Assembly: GCF_900143515.1 (NCBI RefSeq)
Contig: NZ_FSQT01000002.1
Span: forward strand, 1,985,501 to 2,049,500
From: Micromonospora cremea
Lineage (GTDB): Bacteria > Actinomycetota > Actinomycetes > Mycobacteriales > Micromonosporaceae
Reading direction: 5' to 3'
Length of the DNA: 64,000 nt
The position numbers and the translations under genes were made by a program. The notes below the pieces were generated by a model. It made no database searches, had not been told where the DNA came from, and saw only the letters and a program-made list of their open reading frames with translations. Positions 1 through 64,000 of the stretch are shown piece by piece; the first letter of the stretch is position 1, and every line of letters starts with the position of its first letter.

Positions 1-768
1 GTGGCGTTCCCGCTCGCCGGGGCGCTGGCGCTGATCGGCGTGGCGGTCGCGCTGATCCGGCCGCGCCGGATCGACCCGGGGCAGGCGGGGCCGTTGCGCG
101 GGTACGCGGTGGTGGTGCTGGCCACCGTGCTGCTGCACACTTCGATGATCAAGTGGCAACCGTGGGGCAACCGGCTGCTGCTCTACGCCCTGGTGCTCGC
201 CGTACCACTGGCCGGGCTCTGGGTGGACGCACTCCTCCGCCGCCACTGCAACCCGGCAGCCGGCTCGCAGCGCACGGCCCGGGCCGGGATGACCGGCCGG
301 GGGCGGCGGTCGGTGGCCACGGTCGCGGCGGTCACCGTGCTGGCCACCTCGGCGCTGGCCGGGGTGCTCGCGCTGTCGTACGGCTTCCCACGCCGGCTCG
401 TCGGCAGCGGATCGGTCTTCACCACCTCGGACTGGGACACCCGGTTCCTGCGTCGCCCACAGTGGGCCGACGAGTTCCGCTGGGCTGCGGCGGCGGTCCG
501 CGACAGCGGTGCGCGCCGGATCGGGCTGGTGCAGCAGAACGACAACTGGGAGTACCCGTGGTGGCTGCTGCTGCGGCAGCCGGACGGACGCTCGCCGGAC
601 CTGGTGGCGTTGCAGTCGGTGCTACCGGAACGCCCACCGGCCGAGCCCACCTCGGTGGATGCGATCGTCTGCACCGGCAGCCAGCCGGCGTGCGCCAAGC
701 TGGTCCCGGCCGGTTGGCGACTGGAGTTCCGCGGCTACGTCGGTTACGCGCTGCCGCCCGGCCGCTGA
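1..768 (+). CDS. C-terminal part of a membrane glycosyltransferase-like protein (5' end outside window)
   Basis: The reading frame is open from the first base, so the protein almost certainly begins upstream. What is visible is 255 residues: hydrophobic segments near residues 1-20, 33-50, 58-76 and 103-125, then a soluble tail of about 120 residues with WADEFRWAAAAVRDSG and two cysteines (CTGSQPAC). Several TM helices followed by a short extracytoplasmic domain resemble the C-terminal half of polyprenyl-phosphate-sugar-dependent (GT39/GT83-like) glycosyltransferases of actinobacteria. The catalytic N-terminal loops are not in the window, so this is family-level inference. A strong hairpin terminator follows at 842-867. 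Confidence 0.5.
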   Translation: MAFPLAGALALIGVAVALIRPRRIDPGQAGPLRGYAVVVLATVLLHTSMIKWQPWGNRLLLYALVLAVPLAGLWVDALLRRHCNPAAGSQRTARAGMTGRGRRSVATVAAVTVLATSALAGVLALSYGFPRRLVGSGSVFTTSDWDTRFLRRPQWADEFRWAAAAVRDSGARRIGLVQQNDNWEYPWWLLLRQPDGRSPDLVALQSVLPERPPAEPTSVDAIVCTGSQPACAKLVPAGWRLEFRGYVGYALPPGR

Positions 769-841
769 CCCGGCGGATCGCACCGATCGCCGGGCGAGGA
801 CGGCGTCGGACGCACCGACAGACCCCCGGCCGCTGAGCGCG

Positions 842-867
842 CCGCCCGGATCGTCCGATCCGGGCGG
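842..867 (+). terminator. Perfect 12-bp hairpin terminator
   Basis: Arms 842-853 (CCGCCCGGATCG) and 856-867 are exact reverse complements separated by 2 nt, followed by TTCTGC. It lies 74 nt after the first gene and upstream of the esterase gene, so it most likely ends transcription of the membrane protein gene. Confidence 0.65.
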
Positions 868-936
868 TTCTGCATCCCGCGCGCAAGGATCCGAAGCGCA
901 TTCACATCCACTGATTCGCACGTTACCGTCTGGTAA

Positions 937-960
937 CTCAATCGACGTCCCGCGATTGAG
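937..960 (+). promoter_or_regulatory. Hairpin in the leader just before the esterase ribosome-binding site
   Basis: CTCAATCG (937-944) and CGATTGAG (953-960) form a perfect 8-bp stem with an 8-nt loop. The ribosome-binding site AAAGGAG follows directly (963-969). A second inverted repeat, GTTACC-gtct-GGTAAC, lies at 922-937. These could be an operator or an mRNA 5' stabiliser of the secreted esterase; no experimental precedent is claimed. Confidence 0.35.
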
Positions 961-977
961 CCGAAAGGAGTGCGTCG

Positions 978-2579
978 ATGCCTGCTACCCCCGCCAGGCC
1001 CGAACGCGCGACCCGACGACGGGCCCTCACCGTCGCCGTCGCCGTCGCCGCTCTCGTCCTGCCGATGCTCGCCGGACCGGCCGCCCCCGCCACCGCCGCC
1101 GACCGACCGGCCGTCCAACCACTCCCCGCCAACCTGGAGTCCATCCGGGCCGCCGAGGCGACCGCCCTCTACGGCAGCCCGGCAATCCGTCCGATCGACC
1201 AGCGCCGCACCGCGCTGATCACCATGGGTGACAGTGAGATCTCCGGTGAGGGGGTCGGCAACTACGTCCCCGGCACCCACCAGCCCGGCAACTGGTGCGA
1301 CCGCTCGTACGACCAGGCGCTGTTTCGCACCGGCATCCCCTCGGACGCGCAGTACAACCTGGCCTGCTCCGGTGCCACCCCGTGGAACCTGATCGCCGGC
1401 GGCCCGACCCAGCACAACGAGCTGAACCAGGGCGACTACCTGGGGATCAAGGCGCGTAACACGCACGTGAAGCTGATCTGGGTGGTCGTCGGCGCGAACG
1501 GCGACGGCACGATCCAGTTCGGCCCGGTCGCCACCGACTGCGCGATCAGCCGGGTCTTCTTCCAGGGCCCCTGCTACCCGCGCTACACCGACCAGTGGAC
1601 GATCCGCACCGACGGCAGTCGTCAGGCCGTGGTCGACGCGCTCACCGACATCCGGCAGACGATGACCAACGCCGGCTACCTGCGCTCGGACTACGAACTG
1701 GTGCTCATGTCGTACCCGAGCCCGGGCAGCCCGGACGTGGAGGACAACCCGGACTTCCCCGGCTGGTACTCCGGCGGTTGCCTGCTCTACCTGGCCGACG
1801 CGGCGTTCGCCCGGAACAAGGCCGTGCCGATGTTCGAGTCGGCGCTGCGCGCCGCGGCCACCCAGACCGGCACCCGCTACCTGGATGCCAGCCGGCTCTT
1901 CCACGGCCACGAGGTGTGCACCGACAACACCTCGGTCCGCGGCCTCTACATCGAGGTGGGGATCTGGGACGAGAACGCCGCCCGGCAGTCTTTCCACCCC
2001 AACGCCCGCGGCCACGGCATGTTCGCCCAGTGCATCACCCAGTTCTGGAACTCCGGGCAGGAGCGGGCCAGCTGCGTCGACCCGGCCAGCACCGGCAGCG
2101 GAGTGCTCTACCCGGGGTTGCTGGAGTTCAAGCAGCTGCGCAACCTGGCCACCGGCACCTGTGTCGACGGCAAGGGGTACGACTCCCGCAACGGCACCGT
2201 CCAGCAGCCGTACACCTGCCACGGTGGGCGTAACCAGGGCTTCTGGTACGACCCGGGCCGGCGGTCGCTGCACTCCGAGCTCTCCCACGACCGTTGCCTG
2301 GACATCGCGAACGGGTCGCTGACCTCCGGCACCGCGGTCAACATCTACGACTGCAACGGCACCGCCGCCCAGCAGTTCGTCTTCGCCGGCAACCAGATCA
2401 AGCCGGCCGGCGCCAGCAACCTCTGCGTGGCGTTCGACAACCCGTGGCTGGGCAGCCCCCGGCTGCGGTTGGCCGGCTGCTCCACCAGCACCCGGCAGCA
2501 GTGGTCGTACGAGCCCCGGACCGCCGCCAACCCGGTCGGCTACGGTCACGACGACTTCATCGGCTCCCGCGTCTACTGA
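978..2579 (+). CDS. Secreted SGNH/GDSL-type esterase with C-terminal ricin-B lectin domain
   Basis: 533 residues. The N-terminus (residues 1-40) is basic then hydrophobic and ends in alanines, a Sec signal peptide. The SGNH hydrolase domain (about 75-365) carries the nucleophile block TMGDSEISGEG, a GANGDG block and the catalytic His block SFHPNARGH. Many paired cysteines fit an exported, disulfide-bonded lipase/esterase. The last 150 residues are a ricin-type beta-trefoil with Q-x-W/F-like repeats (NQGFWYD, AAQQFVF, TRQQWSY), a carbohydrate-binding module. Likely role: extracellular hydrolysis of ester bonds on a glycan or lipid held by the lectin domain. ATG 978 follows AAAGGAG with 8 nt spacing. 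The substrate cannot be told from sequence. Confidence 0.85.
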   Translation: MPATPARPERATRRRALTVAVAVAALVLPMLAGPAAPATAADRPAVQPLPANLESIRAAEATALYGSPAIRPIDQRRTALITMGDSEISGEGVGNYVPGTHQPGNWCDRSYDQALFRTGIPSDAQYNLACSGATPWNLIAGGPTQHNELNQGDYLGIKARNTHVKLIWVVVGANGDGTIQFGPVATDCAISRVFFQGPCYPRYTDQWTIRTDGSRQAVVDALTDIRQTMTNAGYLRSDYELVLMSYPSPGSPDVEDNPDFPGWYSGGCLLYLADAAFARNKAVPMFESALRAAATQTGTRYLDASRLFHGHEVCTDNTSVRGLYIEVGIWDENAARQSFHPNARGHGMFAQCITQFWNSGQERASCVDPASTGSGVLYPGLLEFKQLRNLATGTCVDGKGYDSRNGTVQQPYTCHGGRNQGFWYDPGRRSLHSELSHDRCLDIANGSLTSGTAVNIYDCNGTAAQQFVFAGNQIKPAGASNLCVAFDNPWLGSPRLRLAGCSTSTRQQWSYEPRTAANPVGYGHDDFIGSRVY

Positions 2580-2587
2580 GCAATGAA

Positions 2588-2634
2588 AGGAAGGGCCCCT
2601 TGTTGACGCCTGGCGTTGACAAGGGGCCCTTCCT
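2588..2634. repeat. 47-nt near-perfect palindrome, copy 1 of an interspersed repeat family
   Basis: Arms 2588-2603 and 2619-2634 (AGGAAGGGCCCCTTGT) are exact reverse complements; the centre ACGCC-t-GGCGT is palindromic too, so nearly all 47 nt can pair. It sits between the convergent esterase and lipoprotein genes and can act as a bidirectional terminator. A second copy is at 41342-41389 and a half-decayed copy at 33542-33564. Confidence 0.8.
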
Positions 2635-2646
2635 CTCACTTGGCGC

Positions 2647-3252
2647 TTACTTGGTGCGGGGGATGAGAATGAGGCGGGCCACGCCCTTGTCGCCGTCCTT
2701 CGCACCGGCGACGCCGAGCGTCGTGCCGACCTTGACATCGCTCGGCTGCACGGTGGCACGGCGCTCGACGACCCGCAGGTCGTCGCCGAAGGTCCACGTC
2801 ATGGTGAAGCCGTCGGTGGACTTCACGCTCATCGAGTCGCCGTCGATCGCGGTCACCTCGCCGCGCTGCACGGCGACGGTCTGCGTACCGCCGCCCTTGG
2901 TCTGCACCACGGCCTCACCGTGCAGGGTGTTCCTGTGCAGCAGCACCCGGGCCTGGCGGCGCTTGCGCCACTCCTCGCCGCGCTTCTGCCGGGTCTTCTC
3001 CTCCGCGCTGGGGGAAGCACCGGGCGTGGCCGACCCGCCGGGGGCCGGCGCGGCAACGGTCTGCACGTCCAGGTCGTTGGCGTCGAAGCCCATGGCGGCC
3101 AGTGCCTGGCCCTCCACTCCCATCGCCGCGGCGACCTCGACCGCGGCCTCCCGGGCGGGTTGGCTGGCCACCTCGGCCGCGCCGCAGCCGCTGACGCCGA
3201 GCGCGACCGCCGCGAGCAGTGACGTGGTGGCGGCGAATCCCCAACGTGGCAT
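2647..3252 (-). CDS. Putative lipoprotein with conserved DUF5666-like beta-rich C-terminal part
   Basis: 201 residues with a lipoprotein signal peptide: hydrophobic stretch then V-S-G-C with the lipidated Cys at about residue 23. Residues 25-95 are Ala/Glu/Arg-rich and probably helical. The C-terminal half has repeated short beta-like segments (VVQTKGGGTQTVAVQRGEVTAI, SMSVKSTDGF, VGTTLGVAG) resembling small extracellular OB/DUF5666-type proteins. The ATG follows GGGAGAG. It is downstream of, and co-oriented with, the two-component genes 57 nt away, so it could be a surface partner or target of that kinase. Function unknown. Confidence 0.6.
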   Translation of the reverse strand: MPRWGFAATTSLLAAVALGVSGCGAAEVASQPAREAAVEVAAAMGVEGQALAAMGFDANDLDVQTVAAPAPGGSATPGASPSAEEKTRQKRGEEWRKRRQARVLLHRNTLHGEAVVQTKGGGTQTVAVQRGEVTAIDGDSMSVKSTDGFTMTWTFGDDLRVVERRATVQPSDVKVGTTLGVAGAKDGDKGVARLILIPRTK

Positions 3253-3308
3253 GACTCTCCCTCTCGTCCGTGGAGCCCTCAGCCTGCCCGGCGACGACGA
3301 GCGGAGCG

Positions 3309-4793
3309 TCAGGGCGATGTTCGGGTCTGGTAAGGATCACCGGGCAGCCGGACCGTGAATGCGGCACCGCCCTCCGGCGCGTGACCGGCGGCGATCTCCC
3401 CGCCCAGCCGGCGGACCAGCCCGGCGGCCAGTGCCAGCCCCAGCCCGCTGCCCACCTTGCGCACCCCCCGGTATCGCTGGTGCAGCGCACCCCGCTCGAA
3501 CGCCACCGCCAGGTCGTCGTCGGTGAAGCCGGGCCCTCCGTCGCGGACCTCCAGCACGCCGCCGGCGGCCGGGTCCGCGCCGGCTGCCCGGACCGCGAGC
3601 ACCACCGGCGCCCCCGGGGGTACGACCCGCAGCGCGTTCTCCAGCAGCCCGTCCACCACCTGTCGGATCCGCCCCGGGTCGGTGTACACCGGCACCGGCC
3701 CGCTGGGCGTCTCCAACCGGAACGGCACTCCGACCGCCGCGCAACGGCCCGACCAGGTCGCCTCGGCGTCGACGGCCAGCCGGGCCAGGTCCACCGGCAC
3801 CGGTTCCAGCGGGAAGTCGGCGGCCTCCAGCCGGGCCAATGCCAGCAGGTCGCCGATCAACCGGTCCAGGTGCTGGGCCTCTGCCAGCATCGTCCGGCCG
3901 GTGCCAGCCGTCCCGTCCGCGTCGATCACGCCGTCGGCCAGCGCCTCGGCGTACCCCCGGATCGCGGTCAACGGGGTCCTCAGCTCGTGCGAGACGGAGA
4001 GCAGGAACTCCCGCTGCCGGCCCTCGCTGGTGGCCAGCGCGGCGGCCAACCCGTTCAACGCCTCGGCCAGGTCGGCGACCTCGTCCGGCGGCTCGACCGG
4101 CACCCGGACCGCGCGGTCCCCGGCGCGCAGACGGGCGGCGGCGGTGGCCGCGACACGAATCGGCCGGGCCAGCCAGCGGGCCAGCAGCAGCCCGGCCACC
4201 ACGCCGGCGGCGAGCCCGGCCAGCAGCGGTAGCCACAGGCTGAGCAGCACCTGCTGCCACAGCCCGGTCGTCGAGGCGCGGGCGAGCACCACCCCGTTGC
4301 CGCCGGGCAGCGCCCTGCCCTCGACCAGTGCGCGCCTGCCGTTGACCGGGCGGCGGATCGACACGTTGCGGCCCTGCTCGATCCGCTGGACCACCCGGGG
4401 TGGCAGGCCCGGCCGGTCGACCGCCCCCCGCCGGATCAGGTACGCGTCGATGCCCTGGGCGCGCAGTTGCTGGATGAGCCGCTCCTCGTCGGCGGTACGA
4501 CCCCGGTCCAGCCGGGTCCGCAGCACCTCGGCGGCGAGTCGGGCCTGGGCGGCGAGCGCCTCCTGATCGCGTCGCTCCGCGCCCCGGATCGCCAGCGGCA
4601 CCGCGACGATCGCGGTGACCAGCACCGACACCAGCGCCACGGCACAGGTGACCAGCACGGCCCGGGTGGTCAGCGTCCGACCGAAACGGCCGCGCCGTGG
4701 CGCGGTCGGGGGGTGGGCGCCGACCACCGGCAGTGCCATGGTCGGCGACTCGGGTCGCGCCGTGGGCTGCTGCCGACCAGGATGGTCAGGCAT
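3309..4793 (-). CDS. Membrane sensor histidine kinase (HAMP-HisKA-HATPase)
   Basis: 494 residues. TM1 about 45-69, an extracytoplasmic sensor loop 70-180, TM2 about 182-206, HAMP about 207-262, HisKA with H269 in SVSHELRTPL, and a HATPase domain from about 360 with N, G1 (DGGPGF) and G2 (VGSGLGLALA) boxes. It autophosphorylates on H269 and passes the phosphate to the response regulator encoded immediately upstream. Its ATG overlaps the regulator's stop by 8 nt, so the two are translationally coupled. The signal is unknown; the loop is Arg-rich with no recognisable sensor fold. Confidence 0.92.
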   Translation of the reverse strand: MPDHPGRQQPTARPESPTMALPVVGAHPPTAPRRGRFGRTLTTRAVLVTCAVALVSVLVTAIVAVPLAIRGAERRDQEALAAQARLAAEVLRTRLDRGRTADEERLIQQLRAQGIDAYLIRRGAVDRPGLPPRVVQRIEQGRNVSIRRPVNGRRALVEGRALPGGNGVVLARASTTGLWQQVLLSLWLPLLAGLAAGVVAGLLLARWLARPIRVAATAAARLRAGDRAVRVPVEPPDEVADLAEALNGLAAALATSEGRQREFLLSVSHELRTPLTAIRGYAEALADGVIDADGTAGTGRTMLAEAQHLDRLIGDLLALARLEAADFPLEPVPVDLARLAVDAEATWSGRCAAVGVPFRLETPSGPVPVYTDPGRIRQVVDGLLENALRVVPPGAPVVLAVRAAGADPAAGGVLEVRDGGPGFTDDDLAVAFERGALHQRYRGVRKVGSGLGLALAAGLVRRLGGEIAAGHAPEGGAAFTVRLPGDPYQTRTSP

Positions 4794-5523
4794 CGGCCGC
4801 GTACCCCACGCCCCGATGGGTCCGGATCACGCTGGCCGGGCCGAGCTTCGCCCGCACCTGGGCGACGTGCACGTCGACCGTGCGGGTGCCGGCGTGTGCG
4901 GCGTAGCCCCACACGCCGGCCAACAACTCCTCCCGGGTGAAGACCCGCCCGGGCCGGGCCATCAGGTGGGCCAGCAGGTCGAACTCGGTGGAGGTGAGTT
5001 GCACCGGTGCGCCGGCGGCGGTGACCGTCCGACGGGCCGGGTCGAGCGTCACCGGACCGACGACGCGCGGCCGGTCCGTGCCCTCCGGCCCGCCGGCGGA
5101 GCGGCGCAGCACCGCGCGCACCCTGGCGACCAGTTCCCGGGGGCTGAACGGCTTGGTGACGTAGTCGTCGGCGCCCAACTCCAGGCCGACGATCCGGTCG
5201 ACCTCGTCGTCCCGGGCGGTGAGAAAGATGACCGGGGTCCAGTCGCCGCCCTCGCGCAGCCGGCGGCAGATCTCCGTGCCGGGCAGCCCGGGCAGGGCGA
5301 TGTCCAGGACGCAGGCCACCGGACGCAGCCGGCGGGCGGCGTCCAGGCCGGCCTCGCCGTCCCGTTCCAGGTGGACGCCGAACCCGTCGCGGGTGAGGTA
5401 GAGCCGGACCAGGTCGGCGATGGCCGGCTCGTCCTCGACCACGAGGACGAGCCCGCGGTGCGGCGGTTCGACGGTCACCGACCCATGATTGCCGACCCGG
5501 TGCGCTCGGCGCGATCGGCGCAT
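4786..5523 (-). CDS. OmpR/PhoB-family response regulator
   Basis: 245 residues. The receiver domain (about 25-140) has the acidic pair ED, phospho-acceptor D74 in VLDIALPG, T in LTAR and the conserved K in YVTKPFSPREL. The C-terminal winged helix (about 150-243) has TSTEFDLLAHLMARPGRVF and RTVDVHVAQVRAKLG, typical of OmpR DNA-binding domains. It is the first gene of the regulator-kinase(-lipoprotein) operon. The annotated ATG gives about 18 extra N-terminal residues; GTG at codon 17 (VTVEPPHRG) is a reasonable alternative start. Confidence 0.92.
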   Translation of the reverse strand: MRRSRRAHRVGNHGSVTVEPPHRGLVLVVEDEPAIADLVRLYLTRDGFGVHLERDGEAGLDAARRLRPVACVLDIALPGLPGTEICRRLREGGDWTPVIFLTARDDEVDRIVGLELGADDYVTKPFSPRELVARVRAVLRRSAGGPEGTDRPRVVGPVTLDPARRTVTAAGAPVQLTSTEFDLLAHLMARPGRVFTREELLAGVWGYAAHAGTRTVDVHVAQVRAKLGPASVIRTHRGVGYAADA

Positions 5524-5581
5524 GTTCGAGTTCGGTAAAGGCGGGGCGGAGCGCCGCCGCGAGCGGTCGGGCGGTGGGGCG

Positions 5582-6190
5582 TCAGCGCGCCACGGCGGGT
5601 CGGAACGCGCTGGGCCGCGCGGCGGCCGGCACCTCGCCGATGGTGGCGACGATCCGCTCGTGGGGCGTCCGCAGACGGGTCCGGAAGGCGTGGTTGAGCA
5701 GCGCGTCGAGCTGCCACACCCGCTTCGGGTGGGTGGTGTGGATCAGGAACCGCTCGCGGATCCCATCGATGGCGGTGGCGGCCAGCTCGACCGAGTGCAG
5801 CCGCGGGTCGGGGCTCCAGGTGACGTTGCTCAGCTCACGCAGCTCGGTGTTGAGATGCAGACGCAGCCGGTGCAGCAGCCGGGTCTGCTGGGTCACCACC
5901 AACCGACGATGGGTGAGCAGCAGCAGGTAGTCGCCGGTGACCGGGCGGTCCGGGCGGCTGCAGCGGGTGACCAGGATGGTGGCGTCACCGGAGCCGACAC
6001 AGCGCCGGAAGACCGGCATGTGCCGGCTCAGGGTCTGCACGGCCAGGCCAGCCTCGGCGGCGGCCGGGAGGAACGTTCGGGAGAAGACGTCCATGACCTG
6101 CCCAACGACCTCCTCGACGAAGGTGACGTGGGTCACGTCGTTTTTTTGGAAGTTCCACGCGGCGCGTCGCACCGCCTGTCCGACTTCCAA
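5582..6190 (-). CDS. Conserved actinobacterial protein of unknown function (possible PH-like fold)
   Basis: 202 residues, soluble, no signal peptide. Residues about 80-150 (DYLLLLTHRRLVVTQQTRLLHRLRLH, ELRELSNVTW) show the hydrophobic-beta, 'TxxRLxxxxxxG'-like pattern of bacterial PH-like domains; this is only a resemblance. It is 27 nt downstream of the phosphotransferase gene on the same strand and probably co-transcribed. The start codon would be TTG with no clear ribosome-binding site, so the N-terminus is uncertain. A run of seven A residues on the coding strand lies near codons 15-17, unusual in DNA this GC-rich. Confidence 0.55.
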   Translation of the reverse strand: MEVGQAVRRAAWNFQKNDVTHVTFVEEVVGQVMDVFSRTFLPAAAEAGLAVQTLSRHMPVFRRCVGSGDATILVTRCSRPDRPVTGDYLLLLTHRRLVVTQQTRLLHRLRLHLNTELRELSNVTWSPDPRLHSVELAATAIDGIRERFLIHTTHPKRVWQLDALLNHAFRTRLRTPHERIVATIGEVPAAARPSAFRPAVAR

Positions 6191-6217
6191 CCCGTATGGA
6201 TCGTGGTCAGGAGTGGG

Positions 6218-7219
6218 TCAGAGCGGAGTCGGCTCGAACAGCTCGGCGAGCCAACCGGGGACCGCGTCGGCGTACTCGGCCCGCGCCGGATCGGCGGTGT
6301 CCAGAGCCCGCCGCCAGGAGAGCGACCGGCTGACCGCGCCCAGGTTCATCGCCAGGCCCGCGGCCTCGACCAGCGTCCGACGGTCGTACCGGTCGGTCCA
6401 CGCCTCCAGGTACCCGTCGCGCAGCCGGGCCAGCCGGGCGTCGTCGGCAGCCAACTCGGTGGCGTACCGGATCGAGCGCAGGGTCACCAGCAGCGTGCCG
6501 AACGGGTGCGCCACCGAGGCGTCGCCCCAGTCGAAGTAGCGGTACCCGTCCGGGCCGGCGAAGACGTTTCCGTCGTGCAGGTCGTCGTGCTGCACGGTGG
6601 CCGGGATGCCGATGTCGGCGAGCCGGCGGCACCGCTCGGCGTACGCGGGCAACTCGGCCCGCAGCCGCTCGTACGTCTCCGGGCTGAGCCCGTCCTCATC
6701 GCCGATCCGCAGCGACTCCCGGTCGTCGAGCAGCTGGGCGAGTAGCCCGGCGAGCACCTCGGGGCGGTGGTCCGGCACGCCGAGGGCGATCAGTTCGTCG
6801 GCCCGGGGCGCGCTGGCCAGCTGGAGCGCGGCGTACCCGGGCAGCGCCCGCTCCCAGTGCGCCAGGTCCGGGTCCCGGCCCAGCACGTCCCGCAGCGACT
6901 CCCCGCCGTCGGGCAGCAGCGACCAGCCCCGGGCCGGGTCCACCGCGATCGGGGCGAGCACCCGCTCGGGCGCCAGCCCGGCCAGCGCCGCGATCAGGAC
7001 GGCCTCGTGCACCGTGCCCGGGTTGTTGGCCTTGAACCAGACCGGCCCGCCGTCGGTGGGCACCCGCCACACCAGCGACCACGGGCGCACCCGCGGCTGC
7101 ACAGGCCCCGTCACCCGCAGGCCCGCCCGGCTCAGCTGCGCGTCCACCCAGGAGCGGGCCCGCACCTGCCACTGCTCTCGGGACCAGTCGGGGGCGCGCT
7201 CACCGGCGGTCGTCGTCAC
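6218..7219 (-). CDS. Aminoglycoside phosphotransferase (APH)/choline-kinase-like enzyme
   Basis: 333 residues from the GTG at 7219. It has the APH-family catalytic loop HDDLHDGN (HxDxxxxN) followed about 17 residues later by DWGD, the metal-binding DFG equivalent, and an N-terminal lobe with a beta-strand 'GGPVWFKANNPG' around the ATP-binding lysine. The family transfers phosphate from ATP to small hydroxylated compounds; genomic homologues are mostly not resistance determinants, and nothing here points to a specific antibiotic. The start at 7219 is chosen because TAGGGT lies 7 nt upstream and there is no ribosome-binding site; an upstream GTG at 7228 is the alternative. Confidence 0.8.
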   Translation of the reverse strand: MTTTAGERAPDWSREQWQVRARSWVDAQLSRAGLRVTGPVQPRVRPWSLVWRVPTDGGPVWFKANNPGTVHEAVLIAALAGLAPERVLAPIAVDPARGWSLLPDGGESLRDVLGRDPDLAHWERALPGYAALQLASAPRADELIALGVPDHRPEVLAGLLAQLLDDRESLRIGDEDGLSPETYERLRAELPAYAERCRRLADIGIPATVQHDDLHDGNVFAGPDGYRYFDWGDASVAHPFGTLLVTLRSIRYATELAADDARLARLRDGYLEAWTDRYDRRTLVEAAGLAMNLGAVSRSLSWRRALDTADPARAEYADAVPGWLAELFEPTPL

Positions 7220-7226
7220 AGTGCGC

Positions 7227-7232
7227 ACCCTA
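7227..7232 (-). promoter_or_regulatory. -10 box (TAGGGT) of a leaderless promoter
   Basis: TAGGGT on the minus strand ends 7 nt before GTG 7219 of the phosphotransferase; no Shine-Dalgarno is present. Part of a window-wide pattern. Confidence 0.5.
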
Positions 7233-7288
7233 GGCGGCGCGGCCGGGGCGGGGCGAGGCCTTTTCCCCCGGAACGACCGGGGCTGGAG

Positions 7289-8461
7289 TCAGAGCAGCTC
7301 GACGATGGTGGCGTTGGCCATGCCGCCGCCCTCGCACATGGTCTGCAGGCCGTAGCGGATCCCGTTGTCCCGCATGTGCTGGAGCATCGTGGTCATGATC
7401 CGGGCACCGGAACCACCGAGCGGATGGCCGAGGGCGATCGCCCCGCCGCGCGGGTTGAGCCGCTCCGGGTCCGCCTCGGTCTCCGCCAGCCAGGCCAGCG
7501 GCACCGGGGCGAACGCCTCGTTCACCTCGTACACCCCGATCTCCTCAATGCCCAGCCCCGCGCGGCGCAGCGCCTTCGCGGTGGCCGGGATGGGCGCGGT
7601 GAGCATGGTGACCGGGTCGTCGGCGGCGACCACGGCGGTGTGGATCCGGGCCAGCGGGCGGAGCCCGTGCCGGCTGGCCCACTCGCCGGTGGTGACCGCG
7701 AGGGCCGCTGCGCCGTCGGAGATCTGGGACGCGGAACCCGCGGTCACGACCCCGTCGGCGCGGAACGGGGTGGCCAGCTCGCCGAGCTTGTCCAGCGAGG
7801 TGTCCCGGCGGATGCCCTCATCGGCGGCGAACTTGCCGCCGTCGGCGAGCGGCACCGGCGCCAGTTCCGGGTCGAACGCGCCAGCGTCCTGCGCGGCGGC
7901 CGCCTTCTCGTGGCTGGCCAGCGCGAACTCGTCGAGCTGGGTACGCGAGAAGCGCCACCGCTGGGCGATCAGCTCGGCCCCGACCCCCTGGTTGAACGGC
8001 AGCGGCGCGTCGTCGGCGAAGCCCTCCACGCCCCGGTAGCGGGCCCGCAGCTGATCACTGAACGGCATGCCGCCGGCCACACTGGAGCCCATCGGCACCC
8101 GGGTCATCGACTCCACCCCACCGGCGACCACCAGATCGGCCTGGCCGGAGAGGACCGTCGCGGCGGCGAAGTGCAGCGCCTGTTGGCTGGAGCCGCACTG
8201 CCGGTCCAGCGTGGTGCCGGGCACGGTCTCGGGCCACCCGGCGGCGAGCACGCCGTTGCGGGCGATGTTCCAGGACTGCTCGCCAACCTGGGACACGCAG
8301 CCCCAGAAGACGTCGTCGACCTGCGCCGGGTCGAGCCCGGTGCGCTCGGCGAGGGCGCGCAGCACGTGCGCCGAAAGGTCGACCGGGTGGACGCCGGCGA
8401 GGCTGCCCTTGCGCCGCCCGACCGGAGTGCGTACCGCGCCGACGATGACCGCGTCACTCAT
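7289..8461 (-). CDS. Acetyl-CoA acetyltransferase (thiolase)
   Basis: 390 residues, the normal thiolase length. Nucleophile Cys89 lies in LDRQCGSSQQA; the C-terminal active-site blocks are GGAIALGHPLGGSGAR and the proton-transfer Cys in CEGGGMAN. The enzyme condenses two acetyl-CoA or cleaves 3-ketoacyl-CoA. The N-terminal VRTPVGRRKGSL is typical of acyl-CoA C-acetyltransferases of fatty-acid oxidation. ATG 8461 is preceded by GGGAG. It stands alone, with no beta-oxidation partner beside it, so degradative versus biosynthetic use is open. Confidence 0.92.
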   Translation of the reverse strand: MSDAVIVGAVRTPVGRRKGSLAGVHPVDLSAHVLRALAERTGLDPAQVDDVFWGCVSQVGEQSWNIARNGVLAAGWPETVPGTTLDRQCGSSQQALHFAAATVLSGQADLVVAGGVESMTRVPMGSSVAGGMPFSDQLRARYRGVEGFADDAPLPFNQGVGAELIAQRWRFSRTQLDEFALASHEKAAAAQDAGAFDPELAPVPLADGGKFAADEGIRRDTSLDKLGELATPFRADGVVTAGSASQISDGAAALAVTTGEWASRHGLRPLARIHTAVVAADDPVTMLTAPIPATAKALRRAGLGIEEIGVYEVNEAFAPVPLAWLAETEADPERLNPRGGAIALGHPLGGSGARIMTTMLQHMRDNGIRYGLQTMCEGGGMANATIVELL

Positions 8462-8591
8462 GTTTACTCCCGGGTAACTTGGGCTGTCCCGATCCTACGT
8501 CGTCCGTGAACCGGTCGTCCGCCCCCGGTCCGGTCCGCCTACGCACGGGTGCCGGCGCGGCCCCCCGGGTGAACGCTGGCATGCTGGCCGG

Positions 8592-9020
8592 ATGGATGCC
8601 CAAGCTTTCCCGGTCCGGCAGTGGCGGGTGCCGGCGGGCGTGCCACTGGCGAAGCTGGCCGGCGCGGTCGTCCTGGTGGCGCTCGGCCTGCTCCTCGCCG
8701 AAGGCGACCCGGTGCAGCTGACACTGATCGGGCTGGTCGTCGCCGGTCTGCTCGGCTGGGCGCTGCGCGACCTGCTGGCGCCCGTCCGACTCGCCCTCGA
8801 CCCGGCCGGTGTGGTCGTCGCCCAGGGTTTCGCCGGCCGCCGGCTGCTGCCCTGGGCCACGGTCGAGCGGATCACCGTGGACCGTCGGCCCCGGCTCGGT
8901 CTGACCACCGAACTGCTGGAGATCGACGCCGGAGAGTCGCTGCACCTGTTCGGTCGGTACGACCTGGGGGCCACCCCGGACGAGGTGGCCGAGGCGCTGC
9001 GGGCCGCACGCCCTGCGTGA
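8592..9020 (+). CDS. Small membrane protein with bacterial PH domain
   Basis: 142 residues: two adjacent TM helices (about 17-36 and 41-60) then a beta-rich domain (LALDPAGVVVAQGFAGRRLLPWATVERITVDRR) characteristic of bacterial PH/DUF-type domains (bPH family) that follow a TM hairpin. A small membrane-associated protein of unknown role. CATGCT 6 nt before ATG 8592 and the lack of a ribosome-binding site suggest a leaderless mRNA. It diverges from the thiolase gene. Confidence 0.65.
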   Translation: MDAQAFPVRQWRVPAGVPLAKLAGAVVLVALGLLLAEGDPVQLTLIGLVVAGLLGWALRDLLAPVRLALDPAGVVVAQGFAGRRLLPWATVERITVDRRPRLGLTTELLEIDAGESLHLFGRYDLGATPDEVAEALRAARPA

Positions 9021-9070
9021 TCTTGAGCCGCCCCGGCGTGCACGGCCGGCGCCGCCCGTGATCCGACCGG

Positions 9071-9985
9071 TCAGCCGGCGAGCAGCTGCGCGGTACGGAA
9101 CAGGACCAGGCCGAGCAGGATCAGCAGGATGATCGCGCCACCGGCGACCTGCACCAGCGTGCGCCGACCGCGCGGCGCGTACGCGAGCACCAGGGCCATC
9201 GCCCCACCGACAACCAGGCCACCCAGGTGCCCCGGGATCGAGATGCCCGGCACGGTCAGCGTGAACACCAGGTTGATCACCAGGATCGGGATCACCTGGG
9301 AGATGTCCTGACCCAGCTTGCGCTCGATGATGATCAGCGCGGCGAAGAGGCCGAAGACCGCGGTGGACGCGCCAGCGGTGGCCGAGTTCTGGGCGCTGAA
9401 CAGGTAGGCGGCGACGTTACCGCCGAGACCCGCGATCAGGTAGAGCGCGCCGAAACGCAGCGGCCCGAGGTTGGCCTCCAGCGACCGGCCGAGCACCCAG
9501 AGCGCCCACATGTTGAGCAGCAGGTGGATCACGCCGTAGTGCAGGAACATCGCGGTGACCAGCCGGTACCACTCGCCGTCGGCGACCCCACCGAGCGTGC
9601 CGTCGGGGAAGACCGCCAGCCCGAGCACCGAACCCCAGTTGGTCAGCGGTGTGCTGCCGCCCATCAGGCCACCGAAGCCGGAGCCGCCCACCGCCGCGTC
9701 CCCACCACGGTCGGAGGCGATGGAGAGCAGCATGAGCAGCACGTTCAGCGCGATCAGCGCCTTCGTGACGTAGCCGTGCCGGCCGGCGGTACCGCCACCG
9801 AAGGCGGTACGCGCCGGCCGGACGCTGCGACGTCCCTCGTTGACGCACTCCGGGCACTGGTGCCCGACGGACGCCTCCCGCATGCAGTCCGGGCAGATCG
9901 GCCGGTCGCAGCGGGAGCACCGGACGTAGGTCTCCCGACCGGGGTGCCGGTAGCAGACCGGGGTGGTCGGCGGAGACTCGCTCAC
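9071..9985 (-). CDS. Rhomboid-family intramembrane serine protease with N-terminal zinc-binding B-box-like domain
   Basis: 304 residues. Residues 10-50 hold four CxxC/CxxH-type pairs (CYRHPGRETYVRCSRCDRPICPDCMREASVGHQCPEC), a B-box-like zinc domain common in actinobacterial rhomboids. Then about six to seven TM helices with the catalytic Ser in GASTAVFG (GxSx) and the catalytic His in IPGHLGGLVVG. It cleaves TM substrates inside the membrane. The neighbouring gene upstream on the same strand is a cyclophilin, an order also known near the Streptomyces origin. Confidence 0.9.
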   Translation of the reverse strand: MSESPPTTPVCYRHPGRETYVRCSRCDRPICPDCMREASVGHQCPECVNEGRRSVRPARTAFGGGTAGRHGYVTKALIALNVLLMLLSIASDRGGDAAVGGSGFGGLMGGSTPLTNWGSVLGLAVFPDGTLGGVADGEWYRLVTAMFLHYGVIHLLLNMWALWVLGRSLEANLGPLRFGALYLIAGLGGNVAAYLFSAQNSATAGASTAVFGLFAALIIIERKLGQDISQVIPILVINLVFTLTVPGISIPGHLGGLVVGGAMALVLAYAPRGRRTLVQVAGGAIILLILLGLVLFRTAQLLAG

Positions 9986-10085
9986 CGTGCCGACCCTCCG
10001 TCCGCCACCGCGCGGTCCACCGGCGCCGGCCGGTGCGGTGCTCCGGAGCGCTCAATCATGCGAGCAAAGGTACCTCGCCTGTCGA

Positions 10086-10616
10086 TCAGGCAGCGGACCG
10101 CTCGATCTCGACCCGCTCGATGACGACGTCCTGCAGCGGACGGTCGCTCGGGCCGGTCGGGGTGTTCGCGATCGCGTCGACGACCTTCACCGACTGCTCG
10201 TCGGCCACCTGGCCGAAGATGGTGTGCCGGTTGTTGAGGTGCGGCGTCGGGGACACGGTGATGAAGAACTGCGAACCGTTCGTGCCCGGTCCGGCGTTCG
10301 CCATCGCCAGCAGGTACGGCCGGTCGAAGCGCAGCTCCGGGTGGAACTCGTCGGCGAACTTGTAGCCCGGCCCGCCCCGACCGGTGCCGGTCGGGTCGCC
10401 CATCTGGACCATGAAGCCGCTGATCACCCGGTGCGAGATGGTGCCGTCGTAGTACGGACCGCTGCCCGGCTGACCGGTGCGCGGGTCGGTGTACTCCCGG
10501 TTGCCCTCGGCCAGGTCGATGAAGTTGCGAACCGTCTTCGGCGCGTGGTTGGGGAAGAGCTCCAGCCGGATCGGGCCAGCGTTGGTGTGCAAGGTGGCGT
10601 AGACAGCCTCGGCCAC
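10086..10616 (-). CDS. Cyclophilin-type peptidyl-prolyl cis-trans isomerase
   Basis: 176 residues with the full cyclophilin signature: FxNxxP-like start, FHRVI-equivalent ISHRVISGFMVQMGDP, GTGRGGPGYKF, LLAMANAGPGTNGSQFFIT and HLNNRHTIFGQV. The catalytic Arg is in HRV. No signal peptide, so cytoplasmic; it speeds prolyl isomerisation during folding. GTG 10616 follows GAGGAG with good spacing. Upstream of the rhomboid gene on the same strand. Confidence 0.95.
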   Translation of the reverse strand: MAEAVYATLHTNAGPIRLELFPNHAPKTVRNFIDLAEGNREYTDPRTGQPGSGPYYDGTISHRVISGFMVQMGDPTGTGRGGPGYKFADEFHPELRFDRPYLLAMANAGPGTNGSQFFITVSPTPHLNNRHTIFGQVADEQSVKVVDAIANTPTGPSDRPLQDVVIERVEIERSAA

Positions 10617-10733
10617 GGGTACTCCTCACTCGTTGGTCAGTTCCATGCGGATCCTCCCATGTGCCCGATCTGGCATCGCGGAGGCATCCGAAGGTGCAGG
10701 ATGACGAAGGAACAACTCCCAGGAGGTGGGACC

Positions 10734-11468
10734 GTGTTTGGAATCGGGCGGCGTAAGTCCGAGGGGCAGCTGGCCAAGGCCGAGCTGAACCAGAGCATCA
10801 GCCACCTGGTGCAGGCAGCCAACCACGCCGCCAAGGGCGCGGGCGCGACGGTCGGTCCACGGGTCCAGATGGCCCGCGGCTACGTTGGGCCGGCTGCGGC
10901 GATAGTGCGCGACCGCGCCTCGACCGGCTGGGGGACGACACTCACCACGCTGGCACCGCTGGCCGCGGCGGCCCGTGACGGCGCCGCGCAGGCAGGGCCG
11001 CTGACCAGGAAGGCCAGGTCGAAGAACATGCGGATCACCGGCAAGAAGAAGCAGCCGCGCCGTCGCGGCTCGATGATGACCGGCCTGCTCGCGGCGGGTG
11101 CGATCGCCGGGCTGGCCGGCGCGGTCGCCCTGCGCCGCCGCCGCGAGCAGCAGGAGTGGGCCGAGTACGACCCGACCCGCACCCTGGAGCCGATGCACGA
11201 CGAGGTGGATTCGATCGAGGTGCGGACCCCGTCCGCCACCAAGGGAAGCGACGGGTCCACGATGGCCGGGATGACCGGTGCCGGCAGTTCGGCGGTGGCC
11301 GGTGGCGACAGCGCCAGCACCACCGGTGTGACCAAGCCGACCGGCGTCCGCCCGACCGACAAGGTCCCTTCGGTCGCCGAGGGCGCCAAGGACACCTCCG
11401 GGCGTCCGGCCGACGACCTCACCAAGGCGCTGGGCAAGGACACCGCCCGCACCAACGGGCGCCGCTGA
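10734..11468 (+). CDS. DUF5324-like membrane-associated protein
   Basis: 244 residues. Starts MFGIGRRKSEGQLAKAEL; residues about 15-80 are Ala-rich amphipathic helix, a basic stretch KKKQPRRR follows, then one TM helix (about 113-130, TGLLAAGAIAGLAGAVAL), RRRR, and an acidic/low-complexity tail with Ala/Gly/Thr repeats. This matches the general layout of actinobacterial DUF5324 proteins found beside the cyclophilin and rhomboid genes. GTG 10734 is chosen because AGGAGG (10721-10726) precedes it by 7 nt; ATG 10701 is possible but would place that site inside the gene. Function unknown. Confidence 0.65.
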   Translation: MFGIGRRKSEGQLAKAELNQSISHLVQAANHAAKGAGATVGPRVQMARGYVGPAAAIVRDRASTGWGTTLTTLAPLAAAARDGAAQAGPLTRKARSKNMRITGKKKQPRRRGSMMTGLLAAGAIAGLAGAVALRRRREQQEWAEYDPTRTLEPMHDEVDSIEVRTPSATKGSDGSTMAGMTGAGSSAVAGGDSASTTGVTKPTGVRPTDKVPSVAEGAKDTSGRPADDLTKALGKDTARTNGRR

Positions 11469-11484
11469 CCGCAGGGTCACGGAA

Positions 11485-11526
11485 AAGCGCCGGCGAGGCG
11501 GGGAGCACCCCGCACCGCCGGCGCTT
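11485..11526. terminator. Bidirectional hairpin terminator between convergent genes
   Basis: AAGCGCCGGCG (11485-11495) pairs exactly with 11516-11526, and an inner GCGGGG/CCCCGC stem (11498-11503/11508-11513) closes an AGCA loop. It sits between the convergent DUF5324-like and corA genes. Confidence 0.7.
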
Positions 11527-11564
11527 CCGCGTCCGACGTGTCCCGGCGCCGCCGGGCCGGCCGG

Positions 11565-12713
11565 TCAGAGCCAGCCGTTGCGGCGGAACCAGCGGTAGAG
11601 GGCCAACGAGACGCCCAGCATCAGCGCCAACACGGTCGGATAGCCGTACGTCATGTTCAGCTCGGGCATGTTGTCGAAGTTCATCCCCTCGACGCCCGCG
11701 ATGGAGGTCCAGACCGCGGCGATGGCCGCCCATGCGGCGATCTTGCGCATGTCGTTGTTTTGGTCGACGGTGACCTGGGCCAGCCGCGCCTGAAGGATCG
11801 AGTTCAGCAGGTCGTCGTAGGAGTTCACCTGCTCGACGGTGCGGCTGAGGTGGTCCTGCACGTCCCGGAAGTAGCGCCGGATCTCCTTCGGCACCTCCCG
11901 ATTGACCTGCGAGGTCAGCGTCATCAGCGGCCGCTGCAGCGGCACCACGGCCCGCTTGAACTCCACCAGCTCCCGCTTCATCTGGTAGATCCGCTGAATC
12001 CGCCCGTGGCCGTTACGGTCGAAAACCTCGGCCTCCAACACGTCGAGGTCGTCCTCGATCTGCTCGGCGACCTCCAGGTAGAGGTCGACCACCCGGTCGG
12101 TGATCGCGTACGCGACCGACCACGGGCCCTGGAGCAGCAGCTCCTGCTTGGTCTCCAGGTCGGCACGGACCGGGGAGAGCCGGGAGGCGTCGCCGTGCCG
12201 GACGCTGATCAGGAAGTTCGGGCCGATGAAGAGCATCACCTGGCCGGTCTCGACGACCTCAGAGTTCTCGTTCAGCTCGGCGTGCTCGCAGTACCGGGCG
12301 GTGCGCAGCACCAGGAAGCTGACGTCGCCGAACCGCTCCAGCTTCGGGCGCTGCTGGGCCTTCACCGCGTCCTCGACGGCCAGCTCGTGCAGCCCGTAGG
12401 TCTCCGCGATGGCGGTCATCTCGGCCAGTTCGGGCTGGTGCAGCCCGAGCCAGACGAAGCCGTGCTCCTCGCGGCGGGCCGCGGCCAGCGCATCCGCGTA
12501 CGTCCAGTCGCCGGGTTGCCGCTTACCGTCGACGTAGAGCGCGCAGTCGACGACGCCGCTGCGCCCGGTGCCGGCCGGGGCCGGCGCGGGCGGCGAGCCG
12601 TCCGCGTTGAGGATCCGGGTCATCGCCCGGACCGGTGACGGCCACGCCCGGGGTCGCAGCACCCGAGCGGCGTGCGACGGTGTCGTCCCGCCCTGACCTG
12701 CCCGATCCGTCAT
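11565..12713 (-). CDS. corA: CorA-family magnesium/divalent cation transporter
   Basis: 382 residues. A large cytoplasmic N-terminal domain is followed by two C-terminal TM helices with the selectivity motif GMN (EGMNFDNMPEL) between them and a short basic C-terminus (RWFRRNGWL). The stalk-helix region QRIYQMKRELVEFKRAV is typical of CorA. It forms a homopentameric Mg2+ channel. ATG 12713 is chosen because GGGGAGG lies 7 nt before it; the frame stays open upstream across the neighbouring gene but that is antisense shadow. No ion specificity beyond the family can be inferred. Confidence 0.92.
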   Translation of the reverse strand: MTDRAGQGGTTPSHAARVLRPRAWPSPVRAMTRILNADGSPPAPAPAGTGRSGVVDCALYVDGKRQPGDWTYADALAAARREEHGFVWLGLHQPELAEMTAIAETYGLHELAVEDAVKAQQRPKLERFGDVSFLVLRTARYCEHAELNENSEVVETGQVMLFIGPNFLISVRHGDASRLSPVRADLETKQELLLQGPWSVAYAITDRVVDLYLEVAEQIEDDLDVLEAEVFDRNGHGRIQRIYQMKRELVEFKRAVVPLQRPLMTLTSQVNREVPKEIRRYFRDVQDHLSRTVEQVNSYDDLLNSILQARLAQVTVDQNNDMRKIAAWAAIAAVWTSIAGVEGMNFDNMPELNMTYGYPTVLALMLGVSLALYRWFRRNGWL

Positions 12714-13033
12714 CGCGACACCTCCCCGCGCTCGGCTGCGGATTGAGGCTACGCCGGTCGCGGCGGAGGGCAGGTGTGACGGCGGTCGCGTGGGGCGACG
12801 CCGGGCGGGCCGGGCCGCATTGGGGGTGCGGGGACGACACGGCCCACCCGGCGCCTGTGGGGGCGGGGGTTGTGCTGCACGCGTCACCGGGGGCGGGGGT
12901 GGCCCGGGAAACCGGGCGATGATCTCCACTACACCTGATGAGTGACGCTCGCAGCATTGTGGGCCGCCGGCCGCCCGGGCGGGAGTCCCGGGACGGCCGG
13001 CATCGTCGTTCTGTCGGAAACTTGACAGAAGGC
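12714..13033. other. 320-nt intergenic region upstream of corA
   Basis: No gene is supported here. It must hold the corA promoter (minus strand) and, near its right edge, the hairpin downstream of the aminotransferase gene. It is purine/GC-rich with G-runs and holds no tRNA-like fold or Mg-sensing element that I can recognise. Confidence 0.5.
13009..13030 (-). terminator. Hairpin just after the aminotransferase stop codon
   Basis: TTCTGTC (13009-13015) and GACAGAA (13024-13030) are exact reverse complements with an 8-nt loop, 4 nt past the aminotransferase stop. It could be a terminator or, given the AT-rich arms, an operator. Confidence 0.4.
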
Positions 13034-14128
13034 TCAGCCGCGGACGGCCTCGACGGCCGCCGCGAGCCGGCGGACACCCTCGTCGATCCGATCGACGGTG
13101 ACCGCCGAGAAGGCCAGCCGCAGGGCGTGCTGCCCGCCGTCCAGCATGAAGTCGCTCCCCTTGACCACGGCGACCCCGCGCTCGGCCGCCGCGGAGGCGA
13201 GCCGGTCGACCACCACGTCGTCCGGGAACTCCACCCAGAGGAAGTAGCCGCCGTCGGGCTCCACGAACCGCGCCTGCGGCAGGTGCCGGCGCAGCGACTC
13301 GGCGAGCACGCGGGCCCGCTCGCCCAGCGCCGCCCGGACGGTCTCGATCGAGCGGTCGATGTCGCCGGAGACACAGAACTGGTGCACGATCGCCTGGGAC
13401 ACCATGCCGGGCGAAATGTAGAGGCTGGTCGCGTTCTTGGCGATGTCGGCGATCAGATCCGCCGGGCCGACCAGGTACCCGACCCGCACGCCCGGGCAGA
13501 CCGTCTTGGTGAAGCTCGACGCGTGCACCACCACGTTGCGGGTGTCCAGCGAGAGCATCGACGGCAGCGCCTCGCCGCGGAACCGGATGTCCGCGTACGG
13601 GTCGTCCTCGAAGATCGTGAACTCGTACTCGGCGGCCAGGTCGAGCAGCTCCCGGCGCTTCTCCAGCGAGAGCGTCATGCCGGCCGGGTTCTGGTAGTTC
13701 GGAATGACGTGCGCCAGCCGCGGCCGAACCCCGGACTCCAGCAGCTTGCGCAGCTCGGCGGTGTCCAGGCCGTCCGGCTGGACCGAGACGCCGTGCAGCT
13801 CGCTGCCCATCCGCTGAAGGTTGAGCAGCGTCCGGTCGTACGTCGGCCGCTCCACCACCACCGCGTCGCCGGGGCGGACCAGGTGGTCGAAGAGGAACGC
13901 GTCGGCCTGCAGCGACCCGTTGGTGACCAGCACCTGGTCGGCCTCGACCCCGTGCTTCTCGGCGATCCACCTACGCAGCGGAACGTAGCCGACGGAGGTG
14001 CCGTAGGCCGTGACCCCGGCTGGGTCGGCGTCGAAGGCGCGGACGGCGGCGGCCTTGAGCCCCTCGACATCGACGATGTCCAGCGAGGGAGCCCCACGGG
14101 CGAAGGAGATCAGCTGCTCGGCGGTCAT
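13034..14128 (-). CDS. PLP-dependent aminotransferase, class I/II (2-aminoadipate/MocR-like)
   Basis: 364 residues from ATG 14128. Fold-type I features: YGTSVGYVPLRRWIAE, NGSLQADAFLF, the PLP-ring Asp/Tyr block FEDDPYAD and Schiff-base Lys208 in SSFTKTVCPGVRVGY. VIPNYQNPAGMTLSLEKR is typical of the LysN/valine-pyruvate/2-aminoadipate transaminase group. There is no N-terminal winged helix, so it is an enzyme rather than a MocR regulator. The start is set by TACGCT 8 nt upstream; a GTG at 14197 would add 23 residues without a ribosome-binding site. The amino-acid substrate is not determinable. Confidence 0.85.
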   Translation of the reverse strand: MTAEQLISFARGAPSLDIVDVEGLKAAAVRAFDADPAGVTAYGTSVGYVPLRRWIAEKHGVEADQVLVTNGSLQADAFLFDHLVRPGDAVVVERPTYDRTLLNLQRMGSELHGVSVQPDGLDTAELRKLLESGVRPRLAHVIPNYQNPAGMTLSLEKRRELLDLAAEYEFTIFEDDPYADIRFRGEALPSMLSLDTRNVVVHASSFTKTVCPGVRVGYLVGPADLIADIAKNATSLYISPGMVSQAIVHQFCVSGDIDRSIETVRAALGERARVLAESLRRHLPQARFVEPDGGYFLWVEFPDDVVVDRLASAAAERGVAVVKGSDFMLDGGQHALRLAFSAVTVDRIDEGVRRLAAAVEAVRG

Positions 14129-14136
14129 GGATGTTG

Positions 14137-14142
14137 AGCGTA
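14137..14142 (-). promoter_or_regulatory. -10 box (TACGCT) of a leaderless promoter
   Basis: Minus-strand TACGCT lies 8 nt before ATG 14128 of the aminotransferase; this decides the start. Confidence 0.5.
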
Positions 14143-14234
14143 CGGGCGGCAGCGGGGGACGCGCGGACGGCACGGCGATGTCCGCATCCTGAGCCACCGG
14201 GTCGGGTGACCCGACTCCACCGGTCGGCGTCAGA

Positions 14235-14693
14235 TCAGACCGGAAGGGTGAGCGAGTCGTGGTGCGCTGCCCGGGAAAGGCCCTCCAGGTGCACGCCGAG
14301 CGCGTCGAGGAGCTGGCTCCAGTCGAAGTAGGACCGCCAGGCGACGATCCGGCCCCGGCGGGCCCGAACCACGTCGGCCACCTCCCAGCTCACCGTGCGG
14401 CCGGTGGGCGCGACGGTGCCGAACGGCGAGTGCAGCGTGCCGGCGTCGGTGCCGGTCAGGCGCAGCTCCACGGCCGCGCCACCGGCCGTGCGCACCGCAC
14501 CCAGCGGGTCGACCCGCAGGTCCGGGAAGGCGCCGGTCCAGGTCCGTAGCAGCGCGGGCAGCTCGATCGGGCGGACCGTGACGCCCGGCATGGCGTAGAA
14601 CGCCTCCGGGGCGTAGAGATCCGGCAGCCGGGCCACATCCCGACGCAGGAGCATGGCGTACTGCTGCTCGACCAAGCGCTCCGCGTCGCGCAT
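14235..14693 (-). CDS. SnoaL-like (NTF2-fold) protein
   Basis: 152 residues. Starts MRDAERLVEQQYAMLLRRDVARLPDLYAPEAF and continues with the conical beta-barrel pattern of the SnoaL/NTF2 superfamily (LRTWTGAFPDLRVDPL, VELRLTGTDAGTLHSPFG, RIVAWRSYFDW). Such proteins are polyketide cyclases, small-molecule isomerases or ligand-binding proteins; a stand-alone copy gives no pathway clue. ATG 14693 is preferred to the longer frame because GGGGGAGGG lies directly upstream. Confidence 0.75.
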   Translation of the reverse strand: MRDAERLVEQQYAMLLRRDVARLPDLYAPEAFYAMPGVTVRPIELPALLRTWTGAFPDLRVDPLGAVRTAGGAAVELRLTGTDAGTLHSPFGTVAPTGRTVSWEVADVVRARRGRIVAWRSYFDWSQLLDALGVHLEGLSRAAHHDSLTLPV

Positions 14694-14794
14694 CGGACCC
14701 TCCCCCACGGGCCACGGCGTCTCCTCGCCCGCAGGGAATCCCTACCCGTCGATCCGGCCGGCACACCTGCCCGGCGGAATCCCGGCGCCCCCGG

Positions 14795-15187
14795 TCAGGT
14801 CGCGGCGACCACCTGGCTCTCCGCCCAGACCCGCATGATGTCCCGGACCGAGATCACCCCGGCCACCTCACGGCCGTCCAGCACCACCAGGTGCCGGAAC
14901 CCGCCCCGGGCCATCGCGGCGGCCGCCTCGGCCACCGTCCAGTCCGGGCCCGCGTAGACCACGTCCCAGGTCAGGTGAGCCCCGGTGCGTTCCACGTCGC
15001 AGTCCAGGCCGGCGCCGATGGCCTTCAACACGTCGCGTTCGGTCATGATCCCGATCCCCTCGGAGTCCGGGTCGATCACGACCGCCGACCCGACACCGCG
15101 GGCCGACATCATCCGGGCCGCCTGGCGGAGCGTGTGCTCCGGACCGACGACGAGGACCTGGCTGGACATCGCTTCCCGTACCTGCAT
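14795..15187 (-). CDS. Two-CBS-domain protein
   Basis: 130 residues made only of a tandem CBS pair (Bateman module): first VREAMSSQVLVVGPEHTLRQAARMMSARGVGSAVVID ... GIMTERDVLKAIG, second LTWDVVYAGPDWTVAEAAAAMARGGFRHLVVLD ... GVISVRDIMRVW. Such stand-alone modules bind adenine nucleotides and regulate partner proteins. No partner is evident nearby. ATG 15187 is preceded by AAAGGGG; the adjacent GTG 15190 is equally possible. Confidence 0.88.
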   Translation of the reverse strand: MQVREAMSSQVLVVGPEHTLRQAARMMSARGVGSAVVIDPDSEGIGIMTERDVLKAIGAGLDCDVERTGAHLTWDVVYAGPDWTVAEAAAAMARGGFRHLVVLDGREVAGVISVRDIMRVWAESQVVAAT

Positions 15188-15289
15188 CACGCATCACCCC
15201 TTTGGGACGGTGGCATCCGGTACCGACATGGTGGTCCGTGAATGTTCTCTGGACAAGACCGGGCATCGCCGTTGCACCGGCACGCTCGC

Positions 15290-15295
15290 TACTGT
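15290..15295 (+). promoter_or_regulatory. -10 box (TACTGT) of a leaderless promoter
   Basis: TACTGT ends 6 nt before GTG 15302 of the Nudix gene; no ribosome-binding site is present. Confidence 0.5.
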
Positions 15296-15301
15296 CGGAC
15301 G

Positions 15302-15751
15302 GTGTCCACCGAGCCCCTGCGCTGCGCCGGCGCGCTGATCGTCGACCACGACGGCCGCATCTTCTTTCAGCGCCGCTCGCCGCACCGACGCCTCTTTCCC
15401 AACTGCTGGGACATCGTCGGCGGCCACCTGGAGCCGGGCGAGGAGGTCGACGAGGCACTCCGTCGGGAGATCACCGAGGAGACCGGCTGGACCCTCTCGC
15501 ACGTCCTCGGTCAGGTCGGCGAGTACCACTACGTCGGCGACGACGGCCTCGCCCGGATCGAGCACGACTTCCTGGTCCGGGTGGACGGCGACCTGGACCA
15601 CCCGACGCTGGAGGCCGGCAAGCACACCGAGTACCGCTGGCTGGCCGACCACGAGGTGACCGTGCTGGACGAGCACCGCGACGTCAACGACGGGCTGATC
15701 CGGCGGATCGCGGAGGAGGGCTTCGCCGTCCTGCGGTCGATCGGTCTGTGA
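15302..15751 (+). CDS. Nudix hydrolase
   Basis: 149 residues with an intact Nudix box (GHLEPGEEVDEALRREITEETGW, given here only as the GX5EX7REUXEEXGU pattern, residues about 41-63) flanked by FQRRSPHRRLFPNCWDIVGG. It hydrolyses a nucleoside diphosphate linked to another moiety, metal-dependent. GTG 15302 is chosen over a longer frame because of the TACTGT 6 nt upstream. Its stop overlaps the next gene's GTG by 4 nt (GTGA), so the pair is translationally coupled. Substrate unknown. Confidence 0.85.
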   Translation: MSTEPLRCAGALIVDHDGRIFFQRRSPHRRLFPNCWDIVGGHLEPGEEVDEALRREITEETGWTLSHVLGQVGEYHYVGDDGLARIEHDFLVRVDGDLDHPTLEAGKHTEYRWLADHEVTVLDEHRDVNDGLIRRIAEEGFAVLRSIGL

Positions 15752-16515
15752 ACACCGTCGAGCTGGCGCCGCACCGGTTCGCCGGTCTGCTCGCCCCGGC
15801 CGTGGACCGGGCCTTCATCGCCGGCATGCTGGCCGGCCGGAACGGCGGTGGCGCCGAGCTGAGCCAGCGGTACGGCGGGCCGGCCGCCACCGGCTTCCTG
15901 GTGGAACTGCGCACCCGGCTGGCCGCACCCGGCGGCATGGTGGACGGGCCGGGGTTCGCGGCGATCACCCGGTACCGCGACCCGGTGGTCTGCCACCGGA
16001 GCGTGGACAAGCACGTGGCGCACGGCATGATCCACCGCCGCCCGGACGGCGGGCTCTCCGCCACCGACCGTGGTGCCGCCTTCCTCACCGAGCTGTACCA
16101 GGTGCACGCCGAGGTCACCGAGGAGCTGTGGACCGGGCAGGACGAGCGGGTGGCGCGGCTGGTGGCGGCGCTCGGCCGGTTGCTGGCGTACGCCCTGGTG
16201 CTGGCCGACGAGGAGGGGGACCGCGACGGTTCGGCATTCGCCGCGATGGCGCCCCCGTACGAACCGGACGGCACCCCGCCGGGCGTGCTGCTGCTCAACC
16301 GGCTCAGCACGATGCGCTACCACCGGGCCGACGCTCACGCCGACGCCTGGACCGCCGCCGGGCACACCGCCTCCAGCGTCGCCACCCTCCCGGCCGGCCC
16401 GGAGCGGCTCGCCATCGAGCTGGAGACCGACCGCCGGGCGGCCGGCCCGTACGCCGTGCTCAGCGCGGAGGAGCGGTTGACCATGCTCGCCGACCTGGCG
16501 GCGCTGCCGGGCTGA
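15748..16515 (+). CDS. SCO6745-like helical (winged-helix-like) protein
   Basis: 255 residues, no TM segments. N-terminal half has short alpha/beta pattern (RFAGLLAPAVDRAFIAGMLAGRNGGG, LSATDRGAAFLTELYQVHAEVTEELW) reminiscent of MarR-like winged-helix pairs; LLLNRLSTMRYHRADAHADAW in the C-terminal half is a conserved actinobacterial feature of SCO6745-type proteins. No enzymatic motif seen. GTG overlaps the Nudix stop by 4 nt, so it is probably co-expressed with that hydrolase. Assignment is by pattern memory and tentative. Confidence 0.55.
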   Translation: MNTVELAPHRFAGLLAPAVDRAFIAGMLAGRNGGGAELSQRYGGPAATGFLVELRTRLAAPGGMVDGPGFAAITRYRDPVVCHRSVDKHVAHGMIHRRPDGGLSATDRGAAFLTELYQVHAEVTEELWTGQDERVARLVAALGRLLAYALVLADEEGDRDGSAFAAMAPPYEPDGTPPGVLLLNRLSTMRYHRADAHADAWTAAGHTASSVATLPAGPERLAIELETDRRAAGPYAVLSAEERLTMLADLAALPG

Positions 16516-16594
16516 CCCGGTTGGCCGGAGCGGCCCGTCCGCCCGGGGCTATCCTCCACCGGTGACGGGGAGCAGGACGAGGAAGGATGTCGGG

Positions 16595-17326
16595 ATGATC
16601 GGGATGGTGCTCGCGGCCGGGGCAGGGCGCCGGCTGCGCCCGTACACCGACACTCTGCCCAAGGCGTTGGTGCCGGTGGACGGGGAGACCACGATCCTGG
16701 ACATCGCGCTGGGCAACCTGGCCGAGGTCGAGCTCACCGAGGTCGTGATCGTGGTCGGCTACGCGGCGGACGCGGTCCGCGAGCGGCAGGCCGACCTGGA
16801 GAAGCGGTACGGGGTCACGCTCACCCTGGTGCACAACGACAAGGCCGAGGAGTGGAACAACGCCTACTCGCTCTGGCTGGCCCGCGAGTACTTCGCGCGC
16901 GGGGTGCTGCTGGTCAACGGGGACACCGTGCACCCGGTGAGCGTGGAGAAGACCCTGCTCGCCGAGCGTGGGCCGGGCATCCTGCTCGCCGTGGACACGC
17001 TCAAGCCGCTGGCCGAGGAGGAGATGAAGACCACCTTCGACGCCGCCGGCCAGCTCACCCGGATCACCAAGGTGATGGACCCGGGCGAGGCGTACGGGGA
17101 GTACATCGGCGCCACGCTGATCGAGCCGCAGGTCGCCGACGCGCTCGCCGACGCGCTGGAGGCCACCTGGCGGCGCGACCCGAACCTCTACTACGAGGAC
17201 GGCTACCAGGAGTTCGCCGACCGGGGCGGCGAGGTGCGGGCGGCGCCGATCGGCGACGTGCCCTGGGTCGAGGTCGACAACCACGCCGACCTGGCCCGCG
17301 CGCGGGAGATCGCGTGCCGCTACTAG
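16595..17326 (+). CDS. Nucleotidyltransferase, phosphocholine/polyol-phosphate cytidylyltransferase-like
   Basis: 243 residues. The N-terminus VLAAGAGRRLRPYTDTLPKALVPVDG is the NTP-transferase signature (GxGxRL...PK), and VNGDTVHP carries the metal-binding Asp. LVHNDKAEEWNNAYSLWLAREYF resembles the LicC/phosphocholine cytidylyltransferase branch. It should couple NTP (probably CTP) to a phosphorylated alcohol. ATG 16595 has GGAAGG 8 nt upstream. The next gene starts 13 nt before this one stops, and the CDP-alcohol phosphatidyltransferase follows, so the operon reads activation, substrate supply, transfer. Confidence 0.82.
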   Translation: MIGMVLAAGAGRRLRPYTDTLPKALVPVDGETTILDIALGNLAEVELTEVVIVVGYAADAVRERQADLEKRYGVTLTLVHNDKAEEWNNAYSLWLAREYFARGVLLVNGDTVHPVSVEKTLLAERGPGILLAVDTLKPLAEEEMKTTFDAAGQLTRITKVMDPGEAYGEYIGATLIEPQVADALADALEATWRRDPNLYYEDGYQEFADRGGEVRAAPIGDVPWVEVDNHADLARAREIACRY

Positions 17327-18381
17327 CCCGTAGCGTGCTGACTCCGCTCCACATCGACGTGCGGCGGGGCGCGGTGGCCGACCTCGGCGCGATCCTGGCG
17401 GACGGGCGAATCTCCGCCGGCGGCGACGTCGCGGTGGTCGTCGGGCCGGGCCAGGGTGCCCAGATCGCCGAGCTGATCCGACCGTCACTGCGGTCGGCCG
17501 ACGTGTTCACCGTCGCCGGGGCGACTCTGGACGCCGCCGACGACCTGGGCGGCAAGCTGCGCGCCCGCTCGTACGACGCCGTGGTTGGCATCGGCGGTGG
17601 CAAGACCATAGACGTGGCGAAGTACGCGGCCACTCGGCGGGGCCTGCCGATGGTCTCGGTGGCCACCAGCCTGGCCAACGATGGCATCGCCTCCCCGGTG
17701 GCGAGCCTGATCACCGATGGAATCAAGGGTTCCTATGGGGTGCACATCCCGATCGCGGTGATCGTCGACCTGGACTTCGTGGACAGCGGTCCTGACCGGC
17801 ACAACCGAGCCGGCATCGGCGATGTCATCAGCAACATCAGTGCTTTGGCGGACTGGGAACTCGCCCGCCGGGTACGCGGCGAGCCAGTCGACGGGCTGGC
17901 TGCGTCACTGGCCCGGGCGGGCGCGGAAGCGGTGCTGAACCACCCGGGCGACATGACCGATGACGCGTTCGTCACCGTGCTGGCCGAGGCGCTGATCTCC
18001 AGCGGCCTCGCCATGGCGGTCTGCGGCACCAGCCGCCCGTCCAGCGGCGGCTGCCACGAGATCATGCACGCGGTGGACGCGCTCTTCCCCGGCACCGCCT
18101 CGCATGGCGAGCTGGCCGGGCTGGGCGCGCTCTTCTGCACCTGGCTGCGCGGGGACCTGCGCCGCTTCGGGGAGATGTCGGCTTGTCTGTCCCGGCACGG
18201 GCTGCCCCGGCTTCCCGCCGAGGTGGGGCTGACCGACGACCAGTTCGTCGAGGCGGTGCAGTTCGCGCCGCGCACCCGTCCGGACCGGTACACGATCCTC
18301 GAGCACCTGGCGTTGTCGCCTACCGAGACGCGGGAGCGGCTGGCAGACTACGCCGGTGCAATCCGCGACCAGCTTGGCTGA
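17314..18381 (+). CDS. Iron-containing alcohol dehydrogenase family, glycerol-1-phosphate dehydrogenase-like
   Basis: 355 residues. NAD(P)-binding GIGGGKTID (about 92-100), TSLANDGIASP (118-128), metal ligands D170 in GIGDVIS, H248 in GGCHEIMH and H264 in ASHGELAG. This arrangement is that of sn-glycerol-1-phosphate dehydrogenases (archaeal EgsA, Bacillus AraM) rather than glycerol dehydrogenase. The product would be an sn-1 polyol phosphate, a plausible substrate for the adjacent cytidylyltransferase. GTG 17314 overlaps the previous gene by 13 nt and has GGGAG upstream; GTG 17335 is an alternative. Exact substrate (dihydroxyacetone phosphate or another keto-phosphate) is inferred only. Confidence 0.8.
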   Translation: MPLLARSVLTPLHIDVRRGAVADLGAILADGRISAGGDVAVVVGPGQGAQIAELIRPSLRSADVFTVAGATLDAADDLGGKLRARSYDAVVGIGGGKTIDVAKYAATRRGLPMVSVATSLANDGIASPVASLITDGIKGSYGVHIPIAVIVDLDFVDSGPDRHNRAGIGDVISNISALADWELARRVRGEPVDGLAASLARAGAEAVLNHPGDMTDDAFVTVLAEALISSGLAMAVCGTSRPSSGGCHEIMHAVDALFPGTASHGELAGLGALFCTWLRGDLRRFGEMSACLSRHGLPRLPAEVGLTDDQFVEAVQFAPRTRPDRYTILEHLALSPTETRERLADYAGAIRDQLG

Positions 18382-19078
18382 CCCCCGTCCCACCATCGCC
18401 GACTTCCACCGGGTGAACCGGGGCGGCGGCCTGTTCAGCGAGTCGATCAGCCAGTGGCTGGGCGCCGCCTTCGCGCTGGTCGCCCAGCGGCTGGGGCTGC
18501 GCCCGACCGCGCTGACCATCACCAACCTGGTGCTCGGGTTGGCCACCTCGGTCACCGTGGTGGCGCTCGCTGGCCCGGTCGCGGCCGGTGACGTGCCGGC
18601 CTGGGTGGTCGGCGTGCTCGCCCTGCTGGGCTGGCAGGTGGCGTACTCCCTGGACTGCGCGGACGGGCAACTGGCCCGGGTGACCGGCCAGGGCAGCGCG
18701 GCCGGCGCCCGGGTCGACGTGCTCTGCGACGTGGCCGCGCAGATCGCCCTGGTGGCGGCGCTGGCCGCCACGGCGGTGGCGCAGGAGCCGTCGACCCCGA
18801 CCTGGCTGGTGGCGACCTTCGCCGGCACCTGGATGGTCAACCTGGTCACCTCGGTGATGCAGGCCGGCCCGAACGCGGCCAGCATGGTGACCTCGACCTC
18901 GCTGCCGGTCCGCCTGGCGAAGCTTGTCCGCGACTACGGCGCCGTGATCTTCGTGGCCGCCCTGGTGCTGGCCGTGGCCCCGGCGCTGGTCCTCTGGGTG
19001 ATCGTCGCGTTCACCATCGTCAACGGCGGCTTCCTGCTCGCCAGCATCGCCTTCTCCGCCCGCGCCTCTGTCCGCTGA
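18356..19078 (+). CDS. CDP-alcohol phosphatidyltransferase family membrane enzyme
   Basis: 240 residues with the complete CAPT signature D-x2-DG-x2-AR-x8-G-x3-D-x3-D at residues 100-125 (DCADGQLAR ... GARVDVLCD), so all metal-binding aspartates are present. About six TM helices. It transfers a phospho-alcohol from a CDP-alcohol to a second alcohol in the membrane. Its GTG lies 26 nt inside the dehydrogenase gene, so it is part of the same operon. The acceptor (diacylglycerol, inositol phosphate or another) cannot be told. Confidence 0.9.
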   Translation: MQSATSLADPRPTIADFHRVNRGGGLFSESISQWLGAAFALVAQRLGLRPTALTITNLVLGLATSVTVVALAGPVAAGDVPAWVVGVLALLGWQVAYSLDCADGQLARVTGQGSAAGARVDVLCDVAAQIALVAALAATAVAQEPSTPTWLVATFAGTWMVNLVTSVMQAGPNAASMVTSTSLPVRLAKLVRDYGAVIFVAALVLAVAPALVLWVIVAFTIVNGGFLLASIAFSARASVR

Positions 19079-19117
19079 CGCCCGCGCCCCGCGCACCCGC
19101 TCCGTGCCCGCGCGCCT

Positions 19118-19197
19118 CAAGATCCGAACAACTTCCCTAATGTAGGGGCCTCCGCCACGCGCGAGGCCCCTACATCCCTGATGTTGTGCAGATCTTG
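19118..19197. repeat. Long imperfect palindrome/bidirectional terminator
   Basis: Two 35-nt arms (19118-19152 and 19163-19197) match at 28 of 35 positions as reverse complements, with a perfect 13-bp inner stem (ATGTAGGGGCCTC at 19140-19152) around a 10-nt loop and a perfect CAAGATC/GATCTTG at the outer ends. It fills the space between convergent genes. Confidence 0.75.
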
Positions 19198-19228
19198 CCG
19201 GGCGGCGGGCGGCGGGCGGGGCGGCAGG

Positions 19229-20494
19229 TCAGGCGCGGTTGGTGGTGCGGGCCATGCCGGCGTAGATGTCGATGAGCTGCTTGGTGACCACGTCGGGGTG
19301 AAAGGTCCGCTCGTAGCGGGCGCGGGCGGCCGGGGCCAGCCCGGCGGCATTGGCCCGGGCCACCGGCAGGGCCGCGGCCAGTGCGGCCGGCTCCGGGGCA
19401 ACCACCCAGCCGGCCTCGCCCACCTCGATCCCGGTCGGCATCGGCGACCCGCCGCCGGCGACGGCGGAGGCGACCTCGGCCGGCCCGGTGCCGGCGGGCT
19501 CGTGCGGAGCATCCGCCCCGACCAGGTACGGGATGCCACCCAACGCGGTGCCGAGCACCGGCCGGCCGCTGGCCATCGCCTCGATGATCACGGTCGGCAG
19601 CACGTCGTGCCACATCGCGGCTGCGATCACCACGGCGCTCGCCTCGACCGCCGCCCGCACTCCGGCCCGGTCGAGCTGACCGAGGTAGATCACGTCGGGC
19701 CGCTCGGCGGCGGCGGCCTCCACCAGCGGGCGCAACTCCCCGTCCCCGGCCATGCGCAGCGTGCCCAGTGCACCCACCGGATGCCGGCGCCAGGCGTCCA
19801 GCAGCAAGTCGACGCCCTTCTCCGGGCTCAGCCGGGCCATGAACAGGAAGCCGTCACCGAGCGGTGCCGGTCGACCCGGGTCCGGCACGGCGTTCGGCTT
19901 CACCACGATCCGTTCGTCCGGAATGCCGTAATCGCGCAGGTGGTCGGCGATCGCCGTGGTCAGCGCGATGTACCGGTCCACCGACCGCCACGTGCCCCGG
20001 TGCACGGCCAGGGTGGTCGCCATCAGCGCACTCTGCGCCGCCGAGTCGCGGTAGCAGCGGTGCTTGATGGCCGGCACCCCCAGCACTCGGCCCTTGCAGT
20101 CCTGACAGATCACGCCGTCGCGGAAGTAGATCCCCGAGGAGCAGACCTGCCGGTAGTTGTGCACCGTCTGCACCACCGGCACGCCGTGCCGGTGCGCGGT
20201 CCGCACCACCCAGGGCGAGAGCAGCGGGTACGGGTTGTGCAGGTGCAGCGCGTCCGGCCGGTGCTCGGTGAGCAGCCGGCTCAGGTCGTGCTGGGCCCGG
20301 GGGGCCCAGATGGGCGAGATCGGCAGGAGCGCCTTCGCCACCTTCGACATCGACGGGATCTCGTCCGAGCTGCGGATGAACGGCAGCACCTCGACGCCAG
20401 CGGCGGTGAGCTGAGCGATCTCCGAGTCGACGATCGTGTTCTCGCCGGAGGGCTGGGCTTCCCGGTACCGGTTGTGTGCCACCACGATTCTCAC
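19229..20494 (-). CDS. GT4-family glycosyltransferase
   Basis: 421 residues, two Rossmann-like lobes (GT-B). The N-terminal lobe has HNRYREAQPSGENTIVDSE (acceptor/nucleotide-sugar loop) and HLHNPYPLLSPWVV; the C-terminal lobe has FMARLSPEKGVDLLLDAW and the donor-binding EX7E region LPTVIIEAMASGRPVLG. A CSSGIYF...CQDCKGR cysteine pair is typical of a subgroup of actinobacterial exopolysaccharide glycosyltransferases. It converges on the phospho-polyol operon and diverges from the Fpg gene. No Shine-Dalgarno; TAGCCT lies 8 nt before the GTG start, so the mRNA is probably leaderless. Confidence 0.88.
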   Translation of the reverse strand: MRIVVAHNRYREAQPSGENTIVDSEIAQLTAAGVEVLPFIRSSDEIPSMSKVAKALLPISPIWAPRAQHDLSRLLTEHRPDALHLHNPYPLLSPWVVRTAHRHGVPVVQTVHNYRQVCSSGIYFRDGVICQDCKGRVLGVPAIKHRCYRDSAAQSALMATTLAVHRGTWRSVDRYIALTTAIADHLRDYGIPDERIVVKPNAVPDPGRPAPLGDGFLFMARLSPEKGVDLLLDAWRRHPVGALGTLRMAGDGELRPLVEAAAAERPDVIYLGQLDRAGVRAAVEASAVVIAAAMWHDVLPTVIIEAMASGRPVLGTALGGIPYLVGADAPHEPAGTGPAEVASAVAGGGSPMPTGIEVGEAGWVVAPEPAALAAALPVARANAAGLAPAARARYERTFHPDVVTKQLIDIYAGMARTTNRA

Positions 20495-20502
20495 GGGAAA
20501 GA

Positions 20503-20512
20503 AGGCTACCGT
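20503..20512. promoter_or_regulatory. Two divergent overlapping -10 boxes
   Basis: Minus-strand TAGCCT (20503-20508) is 8 nt from the GT4 GTG 20494; plus-strand TACCGT (20507-20512) is 6 nt from the Fpg/Nei GTG 20519. The boxes share two bases. Only 24 nt separate the two start codons, so both mRNAs must be leaderless and the polymerases must exclude each other. Confidence 0.5.
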
Positions 20513-20518
20513 TGGCTG

Positions 20519-21379
20519 GTGCCCGAACTACCGGAGGTTGAGGCGCTCGCAGGTTACCTGCGGCAGCGCGCGGTGGGGCGGCGTGTCGACCGGCTCGAGG
20601 TCGCCGCGATCAGCGCCCTGAAGACGTACGACCCGGCACCGACCGCGGTGGCCGGTCGGGCGGTGGTCGACGCCCGCCGGCACGGCAAGTTCCTCGACGT
20701 GCTCGTCGACGGCGACCTGCATCTGGTGGTCCACCTGGCCCGGGCGGGTTGGCTGCACTACCGGGAGGCGTTTCCGGCCACCACCCCGCTGCGCCCCGGC
20801 AAGGGCCCGATCGCGCTGCGGGTCCGCCTCGACGACGGCTCCGGGTTCGACCTCACCGAGGCCGGCACGCAGAAGAAGCTGGCCGCGTACCTGGTCACCG
20901 ACCCGTCGGCGGTGCCCGGCGTGGCCAAACTGGGCCCGGACGCGCTCGCCGCGGACCTGCCCACCTTCACCGAACGGCTGCGCAGCCGGCGCGGGCAGGT
21001 CAAGGGGGTGCTGACCGATCAGGCGGTGCTGTCCGGCGTGGGCAACGCGTACTCCGACGAGATCCTGCACGCGGCGAAGCTGTCCCCGTTCGCCATCACC
21101 GACCGGCTCACCGACGACCAGCTGGCCACCCTGCACGCGGCCACCCGGCAGGTGCTCGGCGACGCCGTCCAGCGGTCCCTCGGGCAGCGGGCGGCGGAGC
21201 TGAAGGGCGAGAAACGCTCCGGGTTGAAGGTGCACGCCCGCACCGGCCTGCCCTGCCCGGTGTGCGGTGACACGGTGCGGGAGGTGTCGTTCGCCGACTC
21301 CAGCCTCCAGTACTGCCCGACGTGCCAGACCGGCGGCAAGCCGCTCGCTGACCGACGGTTGTCACGCCTCGTACGGTGA
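20519..21379 (+). CDS. DNA-formamidopyrimidine glycosylase/endonuclease VIII family protein
   Basis: 286 residues. The mature N-terminus PELPEVE gives the catalytic proline and glutamate; the H2TH region (LSGVGNAYSDEILHAAKLSP) and a C-terminal zinc finger of four cysteines (CPVC ... CPTC) are intact. Excises oxidised bases and nicks the abasic site. It resembles the actinobacterial Fpg/Nei2 branch rather than canonical MutM, since the usual Fpg Lys loops are partly changed. GTG 20519 is chosen because it places Pro at position 2; TACCGT 6 nt upstream indicates a leaderless mRNA. Confidence 0.9.
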   Translation: MPELPEVEALAGYLRQRAVGRRVDRLEVAAISALKTYDPAPTAVAGRAVVDARRHGKFLDVLVDGDLHLVVHLARAGWLHYREAFPATTPLRPGKGPIALRVRLDDGSGFDLTEAGTQKKLAAYLVTDPSAVPGVAKLGPDALAADLPTFTERLRSRRGQVKGVLTDQAVLSGVGNAYSDEILHAAKLSPFAITDRLTDDQLATLHAATRQVLGDAVQRSLGQRAAELKGEKRSGLKVHARTGLPCPVCGDTVREVSFADSSLQYCPTCQTGGKPLADRRLSRLVR

Positions 21380-21385
21380 GTAATC

Positions 21386-21421
21386 CCACTCGGCGACTAC
21401 GGAGTGGAATCGACCCGAGTG
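21386..21421 (+). promoter_or_regulatory. Mutually exclusive hairpins after the Fpg/Nei stop
   Basis: CCACTC (21386-21391) can pair with GAGTGG (21402-21407), while CACTCGG (21387-21393) can pair with CCGAGTG (21415-21421). Only one can form. It may be a terminator or an attenuator-like leader of the sugar-transferase gene. The 252-nt gap 21380-21631 also holds TATAGT at 21468-21473 as a possible -10. Confidence 0.3.
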
Positions 21422-21631
21422 AGCAGAAGCTCCGGTCCATGGTTCCCGCCACACGTGCATCCATCGGTATAGTGGCCCGGTCCCCGGCTTCTGAAATGGT
21501 GCGGAGCCGGCCAGATCCCGCCGGCACCATCGGTCGCCAATCCTTTCCGGGGCCGCGACCGGTCGGAGCCCACGTGGGAGACTGGGACGGTGGGCGACCC
21601 GGGCCCTCACTGCGAGTGAGCGGCACGTGTC

Positions 21632-23215
21632 ATGCGGGAGGACATGGGTGAGGTGACGGCAAGCCTCCAGCGCCCGGTATCCAACGAAGGCCGGAGCAGA
21701 CTCGTGCGGCACGTCGACAGCTTCGAAATCCAGCCGCCGACGCCGCCGTCGCACAACGGCGTCCCCCGGTCGGCATGGGCCAGGGCGCGACGCCGTGTCT
21801 CCCGCTGGCACCGTCCCTACACGGCGATCCTGCTCGTGCTCGATTTCGGAGCGGCGGCGTTCGCCAGCTGGATCGCGATCCAGCTGTTCGACCAGGCGGC
21901 CTCCGGTTTCTCCGGCACCAAGCAGGACCCGACCTGGTTCCACACCGTCTCCTTCCTGCTGCTCCCGCTCGGCTGGGTGGTCATCCTCTGGAGCAACCGG
22001 GCCTATGACCGGCGATACCTGGGGCTCGGCCCGGACGAGTTCAAGCGGGTGATCCGGGCGTCGGTGACGGTTGCCGCGAGCGTCTCCTTCCTCGCCTTCG
22101 CCACGGTGACCCAGCTCTCCCGGTACACCGTCGGCACGGCCCTGGTCGGTGCCACGGTGCTGATCCTCTGGGGCCGTTTCGTGGCCCGCTGGGCGCTGCA
22201 CTACATCCGCCGGCGGGCCGGCCAGGCCGCGCACCGGATGGTGCTGGTCGGCACCCTGCCGGAGTGCCTGGAGGTCTACGCGGCGGTCACCCGCAGCCCG
22301 AACGCCGGGCTGGTGCCGGTCGCCATCCACATCACCGACGGGTACGCCGCGGCACGGGGGATGCCGACCCCGGTGCCGGTGCACGCCGGCCGGGACGTGC
22401 TGGCCCTGGTCCGGGAGGTCGGCGGCGACACCATCGCGGTCTGCGGGTCGGCCAGCGCCGAGCCGGGCGAGCTGCGCCGGCTGGCCTGGCAGTTGGAAGG
22501 CTCCGGCGTCGACCTGGTGGTCGCCCCGCAGCTGACCGACATCGCCGGCCCCCGGGTGCACATCCGGCCGATCGAGGGTCTGCCGCTGCTGCACGTCGAG
22601 GAGCCAACCCTCTCCGGGCCGGCGCTGCTGGCCAAGAATCTGATGGACCGGGTCGCCGCCGGCCTCGGTCTGCTGCTGCTGATCCCGCTCTTCCTCTCCA
22701 TCGCCGTGGCGATCCGGATCTCCGATCCCGGGCCGGTCTTCTTCCGCCAGCCCCGGGTGGGGCACGAGGGGCGCACGTTCCGGGTGTGGAAGTTCCGGAC
22801 CATGTACGTCGACGCCGAGGATCGACTGGCCAGCCTGGTCGACCGGAACGAGACCGACGGCATGCTGTTCAAGATGAAGGAGGACCCGCGGGTCTTCCCG
22901 GTGGGCCGCTTCCTGCGGGCCTCCTCGCTGGACGAGCTGCCGCAGCTGATCAACGTGCTCTGGGGTGAGATGTCGCTGGTCGGGCCCCGCCCGTTGCCGG
23001 CCGACGACGGCGACTTCCTGGGCGACGTACGCCGCCGGCTGCTGGTCCGCCCCGGCATGACCGGCCTGTGGCAGGTCTCCGGCCGCTCCGACCTGTCCTG
23101 GGACGAGTCCGTCCGACTCGACCTCTACTACGTCGACAACTGGTCGCTGGCGTACGACCTGAGCATCCTGTGGCGCACCATCGGCGTGGTGCTCGCCCGC
23201 AAGGGCGCGTACTAA
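21632..23215 (+). CDS. Polyprenyl-phosphate sugar-1-phosphate transferase (exopolysaccharide priming enzyme)
   Basis: 527 residues. Four N-terminal TM helices, a Rossmann-like middle domain, a fifth TM near 345-365, then the bacterial sugar transferase domain: DPGPVFFRQPRVGHEGRTFRVWKFRTM, SLDELPQLINVLWGEMSLVGPRP and RPGMTGLWQVSGRS. It loads the first sugar phosphate onto undecaprenyl phosphate. The start is uncertain: GGGAGG at 21636-21641 lies inside the longest frame, so ATG 21644 or GTG 21653 is more likely used. Neighbouring GT4 and LCP genes in the window fit surface-polymer assembly. Confidence 0.9.
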   Translation: MREDMGEVTASLQRPVSNEGRSRLVRHVDSFEIQPPTPPSHNGVPRSAWARARRRVSRWHRPYTAILLVLDFGAAAFASWIAIQLFDQAASGFSGTKQDPTWFHTVSFLLLPLGWVVILWSNRAYDRRYLGLGPDEFKRVIRASVTVAASVSFLAFATVTQLSRYTVGTALVGATVLILWGRFVARWALHYIRRRAGQAAHRMVLVGTLPECLEVYAAVTRSPNAGLVPVAIHITDGYAAARGMPTPVPVHAGRDVLALVREVGGDTIAVCGSASAEPGELRRLAWQLEGSGVDLVVAPQLTDIAGPRVHIRPIEGLPLLHVEEPTLSGPALLAKNLMDRVAAGLGLLLLIPLFLSIAVAIRISDPGPVFFRQPRVGHEGRTFRVWKFRTMYVDAEDRLASLVDRNETDGMLFKMKEDPRVFPVGRFLRASSLDELPQLINVLWGEMSLVGPRPLPADDGDFLGDVRRRLLVRPGMTGLWQVSGRSDLSWDESVRLDLYYVDNWSLAYDLSILWRTIGVVLARKGAY

Positions 23216-23254
23216 GGGGTTGGCTCGCCGGCCCGGAGGGGCCAGGATCGCTGC

Positions 23255-24481
23255 GTGGGTGGCAACCTTTCCGCCGTCGTCGGCGTCGTCTCACTGGTCA
23301 CCGCGCTGACCGCGGCCCTGTTGGCGGTGCTGCGGCTGCGTGCCCGCCGGGGCATCGCCACCGCCACCCAGCGGGCCACCTACGAGGTGCTGCACACCGC
23401 CGGGCTGGCCGCCGAACCGCTGCGGGCGGGGCTGAGCGCGGCGGGCGCGGCGAAGGCCGTACGCCATCTGCGGGCCCTGGTCGGTGCGGTCGGGCTGGCG
23501 CTCACCGACGCCGACGAGGTGCTCGCCCTCGACGGACGCGGCGCGCACCACGGCGAGCAGCTGCTCGCGTCGGCCCGCCGGACGATGGAGACCGGGCGCT
23601 CGACGGTGCTCGGTGAATCCGAGCTGCACTGCGACCGGGTCGACTGCCCGATCCGGGGTGCGGTGGTCGCGCCGCTGCAGGGCGCGGACGGCCGGGTGGT
23701 CGGCGCGCTGGTGGCGATCGCCGACAGCCCCCCGGCACCCGGGCTGGTGCAGGCCACCCTGGAGACCGCGCACTGGGCCGGCAACCAGCTCGCCCTGGCG
23801 GAGCTGGACTCGTCGCGGGAGCGGCTCGCGCGAGCCGAGATCCGGGCGCTGCGGGCGCAGATCAGCCCACACTTCATCTACAACGCGCTGACCGCGATCG
23901 GCTCGTTCGTGCGCACCGATCCGGAGCGGGCCCGCGAGCTGATCCTGGAGTTCGCGGAGTTCACCCGGTACTCGTTCCGGGCGCACGGGGAGTTCACCAC
24001 GCTGGCCGAGGAGCTGCGGTCGATCGACCGCTACCTGACCATCGAGCGGGCCCGGTTCGGCGACCGGTTGCAGGTGCGGTTGCAGATCGCGCCGGAGGTG
24101 CTGCCGGTGACGCTGCCGTTCCTCTGCCTGCAGCCGCTGGTGGAGAACGCGGTCCGGCACGGGTTGTCCCGCAAGCCGGGCACAGGCATGGTGAGCATCG
24201 AGGCCCGGGACGCGGGCGCCGAATGCCACATCACCGTGGAGGACGACGGGGTGGGAATGGATCCGACCACGCTGACCGCGGGCATCGCCGAGCTGGCCCG
24301 CAGCACCGGCGACCCGGGCGACGACACGGGCCAGCACGTCGGCCTCTCCAACGTCGACGAGCGGCTCCGGTCCGTCTTCGGGGACCGGTTCGGCCTGGTC
24401 GTCGAGACCGGGCTCGGCTCGGGCACCAGGGTGAGCATGCGGGTGCCGAAGTTCCACCCCGGCGTGCGGGCCGGATCGTGA
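23255..24481 (+). CDS. LytS-type sensor histidine kinase
   Basis: 408 residues. One N-terminal TM (about 5-28), a GAF-like domain (about 60-175, with CDRVDCPIRGAVVAPL and VGALVAIADSP), then the LytS/His_kinase domain with H in QISPHFIYNAL and a HATPase region with NAVRHG, DDGVGM and GLSNVDERL. Phosphorylates the LytTR regulator encoded 95 nt downstream. In E. coli such kinases (BtsS/YpdA) sense pyruvate and control transporters. Start GTG 23255 is preceded by CAGGAT 6 nt upstream, a possible leaderless promoter. Confidence 0.9.
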   Translation: MGGNLSAVVGVVSLVTALTAALLAVLRLRARRGIATATQRATYEVLHTAGLAAEPLRAGLSAAGAAKAVRHLRALVGAVGLALTDADEVLALDGRGAHHGEQLLASARRTMETGRSTVLGESELHCDRVDCPIRGAVVAPLQGADGRVVGALVAIADSPPAPGLVQATLETAHWAGNQLALAELDSSRERLARAEIRALRAQISPHFIYNALTAIGSFVRTDPERARELILEFAEFTRYSFRAHGEFTTLAEELRSIDRYLTIERARFGDRLQVRLQIAPEVLPVTLPFLCLQPLVENAVRHGLSRKPGTGMVSIEARDAGAECHITVEDDGVGMDPTTLTAGIAELARSTGDPGDDTGQHVGLSNVDERLRSVFGDRFGLVVETGLGSGTRVSMRVPKFHPGVRAGS

Positions 24482-24575
24482 GCGAGCGCAGGGTACGAAC
24501 CCACGAGGCACCGGCGTGAACGAGCGAACCAGCAGGCACAGCAGCGACGCGCTCGCGTCGCCGCGAAGCGGTGGC

Positions 24576-25337
24576 GTGAGCACATCCGGTTTTCTCCGGG
24601 TACTGGCGGTGGACGACGAGCCACCCGCGCTCGACGAGCTGGCGTACCACCTGCGGGCCGACCCCCGGGTGGCCCGCCTGCACACGGCGGGGGACGCCAC
24701 CGAGGCGCTGCGGCTGCTCCGCGACGGTGACGTGGACGTGGTCTTCCTGGACATCCGGATGCCCGGCCTGGACGGCATGGAGCTGGCCCGGGTGCTGCGC
24801 CGGTTCGCCCGGCCACCGGCGATCGTCTTCGTCACCGCGTACGACGACGGCGCGGTGGACGCCTTCGACCTGGGGGCCACCGACTACGTGCGCAAACCGG
24901 TCCGCGCCGAGCGGCTGGCCGAGTCGCTGCGCCGGGTGATCGGCTCGCGGGTGGTGCCGTCGCATCCGGCGGCGCTGGCCCGGGCCGAGGAGGACCCGAC
25001 CATCCCGATCGAGTTGGCCGGCACCACCCGGATGCTGCCCCGGTCGGCGGTGCGCTGGGTGGAGGCCCAGGGCGACTACGCCCGGCTGCACACCGCGGAG
25101 GGGTCACACCTGGTGCGGGTCTCGCTGGCCACGCTCGCGGAGCGGTGGGCCGACGCCGGTTTCGTCCGGGTGCACCGGTCGTACCTGGTGCAGTTGAAGT
25201 TGATCGCGGAGCTGCGGTTGGTCAACTCCGGTTACGTGGTGGTGATCGACGGGACGGAGCTGCCGGTGAGCCGGCGGCACACCCGGGAGCTGAAGGACAA
25301 GCTGGTCCGTGCGGCGAAGCAGGACTGGAACCGGTGA
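24576..25337 (+). CDS. LytTR-family response regulator
   Basis: 253 residues from GTG 24576. Receiver: VDDEPPALDEL, phospho-acceptor D in VFLDIRMPG, K in YVRKPV. The C-terminal LytTR DNA-binding domain has VRWVEAQGDYARLHT, FVRVHRSYLVQL and LPVSRRHTRELKDKL. It pairs with the upstream LytS kinase. A GTG at 24516 would add 20 residues, but that DNA (24478-24575) repeats the GTGAGCGAGCG/GTGAACGAGCG motif and looks intergenic. Targets are probably transport genes; see the findings. Confidence 0.9.
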   Translation: MSTSGFLRVLAVDDEPPALDELAYHLRADPRVARLHTAGDATEALRLLRDGDVDVVFLDIRMPGLDGMELARVLRRFARPPAIVFVTAYDDGAVDAFDLGATDYVRKPVRAERLAESLRRVIGSRVVPSHPAALARAEEDPTIPIELAGTTRMLPRSAVRWVEAQGDYARLHTAEGSHLVRVSLATLAERWADAGFVRVHRSYLVQLKLIAELRLVNSGYVVVIDGTELPVSRRHTRELKDKLVRAAKQDWNR

Positions 25338-25391
25338 CCCCGGCTCCAGCCCCTCTCACCTTCGTCGGCTCCTCCCCCGCCTCGGCGGTCG

Positions 25392-26225
25392 TCAGGCCTT
25401 GACCTGGTCGGCGATGGCCAGGGCGATCGCCTTCAGCTGCTCCATGGACAGCGGAGCCTGCGGCTGCGCGGGAACCGCCGACTCGTCGACCCCGACCATG
25501 TTGAGCACGCCCGCCTGGAGCGCCCGGTTGCCGGGCAACTGGATCGCGATGAGGTGCTGCACGCTCTTCTGCCGCTTACCGGTCAGCGTCTCGATCTTCA
25601 TCCGCGCGCCGCTCGGGGTCGTGCCCGCCTCGCACACCCTGCGGTAACGGCTGTCCTCCTGGATGCCCTGCGGCAGCTGGCACGGCCAGTGGAACCCGGC
25701 CGGTCCGGCGGACGCGTCGCGGTGCACGTCCGGGGTGATCGACACACTCAGGGAACCCTTGCGCCCCTGGTAGGAGATGCCGGAGGAGCTACCGACGAAG
25801 TCCGCGGTGCCCCGGTGGGTGAACTGTGGCGGCTGCCCGTCCGGCTTGCGAGGCTCGTCAAGGTAGTCCGGCATCCAGGTCCACGTCGCGCCGGGCGCTA
25901 CCTTCCGGAGCGCCCGGTCCAGCTCCTGACTGAGGCGCTTGGCGGTGGCGTCGGCCGTCTCATCGGTGTCGAAGACCAGACGGAACCGGGTGTCCGTGGC
26001 GGGCGAGGAGGCAACGGCCTGCGGCGTGCCCGGCGCGGCACCGGGCTCCTGATCGCGTACGGCGACGCTGACGCCGCCGGCCACCGCCAGGGCCAGCACG
26101 GCGGCCAACGAGCCGCCGAGCCGCCGGGCGGCCCTGGCCCGCCGTTCCCGCCGGACGATGCCCTGGACATCGACCCGGGGCGGCGGGGGCGTACCGATCA
26201 ACTCGTCGAACAGTTGGTGACTCAT
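25392..26225 (-). CDS. Single-pass membrane protein encoded after a SigE-type sigma factor (putative anti-sigma partner)
   Basis: 277 residues: a cytoplasmic N-terminal part of about 35 residues (MSHQLFDELIGTPPPP...[14 protein letters not shown]), one TM (about 37-56), then an extracytoplasmic domain with two cysteines (PCQLPQG, RRVCEAG). The gene starts 15 nt after the sigma-factor stop and has GGGGAGG. Resembles the CU044_5270-type proteins found after ECF sigma genes in Micromonosporaceae. There is no zinc anti-sigma HxxxCxxC motif, so any anti-sigma role is inferred from context only. Confidence 0.6.
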   Translation of the reverse strand: MSHQLFDELIGTPPPPRVDVQGIVRRERRARAARRLGGSLAAVLALAVAGGVSVAVRDQEPGAAPGTPQAVASSPATDTRFRLVFDTDETADATAKRLSQELDRALRKVAPGATWTWMPDYLDEPRKPDGQPPQFTHRGTADFVGSSSGISYQGRKGSLSVSITPDVHRDASAGPAGFHWPCQLPQGIQEDSRYRRVCEAGTTPSGARMKIETLTGKRQKSVQHLIAIQLPGNRALQAGVLNMVGVDESAVPAQPQAPLSMEQLKAIALAIADQVKA

Positions 26226-26240
26226 CTGGTGCCTCCCCGT

Positions 26241-26732
26241 TCAGTACTGACCGTTGACGGCGGTGCGCAGGTTCGCCAACCCGCGTGCGGACTGGCTCTT
26301 GACGGTGCCGGCGGAGATGCCGAGCATCCGGGCGGTCTCCTCGACCGAGTAGTCGAGGTAGAAGCGCAGGACGAGCACCGTCCGTTGCTTCGGGGCGAGC
26401 GAGCGCAGCAGTGCGGCGAGTCCGTCGCGATCGGTCACCGTCTCTGGCACGGCGCCGGCCACGTCCGGCACCACGGCCCACGACTGCTCCCGTTTGCTCC
26501 AGGGCCGACGCTGCTCGTCCAGCCAGGAGCGGGTCAGGACCCGCTGCGCGTACGCGTCGCGGTTCTCCGCCCGACGCACCGTGCGCCAGCTCCGGTAGAG
26601 CTTCGTCACCGTGACCGAGACGACGTCGTCGGCGGCGTGCCAGTCCTGACAGAGCAGGAACGCGCTCCGTCGCCAGCGGTCCATGCGGTCCGCGACGAAG
26701 TCGTGGAAGTCGTCCTCGTCGGCCCGCCTCAC
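26241..26732 (-). CDS. SigE-family ECF RNA polymerase sigma factor
   Basis: 163 residues from GTG 26732. Region 2: DFHDFVADRMDRWRRSAFLLCQDWHAADDVVSVTVTKLYRSW; region 4: LRSLAPKQRTVLVLRFYLDYSVEETARMLGISAGTVKSQSARGLANLR. This is the normal SigE-type length. The start is fixed by GGAGAG 8 nt upstream; longer frames have none. Probably recognises its own promoter; repeats of GTCGTAC lie 31-105 nt upstream. Co-transcribed with the membrane protein gene 15 nt downstream. Confidence 0.88.
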   Translation of the reverse strand: MRRADEDDFHDFVADRMDRWRRSAFLLCQDWHAADDVVSVTVTKLYRSWRTVRRAENRDAYAQRVLTRSWLDEQRRPWSKREQSWAVVPDVAGAVPETVTDRDGLAALLRSLAPKQRTVLVLRFYLDYSVEETARMLGISAGTVKSQSARGLANLRTAVNGQY

Positions 26733-26763
26733 CGCGGTCTCTCCTGTCTGTTGACCATCACGG

Positions 26764-26837
26764 TCGTACGACGGTGCGGTCGCCCACGAGGGTTGCATCA
26801 CGCAGCGGGAATAACCTGACCTTGTCGTACGTCGTAC
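26764..26837. promoter_or_regulatory. Repeated GTCGTAC elements between divergent genes
   Basis: The perfect palindrome GTCGTACGAC is at 26764-26773, and an exact tandem GTCGTAC-GTCGTAC at 26824-26837. They lie between the SigE-type sigma gene (minus) and the DUF5701 gene (plus) and may be binding sites for a shared regulator. Confidence 0.45.
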
Positions 26838-26870
26838 GGTACTCGGACGAACGACGAATGGAGCCCGCCC

Positions 26871-27521
26871 GTGTTCGACGCCGCCACCGAATTCGACCGC
26901 CAGCTCGACCGCCTGGTGGAGCTGGGATACCCGGCGCTCGCCGACCTGCCCGAGGGCGCCTTCCGCGACCTGGTCGCCCCGCTCCGCGCGGCGGCGATCG
27001 CGGGCTCGGCCGGGCTGCCCGCACCGACCGAGAGCCGGGTGCCGTTCCTGCTGGTCATCACCCGCGACCTGGCACCGGTCGAGCAGCGGCTGGCACTCAC
27101 CACGCTGGCCGGCAAGCGCAAGCCCGGCTTCCTCGACCGGCACTACGGCGAGGACGACCTGCCGACGTTCGACCCGATCAAGGAACTGGAGGTGCCGGCG
27201 GGTCCGGCGTACCTGCTCTTCGACGTGGACCGCGGCGAGGAGACGCTGAACCTGGCCCCCGCGTCGGCGATGGAGGTGATCATCGGCCAGGACCGGCTGC
27301 CGCTCACCATCGACGAGGGGCTCGCCTTCATCACCCTGTATCCAGCGGCGCTGGCGAAGAACAAGTGCTTCTCGCTGGTCGGCTCGCGCTGCGGCGACAA
27401 GCGGGTGCCGGCGATCTGGATCAGCCAGGGCGCGCCGAAACTGGGCTGGTGCTGGTACGGCAACCCGCACACCTGGCTCGGCTCCGCCTCTGCCCGCCCG
27501 GAACGCGTCGGGCTGAAGTGA
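26871..27521 (+). CDS. DUF5701-like protein
   Basis: 216 residues, soluble, no signal peptide. Starts MFDAATEFDRQLDRLVELGYPALADLPEGAF, then LLVITRDLAPVEQRL, PGFLDRHYGEDDL, ITLYPAALAKNKCFSLVGSRCGDKRVPAIWIS and LGWCWYGNPHTWLG, which fits the actinobacterial DUF5701 family as I remember it. No known catalytic motif. GTG 26871 has GGAG 8 nt upstream. Divergent from the sigma factor gene, with the shared GTCGTAC repeats in between. Confidence 0.65.
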   Translation: MFDAATEFDRQLDRLVELGYPALADLPEGAFRDLVAPLRAAAIAGSAGLPAPTESRVPFLLVITRDLAPVEQRLALTTLAGKRKPGFLDRHYGEDDLPTFDPIKELEVPAGPAYLLFDVDRGEETLNLAPASAMEVIIGQDRLPLTIDEGLAFITLYPAALAKNKCFSLVGSRCGDKRVPAIWISQGAPKLGWCWYGNPHTWLGSASARPERVGLK

Positions 27522-27576
27522 GGATGACGCCGGTGCGGGCTCTCCGGCGAGGCCCGCACCGGTGATGCCCACCGGG

Positions 27577-27616
27577 TTATCCACAGGGGTGACCTGTTCT
27601 CCACAGGTTGTTCACA
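27577..27616 (+). promoter_or_regulatory. Cluster of three DnaA-box-like nonamers
   Basis: TTATCCACA (27577-27585), TTCTCCACA (27597-27605) and TTGTTCACA (27608-27616) all lie in the same orientation, in the promoter region of the downstream two-component operon. The first matches the consensus TTWTNCACA exactly; the others differ by one or two bases. Confidence 0.5.
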
Positions 27617-27647
27617 ACGCCACCCACTGATCTCCACGCCGGCTCCC

Positions 27648-27653
27648 TACAGT
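27648..27653 (+). promoter_or_regulatory. -10 box (TACAGT) of a leaderless promoter
   Basis: TACAGT lies 8 nt before ATG 27662; there is no ribosome-binding site. Confidence 0.5.
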
Positions 27654-27661
27654 CAGGGCCC

Positions 27662-28342
27662 ATGACGGAACGCCGGGTACTGGTGGTCGAGGACGAACGG
27701 ACCATCGCCGAGTCGGTCGCCGCCCGACTCCGCGCCGAGGGATTCGCGGTGGAGATCGCTGCGGATGGCCCCAGCGCGGTCGAGCAGTTCCGGACCGGAC
27801 AGCCGGATCTCGTCGTCCTCGACGTGATGCTGCCCGGCTTCGACGGCCTGGAGGTGTGCCGGCGGATCCAGGCCGTCCGGCCGGTGCCGGTGCTGATGCT
27901 CACCGCTCGGGACGACGAGACCGACCTGCTCGTGGGGCTCGCGGTCGGCGCGGACGACTACCTCACCAAACCGTTCTCGATGCGGGAGCTGGCCGCCCGG
28001 GTGCACGTCCTGCTGCGCCGGGTGGAGCGGGCGGCGGCCACCCCCGCTCCGCCCGCCATCCGCCTCGGCGACATCGAGATCAACGAGGCCGAGCGGCGGG
28101 TCCGCCGGGCCGGTGCGGACGTGCACCTCACGCCGACCGAGTTCGACCTGCTGGTCCACCTCGCCGGACGGCCCCGGGCGGTGCTCCCTCGGGAACGGCT
28201 GCTCGCCGACGTCTGGGGGTGGGCCGAGGGGAGCGGCACCCGCACCGTGGACAGCCACGTCAAGGCCCTGCGCCGGAAGCTGGGCGCCGACCTCATCCGC
28301 ACCGTGCACGGTGTCGGCTACGCCCTGGAAGTGCCGTCATGA
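27662..28342 (+). CDS. OmpR/PhoB-family response regulator
   Basis: 226 residues. Receiver with VEDERT, phospho-acceptor D in VLDVMLPGFDG, LTARDDE and K in YLTKPFSMREL. The winged helix has LTPTEFDLLVHLAGRPRAVL and RTVDSHVKALRRKLG. First gene of a three-gene operon with 4-nt ATGA overlaps. ATG 27662 fits the conserved N-terminus and the leaderless promoter; the longer frame (TTG 27608) runs through the DnaA-box-like cluster. Confidence 0.93.
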   Translation: MTERRVLVVEDERTIAESVAARLRAEGFAVEIAADGPSAVEQFRTGQPDLVVLDVMLPGFDGLEVCRRIQAVRPVPVLMLTARDDETDLLVGLAVGADDYLTKPFSMRELAARVHVLLRRVERAAATPAPPAIRLGDIEINEAERRVRRAGADVHLTPTEFDLLVHLAGRPRAVLPRERLLADVWGWAEGSGTRTVDSHVKALRRKLGADLIRTVHGVGYALEVPS

Positions 28343-29421
28343 CCGCCACCCTGCTCACCCGCCTGGACCGGGTGCTGGAGCTGCTGCCCCGCCCGCTGGA
28401 CCCGGTGCGCTCCATCAAGCTGAAACTGGGCGTGCTGCTGGTCGCCTCCGGCGCGGCCGGGCTCGCCTACTTCTCGTACGGCATCGGCTGGCCACCACCG
28501 GTGACCTCCGCGACCGCCATCGCCGTGGCCCTGCTCACCTCGCAGGTGCTGGCCCACGGGATGACCTCGCCGCTGCGGGAGATGACGGCGGCCGCCGGGG
28601 CGATGGCCCGCGGCGACTACACCCGCCGGGTACGCGCCACGTCGCGGGACGAGGTCGGCGAGCTGGCCCAGGCGTTCAACAAGATGGCCGAGGACCTGCA
28701 CGCCGCGGACCAGCGCCGACGCGAGCTGATCGCCAACGTCTCGCACGAGTTGCGCACGCCGATCACCGCGTTGCAGGGGGTGCTGGAGAACATGGTGGAC
28801 GGGGTGGCCGCTCCCGAACCCGCGGCACTGCGCTCGGCGCTGGCCCAGACCGAGCGGCTCGGGCACCTCGTCGCCGACCTGCTCGACCTGTCCCGACTCG
28901 ACGCCGGGGTGGTCCCGCTACGGCGGGTCCGTATGGACGTGGGGGACTTCCTCGACGAGGCGGTCGAGCACGCCACCGCGAGTGCGACCGGCGCGGGGCT
29001 GGACGTGCGCTTCCAGCTCCGCGAGCTGGCCGTGCCCCTGACCGTCCATGCCGACCCGTGGCGGCTGCACCAGGTGTTCGCGAATCTGCTGGACAACGCG
29101 GCGCGGCACAGCCCGCCCGGCGGCACGGTCCGGTTGAGCGCCGAGGAACACGCCGGCCAGCTCCGCTTCGAGGTGAGCGACGAGGGTCAGGGGATCCCCT
29201 CGGCGGAGCGCTCCCGGGTGTTCGAGCGGTTCACCCGCGGCGATCGGTCGGCCGGCGGCGGGACCGGACTGGGCCTGGCCATCGCCCGGTGGGTCGTCGA
29301 ACTGCACGGCGGCCGGATCGGTGTCCTCGATCCGGCCGGACCGGCTCGGGGTGGCCACCCCGGCTGCCGCATCCAGGTCACCATCCCGATCGACGGGTCA
29401 CCCCGAGAAGAGGCCGCATGA
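28339..29421 (+). CDS. Membrane sensor histidine kinase
   Basis: 360 residues. Two close TM helices (about 32-49 and 54-72) with almost no periplasmic loop, HAMP (about 75-130), HisKA with H in NVSHELRTPITALQGVLENM and HATPase (NLLDNAARH, SDEGQGI, GTGLGLAI). A kinase with such a short loop probably senses a membrane or intramembrane signal, perhaps through the DUF4153-type membrane protein that follows in the operon. Overlaps the regulator by 4 nt (ATGA). Confidence 0.92.
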   Translation: MTATLLTRLDRVLELLPRPLDPVRSIKLKLGVLLVASGAAGLAYFSYGIGWPPPVTSATAIAVALLTSQVLAHGMTSPLREMTAAAGAMARGDYTRRVRATSRDEVGELAQAFNKMAEDLHAADQRRRELIANVSHELRTPITALQGVLENMVDGVAAPEPAALRSALAQTERLGHLVADLLDLSRLDAGVVPLRRVRMDVGDFLDEAVEHATASATGAGLDVRFQLRELAVPLTVHADPWRLHQVFANLLDNAARHSPPGGTVRLSAEEHAGQLRFEVSDEGQGIPSAERSRVFERFTRGDRSAGGGTGLGLAIARWVVELHGGRIGVLDPAGPARGGHPGCRIQVTIPIDGSPREEAA

Positions 29422-31442
29422 CCAGCCCTGCCAGTACCCCCGTCCCGGCCGCCGGCCCGCAACCCACCGCTCCCGGACGGCCCGGCCAGCCCTGGTTCGG
29501 CCCCGGCCCGGCGCTCCCGCCGGTGGGCGGTCGATCCCAACCCTGGCCCCCGGCGCCGGCCAGGCCCCGGCCACCCTCGCTGCTCGAACGCCGCTGGCCC
29601 GGACCGCTCGGCGCCGCCCGCCCGGTGGTGCTGGCCGCGTTGGCGGCGGCGGCGGTCGTCGGCGCCTCGACGCTGCCGGTGGTTCGTCCGGGCGTCGGCT
29701 GGCTGGTGGCCGCGCTGGCCGCCACGGCCGCCCTCGTCACGGCCACCGTCGTTCGACCCGGCCCACCGCCGCCAGCGGCGGATGTTCCCGACCGAACCGC
29801 CTCCGCACCGGGCGGCCCGGCGACGTGGGCCATGAGCGCCGCGTCCGGCGTCGGCCCCGCGCCGGCCGCCGTGGCGGCGACGCCGACGACCGCCACGGCG
29901 CCGACGACCGCCGCGCCGGCCACGACCGCCGCTCCGCCTACGACGGCCCCGCCGCCAGCAGCCCCCGCGTCGTCCACGCCGACCGTCAGCCCCGGCCCGG
30001 CCACGAACTCCGGCCCGGCCACGACCGTCGCACCGCCCACGACCCCGATGACCAGCGCGGCCCCCACGACCAAGGCGATGCCCGCGACCAGCGCGACCCC
30101 CACGACCAGCGCGATGCCCGCGACCAGGGTGACCGCCGCGCCGGCCACCGCCCGTCCCGGTGCCACGGGGGCACCGGGGCGGGTGGCGAGGGCCGTCTGG
30201 GCCGCCGCGACCGTCGCGCTGGTCGCGGTCGGCTCGGTCCGGGCCGCCGGCTGGCTCTTCGCGCTCTGCCTGCTCGCCGCCGCGGTCACCGCGACGCTCG
30301 CGGTGACCGGCGGGCGAAGCCCGTTCGGGATGCTGGTGGCCGCGACGCTGCCGCCGGCCGCGACGGTACGGGCGCTCCCCTGGGCGGTACGCGGATTGCG
30401 CGGCACCCACCCGGCCGGTCCCGGGGTCGGGCGGATCCTGAGCAGCCTCGCCGTCTCGGCCGGGCTGCTGACGCTGTTCGGTCTGCTCTTCTCCTCGGCC
30501 GACGCGGTCTTCGCCGACCTGGTCGCGGGCCTGCTGCCCGACATCTCGGCGGGCGGTGTGATCGGCTGGCTCGCACGCCTGCTGCTGATCGGCGGGGGTC
30601 TGCTCGGCGGCGCGTACCTGGTCACCCGCCCGCCCAACCTGGACGGCCTGCGACCCGCGCCGACCCGACCGGCGCACCGGCTGGAGTGGGCCCTGCCGCT
30701 GGCGCTGCTCGACGCCCTGTTCGCCGCCTTCGTGCTGGTCCAGTTGACGGTGTTCTTCGGCGGCGCGGGGCACGTGCTCCGGACAGCCGGGCTCACCTAC
30801 GCCCAGTACGCCCGTGGCGGCTTCTGGCAACTGCTCGCCGTCACCGCGCTCACCCTGCTTGTCATCGCGATCGCCGCCCGCCGGGCACCCAAGGCGACCC
30901 GGGTCGACCGGCTGCTGGTCCGCGCACTACTCGGCACACTCACCGTGCTCAGCCTGATCGTCGTCGCCTCCGCGCTCTACCGGATGCAGGTCTACGCCGA
31001 CGCGTACGGCGCCACCCGACTGAGGCTCGTCGTGGCGACCGTCGAACTCTGGCTCGGGCTGCTCTTCGTCCTGGTCGGGGTGGCCGTGGCGCGTCTGCGG
31101 GCCGACTGGTTGCCCCGGCTGGTGATCGGCACGGCGGTGCTAGCGCTGCTCGGGTTGGCCCTGGTCAACCCGGATCGGCTGATCGCCGACCGGAACGTCG
31201 ACCGGTATCTGGAGACCGGCCGGTTGGACGTCGGCTACCTCTCCCGGCTCTCCGCCGACGCGGTACCGGCACTGGATCGGCTGCCCGAGCCGCTGCGGGC
31301 GTGTGCGCTGCGGGAGATCGCCGACGAGCTGCCCCGGGACGGCCTCTGGGCGGCGAACCTGGGCCGGGAGCGGGCCCGGCGGGAACTGGACGCGACCCCG
31401 GCGGCCGGCGCCACGGACTGTCCCGGTCCGCTGCGCTGGTGA
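29418..31442 (+). CDS. DUF4153/DUF4173-type polytopic membrane protein with Thr/Ala/Pro-rich insert
   Basis: 674 residues. Pro-rich N-terminus (1-60), two TM helices (about 68-115), a low-complexity Thr/Ala/Pro/Met segment (about 150-250, PTTAAPATT-like), then about ten TM helices with LTYAQYARGGFWQLLAVTALTL, the DUF4173 core block, and a C-terminal soluble domain with two Cys (RACALREIADELP). A 36-bp unit is duplicated inside the insert. ATG overlaps the kinase stop by 4 nt, so it belongs to the two-component operon; it may be a sensor partner or target. Function of the family unknown. Confidence 0.75.
   Translation: MTSPASTPVPAAGPQPTAPGRPGQPWFGPGPALPPVGGRSQPWPPAPARPRPPSLLERRWPGPLGAARPVVLAALAAAAVVGASTLPVVRPGVGWLVAALAATAALVTATVVRPGPPPPAADVPDRTASAPGGPATWAMSAASGVGPAPAAVAATPTTATAPTTAAPATTAAPPTTAPPPAAPASSTPTVSPGPATNSGPATTVAPPTTPMTSAAPTTKAMPATSATPTTSAMPATRVTAAPATARPGATGAPGRVARAVWAAATVALVAVGSVRAAGWLFALCLLAAAVTATLAVTGGRSPFGMLVAATLPPAATVRALPWAVRGLRGTHPAGPGVGRILSSLAVSAGLLTLFGLLFSSADAVFADLVAGLLPDISAGGVIGWLARLLLIGGGLLGGAYLVTRPPNLDGLRPAPTRPAHRLEWALPLALLDALFAAFVLVQLTVFFGGAGHVLRTAGLTYAQYARGGFWQLLAVTALTLLVIAIAARRAPKATRVDRLLVRALLGTLTVLSLIVVASALYRMQVYADAYGATRLRLVVATVELWLGLLFVLVGVAVARLRADWLPRLVIGTAVLALLGLALVNPDRLIADRNVDRYLETGRLDVGYLSRLSADAVPALDRLPEPLRACALREIADELPRDGLWAANLGRERARRELDATPAAGATDCPGPLRW
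30075..30127 (+). repeat. 36-bp partial tandem duplication inside the membrane protein gene
   Basis: GCGATGCCCGCGACCAG occurs at 30075-30091 and again at 30111-30127, 36 nt apart, producing a 12-residue repeat (AMPATSATPTTS then AMPAT). In frame, so length variation here would keep the gene intact. Confidence 0.75.
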
Positions 31443-31452
31443 GCGCGACCGC

Positions 31453-31485
31453 TTGACATTCCGGCAGGGCGGGTGAGACTGCCGG
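31453..31485 (+). promoter_or_regulatory. TTGACA hexamer and 7-bp hairpin before the DUF485-like gene
   Basis: TTGACA (31453-31458) matches a perfect -35, but no good -10 is 16-19 nt away. CCGGCAG (31461-31467) and CTGCCGG (31479-31485) form a stem whose loop holds the GGGTGAG that could act as ribosome-binding site for GTG 31487. Confidence 0.3.
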
Positions 31486-31486
31486 G

Positions 31487-31900
31487 GTGGCCAAGCGACT
31501 CCCTGACGTGGGGCCCGGCGGTACGGCGCCGCCGCCCCGGCGGACCCGGATCGTGCTGGCCGACATCACCCGGCAGGACAGCCGCGCCGAGCGGACCCGC
31601 ACCGAGCTTGCGCAGCAGACACAGGTCGGCGAGGCGCTGGTCCGCGGCCTGGTCCGGGCCCAGCTCGCGCTGGCGCTGCGGCTCTCACTCGTGGTGGCCA
31701 TCGGGCTCGGCGGGCTGCCCTGGCTGTTCGCCATCGCGCCGTCGCTCGGCCGGACGACAGTCGCCGGCGTCAACCTGCCCTGGCTGCTGCTGGGTGTGGC
31801 GTCCTTCCCGTTCCTGATCGGGCTGGGCTGGGCGTACGTGCGACTGGCCGAGCGCAACGAGCAGGACTTCACCGACCTGGTGCAGCGGCCGGAGCGCTGA
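31487..31900 (+). CDS. Small two-TM membrane protein, DUF485-like partner of the symporter
   Basis: 137 residues. A charged N-terminus (about 1-55) is followed by two TM helices (about 62-85 and 93-113) and a short acidic cytoplasmic tail (RLAERNEQDFTDLVQ). The gene ends 1 nt before the symporter gene. The layout equals the yjcH/DUF485-actP gene pair, and a second such pair is at 39292-41326. It has lost most DUF485 sequence hallmarks, so the name is by context. Probably a symporter accessory subunit. Confidence 0.6.
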   Translation: MAKRLPDVGPGGTAPPPRRTRIVLADITRQDSRAERTRTELAQQTQVGEALVRGLVRAQLALALRLSLVVAIGLGGLPWLFAIAPSLGRTTVAGVNLPWLLLGVASFPFLIGLGWAYVRLAERNEQDFTDLVQRPER

Positions 31901-31901
31901 G

Positions 31902-33542
31902 GTGGGCAACGACTACGTGGTCCCGGCCATCGTCGCGGTCACCCTGGTCACCGTCGGGATCGGCTTCTACGGGCTGCGGCTGGCCCGGACCACCTCCGAT
32001 TTCCTGGTCGCCTCCCGGGCGATCAGTCCGACCTGGAACGCCGCCGCCATCGGCGGGGAGTACCTGTCGGCGGCGAGCTTCCTCGGCATCGCCGGCCTGG
32101 TCCTCAAGTACGGCGTGGACGTGCTCTGGTATCCGGTCGGGTTCGCCGCCGGCTACCTGGCCCTGCTGCTCTTCGTGGCCGCGCCGCTGCGCCGCTCCGG
32201 CGCGTTCACCCTCCCCGACTTCTGTGAGCTGCGGTTGGGATCGCGCCGGCTGCGCATCCTGGCCACCGCCTTCGTGATCTTCATCGGGTGGCTCTACCTG
32301 GTGCCGCAACTCCAGGGCGCGGGGCTCACCCTGGCCACGGTGGCCGGCTCCCCGTACCCGCTCGGCGCCCTGCTGGTGGCGGCCGTGGTCACCGCGAACG
32401 TGGCGCTCGGCGGGATGCGGGCGATCACCTTCGTCCAGGCGTTCCAGTACTGGCTGAAACTGACCGCGCTCGCCGTACCGGCGATCTTTTTGGCGTTGCA
32501 GTGGCAGGCCGACGCCCGGCCGGCGGTGACCCCGCCCGACGGGCCGACGTTCCGGGCCGCGACCACCGTCGTGGTCGAGCACCGCGCGACCCTCACCCTG
32601 CCCGACGGCGCCGTCCGGGAGGTACGCCCCGGCGACGAGCTGACCTTCGCCGCGGGCGACCCGGTGCCGGAGGTGTCCGGGGTGGCCACCGACGCCGCGG
32701 ACTGGCTGCTGCCCAGCGCCGCCGGCGACGACGACCGGGGCCTGTTCGCCACGTACTCGCTGATCCTGGCCACCTTCCTGGGCACCATGGGCCTGCCGCA
32801 CGTGCTGGTCCGCTTCTACACCAATCCCGACGGCGCGGCGGCCCGCCGGACCACGCTGGTCGTGCTGGCCCTGGTCGGCGTCTTCTACCTGCTGCCCACC
32901 CTGTACGGGGTGCTCGGTCGGATCTACACCCCGCAGTTGCTGGTCAGTGGGCAGACCGACGCGGTGGTGGTGCTGCTGCCCGGCGCGGCCCTCGGCGACG
33001 GGCTGGTCGGGCGGCTGCTCGCCGCGCTGGTTTCGGCGGGCGCGTTCGCGGCATTCCTCTCCACCTCGTCCGGGCTGCTGACCAGCGTCGCCGGGGTGAT
33101 CTCGACGGACGTGCTCGGCCGGGGCTCGGTGCGTGGCTTCCGGCTGGCCACGGTGATCGCCGGCGGCGTGCCGGCGGTGCTGGCGCTCAACGTCTCCGGG
33201 CTCGACGTGTCGCAGGTGGTCGGGCTCGCCTTCGCGGTCGCCGCGTCGAGCTTCTGCCCGCTGCTGGTGCTCGGCATCTGGTGGCGCGGGCTGACCGACC
33301 TGGGCGCTGCCGCCGGGGTGCTGGTCGGCGGTGGCGCCGCGATCGGCGCGGTGCTGGTCACCGTGGTCGGCCCGCCGCTGTCCGGTTGGCCGGCCACGCT
33401 CACCGCGCAGCCGGCCGCCTGGACGGTGCCCCTGGCCTTCACCGTGATGGTCGCGGTGTCGATGGCGACCCGCCGGCGGGCCCCCGCCGACGTCGCCGCC
33501 ACCATGCTCCGCCTCCACACCCCCGAAGCCCTCCGCATGTAA
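31902..33542 (+). CDS. Sodium:solute symporter family permease with extracytoplasmic insert
   Basis: 546 residues with about 13 TM helices. SSS features: IGGEYLSAASFLGIAGLV, MGLPHVLVRFYTNP, AAFLSTSSGLLTSVAGVI. Related to cation/acetate symporter ActP but diverged, and carries a soluble insert of roughly 75 residues (about 205-280: EVRPGDELTFAAGDPVPEV and flanks) absent from the second symporter in this window. GTG 31902 has GGAG 7 nt upstream. Likely imports a small organic acid with Na+; the substrate is not certain. Confidence 0.85.
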   Translation: MGNDYVVPAIVAVTLVTVGIGFYGLRLARTTSDFLVASRAISPTWNAAAIGGEYLSAASFLGIAGLVLKYGVDVLWYPVGFAAGYLALLLFVAAPLRRSGAFTLPDFCELRLGSRRLRILATAFVIFIGWLYLVPQLQGAGLTLATVAGSPYPLGALLVAAVVTANVALGGMRAITFVQAFQYWLKLTALAVPAIFLALQWQADARPAVTPPDGPTFRAATTVVVEHRATLTLPDGAVREVRPGDELTFAAGDPVPEVSGVATDAADWLLPSAAGDDDRGLFATYSLILATFLGTMGLPHVLVRFYTNPDGAAARRTTLVVLALVGVFYLLPTLYGVLGRIYTPQLLVSGQTDAVVVLLPGAALGDGLVGRLLAALVSAGAFAAFLSTSSGLLTSVAGVISTDVLGRGSVRGFRLATVIAGGVPAVLALNVSGLDVSQVVGLAFAVAASSFCPLLVLGIWWRGLTDLGAAAGVLVGGGAAIGAVLVTVVGPPLSGWPATLTAQPAAWTVPLAFTVMVAVSMATRRRAPADVAATMLRLHTPEALRM

Positions 33543-33564
33543 GGAGGGGCACCTTACTAACGCC
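33542..33564. repeat. Decayed half-copy of the interspersed palindrome
   Basis: The 23 nt from 33542 match the left arm and centre of the 2588 copy at 18 of 23 positions; the right half has diverged (a GTCCCCTGTCAAC block follows). It begins in the symporter stop codon, between convergent genes. Confidence 0.5.
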
Positions 33565-33601
33565 CGTGGTAGAGCAGGGTCCCCTGTCAACAACCCGCCG
33601 G

Positions 33602-34468
33602 TCAGCAGGCGTCCGTACCGGCGCAGAGCCGCTGCGCCACCGGGCGGGCGTACCGCCGAGCCTCCGCCGGGGTGGCGTCCATGTCGAGCATCACCTGTGC
33701 CACCAGGTCGCCCTGCCGTACGACGAGCCAGCGGCTCCGCTGGCCCTCGATGGTCGAGCCCACCAGCAGGGACTCGTCACCGGCGCCCAGCCCGTCGGCC
33801 AGGACCGACAGCGAGCTGCCCGCCCGATAGGGGGTGCAGCCGGTGAACAGCGCCCGCACCTGGTCCACCGCCGTGGGCGCACTGCCGCCCGAGTAGCGGG
33901 TGACCCGTTGGATCATGCTGTCGGTGGGCGAGTCGAACGACCGGGTCCGCTGGGCGATCCGCCTCACCGCCACCGACGACGGCACATCACGGCAGTAGAT
34001 CGACACCGACTCCAGGCTCCAGTCGCCGTCGATGTCGCCCTCTGTCATCTTGAAGCCGACGGGCAGATCGGACAGCCGCAGCATGGCCTCAGCCGGGATC
34101 GCAGAATCGGTGGAACCGCTCGTCGGCCGGCCACTGGTCGTCGACGGGCTCGACGGCGGAGTGACGGGGGTGGTGCGGGTCGCCGGCGGCGGGGACGAGG
34201 TCGGGGACGGGGTCGGGGTGCCGGACGGCGGGGGTGTCGGGGTGGGTGATCCGGTGGCCGGCAGCACCGGTGTCGGCGCCGCATCCTGGCCACCGGCCAG
34301 CGCTACCGCACCGGTGGCCACCACGGCCACCGCCACCGCACCGGCGAGCATCGCCGCGACCCTCGTGTGACGGGTACGCCGCCGACCGCGCTCCCGCACC
34401 TGCTCGGTCGCGGCCCAGGTCAGGTGCTCGGTGTCGCGGTACAGGTTGCTGAAGAACTGATCAGGCAT
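33602..34468 (-). CDS. Membrane-anchored extracytoplasmic protein downstream of a second ECF sigma factor
   Basis: 288 residues. Short cytoplasmic N-terminus (MPDQFFSNLYRDTEHLTWAATEQVRERGRRRTRH), one TM (about 38-60), a Pro/Thr/Ser-rich linker (about 65-120) and an extracytoplasmic domain with four Cys (about 145-288). Its ATG 34468 overlaps the sigma stop by 8 nt. The layout copies the first sigma/membrane pair at 25392-26732. Likely an anti-sigma-like or signal-sensing partner; no conserved anti-sigma motif is seen. Confidence 0.65.
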   Translation of the reverse strand: MPDQFFSNLYRDTEHLTWAATEQVRERGRRRTRHTRVAAMLAGAVAVAVVATGAVALAGGQDAAPTPVLPATGSPTPTPPPSGTPTPSPTSSPPPATRTTPVTPPSSPSTTSGRPTSGSTDSAIPAEAMLRLSDLPVGFKMTEGDIDGDWSLESVSIYCRDVPSSVAVRRIAQRTRSFDSPTDSMIQRVTRYSGGSAPTAVDQVRALFTGCTPYRAGSSLSVLADGLGAGDESLLVGSTIEGQRSRWLVVRQGDLVAQVMLDMDATPAEARRYARPVAQRLCAGTDAC

Positions 34469-34961
34469 TGCTGACCTCCTCGGGGAGGGTGGTGCCGAGC
34501 AGGGGGGCCATGGCCTGGCGACCCCGGGCGAGCCGGGCCTTGACGGTGCCGACCGGTACACCGGTCTGCGTCGCGATGTCCGCGACCGAGAGGTCCGCCA
34601 GGTGGTACAGGACGATCGCCTCGCGCTGTTCGCGCGGCAGTCGACGTAACGCCCCGACCAGCGCGACGGTGTTCTCCGACGGTGGTCCCACCGCGGTGGC
34701 CGGGCCGTGCCGCCGATGGGCGGTGATCCCGTTGCGGATCTTCCGCCAGCGGTTCTGGAGAAGGCGGTGACTGACCACGCGCACCCACGCCTCCGGATCG
34801 TCGTACTCGCTGATGCGCTGCCAGCGCTGCCAGGCCCGCACGTATGCCTCCTGCGCGGCGTCCTGCGCCTCGTAGAGATCACCGCCGAGCGCATACAGCA
34901 CGGTGACGACCCGGTGTCTTGTGGCTCGATAGAACTCCTCGAACCCCTCGTCTCTGTCCAA
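34461..34961 (-). CDS. SigE-family ECF RNA polymerase sigma factor
   Basis: 166 residues from TTG 34961. Region 2: EGFEEFYRATRHRVVTVLYALGGDLYEAQDAAQEAYVRAWQRWQRI; region 4: LRRLPREQREAIVLYHLADLSVADIATQTGVPVGTVKARLARGRQAM. The TTG start is preferred because GGGAGGGG lies 5 nt upstream and the family is about 165-180 residues long; an ATG at 35153 would add 64 unrelated residues. Coupled by an 8-nt overlap to the following membrane protein gene. Its regulon is unknown. Confidence 0.85.
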   Translation of the reverse strand: MDRDEGFEEFYRATRHRVVTVLYALGGDLYEAQDAAQEAYVRAWQRWQRISEYDDPEAWVRVVSHRLLQNRWRKIRNGITAHRRHGPATAVGPPSENTVALVGALRRLPREQREAIVLYHLADLSVADIATQTGVPVGTVKARLARGRQAMAPLLGTTLPEEVSNA

Positions 34962-35126
34962 CGTCCCCTCCCCGTTGTCGCTTCTGCCAATGTCACCCGC
35001 CAGCACGACGGCCGGTTGCATCGGTTTCGAATGGGCGGTTACCGCCAGCGGGACGTCCCGGACGTCCGTCCTGGGGATGACGGCGGGTCCGCCTGCCGCC
35101 GGAGCGCGGAAGTGGTGGCCGACGGA

Positions 35127-35132
35127 TAACGT
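35127..35132 (+). promoter_or_regulatory. -10 box (TAACGT) of a leaderless promoter
   Basis: TAACGT lies 6 nt before ATG 35139 of the ABC ATPase gene; no ribosome-binding site. Confidence 0.5.
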
Positions 35133-35138
35133 CGGCTC

Positions 35139-35903
35139 ATGACTGGTGAGCAACCCGCGCTCGCGCTACGTGGCTTGGCGAAGCGGTTCGACGGCACGAT
35201 TGCGGTGGCCGGCGTCGATCTGGACGTCCCCGCCGGCTCCTTCTACGGCCTGCTCGGCCCGAATGGCGCCGGCAAGACCACCACTCTGTCGATGGCGGTC
35301 GGGCTGTTGCGGCCCGATGCCGGTTCGGCCTGGGTGCTCGGGCACGACGTGTGGCGGGACCCGGTCGCGGCCAAGCGACTGCTCGGCGTGATGCCCGACG
35401 GGGTCCGGCTGTTCGACCGGCTGACCGGGGCGGAGCTGCTGGCGTACAACGGGTTGTTGCGCGGGGTGGATCCGGCGGTGGTCGACCAGCGGGCCGCGGA
35501 GCTGCTGGACGTGCTGGCGCTCGGCGACGCCGGCCGGACGCTGGTGGTGGACTACTCGGCGGGTATGAAGAAGAAGATCGGCCTGGCCTGCGCGCTGCTG
35601 CACGGCCCCCGGGTGCTGGTGCTGGACGAGCCGTTCGAGGCGGTCGACCCGGTCTCCGCCGCGCTGATCCGGGACATCCTGACCCGGTACGCGGCCGGCG
35701 GCGGCACGGTGGTCTTCTCCAGCCACGTGATGGAGGTCGTCGAGCGGCTCTGCTCGCACGTGGCGATTCTCGCCGGGGGCACCATCAAGCGGGTCGGCAC
35801 GATCGAGGAGGTACGCGGCGACCGCTCGCTGGAGCAGGTCTTCGTCGAGGTGGTCGGCGGGCGTACCGCGACCGGCGAGGAGCTGTCGTGGCTCTCCCGG
35901 TGA
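35139..35903 (+). CDS. ABC transporter ATP-binding protein
   Basis: 254 residues. Walker A GPNGAGKTT (about 38-46), signature-like YSAGMKKKIGLACALLHGP, Walker B VLVLDEPFEAVDP and the H-loop SSHVMEVVERL. The signature is YSAGM rather than LSGGQ, common in export-type ATPases for drugs, peptides or lipids. The permease gene follows with a 16-nt overlap, so the two form one exporter. Substrate unknown. Confidence 0.92.
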   Translation: MTGEQPALALRGLAKRFDGTIAVAGVDLDVPAGSFYGLLGPNGAGKTTTLSMAVGLLRPDAGSAWVLGHDVWRDPVAAKRLLGVMPDGVRLFDRLTGAELLAYNGLLRGVDPAVVDQRAAELLDVLALGDAGRTLVVDYSAGMKKKIGLACALLHGPRVLVLDEPFEAVDPVSAALIRDILTRYAAGGGTVVFSSHVMEVVERLCSHVAILAGGTIKRVGTIEEVRGDRSLEQVFVEVVGGRTATGEELSWLSR

Positions 35904-37582
35904 GCACCGCCGCCGGGCCGGTCCGCGCCGTTTCCGCCCGGCACTTCCTGCGGCTGAAGCTGCGGGTGATGGGCAACAGCTTCCGGGGCCGGGGCTGGCG
36001 GATCGCGTTGTTCATCGGCAGTGCGCTGCTCGGGCTCTGGTTCGCCGCCAGCGGTTTCTTCCTCTTCGCCGTGCCGGGCACGACGGAGAACGGCCGGTAC
36101 GCGCTGCTGGTCGCGGCGGGCGGTGGCGGGCTGCTGGTGCTCGGCTGGCTGCTGCTGCCGCTGGTCTTCTTCGGGGTCGACGAGACGCTGGACCCGGCCC
36201 GGTTCGCGCTGCTGCCGCTGCCGCGCCGCACGCTGGTCGTCGGCCTGTTCACCGCGGCCCTGGTCAGCGTGCCGGTGCTGACCGTGCTGATCGCGACATC
36301 CGGGCTGGTGCTCACCGCCTGGGCGCTGGGTGGCTGGTCCGCCGGCCTGGTGGCCGCCGTCGGCGTGGTCGCCGGGCTGCTGCTCTGCGTGGCCGCCAGC
36401 CGGGCGGTGACCAGCGCCTTCGCCAGCATGCTGCGGTCGCGTCGGGTGCGTGACCTGGCGGCCGTCCTGCTGGCGGTGGCCGCCGCGCTGCTCGGCCCGT
36501 TGCAGATCTTCGGCCTCGCCGCGCTGCGGGAGACGGACTGGGACCGGCTGACCGGGGTGGCGACCGTGATCGGCTGGACGCCGTTCGGCGCACCGTGGAC
36601 CGCCGGCATCGACGTGGCCCAGGGGCGGGTCTGGGCCGCTCCGATCAAGCTGCTGATCACGGTGGTCGCGCTCGGTGCGCTGTTGGCCTGGTGGTCGCGG
36701 TCGCTGGAGTCGGCGATGGTGGGAGCGGTCAGCGCTGGCCCGACCCCGGTCCGGCGGGGCGCCATCGGTGGCCCGGTGGCCCAACTGTTTCCCCGGGTCA
36801 CCGGCTGGTTCCGTCGGGACCGGTTCGGTGCGCTGGTCGCCCGGGAATCCCGCTACTGGTGGCGGGACGCCCGCCGCCGGGCCAATCTGATCACGGTCGC
36901 GGTGGTCGGCATCTTCGTGCCGGTGATGGTCAACCTCGGTGGCGCGGGCTTCGCGGCCGAGGGCGAGCAGGGCATGACGATGAGTGCCAATGACAGCTCG
37001 CCGGTCCTGGTCACCCTCTCCATGCTCTTCGTCGGTGTGCTCGCTTCGGTCACCCTGGCCAATCAGTTCGGCTTCGACGGCAGCGCGTACGCCGCGAACG
37101 TGGTGGCCGGGGTGCCCGGCCGGGTGGAGCTGCGCGCGCGGATGACGGCCTTCTCGTTGTACGTGATGCCGATGCTGACGGTCGTCGCGGTGGTGCTGTC
37201 GCTGGTGCTCGGCCATCCGAGCTGGATCGGGCTGACCGCTGGCAGCCTGGCCGCCACCTACGGTGCGGGGCTGGCGGTGAACAGCTTCGTCTCGGTGCTC
37301 GGGGCGTACTCGCTGCCGGAGACGAGCAACCCGTTCGCGATGAACACCGGCGCTGGCATGGCGAAGAGCCTGCTCACCCTGCTGGCCATGGTCGTCTCGG
37401 CGGTCGTCGCGGTGCCGATGGTGGTGGCCGCGGCGCTGCTCGATGACGCCTGGCTCTGGTTGGCCCTGCCGGTCGGCGTGGCGTACGGGTTGGGCGCGGC
37501 GCTGCTGGGCGCGTACCTGGCCGGCGACGTGCTGGACCGGCGGCAGCCGGAGCTGCTGGTCACGGTCACCCCGCGCCGCTGA
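35888..37582 (+). CDS. ABC transporter permease (ABC-2-like)
   Basis: 564 residues from GTG 35888. About 12 TM helices, with clusters at 30-175 and 340-560 and a cytoplasmic loop near 240-300 (WFRRDRFGALVARESRYWWRDARRRAN). Pairs with the ATPase encoded immediately upstream. GTG 35888 is preferred because GAGGAG is 5 nt upstream; GTG 35900 (4-nt overlap) is the alternative. Such transporters often export lipids, peptides or antibiotics, but nothing here decides. Confidence 0.8.
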   Translation: MALPVSTAAGPVRAVSARHFLRLKLRVMGNSFRGRGWRIALFIGSALLGLWFAASGFFLFAVPGTTENGRYALLVAAGGGGLLVLGWLLLPLVFFGVDETLDPARFALLPLPRRTLVVGLFTAALVSVPVLTVLIATSGLVLTAWALGGWSAGLVAAVGVVAGLLLCVAASRAVTSAFASMLRSRRVRDLAAVLLAVAAALLGPLQIFGLAALRETDWDRLTGVATVIGWTPFGAPWTAGIDVAQGRVWAAPIKLLITVVALGALLAWWSRSLESAMVGAVSAGPTPVRRGAIGGPVAQLFPRVTGWFRRDRFGALVARESRYWWRDARRRANLITVAVVGIFVPVMVNLGGAGFAAEGEQGMTMSANDSSPVLVTLSMLFVGVLASVTLANQFGFDGSAYAANVVAGVPGRVELRARMTAFSLYVMPMLTVVAVVLSLVLGHPSWIGLTAGSLAATYGAGLAVNSFVSVLGAYSLPETSNPFAMNTGAGMAKSLLTLLAMVVSAVVAVPMVVAAALLDDAWLWLALPVGVAYGLGAALLGAYLAGDVLDRRQPELLVTVTPRR

Positions 37583-37694
37583 GGCCGACCCGCTGACCTC
37601 GGCGCCGATCCGGTCGGCGAGGGCGTCCGGCGAACCCCGGCGAGCAGCCGCGACCGCCCGTTATGGTGCGATCAGCCGGAACCGGGGGGTCAAC

Positions 37695-38592
37695 ATGGGC
37701 GGGCGCACCCGCTACCGCAGCACGATCGTCGACGGACTCACGATCTTCTACCGGGAGTCCGGCGCACGGGATGCGCCGGTGCTGCTGCTCCTGCACGGCT
37801 TCCCATCCTCGTCGCGAATGTTCGAACCGCTGCTCGACCGGCTCGCCGACCAGTTCCGGCTGATCGCACCCGACTACCCGGGGTTCGGGCACAGCGACGC
37901 CCCGGCACCCGACAGCTTCCCGTACACGTTCGACCGGATCGCCGCCACGATGTCGCGCTTCGCCCGTCGGCGCCGAGCACTACCTGCTCTACATGCAGGA
38001 CTACGGAGGCCCGGTGGGGTTCCGGATGGCCCTCGCCGATCCGGGTCGACTGAACGGGATCGTGGTGCAGAACGCCGTCGCCCACGACACGGGGCTGGGA
38101 CCGCTCTGGGCGACCCGTCGTGCCTTCTGGCGGGACCGGGCCGGGCACGAGGCCGCGATTCGGGAGAACATCCTCTCGCTGGCGTCGATCCGTGTCCGGC
38201 ACGTCGGCGACGATCCCGACCCCGAGCGGTACGACCCGGACCTGTGGGCCGACGAGCACGCCTTCCTCAGTCGCCCCGGCGAAATCGACATCCAGCTGGA
38301 CCTGATGTACGACTACCGGACCAACGTCGCCTCGTACCCGTCCTGGCAGGAGTGGCTGCGCCGTACCCAGCCGCCGCTGCTGGTCGTCTGGGGCCGGTAC
38401 GACACGTCCTTCGAGATCACCGAGCCGGCGGCGTACCGGTCCGACGTCCCGGAGGCGGAGGTGCACCTGCTCGACGGCGGGCATTTCGTGCTCGACACCC
38501 GGGCCGACGAGGCGGCCGCCCTGGTCCGGACCTTCGCGGGTCGGGTCCTCGGAGCGGGGCGGTGGGGTCACAATGTTTCACGTGAATCATGA
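37695..38592 (+). pseudogene. Alpha/beta hydrolase (haloalkane dehalogenase-like), broken by a frameshift
   Basis: The N-terminal half (ATG 37695, GGGGGG 5 nt upstream) reads LLLLHGFPSSSRMFEPLLDRLADQFRLIAPDYPGFGHS, the oxyanion-hole and core of an alpha/beta hydrolase. At about 37955-37975 the frame must shift by one extra base (or two missing bases): the matching continuation GAEHYLLYMQDYGGPVGFRMA is in the next frame and runs to 38592, with nucleophile Asp in QDYGG and the catalytic His in DGGHFVLDT. Either a real pseudogene or a single-base sequencing error. Everything else is intact, so an error is plausible. Confidence 0.8.
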
Positions 38593-39106
38593 GCCGGGCG
38601 CCGAGATCCACCACACCGACCCGTTCGCGGTGCCGACCGGGCAACGGTCGCCGGTCCGCCGGCTGCGTGGTCGGCTCGCCGCGCCGGTGACCCTCTGGAC
38701 CGCACCGGGCCCGGCCGGGCTGACCGTCTCGTCCACTCTGGTCGCCGAGGGGGAGCCCGACCGGCTGCTCGGGCTGATCGACGCGGAGTCCGATCTCTGG
38801 GCGGCGATCGAGGAGGCGGGCCGGTTCGCGGTCGCGCCGCTCGGCCCGCCGCACCGGCAGCTCGCCGACCGGTTCGCCGGCCTCTTTCCCGCTCCCGGTG
38901 GGCTCTTCGCCACCGGGGCATGGACCGACACCCCGTACGGGCCGGTCCCGGCGGACGCCGGCGGATGGGTCGGCTGCCGACTGGACACCGCCCGCGAGTA
39001 CGGCTGGGCGCTGCTGGTGGAGGCCACGATCGAGGCGGTCGACCTGGCCGAGGAGGCCAGCCCGCTGCTGCACTACCGCGGTCGCTACCACGAGCTGCCC
39101 GGCTGA
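38573..39106 (+). CDS. Flavin-reductase-like FMN-binding split-barrel protein
   Basis: 177 residues. Residues about 28-140 follow the flavin reductase pattern: RLAAPVTLWTAPGPAGLTVSSTLVAEGEPDRLLGLID, DLWAAIEEAGRFAVAPLGPPHRQLADRFAGLFP. Typical of NAD(P)H:flavin reductase components that bind FMN in a split barrel. It overlaps the hydrolase remnant by 20 nt. Its first codons (MFHVNHE) are produced by the parS-like sequence, so the N-terminus is constrained by that DNA site. Confidence 0.75.
   Translation: MFHVNHEPGAEIHHTDPFAVPTGQRSPVRRLRGRLAAPVTLWTAPGPAGLTVSSTLVAEGEPDRLLGLIDAESDLWAAIEEAGRFAVAPLGPPHRQLADRFAGLFPAPGGLFATGAWTDTPYGPVPADAGGWVGCRLDTAREYGWALLVEATIEAVDLAEEASPLLHYRGRYHELPG
38574..38589. 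promoter_or_regulatory. parS-like ParB binding site
   Basis: TGTTTCACGTGAATCA matches the bacterial parS consensus TGTTTCACGTGAAACA at 15 of 16 positions (mismatch at position 14). It overlaps the first codons of the flavin-reductase-like gene. parS sites cluster near the replication origin in actinobacteria. Confidence 0.75.
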
Positions 39107-39148
39107 GCGGAGGCCCCGACGGCCATCGCGTCGGCCGACCGGTCACCG

Positions 39149-39166
39149 GAGTGATCTGGGTCACTC
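39149..39166. promoter_or_regulatory. CRP/GlxR-like palindrome upstream of the acetate symporter operon
   Basis: GAGTGA-TCTGGG-TCACTC is a perfect 6-bp inverted repeat with N6 spacing, containing the GTGA-N6-TCAC core of actinobacterial CRP-family sites. It is 126 nt before the DUF485 start codon. Confidence 0.55.
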
Positions 39167-39291
39167 GGCGCAGCCAGTCAACCGCTCGGCGCACTCGCCG
39201 ACCGGCGTCGATCGCGGTCTTCCCCGGCGGGGAGCGCGCTCTTTACGGTGCGCGAAACTCCTCCAACGCCTGTGAAGGTGGTGATCCACAG

Positions 39292-39657
39292 ATGTCCACG
39301 GAAACACCCGCGCCGACCGCTTCCCAGCCGGACAGATACCTGGCCGTACAACGGTCGGACGAGTTCGCCGGGCTGCGGCGCGCGCTGCGCGGCTTCGTCT
39401 TCCCGATGACCGTCGCGTTCTTCCTGTGGTACGCGCTCTACGTCATTCTCTCCGCGTACGCCCGGGACTTCATGGGCACGAAGCTGTTCGGCAGCAACAT
39501 CAACGTCGCGCTGGTCTTCGGCCTGCTCCAGTTCGTCTCCACGTTCGTGATCGCCTGGCTCTACTCCCGCTACGCGGACCGGAAGATCGACCCGGTCGCC
39601 GACCGGATCCGCGCCGAGATCGGGGAGGTGACCCATGAACATGGTCCTCGCGGCTAA
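39292..39657 (+). CDS. DUF485 membrane protein
   Basis: 121 residues with the DUF485 pattern: SDEFAGLRRALRGFVFPMTVAFFLWYALYVILSAYARDFMGTKLFGS then a second TM (NVALVFGLLQFVSTFVIAWLYSRYA) and a charged tail ADRKIDPVADRIRAEIGE. Equivalent to E. coli YjcH, which is co-transcribed with actP. The symporter ATG overlaps this gene by 23 nt, so they are coupled. Likely an accessory subunit of the symporter. ATG 39292 is the only sensible start. Confidence 0.88.
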   Translation: MSTETPAPTASQPDRYLAVQRSDEFAGLRRALRGFVFPMTVAFFLWYALYVILSAYARDFMGTKLFGSNINVALVFGLLQFVSTFVIAWLYSRYADRKIDPVADRIRAEIGEVTHEHGPRG

Positions 39658-41326
39658 TCCGCTCCTCGCGGCGGAGGCGGGCAGCCACACCGCCCGCAAC
39701 CTGACCATCACGCTCTTCCTGGTCTTCGTGGCCGTGACCCTGGCCATCACGATCTGGGCCAGCCGGCAGACCAAGACGGCGACCGACTTCTACGCGGGCG
39801 GCCGGTCCTTCTCCGGCTTCCAGAACGGCATGGCGATCGGCGGCGACTACATGTCGGCCGCCTCGTTCCTCGGCATCGCCGGCATCATCGCGCTCTACGG
39901 CTACGACGGCTTCCTCTACTCCATCGGCTTCCTGGTCGCCTGGCTGGTGGCCCTGCTGCTGGTCGCGGAGTTGCTGCGCAACTCCGGCCGGTACACGATG
40001 GCCGACGTCCTGGCGTTCCGGATGCGCCAGCGTCCGGTGCGTACGGCGGCGGCGGTCTCCACCATCACGGTGTCGATCTTCTACCTGCTGGCCCAGATGG
40101 TCGGCGCCGGCGCGCTGGTGGCGCTGCTGCTCGGAATCCGGCCGGGGACGACCTTCCTCGGCATGGACGCGGCCACCGCCAAGGTGGCCACCATCATCAT
40201 GGTCGGCGCTCTGATGATCATCTACGTCACCGTGGGCGGCATGAAGGGCACCACCTACGTGCAGATCGTCAAGGCGTTCCTGCTGATGGGCGGCGCGCTG
40301 GTGATGACCCTGCTGGTGCTGGCCAAGTACAAGTTCAACCTGTCGTCGCTGCTCGGTGACGCCGCCGCCTCGTCCGGCAAGGGCAGCGCGTTCCTGGAAC
40401 CAGGGTTGCGGTACGGCGTCGAGGTCGCCGGCAACGCGACACAGACCTTCTACAACAAGGTCGACCTGCTCTCGCTCGGCATCGCCCTGGTGCTCGGCAC
40501 CGCAGGCCTGCCGCACATCCTGATCCGCTTCTACACCGTGCCGACCGCGAAGGCGGCCCGTAAGAGCGTGCTCTGGGCGATCGGCATCATCGGCACTTTC
40601 TACCTGCTGACCCTGGCCCTCGGCTTCGGCGCCGCGGCACTGGTCGGCAGCGAGGCGATCACCGCCCAGGACAAGGCGGGCAACACGGCCGCGCCACAGC
40701 TGGCCGAGGCGCTCGGCATCGACTTCCTCGGCGGCGACCTGGGCGGCGCTGCCCTGCTGGCGATCATCGCGGCGGTCGCCTTCGCCACGATCCTGGCGGT
40801 GGTCGCCGGGTTGACCCTCGCCTCCTCGTCCAGCCTGGCGCACGACTTCTACGCCAACGTCATGAAGAGGGGTGAGGCGTCGGAGCGGCAGGAGGTACGG
40901 GTCGCCCGGATCGCCGCCCTGGTGATCGGCGCGGTCTCGATCGCCTTGTCGATCTTCGCGCAGAACCTGAACGTGGCGTTCCTGGTGGCGCTGGCGTTCG
41001 CGGTGGCCGCATCGGGCAACCTGCCGGCGATCCTCTACAGCCTGTTCTGGCGGCGGTTCAACACCTCCGGCGCGGTGTGGGCGATCTACGGCGGGCTGCT
41101 CTCGGCCGTACTGCTGGTGTTCTTCTCGCCGGTGGTCTCCGGGGCGGCGACGTCGATGTTCCCGGAGCACGACTGGCAGTGGTTCCCGCTGTCCAACCCG
41201 GGCATCCTCTCGATTCCGTTCGGCTTCCTGTGCGGCTGGATCGGCACGCTCGTCTCCAAGGAGCACGACGAGGACAAGTACGCGGAGCTGGAGGTCCGCG
41301 CCCTCACCGGCGCCGGCGCCCACTGA
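39635..41326 (+). CDS. actP: Cation/acetate symporter, sodium:solute symporter family
   Basis: 563 residues, about 13 TM helices. SSS signature TDFYAGGRSFSGFQNGMAIGGDYMSAASFLGIAGI and LPHILIRFYTVPTAKAARKS, as in ActP. Na+-coupled uptake of acetate and related short monocarboxylates. ATG 39635 has GGAGGTGACCC directly upstream. It lacks the soluble insert of the other symporter here. Substrate is by family; the CRP-like site upstream agrees with carbon-source control. Followed by the interspersed palindrome at 41342. Confidence 0.88.
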   Translation: MNMVLAANPLLAAEAGSHTARNLTITLFLVFVAVTLAITIWASRQTKTATDFYAGGRSFSGFQNGMAIGGDYMSAASFLGIAGIIALYGYDGFLYSIGFLVAWLVALLLVAELLRNSGRYTMADVLAFRMRQRPVRTAAAVSTITVSIFYLLAQMVGAGALVALLLGIRPGTTFLGMDAATAKVATIIMVGALMIIYVTVGGMKGTTYVQIVKAFLLMGGALVMTLLVLAKYKFNLSSLLGDAAASSGKGSAFLEPGLRYGVEVAGNATQTFYNKVDLLSLGIALVLGTAGLPHILIRFYTVPTAKAARKSVLWAIGIIGTFYLLTLALGFGAAALVGSEAITAQDKAGNTAAPQLAEALGIDFLGGDLGGAALLAIIAAVAFATILAVVAGLTLASSSSLAHDFYANVMKRGEASERQEVRVARIAALVIGAVSIALSIFAQNLNVAFLVALAFAVAASGNLPAILYSLFWRRFNTSGAVWAIYGGLLSAVLLVFFSPVVSGAATSMFPEHDWQWFPLSNPGILSIPFGFLCGWIGTLVSKEHDEDKYAELEVRALTGAGAH

Positions 41327-41341
41327 CCGCGACACCTCGTC

Positions 41342-41389
41342 AAGAAGGGCCCCCTGTACAACGCCAGGCGTCAACAGGGGGCCCTTCCT
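41342..41389. repeat. Near-perfect palindrome, copy 2 of the interspersed family
   Basis: Arms 41342-41357 and 41374-41389 match at 15 of 16 positions (AGGAAGGGCCCCCTGT type) around an ACGCCAGGCGT centre, the same core as the copy at 2588-2634. It follows the symporter gene and can act as a terminator. Confidence 0.75.
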
Positions 41390-41405
41390 CAATTCCGGGG
41401 GTCGG

Positions 41406-41411
41406 TAGGCT
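41406..41411 (+). promoter_or_regulatory. -10 box (TAGGCT) of a leaderless promoter
   Basis: TAGGCT lies 7 nt before ATG 41419 of the epimerase gene; no ribosome-binding site. Confidence 0.5.
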
Positions 41412-41418
41412 GACCGGC

Positions 41419-42396
41419 ATGAAGGTTGCTGAGCGCTTCGGTTCCGGTCACCGCATTCTCGTCACCGGCGGCGCCGGTTTCGTTCCGTCGCACCTGGTGG
41501 ACGCCCTGATCGCCCGGGGTTGCACGGTGGTGGCGCTGGACAACTTCGTCACCGGTTCCAAGGAGAACGTCGCCCACCTGCTGGACCGACCGACCTTCAC
41601 CCTGATCGAGGCGGACATCTCCGACGGTCTGCCGACGCACCACCCGGCGCTGGCCGAGCGGTTCGACGCGATCCTGCATATGGCCTCGCCGGCCAGCCCC
41701 ACCGACTTCGCCCAACTGCCGGTGGAGATCATGCGGGTCGGCTCGGTGGGCACCCTGCACCTGCTGGACCGCGCGGTAGCCGACGGCGCCCGGTTCCTGA
41801 TGGCCTCCACCTCCGAGGCGTACGGGGACCCGAAGGAGCACCCGCAGCGCGAGACCTACTGGGGCAACGTCAACCCGATCGGGGTGCGCAGCGTCTACGA
41901 CGAGGCGAAGCGCTTCTCCGAGGCGGCCACCATGGCGTACCACCGCTACCGCGGGCTCGACGCGGCGATCGTCCGGATCTTCAACACGTACGGCCCGCGG
42001 ATGCGCCCGGACGACGGCCGGGCCATCCCGACCTTCATCTCCCAGGCGCTGCGCGGCGAGCCGATCACCGTGCACGGCACCGGCAACCAGACCCGGTCCA
42101 TCTGTTTCGTCGAGGACCTGGTGCGCGGCATCCTGCTGCTGCTCGACTCGACCGAGACCGGCCCGATCAACTGCGGCACCGAGCACGAGCTCACCATGCG
42201 GCAACTGGCTGAGTTGATCGTGTCGCTCTCCGACAGCACCTCGGAAGTGACCTACATCACTCGAAGCTCGGATGACCCGGAGATGCGTCGCCCTGACCTG
42301 GCCCTCGCCCGCGAACTGCTCGGATATGAGCCGACCGTGGCGCCCGAAGACGGCCTGCGACGCACGATCGAGTACTTCCGGGCGCGGCTAGGGTAA
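41419..42396 (+). CDS. NAD-dependent epimerase/dehydratase, UDP-glucuronate decarboxylase-like
   Basis: 325 residues, extended SDR. Catalytic YxxxK is in SVYDEAKRFSEA and the Ser/Thr block is MASTSEAYGDP; RIFNTYGPRMRPDDGRAIPTFISQALRGEPITVHGTGNQTRSICFVEDLVRGI is typical of UDP-xylose synthase. The cofactor loop is GGAGFVPSHL, with Pro replacing the usual third Gly (GGAGFIGSHL). Converts a UDP-sugar (probably UDP-glucuronate to UDP-xylose), supplying glycan precursors. Precedes three LCP genes. The start is supported by TAGGCT 7 nt upstream. Confidence 0.82.
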   Translation: MKVAERFGSGHRILVTGGAGFVPSHLVDALIARGCTVVALDNFVTGSKENVAHLLDRPTFTLIEADISDGLPTHHPALAERFDAILHMASPASPTDFAQLPVEIMRVGSVGTLHLLDRAVADGARFLMASTSEAYGDPKEHPQRETYWGNVNPIGVRSVYDEAKRFSEAATMAYHRYRGLDAAIVRIFNTYGPRMRPDDGRAIPTFISQALRGEPITVHGTGNQTRSICFVEDLVRGILLLLDSTETGPINCGTEHELTMRQLAELIVSLSDSTSEVTYITRSSDDPEMRRPDLALARELLGYEPTVAPEDGLRRTIEYFRARLG

Positions 42397-42459
42397 CCGG
42401 CCGGAGATCCACGGCCCTTCGCTGAGTGTCGCCTGAGGGCGGTAGTGGCTCGCCCTACG

Positions 42460-42465
42460 TACCCT
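42460..42465 (+). promoter_or_regulatory. -10 box (TACCCT) of a leaderless promoter
   Basis: TACCCT lies 7 nt before ATG 42473 of the first LCP gene; no ribosome-binding site. Confidence 0.45.
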
Positions 42466-42472
42466 GAGTTAC

Positions 42473-43708
42473 ATGTCAGCGACCTCGTCTGCCGGCGTTC
42501 CGCACCCGTACCTGCACCGCAGCGCCGGGCGCGCCTCCGTGCCCGGCCCCGACCGGGGCGTCTCCGGACGTGCCCGTCCGACCGAGGCACGCTGGTACCC
42601 GTCGCCCGACGAGGAGCAGCCCGGGCCGGGCGGCCCGGAGGGGCCGCGCGGGCCCGGTGGGCCGGGCGGACCGGGCGGTGCCGGTGGGCCGGGCCGGCGC
42701 GGCCCACGGCCGCGCTGGGGTCGGATCGGCCTGGTGGCCGGGGTCGCGGTGCTGGTGCTGGCGCTGCTCGGCGGCATCGGCGCCTGGCTGTACGCGCGCA
42801 ACCTCGACGGCGACCTGGCCCGGACCGATCCGTTCTCGGAGATCACCGGTGGCCGGCCGGCCAAGACCGTCGACGGCGCGCTGAACATCCTGCTGGTCGG
42901 CAGCGACTCCCGGGACCCAGACGCGCCGGTCGACACGAAGAGCCAGTGGCGGGCCGACACGATCATCGTGATGCACATCCCGGCCGACCATCAGGAGGCG
43001 TACCTGGTCTCCATCCCTCGTGACCTCTACGTGCCGATCCCGCAGAGCGCCGGCGCGGACTGCGGCTCCGGCCAGCGCGCGAAGATCAATGCGGCGTTCG
43101 CGTTCGGCGGGCTGCCGCTCGCGGTCCGCACCGTGGAGTGCTTCACCGACGTCCGGATCGACCACGTGATGGCGATCGACTTCGCCGGCTTCAAGCAGGT
43201 CACCGACGCCCTCGGCGGGGTCGACCTGAAGGTGGAGCGGACCATCACCTCGATCCACAAGCCGTACCGGACGTTCACCAAGGGCACCAACCACATGGAC
43301 GGCACGGAGGCGCTGGACTGGATCCGCCAGCGCAAGCAGTTCCCGGACGGGGACTTCGCCCGGATGCGGCACCAGCAGGAGTTCCTCCGGGCGCTGCTCG
43401 ACAAGGCGGCGAGCACGGGCACGCTGGCGAACCCGAAGAAACTCAACGACTTCCTCCAGTCGGTGACCGCGGCCGCCACCGTCGACGAGGGTTTCTCGGT
43501 GACGGACATGGCGCTGCAGTTCCGCAACCTGCGCGGCCAGAACCTCACTTTCGTGACCAGCCCGAACGCGGGCAGCCAGACGATCAACGGCGAGTCGGTG
43601 GTGGTCTCCGACCGGGAGAAGGCGCTGGCGATGTACCGGGCCATGTCGGCGGACACCATGGCGGACTGGGTCAAGGCCAACCAGCCCAAGGGCACCGAGG
43701 GCGGCTGA
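42473..43708 (+). CDS. LytR-CpsA-Psr (LCP) family cell-wall glycopolymer transferase, copy 1
   Basis: 411 residues. A long Gly/Pro-rich cytoplasmic N-terminus (about 1-85), one TM (about 86-108), then the extracytoplasmic LCP domain: LLVGSDSRD, WRADTIIVMHIPADHQEAYLVSIPRDLYVPIP, KINAAFAFGG, DALGGVDLKV, EALDWIRQRKQFPDGDFARMRHQQEFLRALL. The conserved Asp/Arg residues that bind pyrophosphate lipid are present. LCP enzymes attach teichoic-acid-like or arabinogalactan-type polymers from lipid carriers to peptidoglycan. First of three LCP genes in a row. Confidence 0.92.
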   Translation: MSATSSAGVPHPYLHRSAGRASVPGPDRGVSGRARPTEARWYPSPDEEQPGPGGPEGPRGPGGPGGPGGAGGPGRRGPRPRWGRIGLVAGVAVLVLALLGGIGAWLYARNLDGDLARTDPFSEITGGRPAKTVDGALNILLVGSDSRDPDAPVDTKSQWRADTIIVMHIPADHQEAYLVSIPRDLYVPIPQSAGADCGSGQRAKINAAFAFGGLPLAVRTVECFTDVRIDHVMAIDFAGFKQVTDALGGVDLKVERTITSIHKPYRTFTKGTNHMDGTEALDWIRQRKQFPDGDFARMRHQQEFLRALLDKAASTGTLANPKKLNDFLQSVTAAATVDEGFSVTDMALQFRNLRGQNLTFVTSPNAGSQTINGESVVVSDREKALAMYRAMSADTMADWVKANQPKGTEGG

Positions 43709-43819
43709 CCCGGCCGGACGGCCGGCGATGGCGGCACGGCCCGTGGCGACCGGGCCGGCTGTCCGAGAGGTGGCGGTCCGTTCGGGTTGTCGGTTGTCGA
43801 CGATCGACCGATCCCAGCG

Positions 43820-43860
43820 AACTTGGCGTCCGGATTGACCCGGGATGAACTCGCCAAGTT
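43820..43860 (+). promoter_or_regulatory. 9-bp inverted repeat upstream of LCP copy 2
   Basis: AACTTGGCG (43820-43828) and CGCCAAGTT (43852-43860) are exact reverse complements 23 nt apart, in the 208-nt gap between the first and second LCP genes. It may be a terminator of the first or an operator of the second. Confidence 0.4.
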
Positions 43861-43916
43861 GAATCGATGTACGTACAGTGGTGCCGCCCCCCTCCTGATC
43901 ACGAGCTGGAGCACGT

Positions 43917-45170
43917 ATGCCGGTTCAGGCCAGCCGTCGCCCTTCGTCTGCCGGGTCCGCCGCCCCCAGCGGCCGGATCGCCTCGTCCATACCGATCCAG
44001 CCGAGCCTCATGGGCGGCGGACCGGGTGGTCGCCCGCCCGGCGACGGTGGCCGGGCCGGTGGCGGACCGGCGAAGAAGCGCCCGAAGCGCAAGGACCCGC
44101 TCTGGGCCCGCCTGACGGTGATCTTCGGTGCCGTGCTGATGCTGAGCAGCGGAGTGGGCATCGTCGGCAGCAAGGTGCTGATCGGCCAGGCGACCGGGGA
44201 CATCGCGCAGGGGAACCTGCTCGGTGACGCGAGCAAGTCCGACGCCGAGGGCGGGGCCAGCCTGGACGGCCCGATCGACATGCTGCTGCTCGGCGTGGAC
44301 GCGCGGGAGCGCTGGGCCGCCGACAACGTGCGCTCGGACAGCATCATCATCCTGCACATTCCAGCCTCGCACGACCAGGCGTACCTGATCTCCATCCCCC
44401 GGGACACCCAGGCAGAGATCCCCGCCTTCCCGAAGAGCGGTTACACCGGTGGCACCGCGAAGATCAACGCTGCGTTCGAGGCCGGCGCCCGCAACGGCGG
44501 CGGCTGGGAGGGTGGCGCCCAGCTGATGGCTCAGACGATCAAGCGACTCACCGGCGTCAGCTTCGACGGCGCGGCGATCATCAACTTCGGTGGCTTCAAG
44601 AACGTCATCGACACCCTCGGTACGGTGCGGATCTGTGTGAGTCACGAGGTCAAGTCGAAGCACATGTCGTTCGTCGACGGCAAGCCGATGTGGAACGCCG
44701 ACGCCAAGAAGACCGGCAAGCCGATGACCACGGTGGTGCACAAGAAGGGCTGCCGGGAGATGGAGGGCTGGGCGGCCCTGGACTACTCCCGGCAGCGCTA
44801 CGGGCTGCCCGGTGGCGACTACGACCGGCAGCAGAACCAGCAGCAGCTGATCAAGGCGATGGCTCGTAAGGCGACCGACGGCGGCATGCTGACCAACCCG
44901 GCGAAGCTCCAGCAGCTGACCAAGGCGGCCGGCAAGGCTCTTGTGCTGGACACCGGCGGAGTGGCGATCGAGGACTTCGTCTTCACCATGCGCGGGGTGA
45001 CCGCGAACGAGCTGACCATGCTCAAGACCAACAACGGCACCTTCAACGCCACCGGCAACGGCACCGAGGCCTTGAACGCAGAGACGATGGACATGTTCCG
45101 GGCGGTCAAGCAGGACAAGCTGGCCGAGTTCGTCTTCACCCACCCCGAGGTGATCTCCAACCGCAAGTGA
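43917..45170 (+). CDS. LytR-CpsA-Psr (LCP) family cell-wall glycopolymer transferase, copy 2
   Basis: 417 residues. Cytoplasmic Gly/Arg-rich N-terminus (about 1-62), TM about 63-85, LCP domain with MLLLGVDARERWAADNVRSDSIIILHIPASHDQAYLISIPRDTQAEIP, KINAAFEAG, NVIDTLGTVRICV and ALDYSRQRYGLPGGDYDRQQNQQQLIKAMA. A Cys pair (VRICVSHE, KKGCREM) probably forms a disulfide, as in copy 3. ATG 43917 has GGAG 5 nt upstream. Sits between two other LCP genes; paralogues may handle different polymers. Confidence 0.92.
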   Translation: MPVQASRRPSSAGSAAPSGRIASSIPIQPSLMGGGPGGRPPGDGGRAGGGPAKKRPKRKDPLWARLTVIFGAVLMLSSGVGIVGSKVLIGQATGDIAQGNLLGDASKSDAEGGASLDGPIDMLLLGVDARERWAADNVRSDSIIILHIPASHDQAYLISIPRDTQAEIPAFPKSGYTGGTAKINAAFEAGARNGGGWEGGAQLMAQTIKRLTGVSFDGAAIINFGGFKNVIDTLGTVRICVSHEVKSKHMSFVDGKPMWNADAKKTGKPMTTVVHKKGCREMEGWAALDYSRQRYGLPGGDYDRQQNQQQLIKAMARKATDGGMLTNPAKLQQLTKAAGKALVLDTGGVAIEDFVFTMRGVTANELTMLKTNNGTFNATGNGTEALNAETMDMFRAVKQDKLAEFVFTHPEVISNRK

Positions 45171-45423
45171 GGCGGCGGCCGGTCGACGTCGTCCCGCGCG
45201 GCCGCCCGAAGGTCCCGGAAAGCCGGCAGCCGTCCCGTCACTCCCCGTAGCCTGACCTGAGCGGGTTTCACGTATCGGCTGCGGGGAGGCGGTCACGTCC
45301 AGGTCGGGGCCGAACGCAGCGGACCGGGCTGACGAGGCCGGAGCCGCCCGTCCGCGCCGCGCCCGTGGTTCGCGGATCCTGCTCGGCATCGGCCTGGCCC
45401 TCGTCCTGCTGGCCGGGCTCGCC

Positions 45424-46341
45424 GTGGTCGGGCTCAAGACGCTCACCCACCGGTACGACCGCGCGGTGGCCAAGGAGATGCTGCTCGACGTCGACGCCCG
45501 CACCGACCGGACCGACGTGGACGGGCCGCTCAACTACCTGCTGGTCGGCTCCGACCGCCGCCCCGGCGACAGCGGGCCGGACCAACGCTCGGACACCATC
45601 CTCATCGTGCACGTGCCGGCCGGGCACCGGGAGGCGTACCTGGTCTCCATCCCGCGTGACCTGCTGGTCGCCATCCCGCCGACGAACGGCTTCGGCGGCG
45701 GCCAGGACAAGATCAATGCGGCGTACGAGCACGGCGGCGGCGGGCAGGCCGGCACGCGGTTGCTCTCCGCCACCCTGGCCCGACTCACCGGGATCCGGTT
45801 CGACGGCGCCGCGCTGATCGACTTCTCCGGCTTCCGGAAGGTGATCGACCTTCTCGGGGGGGTGCAGATGTGCGTGGACACCGAGGTCCGCTCGATCCAC
45901 ACCAACCGGGTCTTCCCCACCGGCTGTCAGGAGATGAACGGAGCGGAGGCGCTGGACTACGTGCGGCAGCGCTACGGCCTGCCCGGCGGGGACTACGACC
46001 GGCAGCACCACCAGCAGCAACTGCTCCGGGCGATGCTGGACCGCGCCAGCCAGGCGGACCTGCGCAGCAACCCGGTCAAGCTGGACCAGGTGCTCCGGGC
46101 GGTCGGCGGCTCGTTGACCGTCGACACCAACGGCGTACCGGTGGAGGACCTGCTCCTCGCGCTGCGCTCGCTGCCGGCTGACGGGATGCGGGGCGTCCAG
46201 GTGCCCTCTTCCCCGCAGACCATCGGCGAGGTCTCGTACGTGGTGCTCGACAACGGCGGCAACGGGCTCTTCGAGGCGGTACGCGGTACCAGGGTGCCGG
46301 CCTGGGCGCAGGCCAACCCACGGTGGGTGACCCGGTTGTGA
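45424..46341 (+). CDS. LytR-CpsA-Psr (LCP) family cell-wall glycopolymer transferase, copy 3 (start uncertain)
   Basis: 305 residues from GTG 45424. LCP domain is complete: LLVGSDRRPGDSGPDQRSDTILIVHVPAGHREAYLVSIPRDLLVAIPP, KINAAYEHG, VIDLLGGVQMCV, EALDYVRQRYGLPGGDYDRQHHQQQL. From this start there is no membrane anchor. The frame is open back to 45256 and 45361-45423 encodes a basic-then-hydrophobic TM helix (ARGSRILLGIGLALVLLAGLA), so the true protein surely starts earlier; yet this extension contains no ATG, GTG or TTG. A GGGGAGG at 45282-45288 precedes GTCACG, suggesting a rare start codon or a base change from GTG. Confidence 0.8.
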   Translation: MVGLKTLTHRYDRAVAKEMLLDVDARTDRTDVDGPLNYLLVGSDRRPGDSGPDQRSDTILIVHVPAGHREAYLVSIPRDLLVAIPPTNGFGGGQDKINAAYEHGGGGQAGTRLLSATLARLTGIRFDGAALIDFSGFRKVIDLLGGVQMCVDTEVRSIHTNRVFPTGCQEMNGAEALDYVRQRYGLPGGDYDRQHHQQQLLRAMLDRASQADLRSNPVKLDQVLRAVGGSLTVDTNGVPVEDLLLALRSLPADGMRGVQVPSSPQTIGEVSYVVLDNGGNGLFEAVRGTRVPAWAQANPRWVTRL

Positions 46342-46385
46342 TGGTGCCGACGGCCGGGTCGATGCCGATCCGGCCGATGAGGATC

Positions 46386-46391
46386 TAGTGT
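46386..46391 (+). promoter_or_regulatory. -10 box (TAGTGT) of a leaderless promoter
   Basis: TAGTGT lies 8 nt before GTG 46400 of the rhodanese gene and overlaps the alternative GTG 46388, so it favours the later start. Confidence 0.45.
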
Positions 46392-46399
46392 TGGTACCT

Positions 46400-46735
46400 G
46401 TGTTCGGACCCCAGGTTCCCACCGTGCCCGTGACCGAGATCGCCGACGACACCTACCTGCTGGATGTGCGGGAAGACGATGAGTGGGCGGCCGGCCACGC
46501 TCCCGGCGCCCACCACCTGCCGATGATGGAGCTGCCGAGGCGGCTGGCCGAAGTGCCGACCGACCGGGACGTGGCGGTCATCTGCCGCTCCGGCGGGCGC
46601 TCCGCCCAGGTCGTCGCCTACCTGGTGAACAACGGCTGGGAGCAGGTGCGCAACGCCGACGGCGGGATGCGCCAGTGGGCCGCCGTCGGCCGCCCGGTGG
46701 TCGACGCCAACGGGCAGCCCGGCCAGGTCATCTGA
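46400..46735 (+). CDS. Rhodanese-like domain protein
   Basis: 111 residues, a single rhodanese domain: LLDVREDDEWAAGHAPGAHHLPMMEL, the active-site loop CRSGGRS (catalytic Cys present) and GWEQVRNADGGMRQWAAVGRPVV. Single-domain rhodaneses transfer sulfane sulfur to thiophilic acceptors. GTG 46400 is chosen over GTG 46388 because of the TAGTGT hexamer. The glycerophosphodiesterase gene starts 11 nt after its stop, so the two may share a transcript. Confidence 0.88.
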   Translation: MFGPQVPTVPVTEIADDTYLLDVREDDEWAAGHAPGAHHLPMMELPRRLAEVPTDRDVAVICRSGGRSAQVVAYLVNNGWEQVRNADGGMRQWAAVGRPVVDANGQPGQVI

Positions 46736-46746
46736 AGGCGGCCGGG

Positions 46747-47535
46747 ATGGGCGGACCTCTGGTCTTCGCGCACCGCGGCGCCTCGTACGACCTTCCGGAA
46801 CACACCCTCGCCGCCTACCTGCGTGCCCTCGATGAGGGCGCCGACGGTCTGGAGTGCGACGTCCGGCTGACCCGGGACGGGCATCTGGTCTGCGTGCACG
46901 ACCGGCGACTGGACCGCACCAGCAACGGTCGCGGCCTGGTCAGCGCGCGGACGCTCGCCGAGCTGGAGATGCTGGACTTCGGCTCGTGGCATCCCGGCAG
47001 CGCCCCGAGCGGTGACGTACCGCCCGACGAGTCGCACACCCGGCTGCTGACCCTGGCCCGGCTGCTGGACGCGGTGCTGGCCGCCGGCCGCCCGGTCCGG
47101 TTGCTGGTGGAGACGAAGCACCCGTCCCGTTACGGCTCGAACGTGGAGCGGCGGCTGGTCAACCTGCTGCGCCGGTACGGGCTGGCCGACCCGGCGCCGG
47201 ACGACCCGGTCCAGGTCACCGTCATGTCATTCTCCCCGCTGGCGGTGCGACGGGTCCGCGAGCTGGCCCCGACGCTGCCCACGGTGCTGTTGCTGGAGGT
47301 GCTGCCGCGCTGGCTCTCCCTGGGCCGGCTGCCGTTCGGCGCCCGCATCGCCGGGCCGGGCATCGGCCTGGTCCGGGCTCGCCCGCAACTGCTGCCCGCG
47401 CTGCGTGCGGCCGGCAACGAGGTGTACGTCTGGACGGTCAACGACCCGGCGGACCTGGAGCTGGTCCTGGCCGCCGGGGTGGACGGGATCATCACCGATC
47501 GGCCCGCGCACGCCCTGGCCCGGCTAGATCGCTGA
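46747..47535 (+). CDS. Glycerophosphodiester phosphodiesterase
   Basis: 262 residues, GDPD TIM-barrel: FAHRGASYDLPEHTLAAYLRALDEGADGLECDVRLTRDGHLVCVHDRRLDRTSNGRG, with catalytic His pair and metal-binding Glu/Asp (ECD, HD) all present; ETKHP, and VYVWTVNDPADLELVLAAGVDGIITDRP at the end. Hydrolyses glycerophosphodiesters from lipids or teichoic-acid-like polymers. No signal peptide, so cytoplasmic. ATG 46747 has GAAGG 8 nt upstream. Confidence 0.93.
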   Translation: MGGPLVFAHRGASYDLPEHTLAAYLRALDEGADGLECDVRLTRDGHLVCVHDRRLDRTSNGRGLVSARTLAELEMLDFGSWHPGSAPSGDVPPDESHTRLLTLARLLDAVLAAGRPVRLLVETKHPSRYGSNVERRLVNLLRRYGLADPAPDDPVQVTVMSFSPLAVRRVRELAPTLPTVLLLEVLPRWLSLGRLPFGARIAGPGIGLVRARPQLLPALRAAGNEVYVWTVNDPADLELVLAAGVDGIITDRPAHALARLDR

Positions 47536-47591
47536 CCGGCACCGACCGGGCAGGGGTGCCGAAATCCGGGTCGGCGGGGCAGACTCGGCAC

Positions 47592-49046
47592 ATGCCGGAG
47601 CGTATCGACTTCCCCGCTCTCATCGCCGGCCACACCGTCGTGATCGAGATGATCAACTCTGGCGACGCCGGCCTGCCGGTCCTCACCCAGCTGCTACGGG
47701 TGGCCCAGCCGGCGCTCGGCGCGGCCGGCATGGCGTTCGCCGAGTTCGGCCCGACCGGTGGCCGGGTGATCGCCGCGACGGGGGCGGCGGAGTGGATCCT
47801 CGGCCGCCCGCTGGGGGCCGACGACCCGGACACTGTCTGCCTGCTCTCCGGCGCCCGGGTCCGCCAGGCCCGGGTCGCCCACCTCAGCGGCAAGCTCGCC
47901 GACGAGCTGGCCGGCTGCGGCCTGCGACGGATGGCGGTCTCCCGGGCCGAGATCGGCGGTCACATCGTCGGCAGCCTGCACGCGCTCTACCGGAGCGACG
48001 AGGAGCCGAGCGCCGAGCAGCAGGGGGTGGTCGCCTACCTCGCCTCCTGCATAGCGCACATGTACGGCGACCAGACCGGGTTGCCCGTGCACGGCGACGG
48101 GCCGGTGGTGGCGGCACTCGCCGACGGGCTGGCCGTGGTCGACCGGGACGGGCACGTCCGACTCTGGAACCCGGCCGCCGCCCAGGTCACCGGCCGGACG
48201 GCCGAGCAGGCTCTGAGCCGTCCGCTGCCGTTTCCACTGCCGCCGTCCGGCCAGGTCCGCGACCACCGTCTGCCGGACGGGCGCTGGCTGCGGATCACCT
48301 CCGGCGAGCTGCCCGGCCCGGGCACGCTGCGGGTGGTCACCTTCCGCGACATCACCGACCAGCAGCGCCGGGACCACGACCGCGAGCTGTTCGTCGCGGT
48401 GACCAGCCATGAGCTGCGCACCCCGGTCACCGTGATCAAGGGGTACGCGGACACCCTCACCGACCACTGGGATTCGTTGATCGAGTCCGACCGGAGGCAG
48501 GCCGCCCGGGTGATCGGGCAGCGCGCCAACGAGCTGGCCCGGCTGGTCGACCGACTGCTCTCCTCGGCCGCCGAGGCGGGGCCGGGGGACGACCCGCCCA
48601 CCCCGTTCGACCTCGGCGAGGCGCTGCGCGCCGCGGTCGTCGACCTGCCGGCGGAGCTGCGCCGCCGACTGGTGCTCCGCCTCCCGGCCGACCTGCCCAA
48701 GGCCCTCGGCCACCGGCCCAGCCTGGTCACCGTGCTGACCGAGCTGACGACCAACGCCGGCAAGTACTCGGCCCCGAACGCGCCGATCGAGATCACCGCC
48801 GCGGTCGATGGTCAGCTGGTCGCGTTCCGGGTCAGCGACCGGGGCATCGGCATCCGCCCGGAGCACGTGGAGCGGGCGTTCGATCGGTTCTGGCAGGGCG
48901 AGTCCGGCGACCGGCGCGGCTACCCGGGAGCGGGGCTCGGACTCTATCTCGTCCGCCGGATCGTTGAACAGCAGAATGGATGGGTATCCCTACGTCCGAG
49001 GGCCGGCGGCGGTACGGTCGCAGAGGTGCGGCTGCCGCGCGGTTGA
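47592..49046 (+). CDS. PAS-containing sensor histidine kinase
   Basis: 484 residues, no TM helix, so cytoplasmic. N-terminal GAF-like domain (about 10-150), PAS domain (about 165-255: VVAALADGLAVVDRDGHVRLWNPAAAQVTGRTAEQALSRPLP), HisKA with H in VTSHELRTPVTVIKGYADTL, HATPase with N box (ELTTNAGKYS), DRGIGI and GLGLYLV. No response regulator is adjacent, so it is an orphan kinase; the next gene is a separate HATPase protein. ATG 47592 is preferred because of CAGACT 6 nt upstream; GTG 47556 is an alternative. Confidence 0.9.
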   Translation: MPERIDFPALIAGHTVVIEMINSGDAGLPVLTQLLRVAQPALGAAGMAFAEFGPTGGRVIAATGAAEWILGRPLGADDPDTVCLLSGARVRQARVAHLSGKLADELAGCGLRRMAVSRAEIGGHIVGSLHALYRSDEEPSAEQQGVVAYLASCIAHMYGDQTGLPVHGDGPVVAALADGLAVVDRDGHVRLWNPAAAQVTGRTAEQALSRPLPFPLPPSGQVRDHRLPDGRWLRITSGELPGPGTLRVVTFRDITDQQRRDHDRELFVAVTSHELRTPVTVIKGYADTLTDHWDSLIESDRRQAARVIGQRANELARLVDRLLSSAAEAGPGDDPPTPFDLGEALRAAVVDLPAELRRRLVLRLPADLPKALGHRPSLVTVLTELTTNAGKYSAPNAPIEITAAVDGQLVAFRVSDRGIGIRPEHVERAFDRFWQGESGDRRGYPGAGLGLYLVRRIVEQQNGWVSLRPRAGGGTVAEVRLPRG

Positions 49047-49074
49047 CCGGCGGTGGCGTGACGTGGAGGCGACG

Positions 49075-49518
49075 GTGGCAGCGAAGGAACGGGCATGGTG
49101 CGTGGTGGTCCCCCACCATCCCACCGGGGCACGGCTGGCCCGGCACCGGCTCGCCGACGACCTGGCGGACGTCGTACCCCCGACGCTCCTCGCGGACCTG
49201 ATCGCGGTGCTCGCCGAGCTGGTGGGCAACGCGGTGCGGCACGCCCGACCGCTGCCCGGCGGGGTGGTCCGGGTGGCCTGGCGGTTGCGGCCCTCCGCCG
49301 ACGGTCCGCGGATCCAGCTGCGGGTGACCGATGGCGGCGCGGGCACCGGGCCACGGATCCGGACGGCCAACCCCGACGCGGCGGATGGCCGAGGGCTGCA
49401 CATCGTGGCCGGCCTGGCCACCCGGTGGGGCGTCGAGCGGGACGGTCTGGGCCAGCGCGTCTGGGCGGAGTTCGAACCGGCCCCGGCACCCCGGCCCGAC
49501 CTGGTGCCGGCGGGCTGA
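49075..49518 (+). CDS. RsbW-like HATPase domain protein
   Basis: 147 residues from GTG 49075 (GGAGG 5 nt upstream). HATPase_c_2 fold: LAELVGNAVRHARPLPGG (N box), LRVTDGGAGTGP (G1), GRGLHIVAGLATRWG (G2). No histidine kinase H-box. Members are anti-sigma or serine kinases of the RsbW type and ATP-binding regulators in Streptomyces. It starts 28 nt after the orphan PAS kinase stop, so co-expression with that kinase is likely. No cognate anti-anti-sigma gene is nearby. Confidence 0.8.
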   Translation: MAAKERAWCVVVPHHPTGARLARHRLADDLADVVPPTLLADLIAVLAELVGNAVRHARPLPGGVVRVAWRLRPSADGPRIQLRVTDGGAGTGPRIRTANPDAADGRGLHIVAGLATRWGVERDGLGQRVWAEFEPAPAPRPDLVPAG

Positions 49519-49565
49519 GCGACGTCTCGGGGCGGGTCCCGCCCACGACGAGCCGGTCGGGCCTC

Positions 49566-49571
49566 TAGGCT
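49566..49571 (+). promoter_or_regulatory. -10 box (TAGGCT) of a leaderless promoter
   Basis: TAGGCT lies 8 nt before GTG 49580 of the DUF5926 gene. Confidence 0.5.
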
Positions 49572-49579
49572 GTGACGCC

Positions 49580-50467
49580 GTGAGCAAGCGTCGAAAGAGC
49601 CAGCGCGTCGCCGCGGACACCGCCCCCCGTCGGGACAAGGTGCGAGACATCTTCGTGCCCCGACCGTTCGAGGGGTTGGTCGACGAGCCCGAATGGATCG
49701 CGCTGCGCGAGCTGGTGCCCGCCGCGTCCGCGCCGCTGCGACTGGCGCCCACCCTTGTCGAGGAGTTCGGGGACCGGCCGGTCACGTTGGCCACGGTGCT
49801 GCCGATGGCCGCCCCGGCCATCACCAAGCCGGATGGCCGGGTGCTGATCGGTCTGCAACGACACCAGCAGTCCGGCGACGTCTCCCGGGACCTGGCCGAG
49901 GCGCTGCTCTGCGCGCTGCGGACCGAGCCGGGCGGCCAGGTGGCCGTACCGCCGCTGCCCGGCCCCGGCCCCCGGCTGCAGGACGTCCTGGTGGACGGCC
50001 CACTGGAGATCACCATGCACGACGGGTTCGAGTTCTGGCTCGACCCCGGCGCCACGGACGACCCGACCGTGCAGGCGTCGCTGGAGCGGGCGAACGCGGC
50101 CATCTACCCGACGGTGCGGCTGACCGCGGCGAAGGCCGCGTACTGGTGCCAGGTCCCGGAGAAGGCGCACGTGCGCTGGGTGCTGCCGGACGAGGAGGAC
50201 AGCGCCCTCGACGCGCTGGCCCGGCTCGGCGCGGCTGGCACACTGCCGCTCGGCGAGCAGACCCGGTTCGCCGGCATGTTCCGCGCGCACGGTCGGCTGG
50301 TGCCGGTCTGGGACCTGCCGGAGGAGACTCCGGCGGCCGACTGGGAGGACCCGGTGGCGCAGTTCGCCAAGCGGTACGCCGAGGCGCTCGCCGCCACCGA
50401 CCCGCTGGACGCCGCCGGCCGGCGGGCCCGTCAGGGGCTGCTCGGTCGCCAGCTCACCCTCCGCTGA
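49580..50467 (+). CDS. DUF5926-like protein
   Basis: 295 residues, soluble. Starts VSKRRKSQRVAADTAPRRDKVRDIFVPRPFEGLVDEPEWIALRELVPAASAPLRL; mid-region ITMHDGFEFWLDPGATDDPTVQASLERANAAIYPTVRL and C-terminal KRYAEALAATDPLDAAGRRARQGLLGRQLTLR. This fits actinobacterial DUF5926 (a SEC-C-like, core-genome family) as I recall it. No catalytic motif seen. Converges with arginine deiminase. Role unknown. Confidence 0.7.
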   Translation: MSKRRKSQRVAADTAPRRDKVRDIFVPRPFEGLVDEPEWIALRELVPAASAPLRLAPTLVEEFGDRPVTLATVLPMAAPAITKPDGRVLIGLQRHQQSGDVSRDLAEALLCALRTEPGGQVAVPPLPGPGPRLQDVLVDGPLEITMHDGFEFWLDPGATDDPTVQASLERANAAIYPTVRLTAAKAAYWCQVPEKAHVRWVLPDEEDSALDALARLGAAGTLPLGEQTRFAGMFRAHGRLVPVWDLPEETPAADWEDPVAQFAKRYAEALAATDPLDAAGRRARQGLLGRQLTLR

Positions 50468-50482
50468 GCGCGGCCGGCCCGT

Positions 50483-51700
50483 TCACCCGGCGACGGGCAG
50501 CGGGTCGCGGGTGATCGGGCAGGACATGCAGCGCGGGCCGCCCCGGCCGGAGCCCAGCTCCGAGCCGGCGATCGGGATCACCTCGATGCCGGCCCGCTCC
50601 AGCTGGGCGTTGGTCTCGGTGTTGCGCTCGTAGCCGACGCAGAGCCGGGGTGCCAGGGCGAGGGTGTTGTTGCCGTCGTCCCACTGCTCGCGTTCCGCCG
50701 TGACCGGGTCGAGCCCGGTGTCGATGACCCGGAGCTGGTCGAGGTCCATCGCGTCAGCGGCGGCCCGCAGGAAGGGCGCGGGTCCGTCCACCCGCGGGTC
50801 CTCGCCGTCCGCGCCAGCGATCACGGTGTACGCGGAGAGCGTGCTGGCGACGTTGGGATACATCAGCACGGCGTCCACGTCGACCATCGTGCAGACGGTG
50901 TCCAGGTGCATGGTGGCGCGCTCCTGGGCGATCGGCACCACCAGGATGGTGTGGGCCAGCCCGGCGGCGAAGACCTGCCGGCCGAGGCGTTCCGCACCGG
51001 CCGGGGTGGTCCGCTCACCCACCCCGACCGCGAGCACCCCGGGGGCGACCAGCAGCACGTCCCCGCCCTCCAGGTGCTCAAGGTGCGGGCTGTAGACGAA
51101 CTCGGTGCCGGCGAAGCGCGGGTGATGGCGGTAGATGGCGTCGGTGAGGGTGGTCTCCCGGCGGCGGGCCGGCATGGCCAGGCTGGTCACTCCGACCCGG
51201 TCGCCGATCCACAGCGACGAGTCGCGGGTGAAGAGCAGGTTGGGCAGCGGGTCGATGACGAAGTCGTGCCGGTCCATCAGGGTGTAGACCAGGCCGCCCG
51301 GCCGTTCCGAGCTGATCCGCAGTTCCTCGTGCGCCAGCCCGGCGATGAGCACGTCGGCCAGCGCGACCGGGTCCAGGTAGGAGAGGTGGTCGGCGACCCG
51401 GGCGCGCAGGGTGTCGCCGAGCCGGCGCGAGCGCAGCACCTGCTCGGTGAGTTCGGCCCGGGCGTCCGCGACGGCCAGCGTCTCGGCCAGCAGGGTGGCC
51501 AGGTAGAGCACCTCGACGCCGCGCTCGCGCAGCGCGGCGGCGAACGCGTCGTGTTCCTCCTGGGCGCGGCCGACCCAGGGGATCGCGTCGAACAGGAGTG
51601 AGTCGTTGTTGCGGGGGGTGAGCCGGGCCAGTTCCGGGCCGGGCCGGTGCAGCAGTACGGTGCCGAGCCGGCCGACTTCGCTGTCGACGTAGTGGGTCAC
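50483..51700 (-). CDS. arcA: Arginine deiminase
   Basis: 405 residues, normal ADI length. Blocks: [98 protein letters not shown] and catalytic-Cys region [15 protein letters not shown]. Hydrolyses L-arginine to citrulline and ammonia. No arcB/arcC beside it, so it may serve nitrogen or pH homeostasis rather than fermentation. GTG 51700 is chosen because TACGCT lies 6 nt upstream and no ribosome-binding site exists; ATG 51766 would add 22 unrelated residues. Confidence 0.93.
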
Positions 51701-51706
51701 CCTCGC

Positions 51707-51712
51707 AGCGTA
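51707..51712 (-). promoter_or_regulatory. -10 box (TACGCT) of the arginine deiminase promoter
   Basis: Minus-strand TACGCT lies 6 nt before GTG 51700, indicating a leaderless arcA mRNA. Confidence 0.5.
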
Positions 51713-51742
51713 GGGCAGGGTTTGGCGGCATCCGAGAAAAGA

Positions 51743-51773
51743 ACTGTGGATGAATATGGCATTCATCCACAGT
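51743..51773. promoter_or_regulatory. Perfect 13-bp-arm palindrome upstream of arcA (ARG-box-like)
   Basis: ACTGTGGATGAAT (51743-51755) and ATTCATCCACAGT (51761-51773) are exact reverse complements with a 5-nt centre. TGAAT-n5-ATTCA resembles the ArgR box (TGAAT-n4-ATTCA) but has one extra base. Centre about 58 nt from the arcA start. The NERD-like gene diverges 91 nt away. Confidence 0.6.
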
Positions 51774-51863
51774 CACTCCGGCGTTCCGGCTTGCCGAACA
51801 CGGGGAGTGTCAACGTAGGGTAGTGGGGACATAACTTCGAGGGACCTTTTGCCGGAGGTCGCG

Positions 51864-52604
51864 ATGACTGTCTTTCCCGCACGACGAGCCGTACCGCCCG
51901 CCCGGGCACTGCCGCCCGTCGCGGTGCCCCATCCCCGCGTCGAGTCGCCGGGTGCTCTCGCACCCGTCCGTCCGACACCGCTCGAATGGGCCCGCCGTCG
52001 TCGGGCCGAGCGGGGCGCCCGGAGGCTGGAGGCGGCCGGAGCACGGGCCCTGGGCCAGCTCGACCATCTCGGGCCTGCCTGGCACGTCATCGAGTGGCCC
52101 CGCACCGACGTGGCCGACGTCCTGCTCGACCGTGGCCAGGACGAGCGCGCCGGGTTCCTCGCCATCGGGCCGAGCGGCCTGTTCGCGGTGACCATCGCCG
52201 ACCACGGCCGGGCCCGCGTGCTCGTCGCGGGGGACGTCGTGCAGATCAACGGCAAGCGACCGCCGTACGTGGCGGAGGCCCGCCGGGACGCCAAGCGGGC
52301 CAGCAAGGCCCTCTCCGCCGCGGTGCAGCTGCCCGTGCCGGTGACGCCGGTGCTGACCTTCGTCGGCTCCGGCGTGATCAGCGTCTACGGCCTGCCGAAG
52401 GACTGTCTGATGGCCACGCACCGGGAGCTGGACCGGCTCCTCGTGGCCGGCGGCAGCCGGATCAGCCCCGCCACGGCCGAGAAGCTGTCCCGGGTCGCGC
52501 AGCACCCCGGCACCTGGCTGAACGGCACCTACCGTCCAACCGCCGACTACCGGTGGTATGACGAGGGCCGAACGGCCGCTGACAAGCCGGCCAACCGCCG
52601 GTAA
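51864..52604 (+). CDS. Nuclease-related (NERD)-like domain protein
   Basis: 246 residues. Residues about 45-160 resemble the NERD fold: EWARRRRAERGARRLEAAGARALGQLDHLGPAWHVIEWPRTDVADVLLDRG, FLAIGPSGLFAVTIADHG, RVLVAGDVVQINGKRPPYVAEARRDAKRASKAL. The family is predicted nuclease-like and DNA-associated, but here the canonical catalytic E-x-K is not clear. ATG 51864 has GGAGG 5 nt upstream. Role unknown. Confidence 0.6.
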   Translation: MTVFPARRAVPPARALPPVAVPHPRVESPGALAPVRPTPLEWARRRRAERGARRLEAAGARALGQLDHLGPAWHVIEWPRTDVADVLLDRGQDERAGFLAIGPSGLFAVTIADHGRARVLVAGDVVQINGKRPPYVAEARRDAKRASKALSAAVQLPVPVTPVLTFVGSGVISVYGLPKDCLMATHRELDRLLVAGGSRISPATAEKLSRVAQHPGTWLNGTYRPTADYRWYDEGRTAADKPANRR

Positions 52605-52764
52605 CGTCACCGGCGACGCCACGCGGCTCCGGTCCCCCGTCCAATCCACCGGCTCCCGCGCCGTCGCTGGCCGCCCCGGCTCAGGCAGTGCGGCCCGGTG
52701 CGCTCGGTGGTTCCGTCGGCGACCCGCTAGCGTGGACAGTCCGTCGGTGTACATAGGAGGCTCG

Positions 52765-53223
52765 GTGGCCCACGTCGAACTCTCGCTCTCGGAAGTGTTC
52801 GTGCCGACGGCGCGGGCCTCGACAGAGCCGGAGTCCGACAACTTCGGCCAGTGGTCCTCGACGGTCAGCCGGGCCGATGAGCCGTGCCTGCTGATCGACG
52901 CCGAAACCCGGGTGATTGCGATTTCCACGGCCGGCTGCGAGCTGCTCTGCCTGGGCGAGCCGGACGATCTGATCGGGCGGCCGCTGCTCGATGGCGGGCT
53001 GCGCCTGCTCGACTTCACCGCCAACCGGGGCGAGCTGACCGAGGCCGAGATCGACAAGATCCCGCCCCTGCTGGCGCTCTCGTCCGGCCGGCTCGCCCGC
53101 GGTCTGCTCCGGGTGCAGGCGGCCTCGGCGGACAGCTCCGACGCGACCGTCGACGCGATCTCCACCCCGGTGCTCGCCGACGGCGCCGTAGCCGGCTCGC
53201 TCACCTTTTTCTCCGAGGTCTGA
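52765..53223 (+). CDS. Small PAS-domain protein
   Basis: 152 residues from GTG 52765 (AGGAGG 4 nt upstream). Residues about 40-150: VSRADEPCLLIDAETRVIAISTAGCELLCLGEPDDLIGRPLLDGGLRLLDFTANRGEL ... LLRVQAASADSSDATVDAISTPVLADGAVAGSLTFFSEV, a single PAS fold with no output domain. It probably binds a small ligand or partner protein. Unknown partner. A longer frame from 52558 runs over the previous gene and is unlikely. Confidence 0.65.
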   Translation: MAHVELSLSEVFVPTARASTEPESDNFGQWSSTVSRADEPCLLIDAETRVIAISTAGCELLCLGEPDDLIGRPLLDGGLRLLDFTANRGELTEAEIDKIPPLLALSSGRLARGLLRVQAASADSSDATVDAISTPVLADGAVAGSLTFFSEV

Positions 53224-53286
53224 CCTGCGACGGAGTGTGTCGTTCGCCGCACGCGGCGATGCTGGGACGGGTCGGCACCGAGGCCG

Positions 53287-53292
53287 TAAGGT
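53287..53292 (+). promoter_or_regulatory. -10 box (TAAGGT) of a leaderless promoter
   Basis: TAAGGT lies 6 nt before ATG 53299 of the ACT-domain gene. Confidence 0.5.
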
Positions 53293-53298
53293 GCCCTC

Positions 53299-53688
53299 AT
53301 GCTCGATATCGCTCTGCTGCCAGGGGAGTACGCCGTGTGCCGGTTGGCCGCCGGCTCCACCCTGCCGCACGCGTTGTCGAGCGGGCTGGGCCACGCCGAC
53401 GTGGTCACCGTGAGCTGGACCGCCGACGGGATCTCGGTGATCTGCCCGACCGAGCGGGCCCCCGCGCAGGCCGTCGTGGAGACCGTCTGGCGCTGCCTGC
53501 GGGTCGCCAGCCCGGTGGACGTGCCCGGCACCAACACCCTGGCCGCGCTTGTCGACCCGCTCGCGGAGGCCCGGGTCAGCGTGGTCACGTTCTCCACCTT
53601 CGATACCGACTACCTGCTGGTGCCGGCCGTGCGGTTGACCGAGGGCACGGCCGCGCTGGAGCGTGCCGGGCACCGCATCCTCGGCTGA
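53299..53688 (+). CDS. ACT-domain (CASTOR-like) protein
   Basis: 129 residues with two short ACT-like modules: MLDIALLPGEYAVCRLAAGST, GLGHADVVTVSWTADGISVICPTERAP, and SPVDVPGTNTLAALVDPLAEARVSVVTFSTFDTDYLLVPAVRLTEGTAALERAGHRI. This is the CASTOR/ACT family pattern, probably binding an amino acid. Separate from the ACT domain of prephenate dehydratase nearby. Leaderless promoter. Confidence 0.8.
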   Translation: MLDIALLPGEYAVCRLAAGSTLPHALSSGLGHADVVTVSWTADGISVICPTERAPAQAVVETVWRCLRVASPVDVPGTNTLAALVDPLAEARVSVVTFSTFDTDYLLVPAVRLTEGTAALERAGHRILG

Positions 53689-53773
53689 GCTTCACCCGGC
53701 CGGCCGCTCCCCCTACGATGGGCTCGGCCACCCCGGCCACGACGACGTTCTCCGATGTCCCGAGGATCGGCCC

Positions 53774-54409
53774 GTGCCGTTCACCCCGCCCCGCCGCGCG
53801 TCCACCCCACCGCGGGCGACGACCCACGCCCTACCGGCGACCCCCGATCCGGCGGCTGTCCGCGACCCGGTGGCGAGCCGCGCGCTACCCACGACCCGGG
53901 TCCTGCGGGCGGCGATCGCGCTGCTCGCCATCGGGGTGCTGACGGGCTGCGGCGCCCCACCCGGGTTGCGGCAGCCGTCCGACGCGCCGACCGGAACCGG
54001 AGCCCCGACGACACCCGGCCCGACCGGCACCCCCAGCGCCGCGCCCGTCACCCCGCCGGTCGGCACCGCGACGGCCACCCCGGACGCCGGACTGGTCGCG
54101 ACGGCCTGCCGGAACGGGCCGACCGGGCAGCGGGTGGTGCAACTGCTGCGCGGTCGGGCCGGCGTGCTTCCGGACAGCGTCCGCGTCCGGGTCCGCACCG
54201 GGCCACTCTGCGCCGCCGACTGGCAGTTCACCGTGCTGGAGGTGACCGGGCACGAGGAACTCCAGGTCGTCACCCGGGGTCGGGCCGCCGCGCCGGTGCT
54301 GGTCACCGCCGGCACCGACGTGTGCACCATCGAGGTACGGGCCGCCGGTCCGGTTGGGATCCGGGCGCTCGCCTGCGACGCCGGGCCGGTCGTCGGGCCG
54401 GGTGCGTAG
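53774..54409 (+). CDS. Putative lipoprotein
   Basis: 211 residues. A Pro/Arg-rich N-terminus of about 40 residues precedes a hydrophobic stretch and lipobox VLTGC (Cys about 59), then a Thr/Pro/Gly-rich linker (about 68-105) and a C-terminal beta-rich domain with three Cys. A lipoprotein signal with such a long n-region is unusual; GTG 53870 would give a normal signal but has no ribosome-binding site, whereas 53774 has GAGG 8 nt upstream. Probably exported; function unknown. Confidence 0.55.
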   Translation: MPFTPPRRASTPPRATTHALPATPDPAAVRDPVASRALPTTRVLRAAIALLAIGVLTGCGAPPGLRQPSDAPTGTGAPTTPGPTGTPSAAPVTPPVGTATATPDAGLVATACRNGPTGQRVVQLLRGRAGVLPDSVRVRVRTGPLCAADWQFTVLEVTGHEELQVVTRGRAAAPVLVTAGTDVCTIEVRAAGPVGIRALACDAGPVVGPGA

Positions 54410-54412
54410 GCT
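54407..54412 (+). promoter_or_regulatory. -10 box (TAGGCT) of the pheA promoter
   Basis: TAGGCT lies 7 nt before ATG 54420; it overlaps the stop codon of the lipoprotein gene. Confidence 0.5.
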
Positions 54413-54419
54413 GGTCGGC

Positions 54420-55376
54420 ATGCCAGGAACACCGCCGACGCGCTTCGTTTACCTCGGCCCGGAGGGCACCTTCGCCGAGCAGGCGCTGCGCACCGTCCCC
54501 GCCGCCGAGCGCGGCAACCGTACGCCCGCCCGCAGCGTCGGCGAGGCGCTGGACAGCGTTCGGGCCGGGGACGCCGACGCCGCGCTGGTGCCGCTGGAAA
54601 ACTCGATCGGCGGCGCGGTCGGTGTCACCCTCGACGAGATGGCCGAGGGCGAGCCGCTGGTGATCACCCGGGAGGTGATCCTGCCGGTGGAGTTCGTGCT
54701 CGGTGCCCGGCCGGGCACCCCCCTGACCTCGGTCCGCACCGTGGCGGCCCACCCGCAGGCGTCCACCCAGTGCCGGGGCTGGCTGCGCGACCACCTGCCC
54801 GACGCGGTGGTGGTCGACGTGCTCTCCAACGGTGCGGCCGCCGCCGGCGCCGGGGCGGGCGAGTACGACGCCGCGATCTGCGCGCCGATCGGCGCGGCCC
54901 GACACCGCCTCGCGGTGCTCGCCGACAAGATCGCCGACCATCCCGACGCGGTGACCCGGTTCGCGCTCGTCTCCCGTCCCGGGCCGCCCCCGCCGCCGAC
55001 CGGCGACGACCTCACCTCACTCGCGGTCTACATCGCCCACGACCGGGTCGGCGCGCTGTTGTCGGTGCTGATGGAGCTGGCCGTGCGGGGAGTCAACCTG
55101 ACCCGGATCGAGTCCCGCCCGACCGGCGAGGCGCTGGGCCGGTACGTCTTCTTCCTGGACTGCACGGGGCACGTGGCCGACGTGCGGCTCGGCGAGGCGT
55201 TGCAGGGCCTACGTCGGGTCTGCGCCGACGTCCGCTTCCTGGGCTCGTACCCCCGGCACCGTTGGGCCGAGGCGGCGGGCGAACGGCCGGTGCCGGCGCC
55301 GGCCGGCCTCTCCGACGTCGACTACGCCGACGCGGCGGCCTGGCTGGCCCGGCTGCGCAGCGGCGAATTGAGCTGA
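54420..55376 (+). CDS. pheA: Prephenate dehydratase
   Basis: 318 residues. The catalytic PDT domain (about 8-190) starts FVYLGPEGTFAEQAL and has VPLENSIGGAVG, the substrate-contacting T-R-F in DAVTRFALVSR; the C-terminal ACT domain (about 205-290) has GALLSVLMELAVRGVNLTRIESRPTGEALGRYVFFLDCTGH, with the ESRP motif for phenylalanine feedback binding. Converts prephenate to phenylpyruvate. Monofunctional, without chorismate mutase, as in actinobacteria. The Phe branch is probably feedback-inhibited. Confidence 0.95.
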   Translation: MPGTPPTRFVYLGPEGTFAEQALRTVPAAERGNRTPARSVGEALDSVRAGDADAALVPLENSIGGAVGVTLDEMAEGEPLVITREVILPVEFVLGARPGTPLTSVRTVAAHPQASTQCRGWLRDHLPDAVVVDVLSNGAAAAGAGAGEYDAAICAPIGAARHRLAVLADKIADHPDAVTRFALVSRPGPPPPPTGDDLTSLAVYIAHDRVGALLSVLMELAVRGVNLTRIESRPTGEALGRYVFFLDCTGHVADVRLGEALQGLRRVCADVRFLGSYPRHRWAEAAGERPVPAPAGLSDVDYADAAAWLARLRSGELS

Positions 55377-55431
55377 CCGGACGGCGCCGGCGCACCCGGG
55401 ACCGGGAGCGCCGGCACCTCGTGGTCAGCTC
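55370..55431. terminator. Nested inverted repeat spanning both stop codons (pheA and AIM24-like)
   Basis: GAGCTGACC (55370-55378) and GGTCAGCTC (55423-55431) are exact reverse complements and contain the stop codons of both convergent genes; GCCGGCGC (55386-55393) and GCGCCGGC (55408-55415) form the inner stem. Confidence 0.6.
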
Positions 55432-56147
55432 AGCAGACCGCCGAGCAGGCCACCCTCCTGCTGCTGCGTGCCGCTACCCATGATCGGCGGCTCCTCGGAA
55501 GGCTGTACGACCACGAAGCCCTGGCCGGCGAAGCTCATCGTGAAGGACTCGCCGGTGCGACGGCCGAGGAGCGTGCCGAGGCCGAGCTGCTCGGCCCGGT
55601 GGTAGCCGGTCTGGAGGTTGGCCGACCAGCAGACCGCGGCCTGTGGGTCGACGTACGTCGGGGCGTCCACGTTCAGCACCACCGGCGTGCCCCTGGTGGT
55701 GATGGCGATCCGGCCGTAGCCGGTGAACACGCAGTTGAACAGGCCGGACGACGAAGCCATCCCGGCGCCGCCGACCATCCTGATGTCGTACTGGAGGGTG
55801 GAGTCGAAGGCGAGCACGCTGGAGCCGTTGATGGAGAGCGAGTCGCCCGGCTCCAGGTCGATGATGTGCACGTCCTTGGCCAGCTCGGCGAGGAAGACGT
55901 CCCCCTGGCCGGAGACCTTCATGAGCGGGACGCCCTCGCCGGTGAGCTTCTGCTTGAGGAACTTGCCGAGCCCGCCCGAGCCAAGCGCCTGGAACTGCAC
56001 CTGCCCCTGGTAGGCGACCATCGACCCGACCCGGGCCATCGCCTCGCCGTTGAGCTCGATCTTCAACATCTTGGAGTTCTGCAGCCGCATGCCGGGCTGT
56101 GCGGACTCCTTCTCCAGATTCTCCGCGGAGAACAGCTCGCTGCGCAT
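55425..56147 (-). CDS. AIM24 family protein
   Basis: 240 residues from ATG 56147 (AGGAGG 8 nt upstream). AIM24/TerD-like beta-sandwich with EAMARVGSMVAYQGQVQFQ, GQGDVFLAELAKDVHIIDLEPGDSLSINGSSVLAFDSTLQYDIR, GYGRIAITTRGTPVVLNVDAPTYVDPQAAVCWSANLQT; C-terminal Gly-rich GSGTQQQEGGLLGGLL. The family includes a mitochondrial biogenesis factor in yeast; bacterial function is unknown. Soluble, no signal. Confidence 0.85.
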   Translation of the reverse strand: MRSELFSAENLEKESAQPGMRLQNSKMLKIELNGEAMARVGSMVAYQGQVQFQALGSGGLGKFLKQKLTGEGVPLMKVSGQGDVFLAELAKDVHIIDLEPGDSLSINGSSVLAFDSTLQYDIRMVGGAGMASSSGLFNCVFTGYGRIAITTRGTPVVLNVDAPTYVDPQAAVCWSANLQTGYHRAEQLGLGTLLGRRTGESFTMSFAGQGFVVVQPSEEPPIMGSGTQQQEGGLLGGLLS

Positions 56148-56261
56148 GAAAGGTGCCTCCTGAAAAGGTCGCGGTCGCTGCACCGACGGTAGGCGACCAG
56201 GGCAACCACGGGCCATCAGCCGAGTGGCGCGGCGGGTCGGGCGGGTGGCGACCGGCGGGGC

Positions 56262-56624
56262 TCAGCCCCAGCCCAGCGCGTGCAGACGCGCGTCGTCGAT
56301 GCCGAAGTGGTGGGCGATCTCGTGCACCACGGTCACCGCCACCTCGTCGACGACGTCCTCGTCGTTGTCGCAGATCCGCAGGATCGGGCGGCGGTAGATG
56401 AGGATCCGGTCCGGCAGAACGCCCGAGTAGTCCCAGCCCCGGTCGGTGAGCGCGTGCCCCTCGTATAGGCCCAGCAGGTCGGGCTCGCCCGGCGGGGGGT
56501 CGTCCTCGACCAGGATCACCACGTTGCTCATCAGGCCGAGCAGTTCCTCGGGCACCTCGTCGAGGGCGTCGCCGACCAGCTCCTCGAAGCGTTCGCGAGT
56601 CATCTCCACCGGCACCCCACCCAT
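56262..56624 (-). CDS. Zinc metallopeptidase family protein (DUF1025/PF06262-type)
   Basis: 120 residues, with the zinc motif HExxHxxGxxD as HEIAHHFGIDD in VTVVHEIAHHFGIDDARLHALGW, and LIYRRPILRIC, DNDEDVVDEVAVTVVHE. A short cytoplasmic, minigluzincin-like metallopeptidase; upstream the gene encodes VILVEDDPPPGEPDLLGLYEGHAL. Substrates are not known. Start ATG 56624 is used; internal ATG near MTRERFEELV is an alternative. Confidence 0.85.
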   Translation of the reverse strand: MGGVPVEMTRERFEELVGDALDEVPEELLGLMSNVVILVEDDPPPGEPDLLGLYEGHALTDRGWDYSGVLPDRILIYRRPILRICDNDEDVVDEVAVTVVHEIAHHFGIDDARLHALGWG

Positions 56625-56678
56625 TCTGCCCGACCCCGTGCCGGCCGACGGGTCACGATGAGCGGCCCTGGCGGGATC

Positions 56679-56740
56679 CGCGCGTTCACGGAGAGAGCGG
56701 CCGCCCGGGAGCGGGCGGAGACCCTGTCCGTGAACGTGCG
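56679..56740 (-). terminator. Large hairpin downstream of the OsmC gene
   Basis: 14-bp arms (56679-56692 and 56727-56740) pair with one mismatch, around an inner perfect CCGCCCG/CGGGCGG stem (56701-56707/56712-56718) with a GGGA loop. It lies 18 nt past the OsmC stop and upstream of the metallopeptidase gene. Confidence 0.6.
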
Positions 56741-56758
56741 GCGTGCGGGTCGGTCGGC

Positions 56759-57190
56759 TCAGGAGGCCAGGCGGGCGGTGAGGGTGATCTCGGCGCCCGG
56801 CGACAGCAGACGGGAGATCGGGCAGTTGGCCTTGGCGGCCTCGGCGAGCTTCTGGAACTCCGCGTCGTCGATGCCCGGCACCTGGCCGACGGTCTCCAGG
56901 TCGATCCGGGTCACGGTCATCCCGGTGTCGGTCTTGTCCAGGTGGACCTTGGCGGTGGTCTCGACCGAGGTGGGCGTCGAGCCGGCGTCGGCGAGAGCCT
57001 TCGAGAACGCCATCGAGAAGCAGGCGGAGTGCGCGGCGGCGATCAGCTCCTCGGGGTTGGTGCCCTCGCCCTCTTCGAAGCGCGACTTGAAGGAGTATTT
57101 GCCCGACAGGCCGCCCTTACCGGTGCGGACGGTGCCCGACCCCTCGGTGAGATTGCCCTGCCATTGTGCGGAAGCGGTACGGATAGGCAT
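56759..57190 (-). CDS. OsmC/Ohr-family organic hydroperoxide reductase-like protein
   Basis: 143 residues from ATG 57190. Pattern: NLTEGSGTVRTGKGGLSGKYSFKSRFEEGEGTNPEELIAAAHSACFSMAFSKALADAG, with the two redox Cys (AAHSACFSM and KANCPISRLL). OsmC proteins reduce organic peroxides with a Cys pair. TAGCGT 7 nt upstream indicates a leaderless mRNA; the longer frame adds 31 unlikely residues. Confidence 0.92.
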   Translation of the reverse strand: MPIRTASAQWQGNLTEGSGTVRTGKGGLSGKYSFKSRFEEGEGTNPEELIAAAHSACFSMAFSKALADAGSTPTSVETTAKVHLDKTDTGMTVTRIDLETVGQVPGIDDAEFQKLAEAAKANCPISRLLSPGAEITLTARLAS

Positions 57191-57197
57191 GACCAGA

Positions 57198-57203
57198 ACG
57201 CTA
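57198..57203 (-). promoter_or_regulatory. -10 box (TAGCGT) of a leaderless promoter
   Basis: Minus-strand TAGCGT lies 7 nt before ATG 57190 of the OsmC gene. Confidence 0.5.
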
Positions 57204-57321
57204 GCGGAAAGGCGGCCGGCGAGCGACCGGCCTGCGCCCATGCCCGCCCTGCGATTCCGGTCACCACCCGCCGGCTGTGCCATGATTCGACGCAGGCCCG
57301 TGACCGGCGGAAGGATGGCCG

Positions 57322-58065
57322 ATGTCCGAGGAGCTGCCGATCCCCCGGCAAGGCGACCGGTCGGATGCCCCGGCCGTGTTGGAGTGGGGTGCCGACGATC
57401 CGAGCCGGCCGCGCCGGTTCGGCCGATCCCTGGCCGGTTTCACCCGCGACCCCCGGGTGCCTCTGCTGCTCGCCGGGCTCGGCGCGGTGGCCGGGGTCGC
57501 CTCGCTGGTCGGGGAGTGGCTCGTGATGACCCTGCCGAACAGCGGCCCGGAGGGAAACACGACGATCGAGGTGCCCGTCGGGATTTCCGAGGTTGGCGGC
57601 CTGGGCGTCGGTTACCTGGTCGGGCTGCTCGGCCTGGTCTGCGCCGTCGCGCTGGCGTTGCGGGGCACGGCGGCCGTCCGGCCGAACGCCCGGGTGGCCG
57701 GGCTCACCCTCACCGGTGCACTGCTGGCGCTGCTGGCCGCTGCCACGGGCACGCTCGACGACCCCGGTCAGCGCAGCGTCTACTTCTCCCCGCAGGACGG
57801 TTTCGAGGTCGAGTACGGTCGCGGCCTGGTGATGGCGTTCGTCGCCTGCGTGCTGCTCGGTCTCGCGCTGCGGCTGGCAGCGGCCGCTCCGATCGGCGCA
57901 CCGGCCGGGCCGATGGAGGACGACCGGGCCGGGGACGATGCGGCGGGATGGGGCTGGCGCCGCCGTCGGGACCGCGATCCCGTCGACGAGGACGACCTGC
58001 CCGCGCCGGCCGACCTGACCGTCGCCCCGGCCGTCCCGTTCGCCCGCCCCGAACCCCCGGCCTGA
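57322..58065 (+). CDS. Four-TM membrane protein of unknown function
   Basis: 247 residues. N-terminal cytoplasmic part (about 1-45: MSEELPIPRQGDRSDAPAVLEWGADDPSRPRR), four TM helices (about 48-70, 94-112, 120-140, 170-192) and a charged C-terminal tail (about 195-247: EDDRAGDDAAGWGWRRRRDRDPVDEDDLP). Between TM1 and TM2 is a short external loop (MTLPNSGPEGNTTIEVPVGISEVGG). No family recognised. ATG 57322 follows GGAAGG. Divergent from the OsmC gene. Confidence 0.6.
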   Translation: MSEELPIPRQGDRSDAPAVLEWGADDPSRPRRFGRSLAGFTRDPRVPLLLAGLGAVAGVASLVGEWLVMTLPNSGPEGNTTIEVPVGISEVGGLGVGYLVGLLGLVCAVALALRGTAAVRPNARVAGLTLTGALLALLAAATGTLDDPGQRSVYFSPQDGFEVEYGRGLVMAFVACVLLGLALRLAAAAPIGAPAGPMEDDRAGDDAAGWGWRRRRDRDPVDEDDLPAPADLTVAPAVPFARPEPPA

Positions 58066-58276
58066 GCCGCGCCGGAGGCGCGATCGGGTGCTCTGCTCGC
58101 ACCGTCTGACCTGCGATCCATGGACACCGGCAGGGCCCCGCGCGTTGGCGTCCGATTCGCCGGGAAGCCATGGTTGGGACCTGTTCCGCGAGGTACGGTT
58201 GCTGCCCGCCGTCACGCCGGGTCTCGGCCCCAGTACCGCATGGCAGGCTGCGACGGCGGCGGGCGAAGGAGGAACG

Positions 58277-59098
58277 ATGACCCGCCCGGGACTACCCAAG
58301 CTGATCGCGACCGACCTTGACGGGACGTTGGTTCGCAGCGACGACACCGTTTCCGCGTACACCCATGGGGTGCTCGACCGGGTGCGGGCCGCCGGCATTC
58401 CGGTGGTCGGCGCGACCGGGCGCGGACCGCGGCTGACCGAGCTGACCCGCAACGACATCCGGGCCGCCGACTTCCTGGTGATGGCCGGCGGCGGGTGGGT
58501 GGTCGACCAGAGCGACCCGACCGGCCCGGTGGTGCTCCGTGAGGAGCGACTGGCCGGCGAGGTGCTGGCCCGGCTGCTCGCCGAGCTGGAGGCCGAGGTC
58601 GGTCCGCTGACCGTCATGGTCGAGGCGTCCGACGAGCACGACGCCCCGCTCTGGGGCGACTACCACGCGAGCTGGCCCTACCCGGACAGGTTCGAGGCGC
58701 GTACCCGCGCGGAATGCCTCTCCGGTGATGTGATCAAGGCCTTCGCCCGGACCGGCGACCACCACGTGGACGAACTGCTGGCCGTGGCCCGCCGGATCGT
58801 TCCGCCGCAGGTCGCCACACTCACCCAGGCCGGACTCGGCTTCATCGAGATCTGCCCGCCCGGGGTGGACAAGGCGACGGGGCTGACCGTGGTCGCGCAG
58901 ACCCTCGGGGTCGACCCCGCCGACGTGCTGGTCTTCGGTGACATGCCCAACGACCTGCCGATGTTCGAGTGGGCCGGCTGGTCCCGGGTGGCGGTGGCCA
59001 ACGCGCACCCCGCCGTCCGTGCCGCCGCCGACGAGGTGACCCTGCGCAACGACGACGACGGAGTGGCGGTGTACCTGGACCGACTACTGTCCCGGTGA
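58277..59098 (+). CDS. Cof-type HAD hydrolase, first of a pair
   Basis: 273 residues. Motif I LIATDLDGTLVRSDD, motif II GATGRG, motif III K region (SGDVIKAFARTG) and motif IV GDMPNDLPMFEWAG, with a C2 cap (about 85-200). Phosphatase of sugar phosphates, nucleotides or similar. ATG 58277 has AAGGAGG 4-5 nt upstream. The next gene starts on the last base of the stop (TGATG), and both encode similar proteins (GDMPNDxPM in each), so this is a tandem duplication. The 58066-58276 gap (211 nt) holds no other gene that I can see. Confidence 0.92.
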   Translation: MTRPGLPKLIATDLDGTLVRSDDTVSAYTHGVLDRVRAAGIPVVGATGRGPRLTELTRNDIRAADFLVMAGGGWVVDQSDPTGPVVLREERLAGEVLARLLAELEAEVGPLTVMVEASDEHDAPLWGDYHASWPYPDRFEARTRAECLSGDVIKAFARTGDHHVDELLAVARRIVPPQVATLTQAGLGFIEICPPGVDKATGLTVVAQTLGVDPADVLVFGDMPNDLPMFEWAGWSRVAVANAHPAVRAAADEVTLRNDDDGVAVYLDRLLSR

Positions 59099-59910
59099 TG
59101 GGAGAGACACCCCGGCTCATCGCCACCGACATCGACGGCACGTTGATCCGCGACGACCACACGGTCAGCGCGCGCACCGCCAGCGTGCTCGCCCGGATTT
59201 CCGGGCAGGGCACACCGGTCGTGCTGGTCACCGGCCGTCCGGTCCGCTGGCTGAAGCTGGTGTACGACCAGCTGGCCGAGCCGCTGCCGGCGGTCTGCGC
59301 CAACGGCGCCGTGGTCTACGACCCGGTACGCGACGAGGTGCTGCGCGCCGACCCGCTCGCCCCGCAGCACCTGGCCGAGGTGGCCGAGCGGCTGCGTGCC
59401 GAGGTCCCCGGCATCGCCTTCGCCGTGGAGATCCTGGACAGCCGGGAGATGCGCCACGAGGGGCGGTACCCGCTGCGCTGGGACGCCGACCACGAGGCGA
59501 TCCGCCTGGTACGGACGCCGGAGGAGCTGCTGTCCGTACCGGCGGTGAAGCTGCTCGTGCGGGCCGGCGAACAGGACCCGGACGCCTTCGTCGAACTGGT
59601 CGCCGCGGCGGTGGCCGGCCTGGCCGAGGCGACGCACTCGTCGAACTCCGGGCTGGTGGAGATCTCCGCGGCCGGGGTGACCAAGGCGGCCGGGCTCGAC
59701 TGGTACTGCGACCGGCTCGGCGTGGCGGCGGCGGATGTGCTGGCCTTCGGCGACATGCCCAACGACGTACCCATGCTGAGCTGGGCCGGGCGTGGCGTGG
59801 CGGTGGCCAACGCGCACCGCGCCGTCCTGGCGGTCGCCGACGAGGTGACGGCGGCGAACACCGAGGACGGCGTGGCGGCGTACCTGGAGAAGATCTTCGG
59901 GGTGGGCTGA
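59098..59910 (+). CDS. Cof-type HAD hydrolase, second of a pair
   Basis: 270 residues. Motif I LIATDIDGTLIRDDH, motif II LVTGRP, motif III K in VPAVKLLVRAG and motif IV GDMPNDVPMLSWAG. C2 cap between. Overlaps the first HAD gene by one base, so translationally coupled. Divergence between the two caps suggests different substrates. Substrate unknown. Confidence 0.92.
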   Translation: MGETPRLIATDIDGTLIRDDHTVSARTASVLARISGQGTPVVLVTGRPVRWLKLVYDQLAEPLPAVCANGAVVYDPVRDEVLRADPLAPQHLAEVAERLRAEVPGIAFAVEILDSREMRHEGRYPLRWDADHEAIRLVRTPEELLSVPAVKLLVRAGEQDPDAFVELVAAAVAGLAEATHSSNSGLVEISAAGVTKAAGLDWYCDRLGVAAADVLAFGDMPNDVPMLSWAGRGVAVANAHRAVLAVADEVTAANTEDGVAAYLEKIFGVG

Positions 59911-59929
59911 CCGGGCCGGAGCCCGACGG

Positions 59930-60523
59930 TCAGAGGTACTGGCCGGTGTTGTGCCCCTCGCCACCGGCCGGCTGGCCGACGCCCGGCATCCCCGGCACGA
60001 TCCCCCCGGGACCGCTGGGCAGCGCCTGCCGGCCGCCGCGCATCTGCTCCAGCTGGACCCGGGCGGCCATCTGCTGGGCGACCAGGGCCGCCTGGATGCC
60101 GTGGAACAGGCCCTCCAGCCAACCGACGAGCTGGGCGTGCGCGATCCGCAGCTCGCTCTCGCTCGGGGCCTGGTCCTCGGTGAAGGGCAGCGAGATCCGC
60201 TCCAACTCGTCGCGCAGCTCGGGCGCGAGGCCGTCCTTGAGCTCGACGATGGACCGCTCGTGGATCTCGCGCATCCGGTTGCGGCTGGCGTCGTCCAGTG
60301 GGGCGGCCTTGACCTCCTCCAGCAACTGCTTGATCATGCTGCCGATCCGCATCACCTTGGCCGGCTGCTCGACCAGGCGGGTCGGGTCCTCGCCCTGCCC
60401 CTCCTCGGTCTGCACCGTGCCGATCGGCCGGCCGTCCGGGCCGACCACCACCACGGTGCCGGAGTGGCCGGAGTCGTCGCGGTCGGGCTCGTCGTTCTGT
60501 GCAGCGGAGTGCGCTTCGGTCAT
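59930..60523 (-). CDS. bpa: Bacterial proteasome activator (Bpa/PafE family)
   Basis: 197 residues, close to the 174-178 of mycobacterial Bpa. Helical core KVMRIGSMIKQLLEEVKAAPLDDASRNRMREIHERSIVELKDGLAPELRDELERISLPFTED, SELRIAHAQLVGWLEGLFHGIQAALVAQQMAARVQLEQM, and the C-terminal GQYL that docks on the 20S alpha ring and opens the gate. It lets the proteasome degrade unfolded proteins without ATP. It sits apart from the proteasome genes, as in mycobacteria. ATG 60532 (three residues longer) is an alternative. Confidence 0.93.
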   Translation of the reverse strand: MTEAHSAAQNDEPDRDDSGHSGTVVVVGPDGRPIGTVQTEEGQGEDPTRLVEQPAKVMRIGSMIKQLLEEVKAAPLDDASRNRMREIHERSIVELKDGLAPELRDELERISLPFTEDQAPSESELRIAHAQLVGWLEGLFHGIQAALVAQQMAARVQLEQMRGGRQALPSGPGGIVPGMPGVGQPAGGEGHNTGQYL

Positions 60524-60604
60524 GGGGTCCATCTTTACCCAGCGGGCGCAACCCATGCCGCCCGGGACCGACTCCCGGGCCCGAACCACCCGGGCGGGGC
60601 GCGC

Positions 60605-60610
60605 TACCGT
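60605..60610 (+). promoter_or_regulatory. -10 box (TACCGT) of a leaderless promoter
   Basis: TACCGT lies 6 nt before ATG 60617 of the esterase gene. Confidence 0.5.
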
Positions 60611-60616
60611 CGCGCC

Positions 60617-61414
60617 ATGCCTGCCGACCCGCGCGCCGTGCTGACCCGGCCCGCCCCGGAGCCCGATCGGACCGTGGCGTACGGCGACCACCCCGACCAG
60701 GTGGCCGACCTACGGCAGCCGGCCGGCGCCGGCCCGGCGCGACCGCTGGTCGTGGTGGTGCACGGCGGCTTCTGGCGGGCCGAGTACGACCGGCGCCACA
60801 CCGGGCCGCTGGCGGCCGCGCTCGCCTCCGCCGGCCACCCGGTCGCGCAGCTGGAGTACCGGCGCACCGGGCAGCCGGGCGGCGGCTGGCCGGGCACCAT
60901 GACCGACGTGCTGACCGGGGTCGCCGAGCTGCCCGCGCTGGCCGCCGAGGCGCTGCCCGGCCGCGTGACCCGGGCCGCCCCGATCCTGATCGGTCACTCC
61001 GCCGGGGGCCACCTGGCGCTGTACGCGGCGGCCACCGCACCCGCGACGGTGGGCGGCGTGCTCGCCCTGGCACCGGTGGCCGACCTGGCCGAGGCGTACC
61101 GGCAGGATCTGGACTCGGGCGCGGTGGCCGCGCTGCTCGGCGGCGGCCCGGCGCAGGTGCCGGACCGGTACGCGGCGACCGATCCACGGTCGTTGGTACC
61201 GACTCGGACACGGACAGTAGTGATGCATGGCTCGGCGGACCAGCAGGTGCCGGTGACGATGAGCCGGGACTTCGTCGCAACGGCACGTGCCGCAGGATCC
61301 GATATCTCCCTTGTCGAGCTGCCCGGATGCGAGCATTTCGGGCTGATCGACCCGGAGTCCCCGACCTGGCCCCAGGTCCTCGTTATGTTGCGGTCCCTGC
61401 ACGATGATCACTAG
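60617..61414 (+). CDS. Alpha/beta hydrolase (esterase/kynurenine-formamidase-like)
   Basis: 265 residues. Oxyanion motif VVVVHGGFWRAEYDRR, nucleophile Ser in GHSAGGHLA, Asp in VVMHGSADQQVP and His in GCEHFGLID. HGGFW with GHSAGGH is the arrangement of kynurenine formamidases and small-molecule esterases. No signal peptide. Kynurenine formamidase is only suggested by pattern; no other tryptophan-degradation gene is nearby. Confidence 0.82.
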   Translation: MPADPRAVLTRPAPEPDRTVAYGDHPDQVADLRQPAGAGPARPLVVVVHGGFWRAEYDRRHTGPLAAALASAGHPVAQLEYRRTGQPGGGWPGTMTDVLTGVAELPALAAEALPGRVTRAAPILIGHSAGGHLALYAAATAPATVGGVLALAPVADLAEAYRQDLDSGAVAALLGGGPAQVPDRYAATDPRSLVPTRTRTVVMHGSADQQVPVTMSRDFVATARAAGSDISLVELPGCEHFGLIDPESPTWPQVLVMLRSLHDDH

Positions 61415-61441
61415 CCATTGACGCAGCGTCGCGGAGCAGGT

Positions 61442-61465
61442 AGAACGCCGGAGGGGCGGCGTTCT
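61442..61465 (+). terminator. 9-bp hairpin between the esterase and binding-protein genes
   Basis: AGAACGCCG (61442-61450) and CGGCGTTCT (61457-61465) pair exactly around GAGGGG, followed about 12 nt later by CTTTT. It can terminate the esterase transcript or structure the leader of the binding-protein gene. Confidence 0.55.
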
Positions 61466-61494
61466 GCCCTGCAACGCTTTTGGGAAGGAACTCG

Positions 61495-62682
61495 GTGTCG
61501 CAGATGAATCGCAGGCGGGCGCTCCAGCTGTTGGCCGCGCTCGGTACGACCGGATTCGCCGCCGCGTGCGGCTCCGACACCGACGACCAGTCGACCGCCG
61601 ACCGGGGCCCAATCAAGATCGGTCTGATCACGCCGCAGGCCGGCGGCTTCAAGAGCATCGGTGACGACATCACCAACGGCTTCCAGCTCTTCCTCGACCT
61701 GCACGGCCAGCGGCTGGGCGGGCACCCGGTGGAGCTGCTGACCGCCGACGAGGGTGAGACCGCCAAGACCGGCAAGGCCGCCGTCGACGACCTGCTCAAG
61801 CAGGGCGTGCTGGCGCTCACCGGCGTGGTCAACTCGGCGGTGATGGTCGGCATCCGGGACACCGTCGAGCAGGCCCGCGTCCCGCTGATCGGCTCCAACG
61901 CCTCGCCGAGCAGCCTGCAGAGCGTCTTCTACATCTGGCGGACGTCCTACGTGCTGGACGAGGCCGGCCGTGCGCTGGGCCGCTACCTGCGCGACCAGCT
62001 GCCGTCGAACGGCCGCATCGCGATCATCATGCCGGAGAACGTCGGCAGCCCGGACGTGGTGCGGGGCTTCCGGCAGGAGTTCGGCGCCAGCGACCCGCGG
62101 ATCGGCGACCCGGTGACCAACACCAACCCCACCCCCAACCCCGGGAAGAACACGTACGTCGCGGACATCCGCAGGGCGCTGACCAAGAAGCCGACGGCGG
62201 TCGTCTGCTTCTACGCCGGCACGGCGGCGGTGGAGTTCATCAAGCAGCTGCGTGACCAGTTCTCCGGGCCGGTGTACGCACCCGGCTTCCTCACCGAGGG
62301 CGCCGTGCTGGAGAGCATGGACAAGGACGCGCTCGGCATCCAGACCGCGCTGAACTACTCGGCCGACCTGAACAACACGTCCAACCGGGTCTTCGCCTCG
62401 GCCTACCGCAAGAAGTATCAGGTCACGCCGACCACCTACGCGATGGCGTCGTATGACGCGGCGCAGGTGCTCGACCAGGCGATCCAGCTGACCGGCGGAT
62501 CACCCACCCCCCAGCAGGTCAACCTGGCGCTGGGCAAGATCGGCCAGATCGACAGCCCGCGCGGCATCTGGCAGTTCAACCAGCCGCGCACCCCGCAGCA
62601 GAAGTGGTACCTGCGCGAGGTACAGCGCGACGGTCAGGTCATGTCGAACGTGCTGATCAACGAGCTGGCCACGCTGGGCTGA
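61495..62682 (+). CDS. Branched-chain-amino-acid-type substrate-binding lipoprotein (Peripla_BP_6)
   Basis: 395 residues from GTG 61495 (AAGGA 5 nt upstream). N-terminus has NRRRALQLLAALGTTGFAAAC: an Arg run then a lipobox with Cys25, possibly Tat exported. Binding domain: IKIGLITPQAGGFKSIGDDITNGFQLFLDLHGQRLGGHPVELLTADEG, LIGSNASPSSLQS, YVLDEAGRALGRYL, and ALNYSADLNNTSNRVFASAYRKKYQVTPTTYAMASYDAAQVL. Captures an amino acid, urea or similar ligand. No ABC permease or ATPase genes are adjacent. Confidence 0.85.
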   Translation: MSQMNRRRALQLLAALGTTGFAAACGSDTDDQSTADRGPIKIGLITPQAGGFKSIGDDITNGFQLFLDLHGQRLGGHPVELLTADEGETAKTGKAAVDDLLKQGVLALTGVVNSAVMVGIRDTVEQARVPLIGSNASPSSLQSVFYIWRTSYVLDEAGRALGRYLRDQLPSNGRIAIIMPENVGSPDVVRGFRQEFGASDPRIGDPVTNTNPTPNPGKNTYVADIRRALTKKPTAVVCFYAGTAAVEFIKQLRDQFSGPVYAPGFLTEGAVLESMDKDALGIQTALNYSADLNNTSNRVFASAYRKKYQVTPTTYAMASYDAAQVLDQAIQLTGGSPTPQQVNLALGKIGQIDSPRGIWQFNQPRTPQQKWYLREVQRDGQVMSNVLINELATLG

Positions 62683-62704
62683 GCGCCCACCAGGAGCAAG
62701 GTCA

Positions 62705-62736
62705 GGGGCCGGTCTCCCGAAAGGGAGGCCGGCCCC
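62705..62736. terminator. 14-bp hairpin with GAAA tetraloop between convergent genes
   Basis: Arms 62705-62718 and 62723-62736 (GGGGCCGGtCTCCC) pair at 13 of 14 positions with the other a G-U, closing a GAAA loop. It separates the convergent binding-protein and dimethylargininase genes. Confidence 0.75.
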
Positions 62737-62758
62737 CGACGTACGCGGCGGTTTCCGG

Positions 62759-63583
62759 TCAGTGCCGGAGTTCGGCGATGCAGCACTTCACGCTGCCGCC
62801 GCCCTTCTTCAGCTCGGCCAAATCGACCGGGACCGGGGTATAGCCGGCGGCCTTGAGCTTGCCGGCCAACCGGGTGGCCTCACTGTTGAGCACCACGTTC
62901 GCGCCGTCGCTGACCAGGTTGAGCCCGAAGGCCATCGCGTCCTCGTCGTCGGCGATCACCGCGTCCGGGAAGAGCTGGGTGAGCACCCGCTGGCTGGCCG
63001 CGGAGAAGGCGCCGGGGAAGTAGACGATGTTCGAGTCGTCGATGGAGGCGAGCGCCACGTCCAGGTGGTAGAAGCGGGGGTCGATCAGGCGCAGCGACAC
63101 CACCGGCCGGCCCAGCGCCTCCTGCGCCTCGGCGTGCGCCGGGATCTCGGTGCGGAAGCCGTGCCCGGCCAGGATGAGCCCGCCGTGCGCCTCCGGCACG
63201 TACGCGAAGTCACCCTCGCCCTCGTTGGTCTCGCTCGGGGCGATGAACCGCCAGGCCTGCGACTCGTAGAAGGCATGGTGCAGGGCGGCCTCGGCGGCCC
63301 GCTGCTCATGCTTGAACCGCGCGCCGTAGACGCTGCCGTCCACCACGAAGGCGCCGTTGGCGGCGTACACCATGTCGGGCAGGCCACGCTCGGGGGTGAG
63401 CAGATGCACCTCGTGGCCGAGGCCGACCAGCGTGTCGCGCAGCCGGTCCCACTGCTTGACGGCCAGTTCCCGGTCGACCGGGGTGGTCACGTCCATCCAC
63501 GGATTGATCGCGTACTCCACCGCGAAGTGCTCGGGCGAGCACATGAGATATGTCCGCTTTCGCGGGACTCGCTGCTGGTTCAC
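62759..63583 (-). CDS. ddaH: Dimethylargininase (N,N-dimethylarginine dimethylaminohydrolase)
   Basis: 274 residues from GTG 63583. Pentein fold: MCSPEHFAVEYAINPWMD, LPDMVYAANGAFVVDG, DFAYVPE, catalytic His in DPRFYHLDVALASID and catalytic Cys in GGSVKCCIAEL. Hydrolyses methylated arginines to citrulline and an amine. It belongs to the same guanidine-modifying superfamily as the arginine deiminase 11 kb away. Start set by TACTCT 8 nt upstream; an AsnC-type regulator diverges 68 nt away. Confidence 0.88.
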   Translation of the reverse strand: MNQQRVPRKRTYLMCSPEHFAVEYAINPWMDVTTPVDRELAVKQWDRLRDTLVGLGHEVHLLTPERGLPDMVYAANGAFVVDGSVYGARFKHEQRAAEAALHHAFYESQAWRFIAPSETNEGEGDFAYVPEAHGGLILAGHGFRTEIPAHAEAQEALGRPVVSLRLIDPRFYHLDVALASIDDSNIVYFPGAFSAASQRVLTQLFPDAVIADDEDAMAFGLNLVSDGANVVLNSEATRLAGKLKAAGYTPVPVDLAELKKGGGSVKCCIAELRH

Positions 63584-63591
63584 GTTCACCA

Positions 63592-63597
63592 AGAGTA
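63592..63597 (-). promoter_or_regulatory. -10 box (TACTCT) of the ddaH promoter
   Basis: Minus-strand TACTCT lies 8 nt before GTG 63583; it is in the 68-nt divergent promoter region shared with the Lrp/AsnC gene. Confidence 0.45.
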
Positions 63598-63651
63598 GGT
63601 ACCGTTGAACTTTGGTAACAGCCACAACCATTGCTTCCCAGAGGCGGAACG

Positions 63652-64000
63652 TTGCAGATAGACGCGGTAGACCAGCGGATCATTGCGTTGCTCGTCGCCG
63701 ACGCCCGCGCGTCGTACGCCGACATCGGCACCCGGGTGTCACTCTCCGCCCCGGCGGTCAAGCGCCGGGTCGACAGATTGCGCGCCACCGGCGTGATCAG
63801 GGGATTCACGGCGGTGGTTGATCCGGCGGCCGTCGGCTGGACCACCGAGGCGTTCGTCGAGCTGTTCTGTGCCGGCCGAACCACCCCGGCACAGATCGGT
63901 GTGGCGGCCCGCCGGCACCCGGAAGTGGTCGGCGCGTACACCGTCTCCGGCGAGGCGGACGCACTGGTGCACCTGCGCGCCGCCGACATCGCCCACCTGG
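63652..64000 (+). CDS. Lrp/AsnC-family transcriptional regulator (3' end outside window)
   Basis: Translation of 63652-64000 gives 116 residues starting LQIDAVDQRIIALLVADARASYADIGTRVSLSAPAVKRRVDRLRATGVIRGFTAVV, the N-terminal winged helix-turn-helix of AsnC proteins, then the start of the RAM domain (GAYTVSGEADALVHLRAADIAHL). The gene runs off the right edge. TTG start with GAGG 7-9 nt upstream. It diverges from dimethylargininase across 68 nt, so it probably controls ddaH in response to an amino acid such as arginine or a derivative (inference). Confidence 0.88.
   Translation, partial: MQIDAVDQRIIALLVADARASYADIGTRVSLSAPAVKRRVDRLRATGVIRGFTAVVDPAAVGWTTEAFVELFCAGRTTPAQIGVAARRHPEVVGAYTVSGEADALVHLRAADIAHL

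Follow-up and report, generated by a model that had tools for sequence, protein, structure and literature searches.

Whether chromosomal ParB is a real gene regulator or mainly a segregation factor is a question touched by the locus described here. In Pseudomonas aeruginosa, ParB is reported to repress promoters at parS3 and parS4 (PMC5521831) and to bind sites carrying two substitutions as well as single half-sites (PMC10419367). Degenerate parS sites of Corynebacterium glutamicum (at least three mismatches) are reported to have recruited no ParB (PMC7083940), and a review describes the transcriptome changes upon ParB loss as mostly minor (PMC7022226). We analysed a parS-like site at the start of a flavin-reductase gene of Micromonospora cremea, within a stretch of 64,000 nucleotides called here the window (C2:1985501-2049500 of a genome of 7,759,667 bases in 2 contigs, searched as a whole). 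No paper describing a parS-like site on this gene was evident by title in the searched literature, with subscription journals mostly outside its coverage.

A parS-like 16-mer outside the origin cluster

The 16-mer TGTTTCACGTGAATCA occupies positions 38574-38589 of the + strand. As a sequence-only reading of the window had claimed, it is one base off the parS consensus TGTTTCACGTGAAACA, with T instead of A at position 14. It is the sole parS match at up to three mismatches within the 64-kb window, for a mean of 0.03 in shuffled sequences. Under a first-order Markov model of the window, 0.0045 16-mers with exactly one mismatch are expected per 7.76-Mb genome. A chance match was rejected on this expectation (~0.004 one-mismatch sites per genome) and on the presence of ATGTTYCACGTGAATC in nearly all genomes of the genus (see below). 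Compared with what defines a parS, TGTTTCACGTGAATCA is a 16-bp inverted repeat close to TGTTTCACGTGAAACA and it is origin-proximal, 98.9 kb from dnaA; the bases conserved in bona fide sites are kept at positions 2-13 and 15 and not at position 14. The features used below are the following:

38574..38589, + strand: parS-like 16-mer TGTTTCACGTGAATCA, one mismatch to TGTTTCACGTGAAACA; 63/80 orthologous loci, 158/160 genus genomes by DNA pattern
38573..39106, + strand: flavin reductase ORF (PF01613), 177 aa from ATG or 174 aa from GTG
38569..38574, + strand: putative -10 hexamer CACAAT (NANNNT), 7 nt before GTG, kept while the flank upstream diverged
38582..38584, + strand: preferred start GTG, Val4 of the listed ORF and centre of the palindrome, aligned with the start codon of site-less orthologues
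38573..38575, + strand: alternative start ATG, chosen by the ORF finder and some database entries
37993..38592, + strand: 3′ part of a frame-broken alpha/beta-hydrolase gene, whose last codons overlap the parS-like site and read ...NVSRES, with the stop (38590-38592) directly after

The product of the downstream gene matches the Flavin_Reduct profile PF01613 with an E-value of 1.2e-24 and 87.6 bits for a cut-off of 27; the nearest named orthologous locus is that of Micromonospora sp. U21 (98% protein identity). The upstream alpha/beta-hydrolase gene (37443-38592 of the window) is split in M. cremea into two overlapping ORFs. Only its 3′ part is found in L013, and L014 carries an uninterrupted version of 311 aa; the gene seems to be decaying in the M. 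cremea lineage. In 27 of the 80 orthologous loci (L015, L053 and 25 others), a small upstream ORF (MRPLWRC..CGAPWPC...) is in frame into the flavin reductase. Databases list fused small-ORF/flavin-reductase proteins of ~250 aa, which are either a real fusion or an artefact of gene calling.

The genome-wide search at up to two mismatches, plotted relative to dnaA, was the check suggested with the first reading. It gave 8 places in the whole genome and none for the reversed control pattern. Five carry the perfect TTTCACGTGAAA core and lie at C2:2113671-2117630, around parB (C2:2115602); the three others are at C2:2024074 (the window site), 2151174 and 2794954, the last without CACGTG. Since all five perfect cores (C2:2113673-2117628) are 5-9 kb from dnaA (C2:2122943), the clustering of parS at the origin is real. 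The statement that parS sites cluster around oriC thus holds for the perfect cores, and the window site does lie in the origin region, but ~90 kb outside this tight five-member cluster. When one mismatch was allowed in the core, 10 places were found in the genome, 5 of them imperfect for 1.0 expected by chance: the window site, one located 28 kb from dnaA on the opposite side, and three elsewhere. Across the 15 genomes measured, that of M. cremea among them, the distance between dnaA and the orthologous flavin-reductase gene ranges from 88 to 117 kb.

The near-match at 28 kb from dnaA, CGTTGCACGTGAAACA at C2:2151174, is flanked on either side by inverted-repeat arms recognised by eye, GGCATCGA...TCGATGCC. 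A second TTTCACGTGAAT core, bare, is present at C2:3939852, about 1.8 Mb from dnaA. The 12-mer at C1:2763011 encodes FHVN within an acyl-CoA-ligase-like ORF (by eye) and was set aside as a coding coincidence, an example of coding sequence mimicking parS far from the origin. Two neighbouring ParB-like genes are located at C2:3219089-3220278, about 1.1 Mb from chromosomal parB. In another genus, the longer palindrome AATGTTTCACGTGAAACATT (matches on both strands, 3 bases apart) occurs at least once in 21 of 22 genomes of 3.3-6.2 Mb (all but G159) among the matches listed, which suggests a genus-specific extended parS.

Conservation of the block and start of the flavin-reductase gene

Of 118 orthologous Micromonosporaceae loci, the best 80 were compared; 63 of these carry the site at the same place, a count biased towards the site because the loci were retrieved partly with the peptide MFHVNHEP. 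The cores are TTTCACGTGAAT (56 loci), TTCCACGTGAAT (5) and TTTCCCGTGAAA (2). Duplicate loci were counted once (L137 = L059; L156 = L082) and, the sequences being related, the counts are not independent. The 17 loci where the site is absent come from Asanoa, Plantactinospora, Phytohabitans, Catenuloplanes, Actinoplanes and relatives, and from Micromonospora thermarum. Scans of genus and family genomes count DNA patterns and are free of the MFHVNHEP bias, location at the flavin-reductase gene being verified only for the loci read. Within the genus, 158 genomes out of 160 contain ATGTTYCACGTGAATC; we infer from the identical site coordinates of G247 and L053 that this genus includes Salinispora. 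The two genomes lacking ATGTTYCACGTGAATC are G194, which has TGTTTCCCGTGAAACA, and G328, which is the M. thermarum locus and has a left half one base shorter. The related pattern AATGTTYCMCGTGAAWC occurs in 227 of 354 family genomes among the matches listed, sites elsewhere included.

Alignment of the site-bearing loci gave a mean information of 1.90 bits over the 16-mer and 1.89 bits over the -10 hexamer, compared to 0.98 at the third codon positions of the gene and 0.51 over the upstream stretch -70 to -8 (63 columns); columns -7 to -5 (0.92-1.88 bits) belong neither to the site or hexamer nor to the upstream mean. When species are compared, the sequence upstream of the block is thus close to random, at 0.51 bits per column, and the neighbouring ORF varies: it encodes a hydrolase, or is a small ORF containing cysteines, or resembles a membrane protein and ends in TPRR, with 27 of the 80 loci unclassified. 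High information in the block, next to a diverged upstream sequence and a changing neighbour, shows that the block is conserved as DNA. The element is real, and its DNA sequence has been preserved almost throughout the genus.

Codon usage in the ATG frame was also compared. Codon 2 is TTT in 58 of the 63 site-bearing loci and codon 5 is AAT in 61 of them; in the gene body, TTT accounts for 19 of 334 Phe codons and AAT for 1 of 14 Asn codons. An explanation by codon choice alone was set aside, as the left half is probably non-coding and ORFs from upstream run through the block in different frames. Mapped on the gene tree, presence or absence of the site requires five changes, and well-supported branches make four of these unavoidable. 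L059 and L088 are two losses nested within site-bearing groups, although not all of the branches that place them there are starred. Loss of the site through movement of the gene away from the origin was not supported: L071, L081 and L083, the three site-less loci measured, lie 105-117 kb from dnaA.

The architecture of the block is promoter-like. In all 63 site-bearing loci, a hexamer (CACAAT in 53, CAGAAT in 10) is placed 7 nt before the GTG, within the 5-8 nt at which the -10 hexamer of a leaderless gene precedes its start codon. L136 (CATGAT) and L139 (CACTAT) differ in the middle of the hexamer but retain the A of place 2 and the T of place 6. In 14 of the 17 site-less loci, a NANNNT motif, whose frequency in the window is 0.018 per position, stands exactly 6 nt before the start aligned with Val4; of the remaining three, the distance is 8 nt in L089 and, judged by eye, 7 nt in L088, and L081 has no such hexamer. 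No conserved -35 was seen by eye or in the alignment of loci, and the -10 box begins with C, not T. For Actinoplanes sp. SE50/110, a spacing of 6.2 +/- 1.1 nt between -10 and transcription start is reported, with 1179 leaderless among 4228 primary starts and -10 hexamers that conserve A at place 2 (90.8%) and T at place 6 (85.7%) better than T at place 1 (63.6%) (PMC7682106). TA-like signals about 12 bp before the start are reported to mark leaderless genes (PMC3160421).

The M. thermarum locus (L059) has an intact reading frame from the GTG, but not from the ATG, which is out of frame. The hexamer spacing, the alignment of orthologue starts, the M. thermarum frame and the Actinoplanes promoter data together make GTG at 38582 the preferred start, and it is more likely the true start of a leaderless gene. 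The ATG is nevertheless retained in 63/63 site-bearing loci, which the GTG model does not need. A G-rich stretch that could act as a weak ribosome-binding site precedes the ATG in many loci; none was evident by eye in L054, L072, L076 and L078. The GTG is probably at or adjoining the transcription start and the left half-site probably lies in the promoter spacer rather than in coding sequence. The 16-mer would then most likely cover the promoter spacer, the transcription start and the start codon. The earlier placement of the site inside codons 1-6 is true of the ATG-started ORF of 177 aa, but the GTG is the better-supported start. The proposal that the N-terminus is the price of keeping the site depended on that probably wrong start codon and is not retained, the left half being more likely promoter spacer.

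Could the block be conserved merely as an AT-rich promoter and translation start, with RNA polymerase as the sole DNA-binding protein? AT-rich bases are expected near a leaderless start, and -10 box and start are kept in most site-less orthologues too. However, these orthologues keep them without TTTCAC in the spacer, which implies that the promoter does not need TTTCAC, and the full block is nonetheless kept in 158/160 genus genomes. We regard this explanation as very unlikely.

A fixed mismatch at position 14

To compare the site with true parS, we used the parAB regions of 33 genomes (out of 38), retaining CACGTG sites with at least one TTTCAC half. This sample comprises 177 sites and 341 oriented halves, the 164 sites with both halves perfect being counted twice. 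Position 14 of the halves is A in 340/341 and T in one, and position 12 has 329 A and 12 G. Positions 2 and 15 show no variation at all, and positions 1 and 16 vary freely. The lone T14 is found in Winogradskya humida (L135:1313), so that T14 can occur inside a parAB cluster. At the flavin-reductase gene, position 14 is T in 61 of 63 loci. The two exceptions, both from Winogradskya, have A14 together with C at position 7, as do genomes G080 and G194 (four in all). The mismatch is therefore a property of the site, not noise.

A perfect core was seen in none of the 86 distinct flavin-reductase loci read (the 80 named plus L136, L138, L139, L157, L162 and L163). Among 20 places fetched, 4 are at the flavin-reductase gene (by protein motif), none of them perfect, and all 11 places with a perfect core are elsewhere. 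ATGTTTCACGTGAAAC occurs somewhere in 19 of 160 genus genomes, each of which also has the T14 form, among the matches listed. The T14 and C7 forms were each met off the flavin-reductase gene at two of the 20 places (L151, L161; L158, L159); these variants are not private to this promoter. The imperfect forms kept at the gene are thus T14, or C7 with A14, and the TTCCAC form (Salinispora and some others) represents a second, parS-like change. This change, T5 to C, is found in 5/63 flavin-reductase sites, its equivalent in 12/341 oriented cluster halves, and G2 and C15 are invariant in both sets. Substitutions at the flavin-reductase site thus partly follow those of true parS sites.

These data bear on two other explanations. 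The site might be a remote parS, a second ParB/SMC loading point ~90 kb from the cluster serving segregation or folding, with an incidental position on a promoter. Distance and coding context would be compatible with it: parS sites of Streptomyces venezuelae are reported within about 200 kb of oriC (PMC4852455), parS1 of C. glutamicum is reported inside a coding sequence (PMC7083940), one cluster parS of M. cremea itself lies within the 5′ part of the longest ParA-like ORF, and, among the matches listed, near-parS sites are found at 17-74 kb from dnaA in some other members of the Micromonosporaceae. Yet a perfect core would be expected, as in both halves of 164/177 cluster sites, and it is found in 0/86 flavin-reductase loci; moreover, in the site-bearing loci read the site is always exactly on the flavin-reductase promoter. 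A remote parS is for these reasons unlikely.

Alternatively, TGTTTCACGTGAATCA might be the operator of an unrelated transcription factor, a palindrome resembling parS by coincidence. T14, fixed at the gene and nearly absent from cluster parS, would be explained, and repressor operators typically overlie the -10 box and start. There is, however, no sign of a regulon: a search of the whole genome at up to two mismatches from the exact 16-mer gave, besides the site, two cluster parS sites and nothing else. The site agrees with parS in its CACGTG core, in G2/C15 and in the T5 to C change, and the alternative core TTTCCCGTGAAA carries a perfect parS right half. We give this explanation a low probability.

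A possible ParB operator on a leaderless promoter

The chromosomal ParB of M. cremea (337 aa) matches solved Spo0J/ParB chains through the helix-turn-helix (best 6sdk, E-value 8.5e-50). R173 and G201 are reported as parS-contacting residues that differ between ParB and Noc, and Q162, G170, K171, S172, N178 and R204 as DNA contacts common to both (Jalal et al., PMC7383237). By eye, counting from the GRSR motif, M. cremea ParB keeps R173, G170, S172, N178, G201 and R204; K171 is replaced by Arg and Q162 by His. As the specificity residues are kept, a preference for parS is expected, with one unusual contact residue (His for Q162). Recognition of the flavin-reductase site by ParB is likely.

The best explanation at present, to which we give nearly an even chance, is a conserved but weakened ParB operator on the flavin-reductase promoter. 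The sequence of the site, its position, its conservation as DNA, its fixed mismatch and the promoter-like architecture are observations; that ParB binds there, that it does so weakly, and that it represses the gene and couples it to segregation is what we infer. A ParB-binding site of sub-consensus strength, conserved across the core promoter and GTG of a leaderless gene ~100 kb from oriC, would be bound by chromosomal ParB as a CTP-loaded clamp more weakly and more briefly than the cluster sites. Bound ParB would cover the transcription start and compete with RNA polymerase; direct repression is the mechanism that we favour. Expression of the gene would stay low as long as free ParB abounds and rise once ParB is drawn into segregation complexes. 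A more specific form, in which parS is kept imperfect over the leaderless start as a tuned operator and the free-ParB pool (segregation or sporulation state) sets expression of the redox enzyme, is possible but doubtful.

Several observations count against an operator of this kind. They include the His in place of Q162 in ParB, the degenerate C. glutamicum sites reported to have recruited no ParB, the T14 and C7 forms met elsewhere, the C-initial -10 box with no conserved -35 seen, and the retained ATG. The site is absent from 17/80 orthologous loci despite a similar dnaA distance in the three measured (L071, L081, L083), and the fixed T14, where A is present in 340/341 cluster halves, may mean that ParB binding is poor or absent. 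T14 could also be held by the Asn codon rather than by tuned affinity; as it stands, the fixed base fits a weakened ParB site, an Asn codon forbidding A, or a different protein. The original suggestion that ParB loading could interfere with transcription of the gene remains a sensible one.

A near-parS over the likely promoter and start of an unrelated enzyme gene, in nearly all genomes of the genus, suggests that ParB may also act as a switch for this gene. With a genus-wide site on a defined promoter and a fixed suboptimal base, the question of ParB as a regulator becomes testable by one base change. The placement also shows that GTGAA at a leaderless start already makes up half of a parS, so that such starts might be recruited into the ParB network.

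Chromosomal parS (ParABS, TGTTTCACGTGAAACA) is the closest known element: the flavin-reductase site shares the 16-bp palindrome centred on CACGTG, one perfect half, the origin region and a ParB close to solved Spo0J/ParB. It differs by its location ~90 kb outside the cluster, its fixed non-consensus base 14 and its position across a likely promoter and start codon. Like parS3/parS4 of P. aeruginosa, it is a (predicted) ParB site adjoining a promoter, and P. aeruginosa ParB is reported to tolerate two substitutions and to bind half-parS (PMC10419367); those sites are intergenic or scattered, whereas the M. cremea site is on a presumed transcription start and is kept genus-wide. KorB of IncP plasmids is a ParB-family protein reported as a transcriptional regulator (PMC7022226), but it is a plasmid protein with its own operator, whereas chromosomal ParB is proposed here. 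Finally, in leaderless actinobacterial genes, reported to carry TANNNT ~12 bp before the start (PMC3160421), the hexamer is placed as in the flavin-reductase gene, where the distance from its first base to the start is 12 nt for most orthologues lacking the site and 13 nt for M. cremea; the M. cremea promoter differs by the C at the first base of the hexamer and by a spacer that holds a parS half-site.
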